Assembly: GCA_027923505.1 (NCBI GenBank)
Contig: BROI01000014.1
Location: 806,001-870,000, forward strand
Length of the DNA stretch: 64,000 nucleotides
Direction: 5' to 3'
Source: Mayamaea pseudoterrestris
Lineage: Eukaryota; Bacillariophyta; Bacillariophyceae; Sellaphorales; Sellaphoraceae
Every line of letters starts with the position of its first letter. Within the stretch, counting starts at the first letter, position 1. Positions 1 to 64,000 of this stretch are shown here, piece by piece. Made by a program: the position numbers and the translations under genes. The notes under the pieces were generated by a model, which had not been told where the DNA came from, made no database searches, and saw only the letters and a program-made list of their open reading frames with translations.

Positions 1-1
1 C

Positions 2-406
2 GCCGAAGCCGGTTATGGCAGTCAAGGCGGTGCTCCAGGTGGCGGTGGCGGATATTATCAGCAGCAGCAGGGTGGATACAGCCAGCCGTATGGGGCCCAG
101 CAAGCTTACGCTGCCCAGGGATATGGCCAGCAGATGTCTGCCCAGCCACGTTATGGGCAGCAGCAAGCAGGATACGGACAACAAGCTGGTTACGGACAAC
201 CTCAAGCGCCTGGGTACGGACAACCCCAGCCACAAGGCCAGCCGCAGTTTTATAGCGGCGCTCCGCCGCCCTATCAGGCACCGCCAGCACCTGTTGCTCC
301 GGTACCATCGGCTTGGAAGGCGGCAGCGAGCGCGGATGGCCAAGTATACTACTACAATGAGCAGACAGGGGCGACTCAGTGGGAGAAGCCTCCTGGTTTC
401 GCGTAA
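2..406 (+). CDS. Q/G/Y-rich WW-domain protein, 3' end only
   Basis: This is the C-terminal 134 residues of a gene that begins before the window; the open frame runs from base 2 to TAA at 404-406. The visible part is low-complexity, with repeated GYGQ/YGQQ units followed by Pro/Ala-rich sequence, as in prion-like RNA-binding proteins. It ends in one WW domain: the first Trp lies in SAWKAAAS, a YYYN core follows, and the second Trp lies in [11 protein letters not shown] domains bind Pro-rich partners, often in splicing factors. A KH-type or FUBP-like splicing protein is possible, but the RNA-binding part is outside the window, so the family is not established. Confidence 0.75.
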
Positions 407-767
407 GAAACGTGCATTGTGATTTGCCGAGAAGGAGAGTTTGTCTTGTCACGTTGATTCTTGTTCGAGCCGATGCTTTGGTTGTTGTTGTCGTTGTTAA
501 TTGTGTACATGTTGAAGCGTTTTTGAGTGGCTGCACGAGTGGTTGGACTAGTGTCGCATTTGTTACAATCGCGGTTGCTGTTCACTTGAACCTGAAAATA
601 TGTTTTATTATTCGATGTGGCGGCATGGTCAATCAAGCGTTAATGTCTGACTTTACTTTTAATTATTTGCTAACGAAATTTTATTGTTGTGTGGATATTG
701 TATTTTTCGTTAAGCGATATTTTACGAATTTATTCATGCATACTTAAGTCACTAACTTCAGACTTTT
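407..767. other. Convergent intergenic spacer
   Basis: This AT-richer spacer lies between two convergent genes and probably holds both 3' UTRs. I see no coding exon, tRNA or repeat in it. Confidence 0.5.
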
Positions 768-3700
768 TCATCGCTTGCGCATCTTTGGCATTTTCTTGGA
801 CTTTGCATCCTCTACATCGGATTCTTGGTAGTAATGTGGAGCAATGTCAGTCAACCAAGATGGCTGGATTGGGGAGACCTGACGCATAAACTCTTTAGTC
901 GTAAAGGCGAGCTCAAAAAAGACGACCCACGCAGGAGGCTCCTCGTCTTTAGCGAGAACAGAGCTGGGATGAATGTAAACAGTCTTGCGCTGCTTCACAG
1001 TCTGATACTCTCCGCTTCTCCCCAGCTTTGCAACGTTGTAAAAGAAGCCAGACGTCATGGCTTTTAATATGGCATCAATGTCGTCTGGGGCAGACATAGT
1101 TTGATCCAGCTCTACGCGCTCACACAACCCTTCCAGCTGGTCTCGAATATCTCTTGCTTTCTTCATGCTTTTCACTTGTGCATAATTTTCGAAACACCAG
1201 TTGGTACTATAGTCTGCCGCAGCCCAGTCTCGATAACAACGATACAAAGACAAAAAGTCGCCGCCGCCACCACGAGCAAAATTTAACCGCGCCGTGTCCG
1301 CATGAACGGCCTTTTCTTTGGGTCTGAAGAAGACAGAAGCGCCAAGCGACAGCATCGCCACTGTCGATAATATCTCGCTGACACACTTATACTTCTCAGA
1401 TGCAATTATAGCCTTGCTCATTGTTGGGTCAACAGGAAATTCTGCCATGCGACGACCCAGCTTTGTCAATTCTCCGCGATCGTTCAAAGCACCGAGCGCG
1501 TACAGCTGCTCGAGAGCACGCATAAGTGCATCGGCAGGTGGCGCATCCATGAAATCAAATGACATGAGGTCATTAATGCCAAGCGTTTTCAAAAGAAGAA
1601 CAACATTCCCCATGTTCGTACGGAGAATTTCTGGGATGGTATTTGGCTCCAATTCATTCTGAAACGACCAGGCTGTAAACAACCTGAAACACTTGCCAGG
1701 CTGTGTGCGACCAGCGCGACCTGCGCGCTGATTGGCAGCAGCTTGTGAAATAGGCGTCACGACCAGCGACTCCATACCCGACCGAGCATTGTATGTCTTT
1801 TGCTTGCTAAAGCCCGAGTCAATCACGTAGCAAATCCCATCAATTGTTAAACTCGTCTCGGCAATGTTTGTCGCTAGTACAACTTTACGCGCTCCTTTAG
1901 GAGTCTTTTCAAAAATTTTGGCCTGCTGATCAGATGGCAAATTCGCATAAATAGGACAAATGATAAGTTCAGGAATCCGAGAACCAAGAGCGCGACTCCG
2001 CTGGGTAAGGATTTCAGCTGCAGTTTCAATCTCCTCTTGGCCGGTCAAAAATACCAAAATATCGCCGTTTAAAGGCTGTGACACGTGAATTTGCAGAACT
2101 GTAACAACTGATGCGTCAACATAATCGGCTTCTGGCGCCTTCGTGTAATAGATATCAACCGGGAACATTCGACCAGGTATCATGAAAATGGAAGCATCAT
2201 CGAAATATTTTGAAAACTTCTCCGCATCGAGTGTGGCAGAACTGATGATAAGCTTGAGATCGCTGCGAAAGCGTACAATATCCTTGACCAATCCAAACAG
2301 AATATCAGTGTGCAACGTGCGCTCATGTGCTTCATCAATCACCATGCATGAATAGCTGGCCAGATCGGGTTCCGTTAAAATTTCGCGTAGCAACATACCG
2401 TCCGTCATGTATTGGATTCTCGTCTTGGGGCTCGTACAATTCTCGAAGCGAATTGAGTATCCGACTTCATGACCAAGCCTGACATTCATCTCATGCGCAA
2501 CACGTGCCGCCACACTCATGGCAGCAATTCGTCGCGGCTGAGTACAACCAATTTTTCCCAGTTCGCTATAGCCAATTTCATCAAGATATTGTGGAAGCTG
2601 CGTTGTCTTTCCCGATCCTGTCTCGCCAACGACAATTAATACAGAGTGCTCCTTTACTGCTGCAAGAAACTCCTCTCGGTATGGATACACTGGAAGCTTT
2701 TTCCTCCCTGCAAGCATCTTCTCGTGTTCCGTTGCCGGACGAAGCTCTTTAGGATCGGCAGCTTGTATTGCCTCGTCATCAATCTTTTTCTTGTGCTTGA
2801 GGTCCCGTTTGTCATATCCCTTTCTCGACTCTTGAAGGACAAAGTCGATCTGGTCGTCAAAAACTAGCTCGTAATCGTCCCCTTTTCCTTTCTTGTTGCT
2901 TTGCTTCACAGCCTTTTCTGTCTGAGATGTTTCCCAAAGCTCCTGTTCCGACTTTTCCTGCTTAGGCTCAATGTATCGCGAAGTCAGTGCTGCGTGGTCT
3001 TGCTTGTGCTTGCGCTCCGTCGCGTCATACTCGTCGGGAAGTCGATAGAAACCATCATTCTTGTCGTCTTCCGCTTCCTTTTGTTGAGCCATGGCAAGAA
3101 TCTTTCGCTTGAGTGCAAGCTGCTCCTTCTCCGCTTTCGTCAGTTCCTGGCCTTTGAAAAGTTCCTCCTCGTCCTCGAGCGACTGCTTCAATAGTTGCAA
3201 TTCCTTTTCTTCGCGTTTTTTGAGGTAGGACCTGCGACTCTCTTCCCGTAAGCTGTCAATTGTAATTGCATGCCCAGTGTGCTCGTCAACAACTGCTTCA
3301 CCCTTCAACAATCGTTCCTCCAGTTTGACGCGCTTTTGATATGCTTCTTCCTCCTCCTTGACCTTGGCACCATCCTTGGTCTTTTGCTTGTCCTTGTTTA
3401 GCATGCGCTCAACAAGCTCGTCTCGCTCACGCTTATCCTTTTCACGTTCCAACGCAGCGCGATCCTGCGGAGTCAGTTTGGATTCTTCCTCCTTGACGCG
3501 ACGACTCTCCATTCGCTCCTCCATCTTGCGTTGGTATCGATCAAGTACACCTTCTTCTTCGTCGCCGTCTTCGCTGCTTTCGTCTCTGCGGTAGCGCTTC
3601 CTCCGCAGATCCTTCTCTTTCGCTTTACTAATTGATTCATTCGCAGAAGACTCCGCCTTTTGCGGCTGCGACATACAGCTCGGTTGCTGTGGCGTTGCAT

Positions 3701-4001
3701 CGTCGACAAAGCTCGTCACAGCGGCTGGCGCTGGTGGTTTCTGTCGTTTGTCGTCACTTCTCGCGTCACTAGTCTTTTCCTCCTTGCGCGTCCGCCGCAA
3801 CAATTCCCGACAAAATGTTGCGAGTCGTTCTTGACTCTGATTGACGCCTCCCTCGCGCAACACCTGGACCAAGTCTGCCTCGGATTGCCGCTTGTTGGAT
3901 GCCAAATTGACAAGGTACGACGCCAACGTGTCGTTGGCAAAGCCCAAGAGATCGTGTAGATTGTCGTTGCACCAACGAATGGCGTCTTGGTTTTGTGACA
4001 T
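768..4001 (-). CDS. DHX16: DEAH-box pre-mRNA splicing helicase Prp2/DHX16
   Basis: An intronless 1077-aa ATP-dependent RNA helicase. Prp2 remodels the spliceosome before the first transesterification, in the nucleus. The N-terminal ~400 residues are charged, Lys/Glu-rich and coiled-coil-like. The helicase core shows Walker [11 protein letters not shown] (about residue 457), motif Ia TQPRR, motif II DEAH (about 556), motif III SAT, and motif [12 protein letters not shown]2 and OB-fold regions follow. Stretches such as [25 protein letters not shown] and VLQIHVSQP resemble Prp2/DHX16 more than the related Prp22 or Prp16. The start at 4001 is the first in-frame ATG. Only 238 bp separate it from the divergent TRM6 start at 4240, so the two genes probably share a promoter region. 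Confidence 0.93.
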
Positions 4002-4239
4002 GGTTCAATGAGAAAAACAGCAGTCGCTGGCAAACCGAGAATGGGGTGGAGATTTGTGGCACACGGAAACGCAGAAAGGCATCATGGCAAAAAAATAATG
4101 AAGGTCGCCGCGTTTCAGAGTCGCACCGGTAATGCCGCTAACCCGCGCCGCGCCGTTCATTTTTCTCGTCACATTTTCTTTTGTTTGGCTTGCCCATTGT
4201 TGGACCTACTCCTGGCAGCTCCAATCAGCTGAAAGAGTC

Positions 4240-5814
4240 ATGACAGACCAGGACTTCAATAACAGCCAGCAGCAGTCGCTTGAAGCAGAATATAGTCCTC
4301 TTGACGCCCTTCCACCCAACCACGTTCGCGAAGGCGACCACGTTGTACTCGTCTTTGCCGATGGCCGACACATTTTCGCCCAGGCCCTTCATCGAGCCAA
4401 GGGCAAGACGCCGCCTGTCAAGATATTCAAGCGCTCCTATTCGACTCATGAATTGATTGGATTGTCATATGGGACCGTCTTGGAGTTGACTTTAAATGGA
4501 CTGCAAGCATTGCCGGATGATCAAGATTTAATTCCTGATTACTTGGAGCCATCTAAGAATGGCGAAGACAATGACGAAGAGACAGAAGGAGAAGCGAATC
4601 AAGACTCAAACGAGGAAGATACTTCAACTCTGAAACGCGACAATCGCCACTTGCTCGACACGAATACCTCGCAAGCTCTTGGCTATCAAGAGCTGCAAAC
4701 GATGCGCGAACAAGGCACGGAAGGCTCCGTCATTGTCTCCAAGATCATTGCAAACTCGTCAACCTTTGATCAAAAGACAGACTACTCGCGGCACAAGTAT
4801 ATTGTGCGAAAGCAGATCAAGTATCAGCCGCGGTGTCGCCTCGTCAAGTGCACGTCGGCTTCCATATGCACGACGCTACACTTGCGCGACCCCAAGCGAG
4901 TCATGAACATGCGCGAGGATACGCTGGCGCAAATATTGGGATATGCAAACATAAGTGCCGGCTGTCAGGTGCTTGTGCTTGAGAACTGCAGTGGAATACT
5001 GACGGGAGCACTGGCCCAGCGTATGGCTGGGTATGGCAAGATTTTGACAGTCTACAGTGGACAGCAGCCTGCCTGGAATGAAATGCTTGGCAAGTACAAT
5101 CTATCGTTTGCTGAAACTAATTCCATCAAGTGGGTGCACTCCGGAGATGTTTTGGGGAGTGGAGAGTCGGAGGAAGCACTTGCGGCATCGGAAGCTGAAC
5201 GAATCGACCGAGACAAGTTGGAATGGCCGTGTCTTTTGCAGGACCACACTCGAGTTTACATGAAGACGATGAAAACGGAAAAGGAGAAGCGCAATTTCTT
5301 GTACAAGCGAGCTGGTCGGTTTGCGAGGAAGCTGACGAGACACACTCCGACAGAAGGGGCGGAGTGGTTGAATGCCCAGCAGAGTGACTCGCTTGTCATT
5401 GCAGCAAAGTATGATCCGACTGAAACTCTCTTGAGCATGTTCAAGTACCTGGCGCCGTCATGTCCATTTGTTGTCTACAGTGAATTCATTGAGCCGCTAA
5501 CAGAGTGCTTTAGAGCGGTGCAGCAAAAGGCTTTAGCTATCAATCTACGGCTGAGTAATACCTGGGCTCGCGAATATCAAATTCTACCTGGCAGAACTCA
5601 TCCAAACATGAATATGAGCCAATCTGGAGGCTTTATATTGACAGGTGTGAAACTTGACCCCACGCATGGCAGTAATGAGCTCGATGAGGAGGTATTAAAA
5701 GAAATTCGGGCTGAGATTGGTGGAAGGCGGGGCAAAAAGACCAGCAAAGCTAATGAATCAACTAATAGCAACGGCGAGAGCCAGGCTCGGGCCGCAAAGC
5801 GTGCAAAAAATTAA
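4240..5814 (+). CDS. TRM6: tRNA (adenine-58-N1) methyltransferase non-catalytic subunit TRM6/Gcd10
   Basis: A 524-aa protein. TRM6 pairs with catalytic TRM61 to make m1A58 in nuclear tRNA, including initiator tRNA. Family hallmarks are an N-terminal beta-rich part (HVVLVFADGRHIFAQAL), the block ALGYQELQTMREQG near residue 145, then IVRKQIKYQPRC. A Rossmann-like second half lacks a usable SAM-binding motif, as expected for this subunit. The C-terminus is Lys/Arg-rich, consistent with nuclear location. An in-frame ATG at 4132 would add 36 hydrophobic residues resembling a signal anchor. That is unexpected for a nuclear enzyme, so the ATG at 4240 (A at -4, MTDQDF) is preferred. The gene ends 4 bp before the convergent neighbour's stop. 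Confidence 0.88.
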   Translation: MTDQDFNNSQQQSLEAEYSPLDALPPNHVREGDHVVLVFADGRHIFAQALHRAKGKTPPVKIFKRSYSTHELIGLSYGTVLELTLNGLQALPDDQDLIPDYLEPSKNGEDNDEETEGEANQDSNEEDTSTLKRDNRHLLDTNTSQALGYQELQTMREQGTEGSVIVSKIIANSSTFDQKTDYSRHKYIVRKQIKYQPRCRLVKCTSASICTTLHLRDPKRVMNMREDTLAQILGYANISAGCQVLVLENCSGILTGALAQRMAGYGKILTVYSGQQPAWNEMLGKYNLSFAETNSIKWVHSGDVLGSGESEEALAASEAERIDRDKLEWPCLLQDHTRVYMKTMKTEKEKRNFLYKRAGRFARKLTRHTPTEGAEWLNAQQSDSLVIAAKYDPTETLLSMFKYLAPSCPFVVYSEFIEPLTECFRAVQQKALAINLRLSNTWAREYQILPGRTHPNMNMSQSGGFILTGVKLDPTHGSNELDEEVLKEIRAEIGGRRGKKTSKANESTNSNGESQARAAKRAKN

Positions 5815-5818
5815 ATAG

Positions 5819-7744
5819 TTAAACAGTTTTAGGATGGTCAAAAAACTGCTCCCGTAGCTGTGCAGCAACCTTTTCAACATCGGCTACAGTCACGTAGCAC
5901 TTTGCGTCGAAGATGACGTACAACTCCTTCGTGCCATCAGTGTACGCGTACATCCATTCTTTTGCAAGCGAGGTCAGCAATTCACGAGGACTAGCAGCGG
6001 AACAGCTCATCTCACCCATGGCATCCTCGAATGCTGATGCGGCATCCGATGAGAGGGCTGATGCTAATTCGTATCTGACATCCATACTATCACTTTGCTG
6101 ATGATTTCCCCACACGGGCTCTTGCATCGTCATTTCATTGTTTTGCCGTTTATAGAAGTTAAAGAACCGAAAAGGCCCATTCTGGACTCTCTCTTGTTCA
6201 ATTGGCTGAGGCGTGTCGGTGTGTAGGAACACCGTGGATGAATGTTGCAATCGATCCACCATAATTATAATGCATCCCTCCTCTTGTAGCTGCGACTTGT
6301 TGTTTACACTTTCTTCGTGATTCATACGTGTTACCAAACCCGCGTTACCAAAGCACTGATCAAAGTTGCACAATGCACGCTTGTACAATGCAGTTGATGA
6401 GTCGGATGAAGGATGATGCTGCTGCAGAAAAAGAAGGAAGCTTATCTGATAAGCGTTGTACAGACATATTCGAGTCTCGTGTACAGCTCCACGACAATTC
6501 AGTGTCACGTGCGGAGCCCATACTTCTTTTTGATTCATGGGGCCTTGAAAGCTGGTAACGTCGTCATATGCAGAAAGCAACGCCAGAGGTGGTGGTGAAA
6601 GAAAGCCTTCTATTGCATCAAGATCCGACGGAAAGATGTCAACACAAGCCTTATCTAAAGCAGTAGTTCCCAGCGATAGCGAAAGGGAGCGAATACGTGC
6701 ATTGTTGGGGTCCTCAAGCTGTCGTTTCTGTTCCGCCTGGATCTTAAGTCGAAATGAGTGCATATAATCCATGAGAAGGATAACGCTTTCCTTTGCCACC
6801 TCATAGCCCAAGTTAGGTATGCTTTCGGTAGCCGCAACGTGACCATTCACGTTGGCCGACACTGCAATTATTCGGCCATCCTCTGACACTAGGTTACTCT
6901 CGTCGGTAAGAAATTGCCGAATGCGGATTGCCAAGTCATTATGAATACAACCAGGCTGACCTGACACTATACCCAATGTCGGCCCAAGCAGCTTATCCAC
7001 TATGCTTCGACTAAAACCATAGTGCGCAAGATTGGAGTTTTCGGACAAGAATGCGTCGTGAAACACTCGCAGTTCCTCGCGAAGGGAGGAAATCGGCAAA
7101 CTGCTGCGTAAAAGTTCCGTCTCACGTTCAATTTCGCTTGTCGCCAAGTGAAATTCATATTCTGCTATGTCCATTCGTCGAAACTGCTCCTTTAGCTTAC
7201 GCTGCCGCTTCATGAGGTCGTATAAGGTGGACATACCAGGATAAGGACCCGTGATTGATATTTCTTCTTCCGCGAGCGACGCACCTTCATACGGTCGCCG
7301 CAGTCGATAATCAATACCTCCACCTCTTAGCAGCGAAAAGAGCTCATGCCGCCGTTTTAGCAAGCCAGCAACAGCAGACGAAGCGCAAGTTATCCCGTTG
7401 GTCTGAATGACGGCGACGATTGATGGTTCTTCGAGGATGGAAAAAGACAAAGATGCGCCGCCGTCAAAAGTGACCTCTCTCATATAATCTTCAGTCCAGC
7501 TTGCATCCAAGGCACCCGACAACGAAAAGAGTGCGGTGCAGAGCGATGCAAACTCGATTAATTCTTGCGTGTAGCTTGGATCAGAGGAAGTATAGCCTGC
7601 ATCGTCCATTCCGTGTTCAGTGTTCCGATAGTATAGAACATGCTCAGTCAGTTCGTCATCTGAGGCTTCGTCCGACAAGAATGCATTACCAGTGGATAGC
7701 TCAAATAACTTTAAATGGATTATAAGAAGTCGTTGTATCGTCAT
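5819..7744 (-). CDS. Putative longin-domain trafficking protein, CCZ1-like
   Basis: A 641-aa intronless protein without obvious signal peptide or membrane segment. The first ~130 residues alternate hydrophobic strands and helices (IQRLLIIHLKLFEL, HVLYYRNTEHG, ELIEFASLCTALFSL, LSFSILEEPSIVAVIQ). This follows the pattern of the first longin domain of CCZ1, the partner of MON1 in the Rab7 exchange factor at late endosomes and vacuoles. The C-terminus (WMYAYTDGTKELYVIFDAKCYVTVADVEKVAAQL) looks like another longin/roadblock-type module. Sequence identity to CCZ1 is weak by eye, so this is a structural guess. If it is wrong, the gene is a conserved hypothetical. No MON1 gene is present in the window. 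Confidence 0.5.
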   Translation of the reverse strand: MTIQRLLIIHLKLFELSTGNAFLSDEASDDELTEHVLYYRNTEHGMDDAGYTSSDPSYTQELIEFASLCTALFSLSGALDASWTEDYMREVTFDGGASLSFSILEEPSIVAVIQTNGITCASSAVAGLLKRRHELFSLLRGGGIDYRLRRPYEGASLAEEEISITGPYPGMSTLYDLMKRQRKLKEQFRRMDIAEYEFHLATSEIERETELLRSSLPISSLREELRVFHDAFLSENSNLAHYGFSRSIVDKLLGPTLGIVSGQPGCIHNDLAIRIRQFLTDESNLVSEDGRIIAVSANVNGHVAATESIPNLGYEVAKESVILLMDYMHSFRLKIQAEQKRQLEDPNNARIRSLSLSLGTTALDKACVDIFPSDLDAIEGFLSPPPLALLSAYDDVTSFQGPMNQKEVWAPHVTLNCRGAVHETRICLYNAYQISFLLFLQQHHPSSDSSTALYKRALCNFDQCFGNAGLVTRMNHEESVNNKSQLQEEGCIIIMVDRLQHSSTVFLHTDTPQPIEQERVQNGPFRFFNFYKRQNNEMTMQEPVWGNHQQSDSMDVRYELASALSSDAASAFEDAMGEMSCSAASPRELLTSLAKEWMYAYTDGTKELYVIFDAKCYVTVADVEKVAAQLREQFFDHPKTV

Positions 7745-8484
7745 TGCAGATGTTAGACATTGTCAACCCCCTTGACGCATGGCGGCAATGCTCGTCATGG
7801 TCGAATCTGGACGAAGGAGGGAGAGGTACGACTGTCTTACCGGGACCGAAAGAACAATTACGTTAGCTCACCATCTCATCCCAATGCCATGGCAAGTCAA
7901 TTTAAACTCCATAGCTACCGTCTCTTGTCGACTGAAGTAGACTGTATAGTGGAGTACGGACAATGCTGCTGCCTGTAAGAAGAGTAACGGTTGATCATTG
8001 CAGGACTAAGGGCAGAATTCGTCACAGTCGCCGCGGGAGATCGCTTCCCGCCACTTGCCGCCAAGTCTTGGAGAGAAACTGATATGTAAAGTCTTCTATC
8101 CCGCACGAGTGCATTAGAGAAAGTCAGTTCCGCATTCATGCTAATGGTGAGGAAACAGGTCGTGGACGAGCTCCTTAGCAAGCTTGTCGGCGACCGTGGG
8201 CTTATGTTTCAAGCTTGCATGTGCCTTGACTGGTTGTGTTGATCGTGGACGACTCCGCCGGCACATCAGTCATCACGATAGGCCCAACGACTGTTCCATG
8301 ACTAGGCCGCATCAAGTTACTTAAGCAGTTTGAGTTGAATTCTTATCAGGCGGTTGACGAAATCAGTAACGGTAAACTTAACGGAGGTCGTGGCCAGAAA
8401 ATTCGCCACGAAGACTCGCTCACAATTTCAACTGGTCAACTTCTTTGCAATTGTACAAGCAACCAATCCAACCAGTATCCCGCC
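7745..8484. other. Divergent intergenic region
   Basis: About 740 bases lie between two divergent genes. Stop-interrupted frames occur on both strands. No exon with recognisable protein similarity or convincing splice pair was found; it probably holds promoters and 5' UTRs. Confidence 0.4.
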
Positions 8485-8907
8485 ATGCAATGCTCACATA
8501 TGGACACTCTACCAAGACGCTATCAACTACTTGCATGCGACGAGCAAGAAGCCAACATGACAATCCCATGCTGCAACGAACAAGAAGTCGATGAGGCTCC
8601 GTTTGCCCTGTCCGAGTCCAATGACAATCTCGATGCGGTCCTGCAGAAGCTGCTCGAAGACTTTGACCCAAACTACGAGCTATTTTCCAATAGTCAAGAT
8701 TTGAACCAAAGCTCTGTAAACCTTACTTCACAAGGTCATAAGCGACGAGTCAGTTTCGACCACGCCGAGGCGCCATTGGCCAAGAAAATGTCGCCCGTCA
8801 GCGACGAAGAGCAAAGACGTGCTCGGAATGAGTTATGGAAACAATCCTTGAAGCGCTCAATGTTTCACAAGCACGCTCCAATTGGAAATGATGTGGCTGA
8901 TTTATAA
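8485..8907 (+). CDS. Small hydrophilic hypothetical protein
   Basis: A 140-aa protein from the first in-frame ATG (8485, G at -3). The open frame extends upstream to about 8335 without an ATG, so an upstream spliced exon is possible. There is no membrane segment or known domain. The middle is acidic (LDAVLQKLLEDFDPNYELF). A basic patch KRRVSFDH follows, resembling a basophilic-kinase or 14-3-3-type site. The C-terminus contains a conserved-looking helix (DEEQRRARNELWKQSLKRSMF). It could be a small nuclear regulator, but nothing identifies its function. Confidence 0.5.
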   Translation: MQCSHMDTLPRRYQLLACDEQEANMTIPCCNEQEVDEAPFALSESNDNLDAVLQKLLEDFDPNYELFSNSQDLNQSSVNLTSQGHKRRVSFDHAEAPLAKKMSPVSDEEQRRARNELWKQSLKRSMFHKHAPIGNDVADL

Positions 8908-9083
8908 ATTACAAAGCATTGCATAAGTCTAATCTTCAACTCATATATCTTAGTATTAAAGGCATCTGTCGCTCGTAGCTGCCTCATCGCAGTGACGATA
9001 GTGTTACGCTTGGCCTGCTAAAATACAAGCTACAAATCGTTAGCATCTCCGCCCGACAAAGCTGTGATATTGCTGTAAAATAA

Positions 9084-9536
9084 TCAATGCGAGGCTTCAA
9101 TCTTGGCAAGCTCCTTCCTAAACTTTCGCAAACCCGGGCACTCGAGATACGTTTGCAGTTTAAACTTTGCTGGACCTTGGCTGAAAGGCTCTGCATCTTG
9201 ACGATGCGACTTTCTTTTCTTGTTATTAGATTCATCTCTCTCGTAGTTCAACTTGACAATCGATGCACGAGACGCTTGCGTTGATCCCTTTTGTCGAATT
9301 ACATGCTTGGCTTGATATCCTTGTCCAACGACTGTATTTCGAAACTGATTCAAGTCTACAGCCACCACTGAGTCTTTTTGGTCGCCTGCATCATCCTGTC
9401 TGGCGGCAGCCGCATGCTCTAGTTCCAAATGTTCACCCTGCCAGCCGCGCTGTCGTTTGTTGACATGCTTTGTATTTGTTCCGTGATGGCGATCGTAGTC
9501 CTCTTCGGCGCTGTGGTCGTCGATTGCATCGTTCAT
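9084..9536 (-). CDS. Small charged, probably nuclear, hypothetical protein
   Basis: A 150-aa protein with high Lys, Arg, Asp and Gln content and no membrane segment. It contains a bipartite basic stretch (NNKKRKSHRQ) that could act as a nuclear localisation signal. The C-terminal block FKLQTYLECPGLRKFRKELAKIE has the regular look of a conserved helical motif. I do not recognise the family. It is convergent with the small gene ending at 8907 and divergent from the proteasome gene starting at 9853. Confidence 0.5.
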   Translation of the reverse strand: MNDAIDDHSAEEDYDRHHGTNTKHVNKRQRGWQGEHLELEHAAAARQDDAGDQKDSVVAVDLNQFRNTVVGQGYQAKHVIRQKGSTQASRASIVKLNYERDESNNKKRKSHRQDAEPFSQGPAKFKLQTYLECPGLRKFRKELAKIEASH

Positions 9537-9852
9537 TGTAGTATGCTTCGGAATTATTGGTTAGAATGTTGTAAAGGATCAAACGGTTATTCCGGATAAC
9601 TGCTCTTGTCCGTGTAACTTACGCAATGGCGATGAGCGAAGCGCACCCATGCGAAAGAGGAGGGACGAATGGCACTCCAACGAGTACCGTTACGACTTAA
9701 TGTCACTTTTCATGTCTGCTGCACGACGATCTTTGACCATCCTTGGCCTTCATCCACAATGAGGACTGCAGCCAGCAACTACCGCATTTCCATCATCGTC
9801 CCTGCAATATTCGTCTCGATCGCTTCATCAGTATACTATCTTATCTTTAATC
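9537..9852. other. Divergent promoter region
   Basis: A 316-base spacer between a minus-strand gene and the proteasome gene. It contains a pyrimidine-rich stretch shortly before the ATG at 9853. No gene was seen. Confidence 0.4.
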
Positions 9853-10728
9853 ATGTCTGAACAAACGCAAAACATTTTCAGCTCAACGGTTCCATCCGGA
9901 TTCTCCTTCGCCAACACGCATCGCAACGCAAACCTTGTCTCCGCCGCCAACGCTGCCTCAAACAAGTCATCCACTGTCCGTCTCGCCCAAGCCAAAAAGA
10001 CTGGAACAACCATTGTCGGCATGGTATTTGCCGGCGGCGTCATTCTCGGCGCCGATACGCGAGCCACGTCGGGTGAGGAAGTTGCCGAAAAGAATTGCCA
10101 AAAGATTCACTACTTGGCGCCCAACATGTACTGCGCCGGCGCTGGAACGGCGGCGGATACCGACAAGACGACGGAACTGATTTCCAGTCAATTGGCGTTG
10201 CTGCGCTTGGATACGCACTTGCCGAGTCGTGTCGTGACGGCGCTGACGCTATTGAAGCGCATGCTCTTTCGCTACCAGGGACATGTTAGCGCGGCGCTCA
10301 TTTTGGGAGGCGTGGATATACAGGGACCGCACGTTTACCATATTTATCCGCATGGAAGTACCAGCAAGCTGTCGTATGCGACCATGGGATCAGGTTCGGT
10401 GGCAGCCATGAGTGTTTTCGAGACGAGTTGGCGCGATGGATTGACGGAGGATGAAGGCATTGCCATGGTCAAGCGCGCAGTCAGCGCTGGAGTCTTTAAC
10501 GACTTGGGATCGGGTAGCAACATTGACTTGTGCATTATTCGAACGGATGGAACGGTTGACTACCGCCGTAACGAAGTCAAACCCAATGAGATTGGACCGC
10601 TCCGCGCCATGGTGCAGCGATCTGGACGAATGACACTTGCCAACGGAGTCACTCCCATTCTTCACTCGTCCTACTCTCCGCATCCCACCTTGGCAGATGT
10701 TGATGTCATGGAGGTGGAAGCGAGTTAG
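9853..10728 (+). CDS. PSMB7: 20S proteasome subunit beta2 (trypsin-like activity)
   Basis: A 291-aa precursor of the catalytic beta2 subunit of the 20S proteasome. A propeptide of about 51 residues ends at Gly51, and autocatalytic cleavage would expose Thr52 (TTIVGMVFAGGVILGADTR). Catalytic residues are all present: Thr52 (Thr1), Asp68 (Asp17) and Lys84 (Lys33, in EKNCQKIH). CAGAGTAADTDKTTELIS and GSGSVAAMSVFE are typical of beta2 (Pup1/PSMB7) rather than beta1 or beta5. The C-terminal extension, which in this family wraps around beta3, is present. The gene is intronless. Confidence 0.96.
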   Translation: MSEQTQNIFSSTVPSGFSFANTHRNANLVSAANAASNKSSTVRLAQAKKTGTTIVGMVFAGGVILGADTRATSGEEVAEKNCQKIHYLAPNMYCAGAGTAADTDKTTELISSQLALLRLDTHLPSRVVTALTLLKRMLFRYQGHVSAALILGGVDIQGPHVYHIYPHGSTSKLSYATMGSGSVAAMSVFETSWRDGLTEDEGIAMVKRAVSAGVFNDLGSGSNIDLCIIRTDGTVDYRRNEVKPNEIGPLRAMVQRSGRMTLANGVTPILHSSYSPHPTLADVDVMEVEAS

Positions 10729-11077
10729 ATGAAGAGTGTATTGCGTGACTTAACAGATAACAGAATGCATCTTAAACGCTTTAATCATGAGATGAGGCAA
10801 TACATCGATAATTGCACCTTAAATAACGACTGTTACAGCTTTATGACTATTCATACATAGTACAGTCATGTTTGTAACATGTATAATAATTCCATATCAC
10901 ACTCACATTCAGTCTGGCGACTTGTTTCTGCAGCAATAGCTGAAATCGGGACGGCGGGGGTCGCGGTCCGAGAAACGCGTCGACCCCCAAGAAGTGCGAG
11001 ACGGAACGAAACCGCAACGCCGTCAACAAAAAAGTCCATTCCAACTGTCAAATCGCAAGCTTGGCTATAGACGCTCT
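10729..11077. other. Intergenic spacer
   Basis: A 349-base region between the proteasome gene and the LNR-domain gene. Its first half is AT-rich (likely 3' UTR). No further gene was found. Confidence 0.4.
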
Positions 11078-13814
11078 ATGAAGCTAATGAAACAGTTTCT
11101 ATCACTAGTCGCTTTTGCGACATTGGCATCCGCGGTTACTGAAAATGTGGCGGCCAAAGTGCTTGCGAAGCGGTACGTCTCGCTATCCGTTGCAGCATGG
11201 AATGAACATGATTCGACGTTCGACTCTCAATTCATCAACTTACATAAAAAATAAACTTGTTTTACACAGCACGCTTGAAGCTAGCAAGCTCATTGATCTC
11301 GTTGCCGAAGAGCCAATGCCACAATCCAACCGCCTCCTCCAACTGAAACTACCTCAAACGTATCAACGGAGCAGCAACAACAACAACAATCTTCACCTCC
11401 GCTTTTTGGAATCCACCAGTGACACGTTAACATGCGACGCTGCCTTTATGAACTGCTTGGAAGTTAGTCAATGCGTCGATTGCTTTCTGCAGTTGCAGAC
11501 ACGCGACATTGACTGGGCGTCCGTGACGCAGGACACGCCTTGTACGGACGTTGTTTCCTTTTTGAACAATAACCAGCTTTGCATGAACGTCAAGAAGAGT
11601 ACCGCTTCCATGGAACAGTTTTGCCAAACGTTTGATTCTTGCGTTAATTGGGATGACGATGATAATTATAAGAATGGTGATGATGAAAGCAATTCGCAAC
11701 GCGGCAGCGACGACGACGTTCAGCCATATGTAGATTGCAGCAAACTGACAAAGTGCGAGTGGGAAGGCTTTCATCCATCCTTTATCGGTAATGGTATTTG
11801 TAACGATGGTATATATGGTTGTTACAATACCGAAGTTTGCGGTTGGGATGGTGGAGATTGCTGCGAGGATACATGCGAGCGGGAAAGCAACTACTTGGAG
11901 TGTGGGCACGATGGATACTTTTGTCGCGATCCCGAGTCAAAGAATTGCAACTCGTGGTACTCGACCGATTGTAACTCGGCGATTGTCGTAAACGATGACA
12001 CCTTGAGCGATGACGCGACGAACATGGAGTGCTCGTCGGAAGAGACGCCGTACCGACTCATCATGTATGACTCTTTTGGTGATGGCTGGGATGCGACAAA
12101 GCTTTCGCTGTATAACGTCGATGAGAAGGACCCTATATATACTGGAAGTCTTAAATCCGGATCTCAGGGGACGCACTGGGTTTGCCTCAGCAAGAACCCG
12201 AGCTGTTATCAAGTCAAGGTCAACGGAGGCACATGGGGAAATGAAGTTTCGTGGGAAGTTCGACCGAGAATGGACAGTCCGGCGATTGCCGGTGGAGGCG
12301 CGCCAATGGATTGTCGGTTTCCTGTGGCTGGATACACTGGACGTGATTGTCAATTGACATGGTAAGATCAGACGTTGCTCATTAGTCAATTGCAGCCCAT
12401 ATTAAACTGATTCACTCATCGCAATTTGCACATCATCGACAGTGAAGGAAAGCCAAACCTAAAGCCGTCCGACGATCCGGACTACAAGGAAATGAAAGAC
12501 TTGTTTCACTGCATTGAAGACAAATGCATGATTCAGCAGGGAGTGTGTGACCGAAATGATGTATGCAAAGGTTGCTTTAATCAAGAAGGAGAGACTGAAG
12601 ACTACTGCTTCGCCAACGATGCCTTTAATGCGCTCGTGGACTGTTCATTGTGCAAGTGTACTTCAAAAGGAGAAGATTCTTCTTATTGCGCCTCCAAGCT
12701 CTCGCCAGGCAAGACTTATCCGTCCCCGGGTCAACAAGATAAGAAGTCCAGTTCTTTGCCGGATTGTTCACCGACGGAAACGTTGAAGGGTGGAGCGGCC
12801 GTTATGGCATTCAATACATGCAGCAATATTGACCAAATTTCCATGATGGTAACCGATTTTGATCAAAACAATTTTGGAGACCTGGACAGGTTCGAATCTT
12901 GCTCGCATGCCTTTGCCTCACAAGGACGATCTGGCAGCAAGACGGCCCTAGCATGTATGCAAATTCTCGTGGACGCTAAGAACGGGGCGGGCGACGATGA
13001 TGACTCATCTGGTGCACCGAAGCAAGCAATCGCTGCACTTGCTCGACTTCTCTACGAAGACGCTGAGAGCTTCTGCGACTGTGCAAAAAAGGCATCCGGT
13101 GACTGTCCCCTTTGCTCGTCGTTTGTCCACTTCAAAACGCTTCTCTACGAGACTCTTGATGCATGCCAGTCTCTTGATGAGATTGATTGCGACGCGTGGA
13201 AAGAGTTTTACAGTCCGTGCAAGAGTAATCTGGAGAGCGAGTTTGGCCGGATTGATTTTTCACGAGGCGGCCAGTGTGATTATGTGCATGAAGGATGTGG
13301 CGGTGCAGGTCCGTTTCCCTCGTTTCGACGACTAGACTGCGGCAGCGAACTTGCTGGCGAGAGCTGGGATTTTTACAATCTATTTGCACAAGATTGCGTT
13401 GACGACTTTAATCCCGACAGCGGTTACAAACCGAAGCCATACCCTGGCCCAGCTCCAGCTCCGGCACCCAGTGGAGGCGATTCACAACCTGCTCCGGCGC
13501 CTTCGGACAACAAACCAACTCCGAAGCCATACATACCGCGCGATTCCACTGACAGTAAGTCTTCTTCCGAGGGAACACGTAAGAGGAAAGGGGTATTCGG
13601 TTGGCTTTGGAGACTTCTCGTGGTGGCGGGGCTTGCGTATGGCGCGTTTCACATTTATAAGCGCCGCTCCGACGGATTTAACTTTGTTCAGTACCGTCGT
13701 ATGCGGCACAATTACAGCAACTTTGATGATCAAGACATGTATTCTGGTCTCGCTCTTGAAAGTTCCACTACATTTGAGCCGCCAACCCTTCCACCCACGC
13801 CGATGCAACTTTAA
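11078..13814 (+). CDS. Secreted/type I membrane Cys-rich protein with LNR (Notch-type) domain
   Basis: Modelled as three exons, 11078-11172, 11270-12361 and 12443-13814 (852 aa); introns of 97 and 81 nt are in phase, and the second junction restores a Cys codon (CQLT|C|EGKP). Residues 1-19 form a signal peptide (MKLMKQFLSLVAFATLASA). Cys-rich modules follow, then an LNR/Notch-type repeat (GNGICNDGIYGC, CGWDGGDCC). Next is a DSFGDGWD-type beta domain, an EGF-like end (GYTGRDCQ) and more Cys-rich modules. A Pro/Ala linker (GPAPAPAPSGG) leads to a transmembrane helix (WLWRLLVVAGLAYGAF). A basic cytoplasmic tail of about 60 residues ends the protein. The architecture suggests a cell-surface or cell-wall protein; ligand and function are unknown. 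Confidence 0.8.
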
Positions 13815-14067
13815 ACTGTGGAGCGATTGTAACTTTAATAAACTAATACTTGATGCATGAGACACTGGCAGCGCTAAATACAGGTATACCGCCACCGTAG
13901 CACCTTGCCATTGCTCTACCAGTATCTGAGTCTGTACTGCTATCGGTAAATCTCCCGTTCTGTCGATAGAACATGCATAATGTCAGCAACCTTTACACCA
14001 AACTGTGCTACGAGCAGCCAAAATGAATTGCTACGTCAAAGTAACCAAGTAACCAGCAAAAAGTTTA

Positions 14068-14148
14068 TGATGTTGACGAGATTCGAACTCGCGAGATCGG
14101 AATCATCAGAGCCTAAATCTGACGCCTTAACCACTCGGCCACAACATC
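14068..14148 (-). tRNA. tRNA-Leu (anticodon UAG)
   Basis: Read on the minus strand, the 7-bp acceptor stem is GATGTTG paired with CAACATC, followed by discriminator A. The D-arm contains GGCCGAGTGGTTAAGGC. The anticodon stem TCAGA/TCTGA encloses loop TTTAGGC, giving anticodon UAG (reads CUA). A long variable arm follows, as in class II tRNAs, then the T-arm with GTTCGAAT. No intron is seen. The 3' CCA is not encoded, as usual for eukaryotes. Confidence 0.95.
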
Positions 14149-14365
14149 TGGTTTGTACCAATGAAAACCATAGTGTGTCACAATGCGACAAGTACGTATT
14201 TAATCAGTGGCTATTATTGAAGGTCTGAAGACTTGGACCGATGGTTACCTCATCACTTCGATTCAATCAATTTTCACTATGATTAATTATCGTTCGTTAA
14301 AGTAGTAGGCTGTCGCAATCTGCAAGTATCGCCAGTAGTTGCGAAAATAGATTGCATAACTTAGT

Positions 14366-17300
14366 TTATAAATATTGGATCGATGACTCTATCAAATCGA
14401 GCCGCTGCAGAAGGAAGTCTGCATCAGGGGCGCTTCTCACGGCCGCTCGGAGCTGCTCCATTCGTGGTCGTAAGCGACCAGTAGCAACCGCTCGAGACAG
14501 TTCTTCACGGGCGAGCTGCAGATTTGACCCTCCTACCATGCCTTGTCGTGCAGTGTCAACCCACATCTCCAACAAGTTTACAAAGATGTGCAGCTGCTCG
14601 ACGAACTTCGCTTGGTCACCGCTGGGCATCGATTGGAAGCTCACCTTTTGGCAGTACAATTCGTAAACGTCCAATAGAGTCAGAAAAGGCACTCCTGCTC
14701 TCGCAAGAGTGGCAAGCGACCACGAAACATCAAGGCTGTGTTTCGCCGCTTCACGAAGCGCTGAAACGTAAAGATTTTAGATGTGCGCTGACCGAGCGTT
14801 AGTAAAACAACTAAACCTAGACGTACCTTCCAACACGTCCAACAGATAATTTACGGGGAATACAAAGTCCGCTCCTGTGCCATACAATTCCTCGCCTAGA
14901 CCAATAATTCTTGTCTCGACATGTGTCGACCAATCACCATCCTCAAACAATCTGAGTGAATTGGTTGATTCGTTTGGCCCGAGAAGCTGAACATCATCTG
15001 CCTGCCCTATATTACTGAGTAAGCTCTCCAAGCGAGAATGTACCTCTATATCCCGAGTAGCACATGGTAAAAACTCTTCTGCAATCAAGTTGATCCAGAG
15101 GCGTTGAATTTCAGCCGGATCATCATGTTTGCAGGCATGTAGAATCAACAATGAAAAATCGAAGAGGTACAAGCGCGTCGTATACTCATTGTAAAGGTCG
15201 GAAGCGTCAACGAGCTCAGAAGTCACCCTATCATGCATATTGCTGTCACAATCGATTTTCATGCCTGCTTGCCGACGCGAGTCTATAGCGTGAAGCACAC
15301 GCTTCTGTATGCGGGCAATACATAACGTCTCGCGAGCAAAATTCAAACGCTCACGGTCAAGTGTTATCGCTTTTTGCGTCCCATCGTCCAAGGCAAATGA
15401 TGCCTTACTCTCGCTTCTTTCAAGGTTTAATCTGAATGCATTGACAGCACGCGAAAGAAACTCAATGCGATCGTCCAAGGGGACTGGAGACTTACTATTT
15501 CTCGCTCGCGAAAGGGAAACCTCACCTGCATCCAGTGACCGATTCTGGGCATCGTAGTAGCGCCACAACAGCTCTAATTCACCGGTCTCCTTAATCCATT
15601 CTTCTACGACCGGAGTATCAATCATAAGAAGTGTTTCAACATACCCATTCTCTTTCAAAAACGAGAAGAAGCGATGAAGAAAAGCGCGATCAGTTGCTGC
15701 AGTACAGGCTGAAGCCAATGTATATGCTTTAGCTGGGTCAGAATCCATCAAGGCCGCGAAATAATAGAATACCAAGGAAAAGCAAGTGTCGACCGCATCA
15801 CCTGCCGTAACTGAAATTCCGCCAGCCACGCTTCGACTCGAAGCGCTAGTTGGATTCCCGTTGCCGGACTCCGCATCAAATTGCTTTCTGTACAGCTGAA
15901 GCTCCCACGGATAAGCGACATTGGTTGACGATTTTTCTACAGCCGACCACGTTGATTTTGCTGTTGACGAATCATTCTTCTGGAAGTTCAACGCCGTGAC
16001 TAAGCAAATGTCAACGGCGGTGGCAATATCGCCTAAGCGAATCAACAAATCAGACGCCCTGGCAAGGGGACTCTGACACTGAAACGCTCTCGAAGCAACT
16101 TCGCTGTAAGATTCCTGGCCTTTTGAATGCAGTATGCGACCAGTAATTAATGAGGCATTCACCCAGTGCTTGGCAGCATCGCGAAAGTGGTTCCCCGCTT
16201 GATTAGTCAACAACGCTCGCCGACTCGAGCCAGCAGCATTCTCCAGGGCTTCATTCGCTCGAAGGAATCCGAGAAAAGCTGAGCGTGATCCAGGTGTAAA
16301 ATAACTATAGCATTGTTCAGAGAATTGGCTTGCAATCTGATCCACGAGAACGGAAGGCGCAACTTTTCCAAACCCATCCGCCGCAGATGCGGTAATCAAC
16401 GAGTTCAGCAAGCGTTCTACTCGGTCTTGGCCATCCCGAGTCTCTACAAGCTGTGAAAATGTTAAACCGTGCAGAAGGCCCCATTCCACTTCATTCAGCT
16501 CAGTAATATCCTCTGCTTTGTATAAGAGCAGCAGCAGATTCAGCACTTGAACAGCACGAGAAAGCAGCCTGTATAGCGAGTGGATATTTCGTTCTTCCAT
16601 AAGGCGAGCCAATCGCTCCAACTCAGCATCACTTATGATATGATCTGATCCGTTCATATACGCACGACTCTGATGTTGGTACGAAATTGCATTCGTGATG
16701 AAATTATCGCCTTCCAACTCAAAATCCATACTCGTCTGGTCCTGACTCACACCGGGCACAGTTGCAACTGCATGACTTAGCTTCTTCATGACCTGTAGCA
16801 AATCAGCCGGCCGTTCTCGAATTTGTTTTAAACCTCCACTAGACACGAGCAATTCGACCTTTGGAGGTGTCACATGTACATCTCGCGACCATGCAGATTT
16901 GACCACCCGACCTTCCGTCACCACAACGGCCGGCTTGAACCAAAAGGGACGCAACAAGCGTGATATTAAAGCCGTCAAACCTTCAGCAAGTCTGGAAGGG
17001 ACAAATTTATAGCCCTTCGGTACAATTGAATCGACTATATTCGATGAGTAGCCTGTAGCGCCGTTGGTGGCGTCATTTTCTTTAAGCACGAGCTTTGGGC
17101 TAAATGAATTAGCCAATGCAGCTTTCCAAGCGCGTTCTCGGAGTCGCAAAGACTGCGTAGATACTGGGCCACAGCCAGCAGCCAGCGAAAGACACATCGC
17201 ACAGCCTTCTTTATTCCCATATTTTTTGAAGAAAACGGTTATGTTTGGGTCAGATTTCACATTCTCCCCAGCGGAGCTTAAGACATCTGCCAGCGACAAC

Positions 17301-19717
17301 AAAACAGTTTCGCAGTTGAAAATGTGCAGACCCCCAGCGTTCAGCGCTATGACATCTTTTGTCGCCGCAGAGTATTGCTGAGTTGCGAGTTGGTGTAGAG
17401 GCACCATCGGAGGCTTTAATAGCCACTGGCGTAAGCGGACAGACTTCGTTGTGATCTGCTTTCCTCTGCTTCTTATAGGTGTCGCTTGCGATACGTACTG
17501 CATCTTCTCAGCTGCCGTCAGGCTAAAGCCATCTTTCCCGTCGCGACCAGAAATGCGATACGATGGCGCTGAGGCTTTGCCAGCATACGCTCGACCGGCG
17601 TCAAGTCCAGGAACTGCGACGCCTTTACGAACCGCGTTAGCAAATACTGTATTTGGAAGTAAAGTTGTCATCAAAGAAACAATTCCACCGGATAGTGATC
17701 TATCACGAACCACAATCGATGTAATGGTCTCGTCGGATTGCGTTCCAAGAGGCCGATGCGGACGGGCCTTCGACGGCAGCGTATACTCCGCCGGCAAGCC
17801 AGAACCAAGTTCACTATCAGAAGGCGTAAGAGAGTTCTTGGCTAACTTCATGGCCACACTATCATCGCAAGATACTTGGGCCATATCAACAACAATCCCA
17901 CCTGGCAGTGAAGGGTTATCGACGGGGCCAGAACCACTCGCTTGCATTGGCAGACTAATTGTCTCCACAATCCCACCGGGTGCACTCCACAATTCTTCTT
18001 GGTCGTCGCCGTCTTGCGCAATAACTTCAAGCTTTCTGAAAGTGGGGCCAGGATACGCGGCAATGATAGCGTCACCCACTTGCGATGCTCCGCTCTCTCT
18101 GGCTGTCATGAATACACCGTCCTTGTACAGCGAAGCGTCCACATTGCCAGCCTTGTCAGATCCTTGGATGCGAGGCTTCAAACCACCCACAAACCCAGAG
18201 TCGTCAACAAGAGAAGCTAAATCTGGCTTTTGATCAGTCGGTGGTGCGGCTCGAACGTGACACAATGTTAACTTTGACGAAATCGACGACAGATATAGAC
18301 GCAAACCCGATTTTGTAACAGCCAAGAGAGTCAATTGTTGACTTTCGGTTGGAGATATCACATGGATCGAGATTGGAACAAGAGCTTTCTTATTCGCTTG
18401 CAGCTCAGCTTGTTTGAGAATTGCTCGAGCCCCTTCCATTCCACCGACACCAGCTTGCGCCGCTTGTCCGTTGCCATTGAAACTTATATAACCCGCGCTT
18501 CCTCCGATCGGCGGATTCATCTGTCCGCGTCCTACCGCTTCCAAATACTGTGTCACCTTTTGAGGTGTCTTTATGACTGCCGCAAGCTGCACTGACCCCT
18601 TGCTGCGAAGAGCAAACGAACATATAGAACCATCGCGCGACAAGGTGTACAGTGTATGGCGCGACTCATCGACTACAATTTTAACGATTGGTCCTCCTCC
18701 CGTCGCAGTTTTTCCTCCAAATAGCCAGTCAGCTGTTCGTGTGAGCACGTCAGGGAGAATTGCGCTTGCCCATGACGATGATGAGCGGTTTAGTTTGCGA
18801 CACTTTTGTGGTCGCTGCGATCCACGAGAGCCATTAAAACCTAGTGATCGTTTTCCAAGCGTTACGATCGTTCCCGTAATCGACGATGCACCGTCCAAGT
18901 AGATTGTTTCGCCTATATCCTCGCCTTTATCGTAAAAGGCAGCGAGTAGCTCTTCCTCGGATCTGTGCCTGCCTTCCGCATTGCCATTTTGATAAACAAT
19001 TTCGTACAAACATCCATCCTCGCCGCCGAGAAAGATACGACCACATTCCGTTCCAACGACACTGAGCATGCGTACATTGTCGGTTGGTAGATTGAAGGAG
19101 CTAGCTCTGACCTTGAAGGCTGCATCATCGTCCGATTTATACAGCAAGAGCTGCATGATTTCATCTGGAGTTGTTACAACCAATATCCACTCCACCGACG
19201 GCATAAAGTCTACACAACAGCAAGAGCAAAGGTACACCGTAAGAATGTAGCAAATAACAGCATTGCAGTAACCGTAAATCGTCTACGCACCCTTGTTTGG
19301 TTTCACCAATCCGACAGTGATAATCGGAGCGTTCGCTTCGAAGGTATGCGTCCCAGCCTGTTTCTCAAACGGCCACAGAAACAGTCTATTGTCGCAAGTA
19401 ACCCATACCAGAGACGCAGGAGCCAAAATCCCCATGAAGCTACACTTCTTGACACTTTTAAGCTCCTCCACAATGACTTGCGGCAGAGGTACGCTGCGGC
19501 GATGCTTGACCAATCGTTCCGTATCGTCCGTTGCTGGAAAATACAAGTGCTTTCCCTTTGGATCAGTCAGTTTGCGATAAATGTCCGCATCGGCTGCAGC
19601 TTCATCCTCGCGAAGAGCTTTGCGAATCGCCTGGCCCGCATCCTGGAGTGGCCGAAAGTCGTCGCTCCAGTAGGCGGCCATGGTCGCTGCCGCATTGGAT
19701 GCGGACGACGACGCCAT
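14366..19717 (-). CDS. NUP155: Nucleoporin Nup155/Nup170
   Basis: Modelled as three exons, 19717-19291, 19209-14827 and 14760-14366 (1734 aa), with introns of 81 and 66 nt in matching phase. The first junction joins VGLVKPNK to DFMPSVEWILVVTTP, matching the family pattern VGL-x-KP-...-LLVVATP-x-EI. The protein is an inner-ring scaffold nucleoporin. An N-terminal beta-propeller (LFLWPFEKQAGTHTFEANAPI, GRIFLGGEDGCLYEIVYQ) precedes a long alpha-solenoid. It is longer than human Nup155 (about 1390 aa), mainly through Ser/Gly-rich insertions between about residues 450 and 750. The C-terminal exon (FLTLLDVYELYCQ) continues the solenoid. Confidence 0.88.
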
Positions 19718-20076
19718 TCAAGCAAAAGGACGATACTGACAGATATGTGTTCACTTGGTAACTATGTATATGTGATATAGAGTAAGTATACTGTTAGCGG
19801 CTGAATAGGTATCGACAAGGATCCTTGCAGCTGCACACAAGTGGAGTCCGAAGGTGCGAGCGGCAAGCACCGCGCGACGTCTGGCCGTCGCGAATTGGGT
19901 ACCGCTGCGTCAGACCTTCCGATGACGATGACTGACGACGGTCATTTTCGATCGCCATGAGCGCAAGGCAAGATCCTCCTTCCATTGATTCTCCCACGAC
20001 ACTCACAGACTACGCCGTCGGCCTTACACTTTTACACCAGAAAGCTGCAATAGCCTAGCGAGCGACCAACAGAGAC
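19718..20076. other. Bidirectional promoter region
   Basis: A 359-base spacer between the divergent starts of the Nup155 and coronin genes. Short open frames show no family signal. Nothing else was recognised. Confidence 0.4.
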
Positions 20077-21584
20077 ATGTTCAAGCTACGTACATCAAAG
20101 TATCGGCACGTCTTTTGCGATCAGCCCAAGCCAGAGGTGAGTCACTCGAAAACATGTGTGTTCGATCGGCCGTTGAATGGCATTTTCGCTGCGCAGTGCG
20201 TCGGATGAGTCAAAATGAGTAGAACTAGTAAATACACTGTGCAGCCACTGATATACGTGCTTACATTCTCTTTCGCTTGCAACGATAGGAATGTTTTCAA
20301 GACTTTCGCCTGTCAACAGTAACGGGCGATCAGCAGTACATCAAGGCGTCGGCCAAGTACTTTGCTGTCGGCATGGCGGGTGGAGGCGGACCAGTCATTG
20401 TCATGCCGCTGAATCGTCCAGGTAGATTTGATGACTCGTCAAGTCCTTTTGTTCAAGGGCATTCCGGCGCCGTCCTCGACATTGAATGGAGTCCGTTCGA
20501 TGATTCGTTGATGGCCACTGCGTCTGATGACACAAACATTAAGTTATGGTCCATTCCCGATGATTGGGAGCCAATTGATGAGAATGGAATCGCCAAAGCA
20601 GGCGAAAGCTTGACAGAATCCATGTGCGACTTGTCGGCTCACTCCAAGAAGGTTACGTTGCTGCGTTACCATCCCACGGCTGCCAACACGCTGCTCTCCA
20701 CGGCTGCCGACTATACCGTCAAAGTTTGGGATGTGGAGTCACAGCAAGACATTTCGACCTTTAGCGATATTCCGAATCTTGTTCATGACATTGTTTGGGA
20801 TTTTAAGGGAGAAATGTACGCCTGCAGTTGTAAGGACAGAAATATTCGAATTATTGACCCACGGACCGGCGCGTTGGCGTCAGAGATTTCGCCAGCTCAT
20901 GATGGAGTAAAGAGTATAAAAATGTTTTACGCTAAAGAATATGGCAAGCTCATTTCATGTGGCGCTTCCAAAACGTCGGCGCGAGAAATCAAGGTGTGGG
21001 ATTTGAAGGACCTTTCTAAACCTTTGCACGTCGAAGCCGTCGATACGGCCGCAGGTGCCATGATTCCGCTTTTTGATAGCGACACGGATGTGCTCTACTT
21101 GTGTGGAAAGGGAGATGGTATCATTCGCGTGTACGAGTATGAGGAGAAGGCTCCCTTTATCTACAAATTGAACGATGGCTTCCGCTCCAACACTCCTGGC
21201 AAGGGCTACTGCCTCGTACCAAAGCGCGGACTGGAGGTGATGCAGCACGAAACGGCTCGCATCATGAAATGTACTAACAATGAAGGTGTGCACCCCCTTC
21301 GATTCTTTGTCCCGCGCAGGTCGGATGCTTTCCAGGACGACATTTTCCCGCCTACTGAGTCGGGTCTGCCATCACATACGTGCCAAGAATGGCTAGAAGG
21401 GTCGGTCAAGGCCCCACTGACAATGTCGCTGGACCCAAAAGACTCGGACCAAAAGTCTGCGGCTGCTGCTCCGGCGAAACGAACCTTCAAGTCTGCGTCG
21501 GCGCTAAACAAGGAGCTTGACGAAGCCAAAAAGCGAATTGCGTACCTCGAGTCAAAACTGAGTGAAAGCGGCATATCATATTAG
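20077..21584 (+). CDS. CORO: Coronin (actin-binding WD40 protein)
   Basis: Two exons, 20077-20136 and 20289-21584 (451 aa), are separated by a 152-nt intron, the longest modelled here. The first exon encodes the canonical coronin start (MFKLRTSKYRHVFCDQPKPE) and joins ECFQDFRLS in phase. A seven-bladed beta-propeller follows (GHSGAVLDIEWSPFDDSLMA, SDDTNIKLWSIP, TAADYTVKVWDVE). The coronin-specific extension VPKRGLEVMQHETARIMK is present. A short C-terminal coiled coil (LDEAKKRIAYLESKL) would give oligomerisation. Coronins bind F-actin and the Arp2/3 complex at the cell cortex and during endocytosis. Confidence 0.93.
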
Positions 21585-21934
21585 GTAAAGCTGGCTTGGC
21601 GTGTAATTGTAATTTTCCGTCCTAGTTTTTCTCTTGTACAAAGAAATCCTCACTTGGTAGGCAAATCGAGCGCCTATAATACTCGTCTCCCTAATCGACT
21701 GTGGGGTGTCGGTAGACGACGTCGCATCGGGAACAACGGCATCCGTGACTGACGTTTGCCGCGCCACGCTTTTTCGAAAGGGAAGACGTCGCCTTTGTCC
21801 ATGACCAGCTTGCTTGTTTGACGAAACATCATCGCCCACAACGGGGGATATTCAACATCATCATCATCATCACGGTCGTCACCCACCCACTGCTGATCAG
21901 TATAGCAACTTTAGTGTTCGGATTTTGTCCAGCC
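21585..21934. other. Intergenic spacer with CAT trinucleotide tract
   Basis: A 350-base region between the coronin and acyltransferase genes. It holds a short CAT microsatellite at about 21856-21873. Short open frames here lack family signals and are treated as chance. Confidence 0.4.
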
Positions 21935-23151
21935 ATGAAGCTGTCGGGGTCAATTTTAATGCTGCTGATGCAGCTTGTCGCAGTCGAGTCGTTCCAGTCG
22001 AGCTGGATTTCTCGGAGGAGTCACATGCTCCGACTACGACCATCGGGTAGCTTACCTGCTGCATCCGCATCGGTCACTGCACCAAGCTCCCCGGCAGCTC
22101 CTCAGAAGCTTGACAGAAAGGAGAAGCTCGCCGAGCTTCGCAAGGAGGGCGGACGATTTACAGTTCTCACCCCATTCGGAGCATTGAATCCCTTTGGCCT
22201 TTACTATGGAACTGTGTCAGTATGTAAGTCGATGTAACAATGGTGGTGCTTGGTTGAAGCATTTTGATGAGGTCTATGTCTATGCATGTAAGATTTGCGT
22301 CGTTGTGCTTTTCAGCTCACACTTTTTCCGGCTGCCTTTAGTGCTGGGCATTCCATGGTTCATTGCCATGACATGTCTTCAATTTCTATACTTTGTTACT
22401 AGAGGAAAATTTGACACGAAACGACAATTGCCAATTTGGATTTCACAATTATGGGGCGAATCACTCATGAGATTGACTCGCATGTGGCCCAAGATCACAA
22501 ACAAGGAAATTCTGCAAGAGTTTTACAAGCAAAACCGAGCAGCCATGATTGTAGCCAACCACAACTCTTGGATGGATATTCCATTCTTAGGTGCCACTAT
22601 TGGTTGGAAAAATTACAAGCTTGTGAGCAAGAAAGAGCTAGGGAAAGTCCCAATTTTGGGCAAGTCAATCAAGGTTGGTGGGCACATTATGGTCGACCGA
22701 CTTGACCGCAAATCGGGCCTCAGGACGCTAAAGATGGGCATTAATTATCTCAAGGTAAGCCGCACATCAGTTGGAGATGGTGTATATGATCTTGCGTTGT
22801 AATTGTATTTTGACTCAGTTTTGCGCACATGTTCAACAGAAGGACGGCCTGATCCTTGGTACGTTCCCCGAAGGAACTCGGTCACGCTCCGGCAGGCTCG
22901 GCAAGTTTAAGAATGGAGCCTTCAAGATGGCATACAAAGCAGAGGCTCCAGTGATACCCATTTCCATTAACGGTGCTGCAAAGATTATGTCGGCCGACTG
23001 GGTCATGCCACATTGCCGAACAGGCAACGTTGTCGAAGTCGTCATCCACGAACCAGTGGAAAGCAAGGGAAAAACGGAGGAGGAACTTGCCGAGGCAGTG
23101 CGCCAATCCATGATCTCTGGACTTGTTCCCGACCAGCGACCAAACGAGTGA
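21935..23151 (+). CDS. 1-acyl-sn-glycerol-3-phosphate acyltransferase (PlsC/LPAAT), plastid-type leader
   Basis: Three exons, 21935-22215, 22316-22754 and 22840-23151 (343 aa), are in phase. The first donor (GTCAGT) is the least certain; a nearby GTATGT or GTAAGT would break the frame. The enzyme acylates lysophosphatidic acid to phosphatidic acid. Family motif I is NHNSWMD (NHX4D-type, about residue 175), and motif III is FPEGTRSRSG (about 249). VPILGKSIKVGG and VPVIPISI-like blocks also fit. The N-terminus is a signal peptide (MKLSGSILMLLMQLVAVES) followed by FQSSWISRRS, a Phe-plus-basic transit region. Plastid delivery is therefore inferred. Confidence 0.85.
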
Positions 23152-23503
23152 CGTGGATACGGTCGACCTCGACAGCATCCTACGAGTACTCGTTACTAAA
23201 ACGCTAAACAACTACATTTACTAACAGCAATAGAAGCTACAAGCGAGATCAGTTTTGTATGTACCGGTAGTCGACAAAGAAGGTATTCATATGTACCGTA
23301 ACGTAGTTTGAGAGCTGATGATAGCAAAAAATCTTACCGCTACTCATTTGGATTCGGATGAGAGCGTCATAGTCGCACCGTGACAGGAAATCAGTTCGAA
23401 TTTCTTCGCCGCGTCCACTCGTCGATCAAATCCATCACAATAGATCCAGGTGGCGATCGGCTTTTCGAATCTTGGGACTCTGATCACAGACAGAAGCTTC
23501 AAA
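23152..23503. other. Intergenic spacer
   Basis: A 352-base tandem spacer holding the 3' UTR of the acyltransferase gene and the promoter of the transporter gene. No other feature was recognised. Confidence 0.4.
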
Positions 23504-25273
23504 ATGCACTCTAAAAAGTCGAATATCATGAGAATCCTTGTGCGAGCCGTCTTTGGAGCGTCGCTCATTGTCACGTCCGTCGCCTTTGTCCCACGACTCA
23601 CGGCGCCGTCGAGGGGCGTTGTTTCGCGCGGTTATGCTACTACCTTCAACAGGTATGCTAACAGACCAAGCCATCTATCCATGAGTTCGATAGCTGCTGA
23701 AGGAGACAGACCCTCTGGAAAGTCGTTCAAGGACAGAGTCAAGTCGCTGCTTCCACCCAAGAACGAACGCCAAAAGCTTTTACCTCTTGCGCTCATGTTC
23801 TTTTGCATTCTTTTCAACTACACCATTCTTCGCGATACAAAGGATGTTTTGATGGTGACAGCCCCAAAGAGTGGAGCGGAAGTGATTCCTTTTCTCAAAA
23901 CGTACGTGAACCTTCCCACTGCCATTGCGTTTACTGGCATCTACGCCAAACTCACGGACACCATGGAGCTCAAGAATGTTTTCTACGCCTTTGTGGTGCC
24001 CTTTTTGATGTTCTTTGCATCGTTCGCTTTTTTCATCTACCCGAACCGAGCGTTGGTGCATCCTCATGCGTTTGTGGATTCATTGGCGGCGGTTCTTCCG
24101 GCAAACTTTGCGGCGCCTCTATCCATCATTCGTAACTGGAGCTTTGCTCTCTTTTACGTCATGGCCGAAATGTGGGGTTCCATGGTGGCGTCACTTCTCT
24201 TTTGGGGCTTTGCTAATGAAGTCACGACGGTTGATGAAGCGAAGAAATATTGTAAGTGAAGATCAAGCGAGTTTATGTTTCGACGCTGACGATCCTAACG
24301 AATCTATTACATGCTTGCAGACCCACTCTTTGGTCTAGGAGCCAACGTGGCTCTCATCTTCTCTGGACAGTACGTGAAGTGGGTGTCAAACTTGAGAGGA
24401 ACCTTGGCGCCAGGCGTCGATGCATGGGCTGTCTCGCTCCAGTACTTGATGGGCGCGGTGCTGGCATCTGGTGGTGTTTTAATTGCGGCCTACAAGTACA
24501 TGCAGGACAAGATTGTGTCAAAGAACAAGGAGATGTCAGCAATGAAGAAGCTACCCATTAAGAAAAAGGTCAAAATGTCAATGGCTGATTCAGCCAAATT
24601 TCTTGTGAGCAGTTCCTACATTCGAAACTTGGCGACGTTGGTTATTTCGTACGGAATGTGCATCAATATTGTCGAGGTCAGCTGGAAGGCCAAGCTTAAG
24701 CAGGCCTTTCCGGATCCCAACTCATACTCGGCGTTCATGGGCAACTTTTCCTCTGCAACCGGCGCCGTGACTCTTATAATGATGCTTCTCGGTCGCACAA
24801 TCTTTGAAAAGTTTGGCTGGAGGGCAGCTGCTATGGTGACACCGACCATGATTGGCGTTACCGGGCTTGCCTTTTTTGCCACCAATATCTGGTCGGGCGC
24901 CATGGCACCCGTCGCTGCCATGTTTGGAGTGACACCTCTTATTCTCGCTGTCCTGCTTGGAGCGGCTCAAAACATCCTCAGCAAGAGCGCCAAGTACAGT
25001 CTGTTTGATCCTTGCAAGGAAATGGCGTACATCCCTCTCGACCAAGAGTCCAAGACCAAGGGCAAGGCTGCCGTTGACGTTGTTGGCAACCCCTTGGGCA
25101 AGTCGGGAGGTGCTTTGATCCAACAATTTCTAATCTTTGGCGTTGGTAGCTTGGCAGCTGCCACGCCGTATCTAGCGGGCATTCTGGCAGTGCTTGTCTT
25201 CTTTTGGTTCAAGGCAGCCAACTCGCTGTCTGTACAATTTGAGGATGCTATGCGGGCTACACCTGAAGCCTAA
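23504..25273 (+). CDS. NTT: Plastid-type nucleotide transporter (NTT, ADP/ATP translocase)
   Basis: Two exons, 23504-24251 and 24321-25273 (566 aa), have a 69-nt intron. The junction rebuilds Tyr and gives AKKYYPLFGLGANVAL, matching the NTT signature. NTT-type transporters exchange ATP/ADP or import nucleotides across plastid envelopes; they are unrelated to mitochondrial carriers. Several transmembrane helices are visible (LLPLALMFFCILFNYTILRD, AFVVPFLMFFASFAFF). The leader MRILVRAVFGASLIVTSVAFVPRL ends in an ASAFAP-like site, so plastid targeting is inferred. The start at 23504 has AAA before ATG; an in-frame ATG at 23528 is an alternative. Substrate (ATP/ADP exchange or net nucleotide import) cannot be told from sequence alone. 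Confidence 0.92.
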
Positions 25274-25412
25274 TGTACGTACAAGATTATGATATTAGCG
25301 TTAAAATAAAACATCATAAGTTAGGAGACCTGTAATGGTTGTTGATACGGACACGAGTTAACTTGGTCGCATGCTTGAGGAGTAATGTTTAAAGATTGGG
25401 CGCTCCTCATAC

Positions 25413-26187
25413 TCAAGGTTCCTTCCTCCAGTCTTCATTGTCCCAAACTGGATGTGTCAAAATGTATTTTATGAGACTAGTGCCTCTCAATGCACTGGTG
25501 AGCGGCAAGTGTCCTTCGGGTGCCTTTTTCACGTCATAAATGAACTCCGAAGCGCCAAACCAACGCTTTTTCCGCTCCGTTTCTCCGTCCTTTGTTGTCC
25601 AGCCAATCTTTCGGCAAAATACTTCAAAGTCGCCCTTGCTCTGCTTCCACTTTTTCTTTTGCACACTGTATCCGAACTTGCCATTCGAGAATTTGGTCCA
25701 TAGTCGTTCAATGGTGGCAAGGTCAGTGTTGGGAATGTTCTTCACGTCGGTAAAGTAAACAAAGTCGCGTCCCTTTGCCTTTGCCCCTGAGATTCTAATG
25801 AGAGCATCTCGCGTGAACTGCATCAAGCATTGAAGTAGTGTTAGCATACAATGCTCAGCTGTAAATTTCTGTCGCAGCGCCACACTTTTCTCATTCTGCA
25901 ACAAGCAGACATACCTGATCTGCCTCTGCTAGTTGTCCAGTCGCAAGCATGGTAGCTAATGGAACGTAGTCGACTCCCATTTCGCTGGGCAAATTGGTGG
26001 GAATCTCAATCTCGGCGACATCCGACGCATCGCTCGTTGATGGAGGAACGCCGGCTTCTGCCATGGTGGACATTTTCGAAACAATTAAGCCATTTCGTCG
26101 TGCATTTCGAGAGAGAATCGCAGGAGATGTAAATGCATTGGCCAAGCCAATTGAAGCGAGCACCAATATTGCTAGCTTCATGGTCAT
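25413..26187 (-). CDS. GUN4: GUN4-domain tetrapyrrole regulator, plastid-targeted
   Basis: Two exons, 26187-25915 and 25817-25413 (225 aa), have a 97-nt intron; the junction reads EADQ|FTRDALIRISG in phase 0. GUN4 binds protoporphyrin IX and Mg-protoporphyrin and stimulates Mg-chelatase in chlorophyll synthesis. The GUN4 core spans about residues 70-215: LATGQLAEADQ, then LATIERLWTKFSNGKFGYSV, a CRKIGW block and APEGHLPLTSALRG. The leader MTMKLAILVLASIGLANAFTSPAIL is a signal peptide with an ANA-FTSP site, typical of red-lineage secondary plastids. Only 278 bp separate this start from the divergent AOS1 gene. Confidence 0.9.
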
Positions 26188-26465
26188 GTAGATAGGAAGG
26201 GAGGAAGGTGTTGATGGAACGAGCAAGGACGAAAGCTCATCGAACGCGTGATCCGGAAATGCAACTTCAACATGGAATCTGGAATCTTGAAAGTCGAAAA
26301 TCATTGTCAACGACGGACAGACGGATCTTTCACGCAACGTTGCGCTCGACCATGGACGGAGATCCAAGCAAAGAATGAGGCCCTGTTTTGCAAAGAAGAC
26401 CCGACTTTTGTTGTACATTAGTTGACAATTGAAAGCAAACTGACAAATAGTCTCAATCTACCAAT

Positions 26466-27485
26466 ATGTCAACTACAAACGATGCTCCTCCCGCACGCGA
26501 AGAGTCGGATGTCTACGACCGTCAGATCCGTCTCTGGGGCCGCGACGCCCAGCAAAAGATGAGTCAAACCCGCGTCCTTTACATTCACATGACTGGAGTT
26601 TCCTGCGAAGTCGTCAAGAATCTTGCGCTAGCAGGTGTCAAGGTGTCGCTTTGCGACAATCGGTCGTATCCAAACGCCATGGCAGCTACGCCATGCTTTT
26701 TGCTGCAGGGTCAGCAACCTGCGGAAAGCATTGAAGAGCCGGACAGCAAAAAGGCAAAGCATGAACCGCAGACTGTCGCGCAGGCCATGAAGCCACTGAT
26801 TGAGGAGTTGAATCCATTGTTGGGAGATTGTGAGATTGTTGATTACAAGGATTTGAACGAACATACATTATCGCGCTACGGCATTGTCATTGCATCTCGC
26901 ATGGAAAATATGCAGGACGCATGTCGAATTGCCGAGCAGACAACTTCTGCTGGTGGGAAGTTCTTCATGGCAGACTGCTTTGGCATGAGTGGAGCTTGCA
27001 TTATAGATTTGGGCGCAAACCATCGGTACCGACCTGAAAAGGGCAAGGAGTTGCTTGACGAAGTGGAGCTGAAGAATCACGTTTCGTTTCAAACCATCAT
27101 TGACGGCGTCAAGCTTCAAGACGCGACAAACCGCTTCCACAAGCAGCCACCGGATGTTTGGATCAAGTATCGATCCATATTGGAGTATGCCAAGCAGACT
27201 GGAGCATATCCAAGCGATCCTACTGAGTTTGCGGAAAGTACTACCTCATGGATTGAAACGAATAGTCCTGCCTTGGCGAGCCATGAGCTGGTTAGTAACG
27301 AGTCATTGTCGGAGCTTGCCAAGGTTGCTCAAGCAGACGTTGCTCCAGTGTGCGCTGTCTTGGGCGGTTTGATTGGAAACGAAATCATCAAGGCAATTAG
27401 TGGAAAGGGAGAACCTGTCAACAACACTTTGTTGTTTGACGGCGCGACAGGCAAGGCCTTTAGCTTTCTAGTTCAACCCAAGTAA
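26466..27485 (+). CDS. SAE1: SUMO-activating enzyme subunit 1 (AOS1/SAE1)
   Basis: An intronless 339-aa protein of the ThiF/E1 family. AOS1 pairs with UBA2 to adenylate SUMO in the nucleus. The start YDRQIRLWGRDAQQKMSQTR is the family signature, followed by a Rossmann segment (GVSCEVVKNLALAGVKVSLC). The C-terminal block APVCAVLGGLIGNEIIKAIS is also typical. No catalytic-Cys domain is present, as expected because UBA2 carries the active cysteine. ULA1/APPBP1 also starts this way but is longer. The Gly-rich loop is slightly divergent (HMTGVSCEV in place of the more usual GxxGxGAE). Confidence 0.9.
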   Translation: MSTTNDAPPAREESDVYDRQIRLWGRDAQQKMSQTRVLYIHMTGVSCEVVKNLALAGVKVSLCDNRSYPNAMAATPCFLLQGQQPAESIEEPDSKKAKHEPQTVAQAMKPLIEELNPLLGDCEIVDYKDLNEHTLSRYGIVIASRMENMQDACRIAEQTTSAGGKFFMADCFGMSGACIIDLGANHRYRPEKGKELLDEVELKNHVSFQTIIDGVKLQDATNRFHKQPPDVWIKYRSILEYAKQTGAYPSDPTEFAESTTSWIETNSPALASHELVSNESLSELAKVAQADVAPVCAVLGGLIGNEIIKAISGKGEPVNNTLLFDGATGKAFSFLVQPK

Positions 27486-27546
27486 CGTATAAAAACTATA
27501 GTAAGGAGTCATACATATTCTCTTATTGTAACCTTGCTTAATAGAA

Positions 27547-29442
27547 TTATCCAATCGGCAACGATTCACCTGCAAGCTTCAAAGGCAAGCCGAATACGCC
27601 AATTGCGCTCGTCGAGTTGAGAGCAAGAGGTTTCTTCTTTTCGGGAGCAACCACAGAGACGAAGAGTGCCATTTCGCGGAGACAAATGTCCTCGACAAGC
27701 TCCTTCAATATTTCGAAGCGTTTTTCTCGGTCGGCCGAGATCATTTCGACTCGCTGGCGCACTACTTCAAGTGAATCTGCCGGCGCCATTGATAGTGACA
27801 TTTGCATCTCGGCGATTCGCAGTTGCTCGGCCAGGAGGTGAAAATCCGTCGCTCCGATAATCTCATGCTGCCGCTGCACCATAGAATACCAATCTTGGAA
27901 GCGACACTTGAACAATTCATCGTCAAACTCGGTGCAACTCTTGTAGACGGAACTAGGCAGATCCAATTCCGTTCGCCTTTGCTCTGTGCGAAAGGCATGG
28001 CGCGTTTCGCACAGCCGACCGAGTACGCTGAGATCATTTACAAGTGCATCAATTCGATAATGAACCTCATTGTCGGCATCAAGTTTATCAAGCCTAATTC
28101 CAGCCTCCTCGTCGCGGGGAACGCCTTGTAGATCAAGCAATAGCGGTCGAATCCCGGTTGTCGTCTCCACGCTAGCCTTGCGACAAAGGAGACCCTTTAG
28201 ACGGCGAAGCAATTCATGGTAATCCTGCAGCTCGTCCTCATTTATTATTCCTGGAATAGCTTTTAGTCGAGCTCGCTTGTGTTCTAAGAAGCGAGCCAAC
28301 TCGCAAAAGCCGAAAAGCTGCTTTGCCATGTCAATCTCGAACTCCTCGCAACGTTGCTCCAACGACAGCGCTTCCACAAGGTCAGGGTTTCCCAGCTCCT
28401 CCGTTAGCTGCTCCTTCGCAGCAGCCCGGCGCTTCATAGTCTTGGATCGAGAGAGTCCAATGTACTCTTGCACGAGGTCAACGCTTGGCGCCCGCAGCAC
28501 TGACTGATGGCCTTCCAAAAAAGCTCGAAACGGCGCCCGGTACTCGCACTTGACCAAATACAGTCGCTTTAGCACGACAGAGTCAGCTTCAATGGCCGTC
28601 CGAAATTGCAGTAAGCGAGACGGGACGTCATACTGAACTAATTGCACTAAAACTGACGCTTGTCGTTCAATCGATGCAGCGAGATGCACTCGACTCAAGT
28701 CGTCAACTGACAATGACAAGTTACCATCCGTAAGTTCAACGCAAAACGGATGCTTCAAGAGGTTGCGCAGCAAGCGATGGGAATTGTTGAGAACGTGATC
28801 CTCCGCCCAGACAAAGTCGGGAAGGTGCAGGCGAGGCGACTCCCAACAATCACGGGGCCGCTGCTGTATCGGACGCCTTCTGGCTGTATCCAAGGACGAG
28901 TCCTGCAATGAAGCCGCGGTAGCATTAATTTGCTGCCCAGACATGCTTGTTGTGGAAAAAGATGCGCTGTTGTGTTCGAATGGATCCGTGAGATTAGCCG
29001 ACTGCGCTAGCTTGTCCGTCGAAAGCTTTTCAATCGCGTCGCATGCTGCATCCAAGCAGGCTCGGGCAAAGCTTTCCAACTGCTGGCTTCGAGCAGACAT
29101 GGCCAAATCCGAGTCTCCGCTGTAACGAAGCTCTTGTAAAACTTGAATGGCTTGACGCTTCACATCAAGAAAGGCAGCTGTGCGCGAGCAAGCGTGACGT
29201 TAGACTTGCACCGTTGTCAAAAATCATATACGAATTTACTCCACAAAGTTTGAACACTTACCTAGCAATGCATGCCCCGAAGTGATGGTGCCACTGAGTT
29301 CGCCTTCCACGGCTCTATAGAGACCTACATCAAGCAGCGTCATTAATCCTGGAACGGCTTCAATCTGCAATGGGTTTTCCTGCGATCCTGGAGGCTGGCC
29401 TGACCCGAACTTGTAAATGAATGCCTTTAATGACGATAACAT
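27547..29442 (-). CDS. Large helical hypothetical protein
   Basis: Modelled as two exons, 29442-29262 and 29177-27547 (603 aa), with an 84-nt intron; the join GHALL|A|AFLDVKRQ keeps phase. The protein is predominantly charged amphipathic helix, with no signal peptide, membrane segment or enzymatic motif. Helical stretches include PDLVEALSLEQRCEEFEIDM and LSMAPADSLEVVRQRVEMI. This resembles a coiled-coil or tethering/scaffold protein, but I do not recognise a family. It is convergent with SAE1 (61-bp gap) and divergent from the small gene at 29602. Confidence 0.7.
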
Positions 29443-29601
29443 AATACTGCAAGCTCAGACTACTTCGAAAGTATCAGGTAAACCAACGAAGGATCGTTTT
29501 GCGGCGGCATCATTTGACATGGTCGACCTCATCAATCTCGACAACAACGGTGCGACATTGACTTGTCACGCGATTTTTCTCGCAACTTTCCACTTTCCAT
29601 C

Positions 29602-30181
29602 ATGGCGAACGTTGTAGCCGCTACAATCGAGTACTTTCGACCCAGCACTCTGGAAGTAAAGGAGATTGACGCCTCCATTCACCCCTACTTCTGGATGCTG
29701 TCCATTCCGTTTCATTGCTGTCTATATCCGTATCGAACAAGTAAGTTTCAACAAAGCGTAACAGATTTCAAGTTATTTTGATTTCCTTGTATCTCATTCT
29801 TTCATGTGCATACCACCGCTGCTTTCAGTCATCAATTTGGAAAAGGATCAGATTGTCCGAAGCGATGAAAGTCTTTGCGGAAAGACCGTGTCGTATCGAC
29901 CATACAGTTCCATTGGTATGGTGCAGCAAGGCAGCTGCTTTTGCTTGCAGTGCGTCGACTCGAATTTAGGCCCGCTTATGGTTGGCTGGGGATGCGACGA
30001 TGAATGGACGAAAGAAACAGTGACAGAGTTAAAGGTTAGAGGGGATGCATATTCGGACCGCAATCAGATTCAGTTGACGGATGAAGTTGCGCACAGAACA
30101 ACACGAGTATTCGAAAAGATGCAGGCCATTGAGCAGCACTTGGAGGCGCATCCGCAAGTATTAACGATTACTGAAAGGTGA
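29602..30181 (+). CDS. Small hypothetical protein
   Basis: Two exons, 29602-29740 and 29829-30181 (163 aa), have an 88-nt intron with GTAAGT donor and TTTCAG acceptor; the join gives YRTIINLEKDQIVRSDESL. One hydrophobic segment (YFWMLSIPFHCCLYPY) could insert in a membrane. The second half is beta-rich with Cys residues (GMVQQGSCFCLQCVDS, PLMVGWGCDDEW), somewhat like a small PH-like or lipocalin-like barrel. I do not recognise the family. The last 40 residues are charged helix. Confidence 0.65.
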
Positions 30182-30370
30182 CACTAAAGTTCTTTCATAA
30201 AAAGGTAACTTTAATCAATTTTAACAACGCCGAATCAGCCACTTACCCAGTAGGTAGCAGCGATGTAGTGGGCTCCAAGAGTCAGCCATAACATGCAAAT
30301 GGTCCCGAACCAAAGGAAACACTAAAGTAAAACGCAACTCGAGATTTGTACAATGTCGTTTGTGATGTTC

Positions 30371-32077
30371 CTAACCGGACGTGAAGGCCGGCTGGGTATT
30401 CAGAGCCTGCTGACCCTTGTCCGAACCACTGGGCGCGTTGATAGCGTCGTATGACACTGGAACTGGTCCGGAGGTGTCGAACGGCGACGTTGGATTCTTG
30501 ACAAGAGTGACGCAAAAGCACTTTGCAATGCTATCCTCTCCCTTGACGAGCGACATGGCAATACCAAGATCGGTTCGTTGCTTCATGACGCCGCGAAGCA
30601 CAATCGTCTTGGCAGCATCGCCCGCATTCAGCGGAGGCGAGATCATTTGACTAATCAAATCAAAAGCTTCGCGCAAATTCTGCCTTGCCGTCAGATTGAA
30701 AATCGTCAACGCGCACAACTCTTGCTTCGAGTATCCCGACAGGTCGCAAAAGAGTTGGTTGCAATCAATAAACGCCCCGCCCATGGATGCGACAGCCATG
30801 CCGACACCGCAGGAATTGAAAATAAAGCGGTAGTCATGTGGTTCCACATTGTTGGCGGCACTTCCAGTGTCCTCTTGGCTTGATGCCACGCTTGCAACGT
30901 CGGTGTTCACAGGATTGCCGTAAATCGACATGGCAGTCCGAGGAGGAACGCCTCCAAAGTTGCCAAGTGACCAGACTCCATTCTGTGCCGCCACATGCCG
31001 GATTGCCGTGGCAGCTTGCGGGCCCTGTGCACCACCACCAATGAGCTGCATCTGCTGTATAAGCTGGTGGCGATCACTATAATAAAGCATGAAAAATTGT
31101 GTGTGAGGTTTTGCAATACTCAACAATTAAATCAAATCCGACTGCACTTACATTTCGGATCGATATTGATGCTGCTGAAGCATGCGTATGTAGTTCGCGG
31201 CCTCTGTCAGCACCGAACTTTTTGTTCCCTTAGCGACAATTACTCCGCCCGCTGACAAAAGATCACGCAGCTCGTTGATCTGCTTCGAGATGCGAAAGCT
31301 CCTCTCCTTCTCCCGAGCGTTACGCTCCTCGCGCTTCTTGGTCGGTACAGCCTTTTTCTTGCCCCCTTCACCCGATGTCACCTTTGATGGATTCTTCGAG
31401 CTGGCTTGACTGCTATTATCGCTGTCGTAACCTTCGCCTTCCTTGCCATCATTTGAGGCGTCGTCTTCATCATCCTGTGCCTTGCGTTTACGTGACGACG
31501 AGTCTCGTCCAGTGCTCTTGTGCTTGGCAGCGCATTCTGCGGCAATCGACTTGAGATTGGCAGCAGCATTCGCGGCGGCTGCATGGTGCTCGGCTGCTGT
31601 GGTATTGAAGCTATTGCCACCGTCGCTTGAGCCACCAGATGGACCGCTGAATGTTAGATCCGAAGTAGAGGACTCTGCCTTTCCGCCCCTTTCCGATTCT
31701 GTAACGCTCGCAGGCTCAATCGAGTTCATTGAGCTGGTCTGCTTACTTCTCAGAAACGACTTCTTATCGTTCGCAGTCGTCGCCGTTTGATCCAATGGAG
31801 GACCGCCATCGCTATCGGAGCTATTTTCGTTCTGCTCTGAATTGGGCGGTGTCGAGTTACCTTCGGCACTATCAAAGTCGAACCCAAAGTTTCCAAATCC
31901 AACCAAGGCTGAAGTATCTGACTGGTTGCCTCCATTCGAACTTCCGCTATCACTGGGCGGCTTGGCAAGCATGGAGCTCTTTATCATGTTGAGAGAAAGC
32001 GGCGCTCCCGGTTCTCCAATTTTGGAAGCCACCTGGGGCTTGTTCTCGTTGCTTTTATTTGTTGTTGCTGGTGCCAT
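30371..32077 (-). CDS. bHLH-PAS transcription factor, RITMO1-like
   Basis: Two exons, 32077-31152 and 31076-30371 (543 aa), have a 75-nt intron; the join rebuilds Ile (RSE|I|DRHQL). The first in-frame ATG is 32077. The N-terminal ~240 residues are Ser/Asn-rich and disordered. A bHLH lies at about 249-302 (EERNAREKERSF basic region, QINELRDLLSAGG helix 1, SSVLTEAANYIRMLQ helix 2). A PAS domain lies at about 388-495 (DYRFIFNSCGVGMAVASMGG, DLSGYSKQEL). This order matches the diatom bHLH-PAS family that includes RITMO1, a regulator of diel rhythm in Phaeodactylum. Animal bHLH-PAS proteins usually have two PAS domains; only one is seen here. Confidence 0.88.
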
Positions 32078-32805
32078 CTTGCTTTGTTCCAAGTCGTGCT
32101 GCTTAACAATCGAGGTTGTTTGTGTCGTTTATCGCTGTGTGGAATTCCAAGCTGATGCCTTGAAGTTCAGCTTGCTACGTCATATTTGGAAAACGAAGGC
32201 GTTGTCAGAGATTTCGAGCGTTTTGATTGGCTCATGAAAGCGCGATCAGGAAGCATACAGAACGCGACTGACGACGGACAGACACCCGAGGTCCGAGGCG
32301 CTGCATGGGTTGCCGCACCAACAGCCATGATACAAACATCAATCTTACCTTGCTATATTCGGTTTCTTTTTTCGTTATTAGTTAGCAGTAAGACAATGCT
32401 CTATTGTTGGTTGTAGTGCGATGCTTCTCGTACCCGTGAGCGCTGCGCGGTGGTCTGCTGTGTCTATTAATCGATCTCGAGTGCGTTGTCCTTTGCGTTT
32501 CGGTTTTGTGCGCAACGTGAAGTGATTGCGTCCACGTCATTTTGTATTCATCATGTATTTAAACGTCTCATAAGTAAATGATGCCACGTCGACGTTCTAA
32601 AACGTATCAATTCCTCCGAATGCATCGTGAATATAGGTACGTACTTGTCCGTCACCTCATCGGAGTTCATCCATCGCCAGTGACGCTACGACTCAAAAAA
32701 CCGGGTTCGAAAAGGAAATCCGTTGCGATGTCGCTTCGCCGCTGCCATCTCGCCAAGGACACAACACGATAAAACAAGCTCATCCTTCATCATCATACAT
32801 TCACA
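32078..32805. other. Divergent regulatory region upstream of the bHLH-PAS gene
   Basis: A 728-base region between divergent starts, one of the longest spacers here. No canonical CACGTG E-box was found by eye. A short basic open frame at about 32581-32772 has no supporting features. It probably holds promoters and long 5' UTRs. Confidence 0.4.
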
Positions 32806-34155
32806 ATGGCGACTGCTTCAGCAAGCGTAGCGACAAAAACTCGCAGTCGGCGCAATAAGGGAGTGAAGGATGTAGTTGTAGCAAAAGAGCAAAATACAAA
32901 TGATGATGTCAAGGATACACTCGCCGACGAGCATCTGCCTCCACTCTTTCTGGTCGGAGTGGTGCTCATGTGCTCCGGAGCGCTCTTTGTTTTGGCCATG
33001 AGGGATTTCTTTTCTACTGGCAAAGTTATTGCTGGAGCTTGGGATGAGGCCATGATGGTACGGATCCAGATGACGTCCTGCTTGCTGCCAATGAACGACA
33101 TGAAAGCTCATTTTTATTTTGAAATCGTCTCCATTCTTTGACAACAGGATTTCACTAAATCTCGTCAGTGGTTTGAGGACGGAAAAGGCTGGAAGTCGAC
33201 TCAAGGTGGATTTAGTGCGATCAAGCAGGTTACAACGGATCAAAACAACATGGGAGGCTTCTTCATTCGCAAGCTGGGTGGTGTGGCTGCCCTCGGTGTC
33301 CACTTGCAAAAGCTTGCTCCTCTTCTCTTTCACTTTTCGGGTGCTCAGTGGAACTTGGGCCATTACCGTCCTATTTTGATGCTTGGTTTGGTTGCAAACA
33401 TTGTCATTTCAGGATTCCTTGCGTCCTACATGGAGGATATGGCTGCGGCAGGTGCGACTGATCTCCCAATGTTTTCCATTGGGCTACTCGCCATTGAAAG
33501 CATTGTCTTTATGTACTATCTTTTACAAACGCGCAACGCCCAGAGAGGACCAGCTATTGCCATGACGGAAGGCAAGACACCTTCATCTACTTCAAGCAAA
33601 ATTGTCGCTCGAACATTAATGATGGTGTCGGGTGTGGTTGCGCTTGTTTCCGCTCGAGACTTCTTCCTTCCAGGAGCAATCATGGACTTTATTCCTCGCG
33701 ACGACATTTACCTCGAGTGGACCAATGCGCTCATTCATTCGCCCCAAGATGGTACAATCGAGTCGGTTGACCATGGGTTGGAAGCTGCTTTTTATACTGG
33801 CGACAAGTTTTCGTCGCAGTACACGGCTTTGCATATCCTTCTCTTGTGCATGTTCAAGTTTGCCACTGCAGTCGCTATCAAGTATGGAAGCGACGGAAGC
33901 GGCTTGATCAAGTGCAAAATGATTTGGGCAGTTCAATTCCTGGCCGATGCTGGAATCCTTTTTGTCTTTCGACTCTTTGCCGGTGCTGCTAGCTCGGCGA
34001 GTCTTGACTTACGCTGGCATTTAATGTGCCTCTCGTACGAAACAATCATTCTTGGTAAGTCAAAGCATTGCGCATGAATGACTCGTTTGAAATGTCATGT
34101 TCTGACCGGCGATTTGTTTTAATTCACCCTTGCAGGTCTTTATACGTACGCGTAG
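32806..34155 (+). CDS. Multi-pass membrane protein with internal duplication
   Basis: Modelled as three exons, 32806-33057, 33148-34054 and 34136-34155 (392 aa), with introns of 90 and 81 nt. The last exon encodes only LYTYA and the stop. After a basic N-terminus there are about eight hydrophobic segments (PPLFLVGVVLMCSGALFVLA, PILMLGLVANIVISGFLASY, ALHILLLCMFKFATAVAIKY). The halves are related: SGALFVLAMRDFFSTGKVI in the first matches SGVVALVSARDFFLPGAIM in the second. There is no clear signal peptide. I do not recognise the family and substrate or role is unknown. Confidence 0.75.
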
Positions 34156-34406
34156 TAATATACTCAACGACTCTAGTTAAATGAGACTATGCCGTTATCA
34201 TAATTTGTTTATAGCTACCTTAGTGTCTCTTGCTCTCAAGTTGCATCCTTACTTGTGTTATGTCGTTCAAAGGTTAGCTAGTTGTGAACCTCTGCGACGT
34301 CGTGTGACTTATGCGTCATCGTTGGTCCACTCGTTCCGTTCCATTCACAATTCGAATGAAGCTGCTCTCGTCGTTACTTGCTGCCCAGAGCATCTTTTCA
34401 AGCGAC

Positions 34407-35565
<1,159 letters not shown>

Positions 35566-35938
35566 AAAGGGGGCATCAGGAAGAGGTGCATGTTGTATGT
35601 GTAAGCGATACTTTGTTACGATAACCATATATCATTACACCAATTATACTTTCCCATCATATACTTTACCACTTGTTCCCGCGTGATTTCCATTGTTAGC
35701 AATCGTGGTGAAAGCGTTTTGAAAATTCGCTGCACCCAATGACGAGAAAAAGCGTGACAAGATTTCGGCGAGCGAGCCGAGCTTGAATCTTGCAAAGAAC
35801 AACACTCTGCCTCATCGGATCGTCTTCTCTTCCAATGGAAATTCGCGTTGTTCATGCAGTTTCGAATGAATGCCTTTGCAATATATCGATTGGCCTACTT
35901 CCGGTAGAATAGTTGCAGCCAATTTGTAAAACGAAAGG
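35566..35938. other. Intergenic spacer
   Basis: A 373-base tandem spacer with the 3' UTR of spermidine synthase and the upstream region of the next gene. No other feature was recognised. Confidence 0.4.
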
Positions 35939-38881
35939 ATGGACTCGCACAGGTTTAATCCCATGGCTGCCGCATTCTTTTCCGCAGCGGCTGCCGCCTT
36001 GCTCGTTTCATCGGCAACTTCCTGCTCCTTTCTGACGGTTCTGGCCTTTCCAGGTCAAGTGTTGATGAATAATGGCAGCAATGTGCAGAATGCGACAATG
36101 GCAAGTCTCGGCATTTTCTGTCCTAGTGATTACTACGACTTGAAGGAGGACGTCATGTTCAAGCTGAGCTACGTTGTCATGTGCTTGTCGCTGGCATTGG
36201 TAATACTTTCCGCCATTTTATCATGCAGCATGGCTACTATTGTTCACCCGACCATGTTGCTTTGGAGGAGTGTCGCGGCACTGTCGGCCGTGGCTGCCGT
36301 CTTTTCCGTTCCAGTCTTTTTGCTCTTTCAAACTCCGCCCTGCGCAAGCTACTTGGGCCAGCAGCAATGTTCCATTAATGAGGGAAGCTTTCTCTTGGTT
36401 GGTGCCATTGTATGCAGCGTGACGGTTACGCTCATTACGCAGTGCCTAGATCCGCCCTTGCGTAGTGTTGTTGATGAAGAAAACGATGGCAGAAGCAAAC
36501 CACGCCACTCGATTCAGTTGGACGATACGCTCGTGACAGACGCCTCTCATTCCACCAATTCACGCCAAAGTCTTGAGCAAAGGCTCAGCCATTCCATATG
36601 CTACGTCAACAGCAAGACGCAGGAGAAGCATTTGCAAGACTCTTCGCAGCACTCATCAACGAGATCAACGCAAATCTTTGGTTGCTTCTTTCCGATATCG
36701 AAGGAGCAGCGAAGCAATGACAAGAGCATGGCAACCAGAGACTCATTGACAATTCTCGGCGGCAGCAAAAAATGGAAGCAGTTGAGCGATGACGAAGATG
36801 ACGACGACGTGGAACGGCAGCAGCGGCAGGCGCAGACGGCGAAGTTAAAAGGCTACAAAGGCTACGGTCAAAAGCAGGAGCAAGCCATACCATGGGACGA
36901 CGAGGCCTATTTTCCGCGCGGGTCGCAAGAGTTTGAGCATGATGACAGGCTCGCCTCCACTTCAGTAATGGCCATATCAGAGAAGGTGCCGCAACAGCCA
37001 TACCAGTATACCAGAAATGCTTCTTTCGATGCTGCGCCGAGCAGAAACTTACCCGACGCTGGTCGCAGCACACGGACAAGTGTATATCCGCCGGTAGAGC
37101 AATTTCGAAACCTCGAATCCATTTTTGAAACTTCCTCAGAAGCCCAAAGTACCACAGAGCAATCATTTTCTGATTGTCACACGCGGCAATCTTTGAGACT
37201 GTATAGCTGGGAGGATGAGGACGATGCAGTGGATCTTACTGGTACGGAGTCGATTCTCGATGGAGTTGGACGTGGTGATGATTCCGTCATTGAGGGATCA
37301 GCCTACTTGGAAAATTGGGCCATGGACGAAATTGTCGTCAAGGTGATCAAGCGGGAAGACAAGATTTGTAACGTTCAAAATGGTTTTCCACCGTTAACGC
37401 AGCAGCAAAGTGAACATGCTTTATTTCGGCTAGCCTTGTCTTTTATGTCACATGCTGATACTGCATCAACCACAGCAACATTGTCTCAGCCACCACGGTT
37501 GTTGAAAAAAGACCCGCCTGTAAGCGAAACAAACGACGAGGCAGTGATTCCAAGGCAAACTTTGACCGACATGTGGCCGCCACCGGTTCGAAGTCGTACC
37601 TCATCTATCGGTAGTCGAAGTCATGTATCAGTTGCAGACAAGTACGGACATCTCATAAGTCAGCTGCGAGAATCTCGTTCAGGTTCATTTGATCCACCGC
37701 CCGTAGACATGGTGACGGTGGACGCATGCCTCGACGAGGATGTCAGTCTCTTTGCCACAGAGACGGTACCCGACCAGAGCAATAATTGGACCGGAGGTTA
37801 TGATGTCAGCTCGCGTCTACCGCCGCCGCCGTCGCATACGAAACGCACTGGGCATTCGGTCGACGCAAGCGAGAGCGAAGATGTTTATTTTTCCGACCCA
37901 GATCTCACGGTTGGCGAATCTACATCAGAACCATCACTAGAATCGCACATGTCGCAGGAAGAATATTCTGAAGTTGTTGTATCAGAAGTTCTCCGGCGAC
38001 AGATGCGGCGGAAGCTGGCAAAGAAGAAGCGGCGAACGCATTCCGCAAACGTGTCAGTTCAATCGGCTCCGTCGCTCCTCAATACTACCATTCATGAAGA
38101 GACTCCTAGTGATGTAGAATCTGAACAAGAGGAGAAGAAGTCGGACGAGCCGTATGATCCGTATGCGTCTATTGGCCTTGAGCGAAGCAGTTCCGTTCCG
38201 GACATGCAGTCATACAGGGGACGATCTGTTGACAGAAGCCACATGCTTGAATTGGTTCACATGAATGGTGTAAATAAATACCATCTCGTAAAAACTTGGC
38301 CCCGTGATGATACTAAACGACGATTTTCGGCGCGAATGGACGATGATAACAAATCTAGCGGAAGCAGCGGCGGCGGAGTTTCAGAGTCAAAATCTACAGA
38401 TACACCAGAAAGAAAGCGGCATCTTTCTCCCATGCCTCTATTTCGAGAGGACAGAATTTTGCGAAAAGATCTACAATCTGTTATTGCCACGTCAAGGAGC
38501 ACCGACGAAACGGTAGAAAACACATCGGACGGCTCAGAACAGCAAAGCCAGCAGCAAAGCCCACAATATGCTCGCCAGATTCGCGTACAGAGGCTTCAGG
38601 ATGCGCGCTTGCGGGCCAGGCATATTGCTTTGCATGAAGTGGAAGGGCCGCCAAAACATTGGTTGCGATCGTCGGATGACACAAATTCAAAGCACATGGA
38701 CCCGTTAGCTGGAGATAACTTGTTGGCTTCACTGTCTCAATCTAGTTTACATGGTTCAAATCATCACTTGCACACGTTGCACCATGAAGCTGAGCCTAAT
38801 AGGTTTTATACTGGGGCTAACGGAAGAAAGGCCGACCCAGATGGAATATTGATGACACCATCCTTCGAAGGCAGCATATAG
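35939..38881 (+). CDS. Four-TM protein with very long disordered cytoplasmic tail
   Basis: An intronless 980-aa protein. The first ~180 residues contain four hydrophobic helices (AAAFFSAAAAALLVSSATS, LSYVVMCLSLALVILSAIL, SVAALSAVAAVFSVPVFLLF, GSFLLVGAIVCSVTVTLIT). A short extracellular loop carries N-glycosylation-like NGSN and NATM sites and a Cys. The topology resembles a claudin/tetraspan layout, without a recognised signature. The remaining ~800 residues are Ser/Gln/Asp-rich, with clusters such as RSRTSSIGSRS and LERSSSVPDM that look like phosphorylation sites. A scaffold or signalling role at a membrane is inferred; the family is unknown. Confidence 0.75.
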   Translation: MDSHRFNPMAAAFFSAAAAALLVSSATSCSFLTVLAFPGQVLMNNGSNVQNATMASLGIFCPSDYYDLKEDVMFKLSYVVMCLSLALVILSAILSCSMATIVHPTMLLWRSVAALSAVAAVFSVPVFLLFQTPPCASYLGQQQCSINEGSFLLVGAIVCSVTVTLITQCLDPPLRSVVDEENDGRSKPRHSIQLDDTLVTDASHSTNSRQSLEQRLSHSICYVNSKTQEKHLQDSSQHSSTRSTQIFGCFFPISKEQRSNDKSMATRDSLTILGGSKKWKQLSDDEDDDDVERQQRQAQTAKLKGYKGYGQKQEQAIPWDDEAYFPRGSQEFEHDDRLASTSVMAISEKVPQQPYQYTRNASFDAAPSRNLPDAGRSTRTSVYPPVEQFRNLESIFETSSEAQSTTEQSFSDCHTRQSLRLYSWEDEDDAVDLTGTESILDGVGRGDDSVIEGSAYLENWAMDEIVVKVIKREDKICNVQNGFPPLTQQQSEHALFRLALSFMSHADTASTTATLSQPPRLLKKDPPVSETNDEAVIPRQTLTDMWPPPVRSRTSSIGSRSHVSVADKYGHLISQLRESRSGSFDPPPVDMVTVDACLDEDVSLFATETVPDQSNNWTGGYDVSSRLPPPPSHTKRTGHSVDASESEDVYFSDPDLTVGESTSEPSLESHMSQEEYSEVVVSEVLRRQMRRKLAKKKRRTHSANVSVQSAPSLLNTTIHEETPSDVESEQEEKKSDEPYDPYASIGLERSSSVPDMQSYRGRSVDRSHMLELVHMNGVNKYHLVKTWPRDDTKRRFSARMDDDNKSSGSSGGGVSESKSTDTPERKRHLSPMPLFREDRILRKDLQSVIATSRSTDETVENTSDGSEQQSQQQSPQYARQIRVQRLQDARLRARHIALHEVEGPPKHWLRSSDDTNSKHMDPLAGDNLLASLSQSSLHGSNHHLHTLHHEAEPNRFYTGANGRKADPDGILMTPSFEGSI

Positions 38882-38943
38882 TATAGAATTATATAATAGA
38901 AAAATTCGAAGCAGACTTTAATAACCTTATATTGGAAATTAGT

Positions 38944-41418
38944 TTATACTCCTCCTCTCTTTTCGAGATGCACAAGGTCAAGAACCTGACGCAAGTTTCC
39001 GCTAGCCACGAGCCATTCTCTAAAGCCTCGATTCATCTCCTCCTCCATCCTCTCCTGCTGATCTTCAGGTAATGTTTTTATCGCTTGCTGGATATTACGA
39101 ACACGCTCTGCCTTTGTCAAGACACGCCGCTCGTAATCAACAGGCAGTCGGAATGGCGAGAACTGGAGAACATCCGCGAGGCTCTGGCAATACAAACTTT
39201 CTGGTTCTACGCCGGCGTCATGCGGAGCATCGTTCTCTTCTTGTTCGACACGCCTTTGCCGAGCAGCATCACTTTCAATCGGAACAAAGAGAATGTGGAA
39301 ATCTGACGCTGGAAGAAGAACTGGCGAGTGCATGGTCGCATCGTTGCCTGCCTGCTTGTTGGTAAGCTTATCGTCGGCTCCCGCCTGCGAAACAGTTGAC
39401 GGGTTGGGCGGAGGCGTGCCTACACTTGGCACCTGCGGAACTTCAAGTTTAGACAATTCAATCGGCTGTTTCCACTTGTTGCTAGCACAAGTGAGCGGGG
39501 GCAAACCTGACTCGGCTTCACCTGTTCGAGAACTATGGTAAGGCGACTGACTCTCAGGAACATGTGTTGCGGCAAGACCAGCCGCCAACAGATCCTCGCG
39601 AAAGCCATCGTAGTAGGTGTTATGCGGTGCGAATTGACAGCTGCGATTGTCGCCTACCATAAGAGGCGGAGTTGGCGAGAAGCAAAATATCTGTACATTG
39701 CACGAGTTGCTCATCAAAATGCGCCTTCCTGCAACGGTGACTTGCGTGTTTTCACAATCCACAACATGTATGAGCCCAGCCACAGCACCAACAACAATGG
39801 TGCATCCAGTGCAGCATGAAATGGTAGCATGCTCGAATGGCTGTAGCAGATAAAAGTGGGCGTCTGAGCAGTCAGAAATGGCCACATCATGAAGCCGTCC
39901 AGGATAACCGTTTTGTGGCGCTGCATCTCCAGAAGCAGACGATGCGCCAGAAGAAAATTCACTGGGGTTTGGTTTAAGTAAAATGGTAGTGCTTCGCAGG
40001 TGCGTGTAGCTCAACTCTTTCAAATACTGGTTGCGCGGCTGCTTTGCTCGTTCCCCAGCCGCATCATCATCATCCTCGGATATCGACGTTTGGTCTCCCA
40101 ATGTCAACTTTGCAAATGCATGAACCGCCGCGTCTTCTCCATCACTGCTGGAAATGCTTTCGCGATCACCTTGATCGACGTCTGACATAAGCAACTCCAG
40201 CTCCAAATGGCGAGTAATCTCTCGTTCAACATCCGCAAGTGGAATCGTCGCCATGGGAGGAGGCTGAGTACCGTACAATTGTTGAAAAATGTACTCTCCA
40301 ATCTTGAGCGGCGGCTCCTCAATGCCTCCACCAGATGGCGGTTGAACAATGAAATGCAAACGTTCCAAATCTTCCATGCTCAAATGCACTCCAACGCCGA
40401 CATTGCCATGCTCTTCCTCATGCTGTCGGCGTAGCTCATCGGCGGAATATCGGTGGCGAAGGCGTCGAAATCGATCCGAAGGCGGAAGCGGTGGTGGCGA
40501 TGGCAAGGCTGCCAAGTGCATCAAGGCTCGAACAGCGTCCGCATTGTGAGACACGGACGACAGAAGCAAAATTTTGCGCAAATGACGGAGGAGGTAAGCC
40601 GTGCAATGTGTATTGTCGTGGTTCCAACCTGCATGCAGTCGCGTGCTTTAAACCGAAATGAGCTGATGAGATACATTTGGGAATGCAACATGTAAATCAT
40701 TCATAAAACATTATGCTTACCGAGGCGACAGTGAAGGATTTCTAAAGAGACTGTTAAAGTCAGTCTTTCCAGTTTCAAGAGCTGACGCATCGAAAATACC
40801 ACCCGAGGCGTAACGGCTCTCATCCTGACCAGACAGGTTACGTTGATAAGCAACTTCTTCGCAATGAAGCAGCAAGAACGTCCCAATCAACCAAACTGGA
40901 AGCTCCTTGGCGGCCGAGGCCGTGGCGAATCGCTTCTTCTCCAAATAGGATCGCTCCTGCGTCGTGCCGCTTCCCATGCTGCTACTCGTAGATCCACACG
41001 ACAAAATAGGTGGAATGTAAGTTCCTTCCTTGAAATCAGCAGCAAACGCTCGGCTTGCCAAATACAATGTTTGGAACATTGACGCCATTTCCCAAAACAA
41101 GCAGGCACTCGGCTCGGCCCATCCCAAGACTCTCCACGCTTCGGTAATCCACAGCGTGTACGGCACGGTAGATTTCCGATGCGACTGCTCCGCCAGAGCG
41201 CTGGCAATTCCCAGACACAGTGAGGGTGTCAATTCGCGCGCATGCTTGGGGCTGAGGACTGCTCCAGCGAAGGGATGCGGCTTGGCGGCCAGTGCCACGC
41301 GCGAATGGTCATCGTCGTGGGACGTCAACTCGAGCGTCGGGAAAACAGTAGAGCTTCCAATGCTTTCCAAATACTCTCCGCTTCCAGTGTTTGCTCTACG
41401 AGATGTTGTGTGTTCCAT
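38944..41418 (-). CDS. TBCCD1: TBCC domain-containing protein 1 (TBCCD1)
   Basis: Two exons, 41418-40721 and 40645-38944 (799 aa), have a 75-nt intron. Only the TTTAAAG acceptor restores phase (SLSP|R|TRLHAGWNH); the nearby TGCAG acceptor does not. TBCCD1 is related to tubulin cofactor C and RP2, and in animals and green algae it helps position centrioles, basal bodies and Golgi. The beta-helical C-CAP/TBCC domain appears in the second half (ISDCSDAHFYLLQPFEHATI, GCTIVVGAVAGLIHVVDCEN, QVTVAGRRILMSNSCNVQIF). The N-terminal helical part (PYTLWITEAWRVLGWAEPS) also fits the family. Confidence 0.82.
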
Positions 41419-41726
41419 GGTGCCGGCAACAATGCAAGCTGCTATGGATCAGATTTGGAGTTGCGTCGGCTGTTGACGCTGAACCTAAAGTTTGTGTCGC
41501 ACCGTTAACGATAAAATTGTATGTCAAGACCTCATCTCATACTCTTTTGAATCTCCGAGATAGATACTCCATACAAACATATATTTATACTACCTCACTA
41601 ACGCAACTAATGAGTCAACATGCAATGGTCTATAGTTATTCTCTTGCCAGCTACTAACTACCGCCACACGCCATCCTCTGCATCAAATCGTCAACAAACA
41701 TGCAACAACACAATCACCACCTTCCA

Positions 41727-43820
41727 TTACGAACTGCTAGTAGCAGCGTGCGCCTCAAGGACATGCAACGCCTCCTGAATCTTGGCGTTCAATGCTTCGG
41801 GACTCTCGAGCAAGTGGAGAAGCTCCGAGTTGTCCATCTCGAGCAACATGCCGGTAATTTTACCAGCCAGATCAGGCTGCGACTGGTGAATCAACGGGTA
41901 CAAACGCTCGCCAATCATGTTCTTCTGCATCTCTGGCGAAGCAGAGGCAAGAGCAGCAGCCGTAAGGGCGCTATCCGGAGCCATGACGGAAGGCGGTGGA
42001 CCACCCATTTGCTGCTGACCAGGCTGGCCACCCATGGGCCCAGTGTTGCGAGCCTGGGGGTTGAATTTCATGGGCGGCTGGCCGGGCATTCCTCGGCCGC
42101 CACGACCACCTGGTCCACCGGGGCCGCGTCCCATTGGAGCAACGCCACGGCCTCCACGACCCATGAACTGCTGCTGCATACCGGGCTGCTGCTGTTGCAT
42201 GCCCGGGTAACCTCCACGGCCTTGCTGACCCATCATCGGGTAAACGCCGCCACCACGACCACCCTGAGGACCGCCACGGACAGGCATCATCTGCGGCTGC
42301 ATCATTGGATACGCCGGCTGCATGCCTCCAGGGCCAGGCCGCTGCATACCATACATGGGCATGCCGGGGTAGCCCATCGGTCCACCACCCATGGGCGCTC
42401 GCATCATACCCGGCTGTCCCGGTCCACCAGGACCGCCACGTCCAGCATGCTGCGCCTCGAGTTGAGCGCGACGGACCTCGCGACGCTGTGCCAAGGCGAC
42501 AAAAATGGGCTTGTTCTGGATCAACTTGCCGTTCATCTCGTTGACTGCACGAGTGGCTTCTTCCGGACTTGAAAAGCAGACAAACCCAAACCCACGAGAG
42601 CGACCATCCTTGGCGTCCTTCATGACGCGAGCCGACGTAATGGTTCCCATGGTGGCAAACTCGTCGCGAAGAATGTCGTCCGTGACACCATCGTCAAGGT
42701 TCTTGACGTAAAGGTTGATGCCTTGAAACTTGGAGATGCGGTCCATCTTCTCGGCTTCAAACTTGCTACGGAGCTCGCGCTCGCGTTCAGCCTTCTTTTG
42801 TGCACGACCGACATAGAGCGTCTGGGTAATCTCTTCGCCGTTAAGAGTGGTCTTGAGCTCGGTACCGTTCATCGCCTCGACGGCCGAAGCAGCTGACTCG
42901 TGTTCCAGAAAATTGACAAACCCAAAACCGAGAGTCTCCTTGCCACTGCCTTCCTTCTTCTCAGCTTCCTGCTGTTCCGCCTCGTCGGGCTGCTCCTCCT
43001 CGTCAGGATTCTGTTCCTTCTCCTCCCCGTTGGCTTCCTTCTCCTGCTTGGGCGACGGCTTTCTCGTCCCACGAGCGACCGACGCGCTAGCAATCTCTCC
43101 AAATTTGGCAAACTCTTCCTCCAACTTCTTCTCGTCCCACTCGTACGGAATGTTCTTGACGTAGCAATTCGTCCAAGAGTTAATGTCCGGACGATCGTTG
43201 CGGCGCATAAAGGCTCCGACCTGAACCTCCTGACCGTCAATCAACATGCCATCCAACTTTTCAATGGCAGCATTCGCCGCTTCCGCCGTCTCGTAGTGAA
43301 CATATCCATATCCCTTGGACTCACCCGTCCCAGGTTCCGTCACAACCTTGCAGGACAAAATGTTTCCAAAGAGCGAAAACGTATCGTACAACTGCTTGTT
43401 GTCAATGCTTTCGTGCAAGTTCTTGACAAATATGTTTCCAACGCCGCTGCGGCGCAAGGACGGATCGCGCTGACTCCACATGATGCGGCACGGCTTGCCC
43501 TTGATCATGGAAAAGTTCATGGTATCCAAGGCGCGCTCCGCATCGGGCATTTGGTGAAAGTTCACGTACGCGTACCCAAGGGAGCGACGCGTGACAGCGT
43601 CGCGGCAGACGCGAATCGAAGCGACTGGTCCGACGGCAGAGAAAATCTCAAAGAGCAAGGACTCGTTCACTTCGGGGAGCAAGTCTCCCACGTAGAGCGA
43701 AGGGGTGCGGTAGGGATTGACGTCGGGAGCAGCGTTGCCGCCGCCGCCTCCCATGGAAGGAACTTCGTTGACAGGTTCGTTGATTGACTCAACGGGAATG
43801 GGAGCGCTTGGAGCTGCCAT
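41727..43820 (-). CDS. PABPC1: Poly(A)-binding protein (PABP), 4 RRM + MLLE
   Basis: An intronless 697-aa cytoplasmic PABP that binds mRNA poly(A) tails and promotes translation and stability. Four RRMs begin at PSLYVGDLLPEV, GNIFVKNLHESI, NCYVKNIPYEWDE and INLYVKNLDDGV, with RNP1 motifs such as SLGYAYVNF and SRGFGFVCF. RRM3 has an acidic Lys/Glu/Pro insertion of about 50 residues before its RNP1 (GFGFVNF). A Gly/Met/Pro/Gln/Arg-rich linker with RGG repeats follows. The C-terminal MLLE domain (IGERLYPLIHQSQPDLAGKI, TGMLLEMDNSELLHLLES) would bind PAM2 peptides. High GC and strong codon bias suggest high expression. Confidence 0.95.
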   Translation of the reverse strand: MAAPSAPIPVESINEPVNEVPSMGGGGGNAAPDVNPYRTPSLYVGDLLPEVNESLLFEIFSAVGPVASIRVCRDAVTRRSLGYAYVNFHQMPDAERALDTMNFSMIKGKPCRIMWSQRDPSLRRSGVGNIFVKNLHESIDNKQLYDTFSLFGNILSCKVVTEPGTGESKGYGYVHYETAEAANAAIEKLDGMLIDGQEVQVGAFMRRNDRPDINSWTNCYVKNIPYEWDEKKLEEEFAKFGEIASASVARGTRKPSPKQEKEANGEEKEQNPDEEEQPDEAEQQEAEKKEGSGKETLGFGFVNFLEHESAASAVEAMNGTELKTTLNGEEITQTLYVGRAQKKAERERELRSKFEAEKMDRISKFQGINLYVKNLDDGVTDDILRDEFATMGTITSARVMKDAKDGRSRGFGFVCFSSPEEATRAVNEMNGKLIQNKPIFVALAQRREVRRAQLEAQHAGRGGPGGPGQPGMMRAPMGGGPMGYPGMPMYGMQRPGPGGMQPAYPMMQPQMMPVRGGPQGGRGGGVYPMMGQQGRGGYPGMQQQQPGMQQQFMGRGGRGVAPMGRGPGGPGGRGGRGMPGQPPMKFNPQARNTGPMGGQPGQQQMGGPPPSVMAPDSALTAAALASASPEMQKNMIGERLYPLIHQSQPDLAGKITGMLLEMDNSELLHLLESPEALNAKIQEALHVLEAHAATSSS

Positions 43821-44212
43821 GGTTTCGGTCGTTGGTTTTGCTTGGAAAATGGGAGCTTGATGAAAGACTTTCTGTTATCAATTCTTCGAATGAGAGAATT
43901 GATGAGAGGTGCTGTTCGAAACGGGATGGAAACTGGTCGAGCAAAGGTGCGATGCTGGAAACGGAGTGAAACTAGCGATTCTCTACTTTCTGCGAAGCAA
44001 AATAGCAATGTAGGGCAGAGTGAGGCGGCTGCAGCTGAAGAAAGTCGTCGGTAAAAGGCGTTGTTCTGTCATGGCGACGGCGACGAGCATTATTTTCGTG
44101 GACAGAGCATTCCGATACTTCAAGCATCACTTAAGATTCCCTGTCAACGACGACTGACAGACGCTTCCAGTACAAAGCTCACACATCCAGTAGCGGCGGT
44201 AGCCGGTAAACG

Positions 44213-44245
44213 GAATTCGTGACTCCCTCATTCATTCACGAATTC
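44213..44245. repeat. Perfect 10-bp inverted repeat
   Basis: GAATTCGTGA at 44213-44222 is exactly mirrored as TCACGAATTC at 44236-44245, with a 13-base spacer. It could form a hairpin or bind a dimeric regulator. It is non-coding and lies about 390 bp from each neighbouring start codon. Confidence 0.7.
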
Positions 44246-44481
44246 AGCGAACCATTCGCGAAGAACGCTCATTTTGACCATGACGCAACCAAACGCACTC
44301 TGAACCAACAATCAACTCACTTTTTTATATTTTTGTAGCTGTCGGATGACAACTCTTTTTACTGGTCCTGATACGTCGGCGTGTCAGGCGCTTTTTTATA
44401 GTTCCAACAGCAGCAATCGATGCGATTGGGTTTTGTGAGCGGCGCGTGTGGACGAGCGCTCCATGCCATCGTCGTAGCGGT

Positions 44482-44496
44482 TATAAAATGACGTCA
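44482..44496 (+). promoter_or_regulatory. TATA-like element followed by CRE palindrome
   Basis: TATAAAA at 44482-44488 directly abuts TGACGTCA at 44489-44496, a perfect cAMP-response-type bZIP site, about 115-120 bp before the ATG at 44610. CRE-like sites control CO2/cAMP-responsive genes in diatoms. Function here is inferred from sequence only. Confidence 0.45.
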
Positions 44497-44609
44497 TCTG
44501 AGGTCACTGGTTCGGCCGTGGCGGATCGGTCGAGTCGTTGATGCGTTCCATCAAGAGCGACCAAGCTCGACCAAGCTTGTTACATAGAAAAGACAAAGCT
44601 GCTAGAACC

Positions 44610-45731
44610 ATGGAGATGCAACAATCAATAGAAAGAGAGACTGAAACTATGGCTCCGCGTGAGTCTTGCAGCGCCAGTGAAACTGTCAGTCAGCATGAAG
44701 AATTGAACCACGACGAGAGCAAACGTTTCTATTCGGAACAAGAAACAACCTGCCTAACACCCATGGCAACGGCTGTAGAGATTTTATCAGACGAAGACGA
44801 CAACGACGTCAAACATTGTAAAGATTTCTTGCCTCCACCGAATCGTCCGGACTTTTGCATGGGCGACCATGTTTACCAGTGGTGCAGGTGGGCTGGCATT
44901 CCCTTTGTCTATGCACATCACGGCATTGTGTTGGACGTGTTTTATAACGAAGCGGAGCGCGATTGGAGTCTACGGATTGTTGATTTTTCCAACTGGACCA
45001 TGGAAGCAGTCTTTGAAGAAAATGATGAATGTGTGTATAATGTGTCGAGTGGTTGTGGATCTGCCATGAAGAGGAAGAAGACGTTGAGGTATTCTGACTC
45101 TGGAACGTGGGCGTCTGGTCCGGGCGGCTGCGTTCGAACCTATGAATCGTCCCACTGCACATGGCGCAGAGTGCACTATGGTATGAAGAATTTTGTCAAG
45201 CAGCACTTGAGTCGATCTGGAACGTGTACATCAGCCGAAAGCAGTCCTGCTGGTCTTGTCCGAGTGCGAGTGCAGTTTCTGCTGGATCATCCTGAATATT
45301 TACCACCATATAGTACCGTCCAGTCGAATTGCGAATGCGTTGCCGTTTGGTGCAAAACGGGAACATGGGCCACCACGCAGGCGGCCTCCTTTCTTAGTGC
45401 ATTTGCCCTGGGGCAAGCCAAGTCTGCCGTGACGCTGGCTAGCGTGGCGGCAACGACGCAAGTGACAGTTCCAGCGGCTGGATTGTGGGGATGGCTCGGG
45501 TACACTACCACGACGACCTTTGCGGCGGCGAACCCATTGGTGTTACCGTTAATTGCCGCGTACGGAGTCGTTACTGTAATGGCTCCGGCACTTTGGTTGT
45601 GGAGAGCAAAGGATCGCTGGGAGAAGGTTACAGTCGAGCTGAACGAAGCCTTTTGGGACAAGTACGCGTTGGAGCAGCCGGAAGCCTTTGCCGAATGTTT
45701 GACAGAATGGAGCATGATGCAAGAAGTTTGA
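44610..45731 (+). CDS. LRAT/NC-domain protein
   Basis: A 373-aa protein from ATG 44610, which has a strong Kozak context (ACC before ATG, G after); an in-frame ATG at 44541 is an alternative. It carries an LRAT-type (NlpC/P60-related) domain: a start block FCMGDHVYQWCR, a His pair in YAHHGIVLDV (about residues 102-111) and the Cys block NCECVAVWCKTG (about 239-250). The catalytic His and Cys of the family therefore appear retained. Plant NC-domain proteins share the CKTG ending. Two C-terminal hydrophobic segments (AALPLIAAYGVV-like and AGLWGWLGYT) suggest membrane association. LRAT family members act as acyltransferases or thiol hydrolases; substrate is unknown. Confidence 0.82.
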   Translation: MEMQQSIERETETMAPRESCSASETVSQHEELNHDESKRFYSEQETTCLTPMATAVEILSDEDDNDVKHCKDFLPPPNRPDFCMGDHVYQWCRWAGIPFVYAHHGIVLDVFYNEAERDWSLRIVDFSNWTMEAVFEENDECVYNVSSGCGSAMKRKKTLRYSDSGTWASGPGGCVRTYESSHCTWRRVHYGMKNFVKQHLSRSGTCTSAESSPAGLVRVRVQFLLDHPEYLPPYSTVQSNCECVAVWCKTGTWATTQAASFLSAFALGQAKSAVTLASVAATTQVTVPAAGLWGWLGYTTTTTFAAANPLVLPLIAAYGVVTVMAPALWLWRAKDRWEKVTVELNEAFWDKYALEQPEAFAECLTEWSMMQEV

Positions 45732-46146
45732 AATAGATCTTTCAATTTCTTATGGCAACCAAATGTACGAATATACATAAATTTACATTACAAATTAGTT
45801 ATGACTGAATAAAATCTATCAGGACGCCCATAGAGTAAGGTCCCCTCGTGTCGCTTTTTGTTCCAACACCGGCCTCTAGAATGCAATGAGTGCAGGCCTG
45901 GCGGGACATGCCATGGAGCAACACTGCAACGCGTTTCAATCTTCTCCTCCACGTGGACGTATAAGTCGCAAGAATCTCGCTGTCCGGAGTTTTAACCATG
46001 GCCAGTGATCCAGCTGATTGCTCAGTCGAGCGTATGATTCAGCGTCCCCTTGCCGCTGATGACAATTCAAATGGCGGCGGAGTCTATCTTTTAAGTGTTA
46101 TGCTCGGTCATTATGCAGAATTGCCAATGTACTTCATGGGGCAACA
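45732..46146. other. Convergent spacer
   Basis: A 415-base region between convergent genes. It contains a 66-codon frame on the minus strand (45799-45999) and a 54-codon frame on the plus strand (45998-46162). Neither shows a domain or splice support, so no gene is called. Confidence 0.4.
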
Positions 46147-47873
46147 TCAATCAAACCACTGAAGCAAAATCGCATCGCGTACAGCAATGTATCCCAAAAT
46201 TTGAAGTGGCTCAAGCCATGCCCGTCCAATTGCCAAATACACGGTTCGCTCCAGCCAACCTGCAAACAAGTTAGCTACGCCACCATCTCCTTCCTTGACA
46301 ATGGTTCGCATCGTAGTTATCAGACCCATCCCTGATCCACCGTCAATTCCATTTGTTGGATCATCGTCGCTATCCACAAGGATCCTCGTTCTTGCAACGT
46401 CAAACGGGGTAGTAAGCACAGCACAAAGAAGAGCTGTTGCGATTGTGGTCAGCTCATAATGTGCAAGATCGACACTGCCGTGAAGTAAATAGCGGTTGAG
46501 AGCTACGCGACTCAACAAATAAGGAAGATCCGTTAACGCGACAGCAGGCAAGCGTTCCAAGCTCTCACGAAACCAAATGCCAACCTGTTTGCGCACCGCT
46601 TCTTCATTTTCCTCTTTCGTTTCATTCTTGTTCCGCTTTTTCTTTCCAGTTGCTACCTGTAGTCGAACAGCTAATGCATCCGCTGGTGTGCTTATGATGA
46701 GGGCCACAACATCTGCAACCAGAGCTGCTGACACTGCAGTTGTGACATCGCCCAAGCCCGGAACCGAATTCAACGATCGTCGAGCAATGTCCCTCACGCC
46801 AAAGTATACGCCAGTTGCAGGAACAGTTACTAATAGTGATGGAATTAAGCCAGCGTATAGCTTTCCCTCGCGAAAGTGTCGAATAGCATTCCACTTGAGT
46901 ATGTTTGCTCGCCGTTTTATATGAAGACGCTTCGTCTTTCCCCATTTCATGCGAGTACGCGTCCCCTTTTTGATGTCGGCTTGTATTCGGTTCTTTAGCG
47001 TTAGCAATGGATACAGCAAACTCGTGCGAGCCATTTCTACCTGTGAAATGGAAATGAGCAATGGTTAATGCGCCACCTTTAATTGTGTAAAAGTAGAACA
47101 AACAGGCGCAGCATAATTTGCAAGGCTAGTCTTACCATTGATCCAGCGACAATTGCAGCGACGAGTAGCTCCGAATCGGATATTTTGCGAATGGTCCTAG
47201 CCGGTGGTACAAGAAACGATGGAACCCAGCCGGGTACTTTGAGCGTCGCCTTCTTTTCAAACGTGTATCGATCTAGTGAGACGTATGTAGTAGTGCACTC
47301 CATCGTTACATTTATGTTAGTCTCTCGAACAACGTCTGTAATGTTGACTCGCTTGAGCTGTTTTTTTGCAGAAGGTAGTGGTTGTGCTACCGGTACTTTT
47401 CGACTGTGAGGTGTCGTCCACAGAGAAGCTATTTTGTTGCTGCCTTGGCCTGGCTGAACGATAGTTGATACGAATGCAGCTGTTATAGCCCCTCCTGTAG
47501 TGAGAGCGCCGAGCTGGAGCCACTTTCGTCTTGACAATTGTTGAGCGCTACTTTGCCGAGTCTGCATTGCTTTTGCTGGGGCTGTCGCATTCAAAGGTAA
47601 GATTGGTTCCAAACTGCTCGCATCGAGAGCTGAGTCCTCTTGATATTGTAGATTGCCGACGTCTATAAAGTCCTGGTCTTCAAACGGTGCAGCATCACCC
47701 AGAGTTGTCAACTCGCCGATGCTGTCCGACACGGTGATGTCCGGATCGGACATGGCACCATAAAGTGGTTTCAATCGTCCTTTTCGAACCCATTGTTGTT
47801 GCAATCCATCTGTAGTTTGTAAATAGGGGATTAGGAGCAATATGAGGACATTCAAGGTAGAAGAGGCGGTCAT
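46147..47873 (-). CDS. Mitochondrial-carrier-fold protein with plastid-like leader
   Basis: Two exons, 47873-47136 and 47040-46147 (543 aa), have a 95-nt intron; the join VAGSM|VEMARTSLLYPL is in phase 0. The C-terminal ~330 residues have carrier-family features: YPLLTLKNRIQ, FREGKLYAGLIPSLLVTVPA, STPADALAVRLQ and TTPFDVARTRI, which are the three P-x-[DE/T]-x-x-x-[KR]-x-[RK] repeats in degenerate form. The long N-terminus begins with a hydrophobic signal (MTASSTLNVLILLLIPYLQT). It later has a twin-Arg-like segment, SRRKWLQLGALTTGGAITAA, followed by hydrophobic residues. Such a leader is unusual for the family; plastid-envelope location is inferred. Substrate is unknown. Confidence 0.78.
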
Positions 47874-48091
47874 GATGTGTTGCCATTCTCCATCGTCGCC
47901 CGTCTCATTTTTGATGTTGTGATGATATTCAGTTCCTCTCGAGCGATCGGCAAATCTTCCGATCGAAAACCAAATCCTGTAACGATGCGACAGGACTTAA
48001 CATTGCCCCATCGAGCAGATGGCCGATCTTGTTTAGCGCCATTCTGACATTGGCCGAATCCATCATGCTCTCTTCTTCGGCACAAAAACAG

Positions 48092-48740
48092 ATGATGATG
48101 CTTACCATGACAATGCCTCGTTTCTTGCTCCTGGGAGCCCTCATTGTCTCACTGTCCAATGGATTTGTGACTCGTCGTGCCTCTCCATTTACGCGTCCGC
48201 TTTCGAGCCTCCAAGTTGGTAGCGTTTTAGTGCATCAAGATGAGCTTTCGTCTCGCATTCTGCTCAACAAGGCCCGCGAATGCGCATTCTCCGACTACAC
48301 CAATGGAGTGGAAGCGGGAGAGTACCTGACAAGAATACTTGAGATTGAAAGTGGGTGCGTTAGTGGTCTGCTTGCGGGTAACGAGCTCTGCGAAAACATT
48401 GACGATGTTGCGGAAATTGTCGCCCAATTGCGGCAGAAGGTGCAGCGTCATGCCGTCACGCCAGTGGCAACGACTGCTGCATTCATCCCTGCAAGTCTTG
48501 GTATCACAGCTCTCTTGTTTGTCTTGGCGTCAACTTTTGCCCACGGACAAGATGCAATTTCGTTTACGATTCAAGAATGGGTATGGGCAGCTAAAGGTGG
48601 ATTTGTAAGTTGCTACAAGCGAGCTTGACAGTTAAATGGATGATATGATGCAGCGTATAAACATCGTAACTAATGCCTCTTCCCTCGTTCCATAGCTGCC
48701 CACCATGGTGTCGCATCTGATTCGTAATGGAGGACTCTGA
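48092..48740 (+). CDS. Small plastid-targeted membrane protein
   Basis: Two exons, 48092-48604 and 48696-48740 (185 aa), have a 91-nt intron. The second exon adds only LPTMVSHLIRNGGL. In-frame ATGs also occur at 48029, 48107 and 48113, so the start is uncertain. The leader MPRFLLLGALIVSLSNGFVTRR is a signal peptide with an SNG-FVTR site followed by a Ser/Arg-rich transit region, suggesting plastid import. The mature part has an acidic helical segment (LRQKVQRH region) and one or two transmembrane helices (AAFIPASLGITALLFVLAST). It resembles small thylakoid membrane proteins in layout, but no family was recognised. Confidence 0.7.
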
Positions 48741-48841
48741 ATGCTCAACGCGAACTTATCAAATCTTTTTGAAACAAAATTGCACCTAATGCACGGCCAA
48801 TTTCTAAAATAAAATGTATCTAGCTTATATAAATTACCGCC

Positions 48842-51800
48842 TTATTCGTCTTCCCAGAATCCCGACTTTGTGATTGTTTTTCGGCTGGCTTTTGTCATTG
48901 GCTGTAGAGCTTCAGTTTGCGGTTGATCAAAGACCCGCTCACTGAACAGTCGTCGAATGTCCATGGCCGTCATCTCAGCAAAGGAAGCCGTTGTCGAGTC
49001 AGCTGTCAGAAGCTCGTATTTAGGGAAATGACCGATCAAATTGACACTGCGCATGTCAACCTCATGCGCAGCGTGCGATGCATGTGGTGTCGAGTCAAAC
49101 GCGACACAATGGTCGGGCCTTCGCTCAACTCGCAAAGCAGCGCCAAGTAATTGTTGCACATCATCCTTGTAACCACTTGTCGACGAAACACGCTTATCAG
49201 CAGGGAAAAATTCGGCCAGACCGGAATATTGCAGAAGCGCTTCCACTTGATCGCTCTCCAAGAATGAGACAATGGCGCAAGACATCTCGACATCGAGCAG
49301 CGATTTTATCCATTTAGCGGTTCCAGATGCAGAAGACACCATAGGAATCGTGTTGGCAGAATTCGGAGTAGTGGATGCTTGCTCTGTGTTGACGTTCCAA
49401 CGCTTGCGTAAAACACTAATTTCGTTCAAGTACAGCTCAACAAACCGCGCTGCCTCCTTGAAATCGTTCGCCCAAGCGAAACCTGAAACAACAGCCGATT
49501 CTGGACCGACTGACATTGCAAAGAGAACTTGGTCATCAGTAGGCGGCTCTCTACCTTCCTTAGTCGCCACTGCTTCCCAAGCTTCATACGCCGTTTTAAA
49601 TACTTCATCCTGACTCGGTCCAGCGGTCAGATCTGCAATACTTGTCTGATCAGACGACTGGAGCGACACCCCAGGCGTGGCTTGGTTTGCTGACTCCGTA
49701 ATGACCGTTTCCCGTGCTTGTATTTGCTTTTCCTCAACCTCTATTGTTGAGGGACCTTGCGGTGCAACCCCTAAGCTTGCGTCGACATGCTCCCGAAAAG
49801 AAGCAACAACCTTTTGCAGCATCACGTCATCGCCCGTCCAGCCGAAAAATTGGCTCACCGCCATTAATGGTTCGTTAATGACGAATGCGGAAAGAACCGC
49901 GTCCGAACTGGGCGGCGTTAAACCAAACGCTTCGGCCACTGACTGCCAAGCTCGATAATGAATTTCCATCATGGCGTTCTCATTGACAACGCTTTTTATT
50001 TGGCTCGTATTACTTGTACTAGCTTCTGTTTGTGTTGGTTCAGGCACCTTTGTTGCCAAAGTTGCACGGCCATACTTTAGACAATTATTGTACGTTTCAA
50101 CAATTCGACTTGCTTCATTTACGTCGCTCGTCCAACGAAACGCTTCCATGACGGCCCTTTCAGGATCTAAAGATGCGGCATGAAATAGATCGGCTTGCGA
50201 AGGGACTGACTTCGAATAAAATTCTGCTGTCGCTAGCCAAGAATTCATCGAAGACCCAGTCGACGCCTGTCGTGCTGCTGAATCAATCACATCGGCACCT
50301 ATCACAAGTGCATCCGCTGCTTTGTCTGGCGGAACAATGCCTTCACCTTTCGCCCAGCTATCAAATAGCTCGCGAAAAATTTTCCTATGCAGTGCTGTTG
50401 CATCTCTAATAGTTACAACGTCATTCGTCCAGAAAAATGCTTCCCTCATTGCGACTTCGGGTCGCAGAACAGATGCTCTTACAACATCATCATGCTCTGG
50501 TGCTTTAAACCCGAATTGATCCGCGACTTCTGTCCAAGCCTTCATTTGCAATCCAGTCAAATCCACTAAAACTCCTTCGAGCCGGAATATCGCGCCAAAA
50601 CAACTGAACGGCTTGTTTACTCGCGGTAAATACTGAGACACGCCAGTCGAGTAAACGGACTCTTTGTGGTCCATCAATGAGTTTAAACCAGCTGCATCAA
50701 GTTCAATGAAATCCAGCAAGCTTTCTTTTCTAGCTTTAGAACTGGCATCGCCCCAGTCGCTCCGCCTCCTCCGAAAGTCTTCATCGTCGAATTTATAATC
50801 TGCGTAGTCGTCCGAGTTTCGAGAGTTTCGTCGAATCCTATCGTTACTGACTTCAATACCCATCTGTCGATTCTGGCCACGTCGCTGCTCGTACTCATGA
50901 AGTTGTTGAACCCTCTTGTCATACTGATCGTCCTCAAACGTTGTATCAATACTAACTCCGCTTAACAGTTGCCCCTTCACGCCCCGTGGTTCATCCCGAT
51001 TGGATTCCTGACGCAACCAACCTGGCATTTCGGCGTCAGTGGTTTTGTCCTTTTTCGAGGAGTCGGGATTTTCTGTTGCATCAACATCATCGTCATCATC
51101 ATCATCGTCGTCGTCGCCATCAAGCTCACTGTCTTCGCTCTCCCACGCGAGGATACCGCCACGATCGCTGATGGCCCCTTCGTCAAGGGTTTCTATTCGT
51201 CGCCGTTGGGGTCGTGGACCAAGTGCATTTAAAACGGTTTCCGCGTATTTGACGTCGTCTAAGGATGTAGGAAGCTCAATAGCAGGTGGGAGAATCGCAT
51301 CTTCATCAAGTGCTTTGCGCAATTCTTTTTCCTTCTGGATGAACTCTTCATACGACGTTCTCCTCATTGCACTCGCTTCTAGATTGTCTTTGAGCCGGCC
51401 TCCCCCAACAGCCGACACAGTCCGGTAAAGAGAATCAGTTATCTTTTCTTGCCTGACAGACGATTGTGATGCTGCCGCAGCGGGTGCAGAAATAGATTGT
51501 GGAATGCCTTTTTGAGTGCGAGACGGTCTGGGCCCGATCGCCTGCAATACCCTGTCGGCATCTATGCTTCCATCGTCGCCAATTAATGCGGAAACATTTA
51601 CTGCCAGTTCATCAGACGATAGCTCCTCACTATCGACAGCCAAACCCGATTTTTGACGTGCTGCGTCTTCTATTCGTCTATACTCCTCGTATTGTCGCCG
51701 GATTTTATCCTGTTCGTCTTTCGTCCAGGCACCTGCTTTTCGGAACATGGATTGTAACTTCTGTTCCTCCATATCTCCAAGCTTTGAATCGACAGGAGCA

Positions 51801-53593
51801 GCTCTCCCAATCTCTAACTCTTGCGAAAAGAATGGTGTGTTGGGCGGCGGTGGAGGCGCCCTAGTATTGTCTAGATCAGTTTCGAATTCTTCAGTAACGG
51901 CGTAGACATTTTCATTCTCCTGCGCCATGCGACTTCGTTTCGAGGCCAGTTCCTTATCAACGGGCAGTATTCTATTTTCCGGAAGCGCCGTAAACACGCC
52001 ACGCAAATCTACCGGGCCTGTTTGCTTAATATTTATTCTCTCCTCCAAAGAAGCCTCATCGACGTCCAGATAGTCGTTGGGTTCCAAAATTGATTTCATG
52101 TATGCAATTTCTTTCTCTAAATTTTCCCGCCGTGAGGGACTGACCGAGGCTAGGAGACTTTCCAAAGCTTTGACAGACATTCGGTTTATTTCCTTACGAG
52201 TTTCCGCCTTCGTCCGATTTACGGATTCTGCCATCGCGCTGGGTTTCGTCGCTTCAACGACACCCAGAAATTCAAATGGTAGCCGTGGTCCACGAGTCAA
52301 TCCCAGTTGCTCTCTGATAGATTCTTCCTTTTCCACATATGCTTTCCATGCTTCTAAGCGTCGTGATACTTCGTCTTGCCGTGCCTGCATGTCTTCAGCA
52401 CCCTCTCCCAGCAGCGCGTCGTCTGCTGCCAAGCGAGTGGCGATTGATCGATACATTTGAAACTCTTTCATTCCATCCGTTCGAATAGTCCCCTTTTCGG
52501 ATTCTCGCTGCAAGCGACTTCTGAGTCTGTCGGCACTTTCTTCAAGCATGTCAACAATATCTTGAGCTCCTCCTGCTTCGGATTTGCTTTCCGCCATTTC
52601 TTCCAACCTGTCGAGCGCCCACAAGTCCATATTTGTGCCCTCGACAGGCAATGCTATACTTTTATCATCAACAGATTTTCTGAAAGCTTCTTGCTCATAC
52701 AGACCAAAATCGTCCCGTTCCCGTTTGAATGCTTGTCGTCGTTCTAATTCATCTTGCGTCTCGTCCAATAGTATCTGCAAGTCTTCCGTCACTTCGATTT
52801 TTGAAATGTCCTGTCGTTCCAGCTGCTCCATCCGCTGCGCCCCATAGGTCTGTATACGTTCATTGGCTCGCTTATCTCGAGTTTCAATCAACTCTCGTTC
52901 CATCTCTTCCTTGAAAATGAATTTCATGAGAGCTTCTGCATTCTCGGGAACAGAGTCAGCGTCCTGCTTTCGTTGCGTTTCAAGTCTCGCGAGCATTTCA
53001 TCAAACATGGAGTCATACTTATTCATTATTTGCTCCTTTTCTTCCTGAAACCATGCATCTTCCGGCAATCCTTGTCGTCGTTGTCGAGGCGCCCTTGTCT
53101 TGCTGCTTCCGCCAGCTTCCGCTGTTTGTAACGCCACAGAATTTTCCATGGTGCCAAGGTCGTCGCCATTTTCGGCAGCGCGAAACATTTCGGAAAGAGA
53201 GGGCATGCCAGATAGTAAATTGTTGAGTCGCGTCTTAACGCGGCGAGGAAAAGACGAAGAAGAAGGTGATGGCGTGTCGTCCTTGGGAGAAAAGAAGTCT
53301 GATGGATTCGTTTCCTGTCGAAACGCTTGGGATTGGCGCTCGTACTCGTCCATCATATCTCCTTCCTTGCTACCAGCCGCTAGATACCGCAACAATTTTG
53401 AGCGAGTATTCCATTTGCTATTGTGACATTGACTTGAAATACATGGAACGAGCGTGAAGGCAAAGGAAGAATTTAGGGAGACCAGAACGCAAACCCCAAA
53501 GAGGAAGCCTCTCGATAATGTTGCTTTCAGAGCAGTTGCAAACGTCTTGTTTCTCCATACCAAGACATTTTCTTCTCTATTATTATCTGGCAT
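48842..53593 (-). CDS. Large plastid-targeted protein: disordered/coiled-coil region + degenerate HAD domain with four cap-like repeats
   Basis: An intronless 1583-aa protein. The leader (SRGFLFGVCVLVSLNSSFAF) is a signal peptide ending in SFAF-TLV, so plastid targeting is inferred. Residues ~80-990 are charged, with coiled-coil and Asp-rich parts. At about 995 a HAD motif I-like block reads GAIFRLEGVLVD, where active CbbY-type enzymes have FDLDG: the nucleophile Asp is Arg and the second Asp is Glu. Four related units of about 60 residues follow (near 1011, 1115, 1210 and 1331), sharing AW..VA, P..D and F-W-[TA]-x-D. A C-terminal HAD core remnant (VSFLESDQVEALLQYSG, CVAFDSTPHASHAAHEVDM) ends the protein. 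It is probably a catalytically dead scaffold. Confidence 0.85.
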   Translation of the reverse strand: MPDNNREENVLVWRNKTFATALKATLSRGFLFGVCVLVSLNSSFAFTLVPCISSQCHNSKWNTRSKLLRYLAAGSKEGDMMDEYERQSQAFRQETNPSDFFSPKDDTPSPSSSSFPRRVKTRLNNLLSGMPSLSEMFRAAENGDDLGTMENSVALQTAEAGGSSKTRAPRQRRQGLPEDAWFQEEKEQIMNKYDSMFDEMLARLETQRKQDADSVPENAEALMKFIFKEEMERELIETRDKRANERIQTYGAQRMEQLERQDISKIEVTEDLQILLDETQDELERRQAFKRERDDFGLYEQEAFRKSVDDKSIALPVEGTNMDLWALDRLEEMAESKSEAGGAQDIVDMLEESADRLRSRLQRESEKGTIRTDGMKEFQMYRSIATRLAADDALLGEGAEDMQARQDEVSRRLEAWKAYVEKEESIREQLGLTRGPRLPFEFLGVVEATKPSAMAESVNRTKAETRKEINRMSVKALESLLASVSPSRRENLEKEIAYMKSILEPNDYLDVDEASLEERINIKQTGPVDLRGVFTALPENRILPVDKELASKRSRMAQENENVYAVTEEFETDLDNTRAPPPPPNTPFFSQELEIGRAAPVDSKLGDMEEQKLQSMFRKAGAWTKDEQDKIRRQYEEYRRIEDAARQKSGLAVDSEELSSDELAVNVSALIGDDGSIDADRVLQAIGPRPSRTQKGIPQSISAPAAAASQSSVRQEKITDSLYRTVSAVGGGRLKDNLEASAMRRTSYEEFIQKEKELRKALDEDAILPPAIELPTSLDDVKYAETVLNALGPRPQRRRIETLDEGAISDRGGILAWESEDSELDGDDDDDDDDDDVDATENPDSSKKDKTTDAEMPGWLRQESNRDEPRGVKGQLLSGVSIDTTFEDDQYDKRVQQLHEYEQRRGQNRQMGIEVSNDRIRRNSRNSDDYADYKFDDEDFRRRRSDWGDASSKARKESLLDFIELDAAGLNSLMDHKESVYSTGVSQYLPRVNKPFSCFGAIFRLEGVLVDLTGLQMKAWTEVADQFGFKAPEHDDVVRASVLRPEVAMREAFFWTNDVVTIRDATALHRKIFRELFDSWAKGEGIVPPDKAADALVIGADVIDSAARQASTGSSMNSWLATAEFYSKSVPSQADLFHAASLDPERAVMEAFRWTSDVNEASRIVETYNNCLKYGRATLATKVPEPTQTEASTSNTSQIKSVVNENAMMEIHYRAWQSVAEAFGLTPPSSDAVLSAFVINEPLMAVSQFFGWTGDDVMLQKVVASFREHVDASLGVAPQGPSTIEVEEKQIQARETVITESANQATPGVSLQSSDQTSIADLTAGPSQDEVFKTAYEAWEAVATKEGREPPTDDQVLFAMSVGPESAVVSGFAWANDFKEAARFVELYLNEISVLRKRWNVNTEQASTTPNSANTIPMVSSASGTAKWIKSLLDVEMSCAIVSFLESDQVEALLQYSGLAEFFPADKRVSSTSGYKDDVQQLLGAALRVERRPDHCVAFDSTPHASHAAHEVDMRSVNLIGHFPKYELLTADSTTASFAEMTAMDIRRLFSERVFDQPQTEALQPMTKASRKTITKSGFWEDE

Positions 53594-53767
53594 ATTAGAT
53601 TAAGAAGGTGAAGGTATGTAAAATGAACGAGCGCAGCGAAAGTTCTCGTCATCCATCATCGCGGGTGCGTCGCGATAACGCGTCGAGTCATCGGTCATTC
53701 GCTATGCGACATCATGTGAACCACTGCGACAACTGTCTCATCGGTTGATCGCCGATCGCTGCTGCCA

Positions 53768-55354
53768 ATGATGATGAGAAGCAAACCGCAACCATCAGCA
53801 GCTATAAGTAACATCTCATTATCGGGAAAAGCTTTAATTGAAGTAGTGAGATCAACAGGAATGACATTTGACCAAGGCCAAAAACTGGCGCACACTTTGG
53901 AATCGCTCGTCGCCGTCATCAAGTCGAACGACGTCAGTTCCAGCGACCGCAACATTTGCAACCATTGCGTGGATAGTGACAACAACTTTTTCTTATCTGA
54001 ATACGATGGGCCGGTTGATAAGAGCTTGGCTATCCAATTTATCGAGTCGTGCATAAGTTCGCTACACGACAATCCGCAGTGCAATTCTCACGTTGTAGAT
54101 TGGCCAGAAAACGCTACCTTTACAGACGACTCAATTTGGTTGTCATTGCCCAAATGGTTTCCACACATTCAATGGTCGATTTGTACGTTCAGATCGCTGG
54201 ATCGCTCGTCGTTTCGTCGCATTTTTGACCCAGCGAATGGTTGGCAGCTGGATTTAATGCAGCATGGAAGTTGTCGCGTAACAAGGCAAACGAGCCGAGC
54301 ATTTTACTCGGATCAGCCGCGACTTGTTACTCATCATGGGAGAGACATGGCAAGGACAAATTCCAGCAAGCCTGTGATTCGAGTCTTTCGTTGCGCGCCG
54401 CGCCCATGCTTGAAGAAGGGTATTCAAGCAGTCCAGGCCGAGCCGCTGCAGGAGAATGTATTTGATATTTGGATTCGACACTTTGATTTGAGTACTGGAG
54501 ATGACATCGGAACATTCAAGCACGATCTAGGAGCCAGTGTAGAGCTAGTTGATATGCTGACTGAGGTTGAAATGGTGAAGCATATTCGAAAGAGTCCTGC
54601 CCTCAAACTGGCGGCTGACGCGGCAATTGGCGTAATTGTCGACAACGCTGCACAAGATTTTACAAATGTCTACGAGTCTCCACCCAAAGCTTCCAATAAC
54701 CAATCGGTAACGATTGCAGCGCAACGTGAGGCTGACGCAGGGTGGCTGGAGCTACTGGAACTAGAACCCGAGTCGCCGTTCTGCACACCTGGCGAGGTTT
54801 CGTTTGACAAAGGAGGGCTGATTTCTAAAGCAGCGCGGATGGTTACGGATGCTGAGTCCATTCTCTCTCCTAGCTTTGCTACTTCAGGCAACACAAAACT
54901 GAATGACACCCATATTCATTCGTTTGATGATTCTGTTTTGAACCCAATGGGGACCGAACTTGACGAGCGCCAGAAACACCTCAATAAGCTCAATCACCTT
55001 TCACCGATCGAGGAGTCACCCTATGGGTTTGACGCCAATAAGGCTGGCACACTTCGTTATTCTGTGGGCAGCCCATGCAAAGTTGTTCAAACACCAGCGT
55101 CGTCACCATCGGAAGCATACACCAAGTTTCCCTGGCACACCCCTCTCCCTGCGACACCTGCAACGACACAAAGTGCTGACAAACCTGCTGAGATCCTCCT
55201 CTCGGAGCTTGCCGCAATTGTGGGTGGCGAGCCCTGCCGCCGACCATTGCAGGCGTGGACTTCACCAAAGCAACTTACTCCGGTCAAATCCAGTAAAAAG
55301 TTGTTTAACGTTGCAACCCCGCAAGCAACAGATGAGAATTGCGTGAATGCTTAA
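53768..55354 (+). CDS. Hypothetical protein
   Basis: An intronless 528-aa protein starting at the first of three consecutive ATGs. No signal peptide or membrane helix is seen. The N-terminal ~180 residues look globular (GMTFDQGQKLAHTLESLVAV, LPKWFPHIQWSICTFRSL), and the C-terminal half is Pro/Ser-rich with many SP/TP pairs (PWHTPLPATPATTQ, WTSPKQLTPVKS), which are candidate CDK or MAPK sites. No family is recognised. Its start lies 174 bp from the divergent HAD-repeat gene, so the two may share a promoter. Confidence 0.65.
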   Translation: MMMRSKPQPSAAISNISLSGKALIEVVRSTGMTFDQGQKLAHTLESLVAVIKSNDVSSSDRNICNHCVDSDNNFFLSEYDGPVDKSLAIQFIESCISSLHDNPQCNSHVVDWPENATFTDDSIWLSLPKWFPHIQWSICTFRSLDRSSFRRIFDPANGWQLDLMQHGSCRVTRQTSRAFYSDQPRLVTHHGRDMARTNSSKPVIRVFRCAPRPCLKKGIQAVQAEPLQENVFDIWIRHFDLSTGDDIGTFKHDLGASVELVDMLTEVEMVKHIRKSPALKLAADAAIGVIVDNAAQDFTNVYESPPKASNNQSVTIAAQREADAGWLELLELEPESPFCTPGEVSFDKGGLISKAARMVTDAESILSPSFATSGNTKLNDTHIHSFDDSVLNPMGTELDERQKHLNKLNHLSPIEESPYGFDANKAGTLRYSVGSPCKVVQTPASSPSEAYTKFPWHTPLPATPATTQSADKPAEILLSELAAIVGGEPCRRPLQAWTSPKQLTPVKSSKKLFNVATPQATDENCVNA

Positions 55355-56177
55355 GTTATACTTGCTTTGCTGTTCAACAAAGGTTAAGATTAAACATTCA
55401 TGTATACCGAATTTAAATATATTGAACGCGTAAAAATTGTATACCAAGTGATAACAGTGGGGTTCTAGCAGCTGCCTTCGGCATGGCAATGCCACTTCAG
55501 TATATGCAATGGGCACCAACAGGGCTCCACTGACTGTAACTCAATAAGCTGCTTCTCATCACAGCTAATCTTATCTCACGTTTGGACGTAGTCATGCTTT
55601 GCTAGACTCATTAGCGTGCCTGTGTCAGGCTGCAACCACCAGAAAGTATAGATAGTATCTCCTACGATACGGAGGACCTTGCAGCTCAAAGTCGCGCATT
55701 ACCTGATGCAGCAACGCAAGGCACGGATTACAGAATCAAAAAATATTGTTATCAAGGCAGAGAAGTAGATGAAACGATAATCATTGGCGCTCGCTTCCAG
55801 TCGTTTGAATCCCTTACCTACCCAATGATCTATTCTATGCCGCGCCTACGAGCTGCTGTCGCTGGAGCGGGCGAGGGAGTATGGCTGCTTGTTCGAGTTG
55901 GAGGAGGAGGGTGCATGGTGACACTAACTTGCAATCCGGACGACGACATAAGTTTGATATGGAGGTGCTTACGTATCGACAGCCGGTGCTAAAGCGCATG
56001 TGAACGACGAGGTTCCTGCCTCCTGCCGCCATGATTCATTTTGCCATATTACGCAGTTGCTCTGGGGAATAAACACGAACACAATTGCATTTATAACCAT
56101 ATTCATCTCAAAATTATGATTTAGAAAATTAGTTGGCCCGTCGGACTTAAGGATCTTGGTACGCCATGACTCTAAGC
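55355..56177. other. Gene-poor convergent region
   Basis: An 823-base region, the longest without a called gene. I compared it with the usual start and core sequences of U1, U2, U4, U5 and U6 snRNAs and found no match. Short frames on both strands show no domain. It may hold 3' UTRs or an unrecognised non-coding RNA. Confidence 0.4.
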
Positions 56178-56423
56178 TTACGACATGACGCAGCAACCCC
56201 CATCACCACCACCACCTCTGGACGTATGAAACTGGTTTGGCTTAACGACGCCTTCTTTCACTAGAAACCCATCATTAGCTTCTGCCTCAATCAAGGCCGC
56301 AATCACCTTGGACGAAACACTGCTCGTCTTGGGTGCCTTTTCTGTGGCAGCCAATTGTTTCTTGTAGACGCCAACTTCTTGTTCGTACAGCTGGTGCTCG
56401 GAAATAACTTGGAATTCCGACAT
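56178..56423 (-). CDS. Small CaaX (prenylated) protein, possible G-gamma-like
   Basis: An intronless 81-aa protein. It ends in CCVMS: a CaaX box CVMS with Ser last, favouring farnesylation, preceded by a Cys that could be palmitoylated. A Gly-rich spacer lies before it. The N-terminal part is helical (HQLYEQEVGVYKKQLAATEK), and the middle, VSSKVIAALIEAEANDGFLV followed by KPNQF, resembles the heterotrimeric G-protein gamma pattern VSKA..L..Y....DPLL...NPF. Size and prenylation fit G-gamma. Similarity is weak by eye, so the function is a hypothesis; membrane anchoring by the CaaX box is better supported. Confidence 0.6.
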   Translation of the reverse strand: MSEFQVISEHQLYEQEVGVYKKQLAATEKAPKTSSVSSKVIAALIEAEANDGFLVKEGVVKPNQFHTSRGGGGDGGCCVMS

Positions 56424-56719
56424 GGTTATAGCGCGAGAGGTGTGTTACGTATATATCGACTATGTGTGAACGTAACGCTTGGTTCAACTGTGAACAAAGA
56501 TCAGGTTGTAGCAAGGGAAGTGATGTGACAGTGATGAAGACGACTCGTCGTCGTCGCGCCCTCATCAAAACAGGAGTCGTTCCGGCACTCAGATTCTCGA
56601 CTCATTCGTAGCGAAGCCTTGGATGATGCTTGTTAGTTGCTTGTCACGCTCTTCGATCTTCGGATCATCAAACGATCAGCAACTACACTTACACTGACCT
56701 TGAACAATCAACATTGATC

Positions 56720-57241
56720 ATGTCGCGCCCGGCTCCAAGCTACATTTCCAAGGACGACATGCATACATTGAATGATGTCCGGAAGGATCTTTGGAAGAAT
56801 GGATTGTACGGCCTTGGGATGGGTTCGCTTGCCGGACTTTCGCTTCATTCGGTCGCATCGCTGGTTCAAAAGCGAAGCAACTACAAGCTGTTTCAAGCCA
56901 ATCGCAACACGGCTTTCATGAGTGTCATGCTTGGAGGCGCCATTGGCTCGTTTGTATTGTCAACGACGGCAGGAAAGAATGATGTTCACCAACTGCACAA
57001 GATTTTCGAATCGGGCAGCCGCGACGCTCGCCAGGAGCGACTCATGGAGGAGGAAGATTTGAATGCGTCACTACGTCACCATCAATCACAGGAGGGCCAA
57101 CGAAATGATGTGCTGACTGACAGGATGCAGCGCGAGAAGAATCGTTTGACTCGACGAGCGTCGCTGGAACATAGTCTCAATTCGCGGAATGGCTTGTCCG
57201 ATTCGCATGGAGGGAAATGGGCAGATGATGATAGAAATTAA
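56720..57241 (+). CDS. Small two-TM hypothetical protein
   Basis: A 173-aa intronless protein from the ATG at 56720 (MSRPAPSYISKDDMH). Two Gly/Ala-containing hydrophobic segments (GLYGLGMGSLAGLSLHSVASL and TAFMSVMLGGAIGSFVLSTT) are likely membrane helices separated by a basic loop. The C-terminal third is a charged helix (RDARQERLMEEEDLNASLRH). The layout resembles small mitochondrial or ER membrane proteins of the complex-assembly type, but no family is identified. Confidence 0.65.
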   Translation: MSRPAPSYISKDDMHTLNDVRKDLWKNGLYGLGMGSLAGLSLHSVASLVQKRSNYKLFQANRNTAFMSVMLGGAIGSFVLSTTAGKNDVHQLHKIFESGSRDARQERLMEEEDLNASLRHHQSQEGQRNDVLTDRMQREKNRLTRRASLEHSLNSRNGLSDSHGGKWADDDRN

Positions 57242-57420
57242 TCATTACATGGGTACTTGAAACAATTACGTACTAGTGGACATTAGGATGGTAATAGTGG
57301 GCGAGCCATTGTCATGATTATGTCAGCGGTCGTCAAACCACGCCTGTTCCATGCTGCTGTTGGTATCCTATGAATAGCGAGTAAGCAATAGCGTAAATCA
57401 TTTTTACATTATATTAGCGA

Positions 57421-58587
57421 TCAAAATCCACCGTAAACTATTCGCACAGTCTTTGGGTCAATCATGTATTTCGATCCGCGTTTCGTCTCAGCCTTCATGA
57501 GGTCGAAAGCTATAACGCCGCCATTTACAATCTTCTTGCTCTTGGAGGGATGCTGCACACTGAATGGCAGGAACATGTTGAAGAAGCTACGAAACCAAAT
57601 CGAATGCCCGCCCACAATCACGTGCTCCTCCGTCACGTCAGTGGAAAACACAAAATCGCAAAAGTCATTCATTCGCAAAAGCCCATAGGATGTAATGGAC
57701 TTGTTTCCCGTGTATAGACTCATATCGGTTTGATTGTCGTATATATCTTGAAAGTTGCATAGTTTGTAATGCTTTTCGATCCAGGAGGCTTGTATTGTTG
57801 TCTGCGCCGGTGTAATGGATAGTGTATCAGGATTGCGGCTAATCTCCTGCAGTGAACTAATGACAACAATCTTGTCGTCGGGTCGACGCGATAGCCGGTC
57901 TCGAAAGCAGCCAGCAATGGTGGATGACGCCCGTCGGAGACCCGACGAAACGAGTTTGGACTTGGGTGCGTCTGGGTCCCCACGAAGAACCTTTAAATGA
58001 AGTGATTCGCTTCCATTCATGTTGCTCTTATTTTCAATAAAGGTGTGCAGCTCTTCAATCTGAGCCAGACCAAGATGCGACAACGGCGAATCGTAGAACC
58101 AGCTGTCAGCAAAAAAAAAAACGAATTGTGAGATTAGTTCGAAAGGTGTGAGTGAGCAACAACAAATTACCCAAAGATGCTCGCACCTGTCTAGCTTTCC
58201 ACTCAGCAATAGGTAAATTTCATATAGGCAAGCCTTGATAAGTCCAGGAATGAAACCAACAGCAAAATCTTGCCAACTTCGATGTGCTCCCTTGTTGAAG
58301 GTCTCATTCCAACAACTTTCGCCATGTCGAATGAAGTAGATTGTCTTGCATTGGACCGGCAATTCCTTACTTAAATGTGGTCCAAATATAGCACCAGGGT
58401 CCTGTGGATCCTTCCAGGATTTGTCGAATGAAAGGCAAAAGTACAGTATACTGTACAATAGCATTCGTAGCTTGTAGATTAGAATCGGCAGGTGAAAGAG
58501 TGACATGACGCACAGAAATACGAAAAGTGGCAGGCAGTAGCAATTGTCATCCCCAATCAATGAGGCAAGACGGTCCAACAGGTACAT
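57421..58587 (-). CDS. Membrane-anchored histidine phosphatase (phosphoglycerate mutase-like)
   Basis: Two exons, 58587-58187 and 58102-57421 (360 aa), have an 84-nt intron (58186-58103). The intron is a multiple of three with no stop, so the unspliced frame reads through; splicing gives SGKLD|S|WFYDSPLSHLG. The start at 58587 is the first in-frame ATG. An N-terminal hydrophobic pair (LPLFVFLCVMSLFHLPILIY, LLYSILYFCLSF) anchors the protein. The family motif IYFIRHGESCWNETF carries the catalytic His (RHG, about residue 86), and the second His lies in VIVGGHSIWFRSF (about 298). The substrate could be a phosphoprotein, lipid or sugar phosphate; it cannot be told from sequence. Confidence 0.85.
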   Translation of the reverse strand: MYLLDRLASLIGDDNCYCLPLFVFLCVMSLFHLPILIYKLRMLLYSILYFCLSFDKSWKDPQDPGAIFGPHLSKELPVQCKTIYFIRHGESCWNETFNKGAHRSWQDFAVGFIPGLIKACLYEIYLLLSGKLDRCEHLWVICCCSLTPFELISQFVFFFADSWFYDSPLSHLGLAQIEELHTFIENKSNMNGSESLHLKVLRGDPDAPKSKLVSSGLRRASSTIAGCFRDRLSRRPDDKIVVISSLQEISRNPDTLSITPAQTTIQASWIEKHYKLCNFQDIYDNQTDMSLYTGNKSITSYGLLRMNDFCDFVFSTDVTEEHVIVGGHSIWFRSFFNMFLPFSVQHPSKSKKIVNGGVIAFDLMKAETKRGSKYMIDPKTVRIVYGGF

Positions 58588-58949
58588 TTCCCAAGCAGAT
58601 AGCAAGAGTCGTAGTCGGAGCAACCAACAACTGCAGACGCTCCTCGATTGGAGTGTCTTCAAGTCGGTGGCCAAGACCGTGACTTTGTCACTGTCAAAAG
58701 GACGATTGGGACGCGTCCGTTTTCATTTTCTGGCGTCGTTGGAGCTCGAAAGGTTCGGAAGTTTGCGACGGTTTCTCCGCGCAAGCGAGGCAGCCCAATG
58801 GGTCGTGGTGCGACAGTATCTAGCGCGGCCGCCGTCGATGGAAACGTTCGGCGCGCGAAGGAGCCAGCAGCCGACTTTGCTCCATCGCAATCAAACCATT
58901 CACCAAGCAAATAGCAGAAGCATTGCATCCCACCAAGACTTGCTGAACC

Positions 58950-59619
58950 ATGAGCGCCTCCCGCATTGAATACAGTGAAAAGTATGCTGACGACCATAAT
59001 GAGTATCGGTATGTAACAATATGCTTGATCCTGCGCCATTTCGCCGAAATGGGTTGACGCTGCTTCGTTCATTCATCGTTGATAGCTTCTTCTCACTATG
59101 ATACTTTTCTTCCTGCATTTCTGCAGTCATGTAATTCTGCCAAAAGAGCTCGCCAAGACCCTCCCCAAAAGTCGCCTCTTGACGGAAGCCGAGTGGTATG
59201 TTCGTGCAAATTGAATGGTGCAAAGCAAGCGAGTTATTCGCAAAGCGATGATTGACGTCATAATTGCTTTGCTTGCGCAGCATAGCCTGTATCTCCACTC
59301 ACATTAAATTTTCATTTGCGATATTCCAGGCGCGGAATCGGGGTTCAGCAGAGCCGTGGCTGGACGCATTACGCCATTCATCGGTGAGTGCGAATGACTT
59401 TCAGAGCAAACTCAAAGATGACGCTGCTCAATGCCCTTTCGCTAAAGCTCTTATTCTCACAATACGTCTACTGCGTCAAAAACATATAGACCGGAACCGC
59501 ATATTCTTCTCTTTCGCCGCGCTCTCGGAACCGACCCGCAGACGGGCCGCATTGACCCGGAGCTTGAGCGTCAGGCTCGCGACGAGTACAAGGGGCAGTT
59601 TGGTCTTCGCGCCAAGTAA
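58950..59619 (+). CDS. CKS1: Cyclin-dependent kinase regulatory subunit CKS1
   Basis: Four short exons, 58950-59008, 59127-59195, 59330-59383 and 59490-59619 (103 aa), have introns of 118, 134 and 106 nt. All junctions keep phase and rebuild the canonical sequence: [55 protein letters not shown] and EPHILLFRR. CKS proteins bind CDK and phosphorylated substrates and are needed for cell-cycle progression. The hinge HRPEPHILLF, which allows strand-swapped dimers, is present. A C-terminal extension of about 30 residues (ALGTDPQTGRIDPELERQAR) is beyond the yeast/animal core. It is divergent from the histidine phosphatase, 362 bp away. Confidence 0.95.
59253..59260. promoter_or_regulatory. CRE palindrome in CKS1 intron 2
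   Basis: A perfect TGACGTCA bZIP-type site lies inside the second CKS1 intron. Function is unknown; it may be chance. Confidence 0.3.
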
Positions 59620-59833
59620 AAACTTCATTGACAAGAGGATTAATTGGCGTACCTGATCTGATTCAGTTTATTAGAATGCTTTTCCCGTTTCTGACTGGCT
59701 TGATGCGGCGCCGTTGCATGTTCTGGTGCAGCACTTTGGCGTAGTAAAATGACAAGTAATTCCATTATAGCTTTGCGCTTTGATATGCAAATATTCCATA
59801 GTCATTACTTTTTGCTTATTATCTGCGTGTTGT

Positions 59834-60852
59834 CTACTCTGGTGGCTTTTTAACATCGTACGGGTGCGATAGCGTCGATCGGAAGATTCGACCTGGCTGG
59901 CCTTGACCAAGTACATCGCCAGTGTCGTAATCCGGCTTTCGTGGAGAGTCGTCATCCAAGTGTTTCTCAATATCAGCCAGTTCAGCTTCTTCTAGAATTT
60001 GCTGGTACGGTTTGGCATTCTCGATGGCATGTGCATTAGCTAATTCGGATGTTTCGACGGCTGGTGGTGGATGTGCGAAAAAAGGTGGAGTCAGAAAGGT
60101 CATTAAGGATGAAAGCATCGCACATCTACCTCCATCACCATTTCTTTAACTTACCGAGCGTAACAATGCCAATCTTTTCTTCCTCCGTTAGCTCTCGAAC
60201 TTTCTTTGCTGGCGTGCCTGCCCAGAGCTCACCAGAGCTGACAGTCGTCCCTGGCGTTACAATGGATGCAGGAGAGACAATCGAATTAGATTCCACAATG
60301 GCACCGTCCAGTACTTGCGCCATTTCGCCAATAACAACCGAGTCTTGCAATGTCGCCGCATGAATCAGCGCTCCAGCCGAAATGGTGACATGATTTCCAA
60401 TTACCGTCGGCGCATCGCCTTGAATCTTGGCTACATGAACGACAGCTCGATCACCAATGCTACTCGCCGTTCCAATCTTGACATGGTTGACATCGCCGCG
60501 CACAACAGCTCCATACCAAACACTGCTAGCTTCACCAATCGTTACATTGCCGATGACTGCTGCCGATGGTGCGACGAAGGACTCCGGCGCAACCTTTGGG
60601 GCCATGCCGTCGACGGCGACAAATCGGGTTGAAGGGACTAGTTTCTCTGTATACTTTAATACTTCCATTCCCTTACCCATGGTATCCAGTCTTGATCTAA
60701 AGTGAGATTTAAAGAATTAAGTTAGAAACGTCACACCTCCATCCGACGATATCTCAAGCGTCTGCTAATGGCTCGATCACTTTGTCGACATACCCTACGG
60801 ATCTCATGACACGGGAAAGCCCCATGGAGGCTTTTGCAACATAGGAAGACAT
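59834..60852 (-). CDS. Gamma-carbonic anhydrase-like subunit (mitochondrial complex I type)
   Basis: Three exons, 60852-60794, 60696-60155 and 60060-59834 (275 aa), have introns of 97 and 94 nt. Junctions give RSVG|SRLDTMGKGMEV and IVTL|A|VETSELANAHAIENAK, both matching the plant gamma-CA pattern. A left-handed beta-helix of hexapeptide repeats follows (FVAPSAAVIGNVTIG, VRGDVNHVKIG). Of the three metal-binding His, those in VVHVAKI (about 105-109) and GALIHAATL (about 130) are kept. The middle one (His in plant IGHSAVLH) is Ala here (ISAGALIH). That suggests a non-catalytic structural role in the complex I membrane arm, as in plant CAL proteins. Mitochondrial import is inferred from the basic/Ser N-terminus. 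Confidence 0.9.
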
Positions 60853-61144
60853 CTTGACAGTCGCCTGTCTGTTGCTTGAGGAGCGCCGACTTTTTATCGA
60901 CCGGTAGGTAAGGTGGATGGACGCGTCTTGTCGCGCCGCAAACCACATCCTGCGTCGTGAAAACGTCCAGCCAATCAAACGCGGTCCACAATAACCGGAG
61001 CGACAGTCCCATGTTCGCCACTTCTTCACAGATGGCCAAAAGACGTGCGATCTTGATGGTCTGGAATCTCATTCTACACTGAGTTCTATATCAACAAACA
61101 GCAAACTAATACGAAGAATTTGTGTAAAAGAAGAAAGAGGAACG

Positions 61145-62479
61145 ATGCAAAGAGTTTCAGTTTCGCAGCTACTCTGGATCGGAGCCACTGGTTCACTAGC
61201 ATCACTCGCTAATGGATTTTCAATCGGCTCTCGTCCTTCTACCAACTTTCTTCCCAAAGATGGTAGTCGTCGTTTGAAGACTCCCACAACTCTAAAGCTT
61301 GCTAGCGCGCCTACAATATCAAGTAACGAAGATTTGCTTCCTGGAATTGCAGCAATTGATGCTTCCAACGGTGCACTCTATCTACAGCTGGAGGATATGC
61401 GGACCAAGCCGTACTTTCGTCTCTACAGCGTTGACATTTTGGCAAGCTGCGAGTACCTGCCGCAAGAATTGTTTGAGTGCTACAGCGAAACTTGTGAAAT
61501 CTATCCAGTCGATGAAGATGAAGTAAGTGTCAAGAAGGGTGTGCGTGCAAGTTACAGCAGCTTGTAGTTCAAGCAGAATGATAGTTGTCATATCTGCCTT
61601 TCGCTGCTCATGCATGACTGTTTCATACAGGTTCCAGACGAGATTCGCAAAGTGGATGCGGACGAGCACGTCTTTGAGCTTGATGGCTGGAGTCGATGGG
61701 ACATGCCGAGTGAGGATTACTACGACCTGGAAATCTTTCCCGAGGCATACACTGGATACGATGGATCGGATATTTGGAGCTTTATCCACAATCGCATTTG
61801 CTTTGATGGATACGAATATGATGATGATCATTGGAAGGCTGACTTTAACAAGGCTGTCTCGGGGTTGCATTCCATGATTTCGGCGCAAGTGGTGAGAGGT
61901 ATACAGGAACGAGTCTTGTCAGGGGAAGGCTTCAGCAAGGATGAACAATGGACAGAACCAGCGAAGGAGTTTGATCGACGATTGAGTTTGAGTGGAGAGA
62001 CTCCATTGGCGATTGAAAATTTGTACTTTACCTACATGCTGTTGCTTACCGCCGTGTCAAACGCAAGGAGTCGCTTGCTGCGTGACGCCGAGTCCGGAAC
62101 CCTGTCACCAGAAGAAGCCAGGGACCTAAAAGCCATCCTGGCGTCTCCACTACTAGACAATCCATCAGTTGGCGTCGCTTCCCGTAAGCTGCACGATCAT
62201 GCCGTCAAGGATTCTGACGCACTCGGCAATCTTTGGGAAGCGCGAATGCGGAGCCGCGAACTCATGCGCATCATGAACTGTGTCCAATGCAACAAGTGCC
62301 GACTCCATGGCAAGGTTGCCGTCATGGGCTTGTCGACGGCACTGCAAATTTTGGTCGGCCGTACGGGAGAAGGTGGAGACATGGCGCGCATACATCGGGT
62401 GGAGTTGGCGGCACTGATAACAACTCTTCACAAGTTCTCCAGAGCGGTAGACTTTGTTCAACAAATGCAAAAGCAGTAA
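61145..62479 (+). CDS. ERO1: ERO1-family thiol oxidase
   Basis: Two exons, 61145-61522 and 61631-62479 (408 aa), have a 108-nt intron; the join DEDE|VPDEIRKVD is in phase 0. ERO1 is an FAD enzyme that reoxidises protein disulphide isomerase using oxygen. The shuttle pair is CYSETC (about 112-117), and the active-site block CVQCNKCRLHGKVAVMGLST (about 343) matches the family CxxCxxC pattern. RPYFRLYSVDI-like and AYTGYDGSDIWSFIHNRICF regions also fit. The leader (SQLLWIGATGSLASLANGFS) is a signal peptide with an ANG-FS site reminiscent of the plastid presequences in this window. Location is therefore open: ER lumen (usual) or plastid. Confidence 0.93.
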
Positions 62480-62774
62480 CTAGTATTTTACAAATTGCAA
62501 TTTTCACTCTGCAACAGATCTTGTGGTTTCTAGAGCTACAATGGATAACAGGAGTGGCAGAATTAGTTAGCCGGCGTGGATGCAACCGTCGATAACCAGT
62601 ATGACACGCCTGTCACTTCGCTGTCAACGCAAAGGATTGATCCGAGCCACTCTCGACCTCGACGCTGCGATGACCATGGCCTTGGCTCGATTTTAAACAC
62701 AGGCATCAAGCGTCCTTCACTTTGAAAGTACTTTATTAACTTAAAGGAGAAGAAGTACAAAAGGAAAATTGGAA
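62480..62774. other. Tandem spacer
   Basis: A 295-base region holding the 3' UTR of ERO1 and the promoter of the kelch gene. Nothing else was recognised. Confidence 0.35.
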
Positions 62775-64000
62775 ATGGCCGAGGAAGGGGGAGATGAGTA
62801 CGGGTTTTTCGACGGACCGGCCAATCAGCCCGTTGACAATCATGAGGAGGATCCGGAACGACAGCCTCCGAACGAAATGTCCCTTCGTCGTGCGCTAGAA
62901 ATGCAAGAGGCTGAAAGTCATGTACAAGACCAAGCCTTTCTTCGCTCCAATCAAGTCCGCGTTGGAGAAGCCGAGTCACCCTTGGCCGGTGCGCCTCCCC
63001 GAATCCCACTTGCGATGCGCCCCTCGAGCCAAGCCATGCTGCGCCAACAGGCCCATTCGCCCATTCACGCCCACCCTCCATCTCCTGCACGAAATCAGCA
63101 GCCTCCGCTGCATCTTCCTCTTTCGCCAGTACGTGTTCACCAACAACTTCAGATTGTTCCTGCGCCGCAGCCTGCAGCTGTTGCGAGGCTTGCGGCCGGT
63201 CCGCCACTTGGTGCTCATTATCAGGATCATGGTCCAAGCCTTCGACTACAGCACCAGCGCCCGAGCAACTTGTCCATTCATGTTCCTGAAAGCGAGGCTG
63301 GAGATGACTCGCTAGATTCTCCGTCGCCAGTCAGTGGATGGACGGAGGTGGAGGTGGCTCCTGGCAGCGTGGCGCCCTCGGCTCGATCCTTGCACGCGGC
63401 GGCTCTGTTGAACGGAACCATGTACGTGTTCGGTGGCTACGATGGACACGCTAGAGTCAACTCCTTTCATGCCTTTTCCTTTACCGAGAAGCGATGGTAC
63501 CCCGTTGTTCCGTCGGCCAATTCTGCTGGCGTACCGTCACCACGGGATCGTCACGTTGCCGTCGCTGTCGGAAATTCAACCATTTGCGTCCATGGAGGTT
63601 TCAACGGAACGTCAAGAGTGGCGGACTTTTGGGCGTTTGATCTGTCAACCATGGTTTGGCGAGAAATTGTTCCGCTACAGGGCCGACCACCGTCGGCGCG
63701 GCACTCTCACTCGGCTGTTGTCGCCGGGGAAAATGGAGCAGAAAAACTACTCATCTTTGGAGGATATGACGGAGCGTACAAGTGTGATTTGCACGAGTTT
63801 GATTTTCAGCTTTTGCGTTGGAGTGTCGTTCCTGCGGCTGGACGCCGTCCAAGAGCTCGGTACCGGGCGACTTGTGTCGTGCACAAGGTCAGTTTTGTTG
63901 CTTGCATAGCATTGTCTCGTGTATTGGACCCCTTACTCACAAAGTTTTTCTAAATTTACAGAATAATTTGGTGCTCTACGGAGGACATGATGGCACACGT
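62775..64000 (+). CDS. Kelch-repeat protein, 5' part (truncated by window end)
   Basis: Exon 1 is 62775-63887 and exon 2 starts at 63962 and continues past the window, with a 74-nt intron (donor GTCAGT, acceptor TTTACAG; phase 0, VVHK|NNLVLYGGHDG). The start is the ATG at 62775. The first ~190 residues are Pro/Gln/His-rich and disordered. Kelch repeats follow with the GG-Y-W pattern: MYVFGGYDGHARVNSFHAFS, VHGGFNGTSRVADFWAFDL and LLIFGGYDGAYKCDLHEFDF. The fold is a beta-propeller for protein interaction. The rest of the protein and any BTB, RING or other partner domain lie outside. Confidence 0.88.

Follow-up and report, generated by a model that had tools for sequence, protein, structure and literature searches.

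The CbbY/At3g48420 phosphatases and beta-phosphoglucomutase are HAD enzymes with a single C1 cap, and they carry Asp at both motif I positions. In HADs, the Lys of motif III normally holds the phosphate. The PYRP2 family (At4g11570 and its relative At3g10970) carries a plastid annotation in the matches listed and also has one cap. We presume that At4g11570 itself has Glu at the nucleophile position, as all 10 of the 10 readable PYRP2-named sequences in our alignment have it. An excerpt of PMC7017516 cites ArPP phosphatase activity for the At4g11570 product, and an excerpt of PMC8889267 lists both At4g11570 and At3g10970 as enriched in CLPC1-TRAP. A 2025 paper, again in excerpt, describes PYRP2 as induced against the trend of its pathway and suggests moonlighting functions (PMC12840815). 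All three observations concern single-cap proteins. The diatom pyrenoid linker PYCO1, as presented in an excerpt of PMC10288592, is also a plastid repeat protein of diatoms.

We analyzed a window of 64,000 nucleotides from Mayamaea pseudoterrestris, in which a single open frame on the reverse strand (48842..53593), without internal stop, encodes a protein of 1583 residues. A search of the 30.6 Mb genome with the C-terminal 602 residues returned one matching place only. The protein shares with the PYRP2 family a homologous cap and core, the lack of an Asp nucleophile and mostly Glu at position +2. It differs in several respects: the protein and its relatives have four or five caps instead of one, Arg instead of Glu at the nucleophile position, and a deletion where the PYRP2 family keeps the K/RPDP of motif III. 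In addition, the PYRP2-like proteins among the matches listed (P0113 aside) have 169-445 residues and lack the N-terminal part of about 900 residues. Compared with the one-cap enzymes CbbY/At3g48420 and beta-phosphoglucomutase, it combines a dead site with a cap array. The repeats are folded caps, unlike those of PYCO1, and the likeness to the linker may be one of function. A first-pass annotation, made from the sequence alone, knew of no described family with this layout, and we likewise found no description of a multi-cap dead HAD in the excerpts of the literature searched.

A search with residues 985-1583 (7994 candidates scored) identified at least 69 proteins, including that of the window. 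The named relatives are from Fistulifera solaris, Nitzschia inconspicua, Epithemia, Detonula and a Bacillariaceae MAG; most others come from the jgi, lgn and ena sources of a database in which proteins are clustered and gene models may split exons. Two of them (P0063 and P0068) come from transcriptome collections, and thus the gene is expressed in relatives. Many of the 69 are labelled beta-phosphoglucomutase-like phosphatase by the source database, which is misleading given the absent nucleophile.

Motif I reads FRLEG at residues 1003-1007 (50573..50587, reverse strand), with Arg at the nucleophile position and Glu at +2. The first-pass annotation had noticed this double replacement of Asp, placing it at about residue 995, and had asked whether it was conserved. 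It is: the pattern FR[LIM]E[GS] occurs in 69 out of 69 family proteins. In a wider diatom-type set (n = 115), the nucleophile position holds Arg in 109 proteins and Gln in one (P0099), and the motif stretch is absent from five. The rest of the Rossmannoid core (residues 1420-1562; 48908..49336, reverse strand), delimited by profiles, alignment and structure model, retains the motif II Ser, has lost the motif III Lys and has D-S in place of the E-D of motif IV. Across the 69 family proteins, motif II is Ser in 65 and Thr in four, and the first position of motif IV is Asp in 68. The second position of motif IV is never acidic (Ser 30, Thr 25, Ala 8, Cys 3, Asn 2 and Gly 1). When the diatom-type and green profiles are aligned, the KP of green motif III faces a gap of two residues. 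All 69 proteins have the LR of LGAALR and the Tyr of PRYELL.

Compared with an active HAD phosphatase, the protein thus has the motif II Ser/Thr and lacks both motif I Asp residues, the motif III Lys/Arg and the acidic pair of motif IV. Because Arg and Glu are conserved in the whole family although relatives are just 30-50% identical over the matched part, the altered site is apparently under selection. With Arg as the nucleophile, Glu as the general acid, the motif III Lys gone and one motif IV acid gone, the known HAD mechanism is unusable. These residues exclude the known catalytic route, and the C-terminal HAD domain is a predicted pseudo-enzyme, as had been proposed.

Pfam gives HAD_2 as the sole match, just at cut-off, and the NCBIfam matches are weak, one to a beta-phosphoglucomutase subfamily at motif I and one to a fructose-1-phosphate phosphatase model at the C-terminal end. 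These matches fit a HAD domain that is interrupted by the cap array. The arrangement is that of a HAD fold with a C1 cap, in which a helical cap splits the Rossmannoid core after motif I. In a structure model, motif I forms a strand, each cap unit folds with high confidence into four helices, and the HAD core is complete after the last unit, where the first-pass annotation had seen a mere remnant. With a pTM of 0.53, the model leaves uncertain how the units are placed. Foldseek superpositions were loose (rmsd 9-17 among the 50 matches listed), and a second aligner gave a tight fit.

The four cap units lie on the reverse strand at residues 1012-1078 (50360..50560), 1112-1176 (50066..50260), 1208-1274 (49772..49972) and 1331-1397 (49403..49603), as defined by HMMs, hhalign, the structure model and identity, and their AW/SW motifs start near residues 1018, 1117, 1214 and 1337. 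Four related units had been seen before and are confirmed; each is 65-70 residues long and not 60. To assess their homology, we compared hhalign profiles of unit positions 1-5 of the relatives, which matched one another with probabilities of 98.6-99.9 in 10 out of 10 pairs and matched the green PYRP2-like cap at 95.9-99.0, against 0.2-6.4 for reversed controls. Because these units had been gathered with an iterated HMM seeded from the four units of the window protein, we also ran two tests with HMMs built elsewhere. An HMM from green PYRP2-like caps alone found exactly the four units, at 27.6, 22.2, 5.4 and 14.8 bits, with unit 3 the weakest (best of 200 shuffles, 3.4 bits; reversed protein, -1.0). 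Likewise, an HMM from unit 1 of the relatives alone scored 30.2, 39.8 and 25.8 bits at units 2-4, against 5.6 bits for the best of 200 shuffles. Profile searches with a repeat unit thus recover homologous units both in the relatives and within the protein, and together with the predicted helices they bear out the cap duplication suggested earlier. By sequence profiles and predicted structure, the C1 cap is tandemly multiplied inside the HAD domain, with four copies here and five in most relatives examined.

We counted the units in 79 proteins, comprising the 69 from the family search and 10 chosen of 49 from another search. Of these, 63 carry five units, 4 carry four, 5 carry three, 6 carry two and 1 carries a single unit, with some of the low counts reflecting fragments (P0106, P0107, P0108 and P0111 lack one end). 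Mean identity at the same position across five-unit proteins is 33-48% against 25% between units within one protein, and the array is therefore old. On the same measure, the units of the window protein correspond to positions 1 (50.3%), 2 (27.5%, a weak assignment), 3 (36.8%) and 5 (42.6%), the fourth unit being closest to unit 5 of five-cap relatives. The window protein pairs with P0021 (100/97 in the smaller tree, 99/98 in the larger), and because this pair is nested among five-unit proteins in both trees, the window protein has probably lost cap position 4. The count of three units in P0021 could also result from its gene model. Neighboring units are most alike, at 52-57% identity, in P0107, P0108 and P0111 (whose third unit is truncated) and, for positions 4 and 5, in P0002 and P0005. 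This likeness points to more than one duplication of neighbors and suggests later tandem cap duplications in separate lineages. Proteins with every number of caps from one to five would form an evolutionary series in which an enzyme lid became a repeat module after catalysis was lost.

The first-pass annotation had likened the protein to CbbY-type phosphatases. Profiles, hhalign and trees instead place its closest relatives among the plastid PYRP2-like HADs. A profile search with P0113 and P0116 returned at least 176 proteins; those named among the 120 listed are from green algae and land plants, and many of the 120 are called 5-amino-6-(5-phospho-D-ribitylamino)uracil phosphatase, chloroplastic. 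We aligned 119 green sequences (P0116 and P0119-P0236), of which 109 are readable at motif I. Their nucleophile position is Glu in 108 and Asp in one and their +2 position is Glu in 101 and Asp in eight, with the qualification that the set was found with a query of Arg and Glu forms, which could favor such forms. Motif III has Lys or Arg in 115 out of 119, and in all 119 the first residue of motif IV is Gly and the last is Asn. The catalytic Asp is therefore mostly missing from a family of plant plastid proteins that is annotated as a riboflavin-pathway phosphatase, which makes the annotation directly testable. Since the +2 Glu is common to PYRP2-like HADs, it is the Arg that marks the diatom-type family; of the two residues singled out at first, the Arg stands as a mark and the Glu does not. 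The best prokaryotic matches to the PYRP2-like profile, HADs of Chloroflexota, Planctomycetota and others, have the Asp nucleophile in all 74 readable cases (80 loci kept of 332).

The diatom-type proteins form one clade with support of 100/100 in both trees, and diatom-type and green proteins stand apart from the prokaryotic ones (100/98 in the larger tree, 86/64 in the smaller). P0113, which is 506 residues long and has FRLEG but only one cap, is the first branch among the diatom-type proteins (95/82 in the smaller tree, 72/93 in the larger). The branching order of two-, three- and four-cap proteins disagrees between the two trees. With hhalign, the diatom-type core aligns to the green core through YEL..AD (99.4). 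On this evidence, the window protein, which has the homologous cap and core and lacks the single cap, the Glu nucleophile and the K/RPDP of motif III, belongs to a lineage related to the PYRP2-like HADs and is not a member of that family. In the simplest story, the plastid lineage would first have replaced Asp by Glu; the diatom-type proteins would then have replaced Glu by Arg and lost motif III, after which the caps multiplied and, later still, were gained and lost here and there.

In diatom plastid-targeting signals, the residue directly after the cleavage site (+1) is by rule a Phe. Residues 1-60 of the window protein (53414..53593, reverse strand) have such a bipartite diatom-type signal according to a sequence pattern and a hydrophobicity script, consisting of a hydrophobic signal core and then SFA followed by F. 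An ASAFAP motif is described for ochrophyte plastid proteins in an excerpt of PMC5462543. There are 36 long relatives with a Met start and a hydrophobic N-terminal core, counting the window protein. In 27 of them the searched stretch contains a Phe preceded by a small residue, whereas ten other letters gave 1-16 out of 36. These counts come from simple scripted pattern matching and not from a trained predictor, and some matches fall within the hydrophobic core, where they need not mark cleavage. The signal agrees with the earlier suggestion of a plastid-type leader, and the multi-cap pseudo-HAD is probably targeted to the plastid. The long leader described at first needs revision, as the leader proper has about 45 residues and the next ~900 are conserved and helical or disordered, the latter in keeping with the "disordered or coiled" of that description. 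In diatoms, the gene encodes a large and conserved protein that is probably located in the plastid.

Much of the N-terminal part is disordered and carries conserved motifs. Residues 180-430 (52304..53056, reverse strand; model residues 111-361) are predicted by AlphaFold2 to be a coiled or helical-bundle region of long helices without strands. Short motifs are repeated between residues 584 and 795 (51209-51844). PNTPFF lies in a disordered region at residues 584-589 (51827..51844, reverse strand); patterns of this type occur in 43 of the 69 family proteins, with P.TPFF present up to four times in relatives, and in 0 out of 300 shuffles of the first 1000 residues of the window protein. GPRP occurs twice, as IGPRP at residues 686-690 (51524..51538) and as LGPRP at residues 791-795 (51209..51223), both on the reverse strand; it is found in 66 of the 69 proteins, twice in 40 of them, and in none of 300 shuffles.

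A scaffold role is plausible, and we lean slightly towards the protein being a non-catalytic plastid adaptor or scaffold. The single core and one docked cap would fold as a closed or constitutively occupied HAD. In it, the Arg may occupy the site for phosphate or metal and may pair there with the Asp that motif IV has kept. The remaining caps would project as four-helix binding modules, and together with the long helical, motif-rich N-terminal part they would hold several partners in the plastid stroma with no substrate turnover. An enzyme needs one cap, whereas a dead core with additional binding units would suit a scaffold. In a more tentative version, the cap would have become a free repeat module, with the dead core anchoring up to five caps, each for a different partner, and with the upstream motifs adding multivalency, possibly as a stromal or pyrenoid organizer. 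The retained motif II Ser/Thr (69/69) and motif IV Asp (68/69) count against a scaffold and could mean ligand binding or unusual chemistry.

The main rival, which we consider rather unlikely, is a metabolite sensor. The Arg, together with the Ser of motif II and the residues invariant in the core, would bind a phosphorylated ligand (e.g. a flavin precursor or sugar phosphate) without hydrolyzing it, and this binding would alter cap docking and partners. The conserved motif II hydroxyl is consistent with this, as are the residues invariant in 46 aligned sequences (F, R and E of motif I; L, R, R, Y, D and F of the core) and the riboflavin-pathway annotation of the related plastid family (PMC7017516, in excerpt). 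However, the invariant residues may be structural, and the motif III Lys is deleted. That the protein is still an enzyme with changed chemistry, possibly via the Glu or the remaining Asp, seems improbable: the Asp nucleophile is missing from the green relatives too, which still have a member cited with phosphatase activity, but an aspartyl-phosphate is impossible with Arg and three of the four motifs are altered together. Equally improbable is that, like the two plant relatives trapped with CLPC1, the protein is a CLP-protease substrate or adaptor whose caps would serve in presentation or regulate degradation: the trapping means contact and not function, and the window protein is about four times longer.

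The window holds several other genes. A mitochondrial carrier family protein (46150-47034, reverse strand) lies near the multi-cap gene, and the open reading frame between them (47082-47873) has no Pfam match. A poly(A)-binding protein-like gene with several RRMs and an MLLE domain (41730-43820) and a nucleoporin with Nup133-like N-terminal and nucleoporin C-terminal domains (14780-19204) are also on the reverse strand. A TLC ATP/ADP transporter on the forward strand (23504-25270) is split into two open reading frame pieces, probably by an intron, and the first piece starts with a plastid-like signal.
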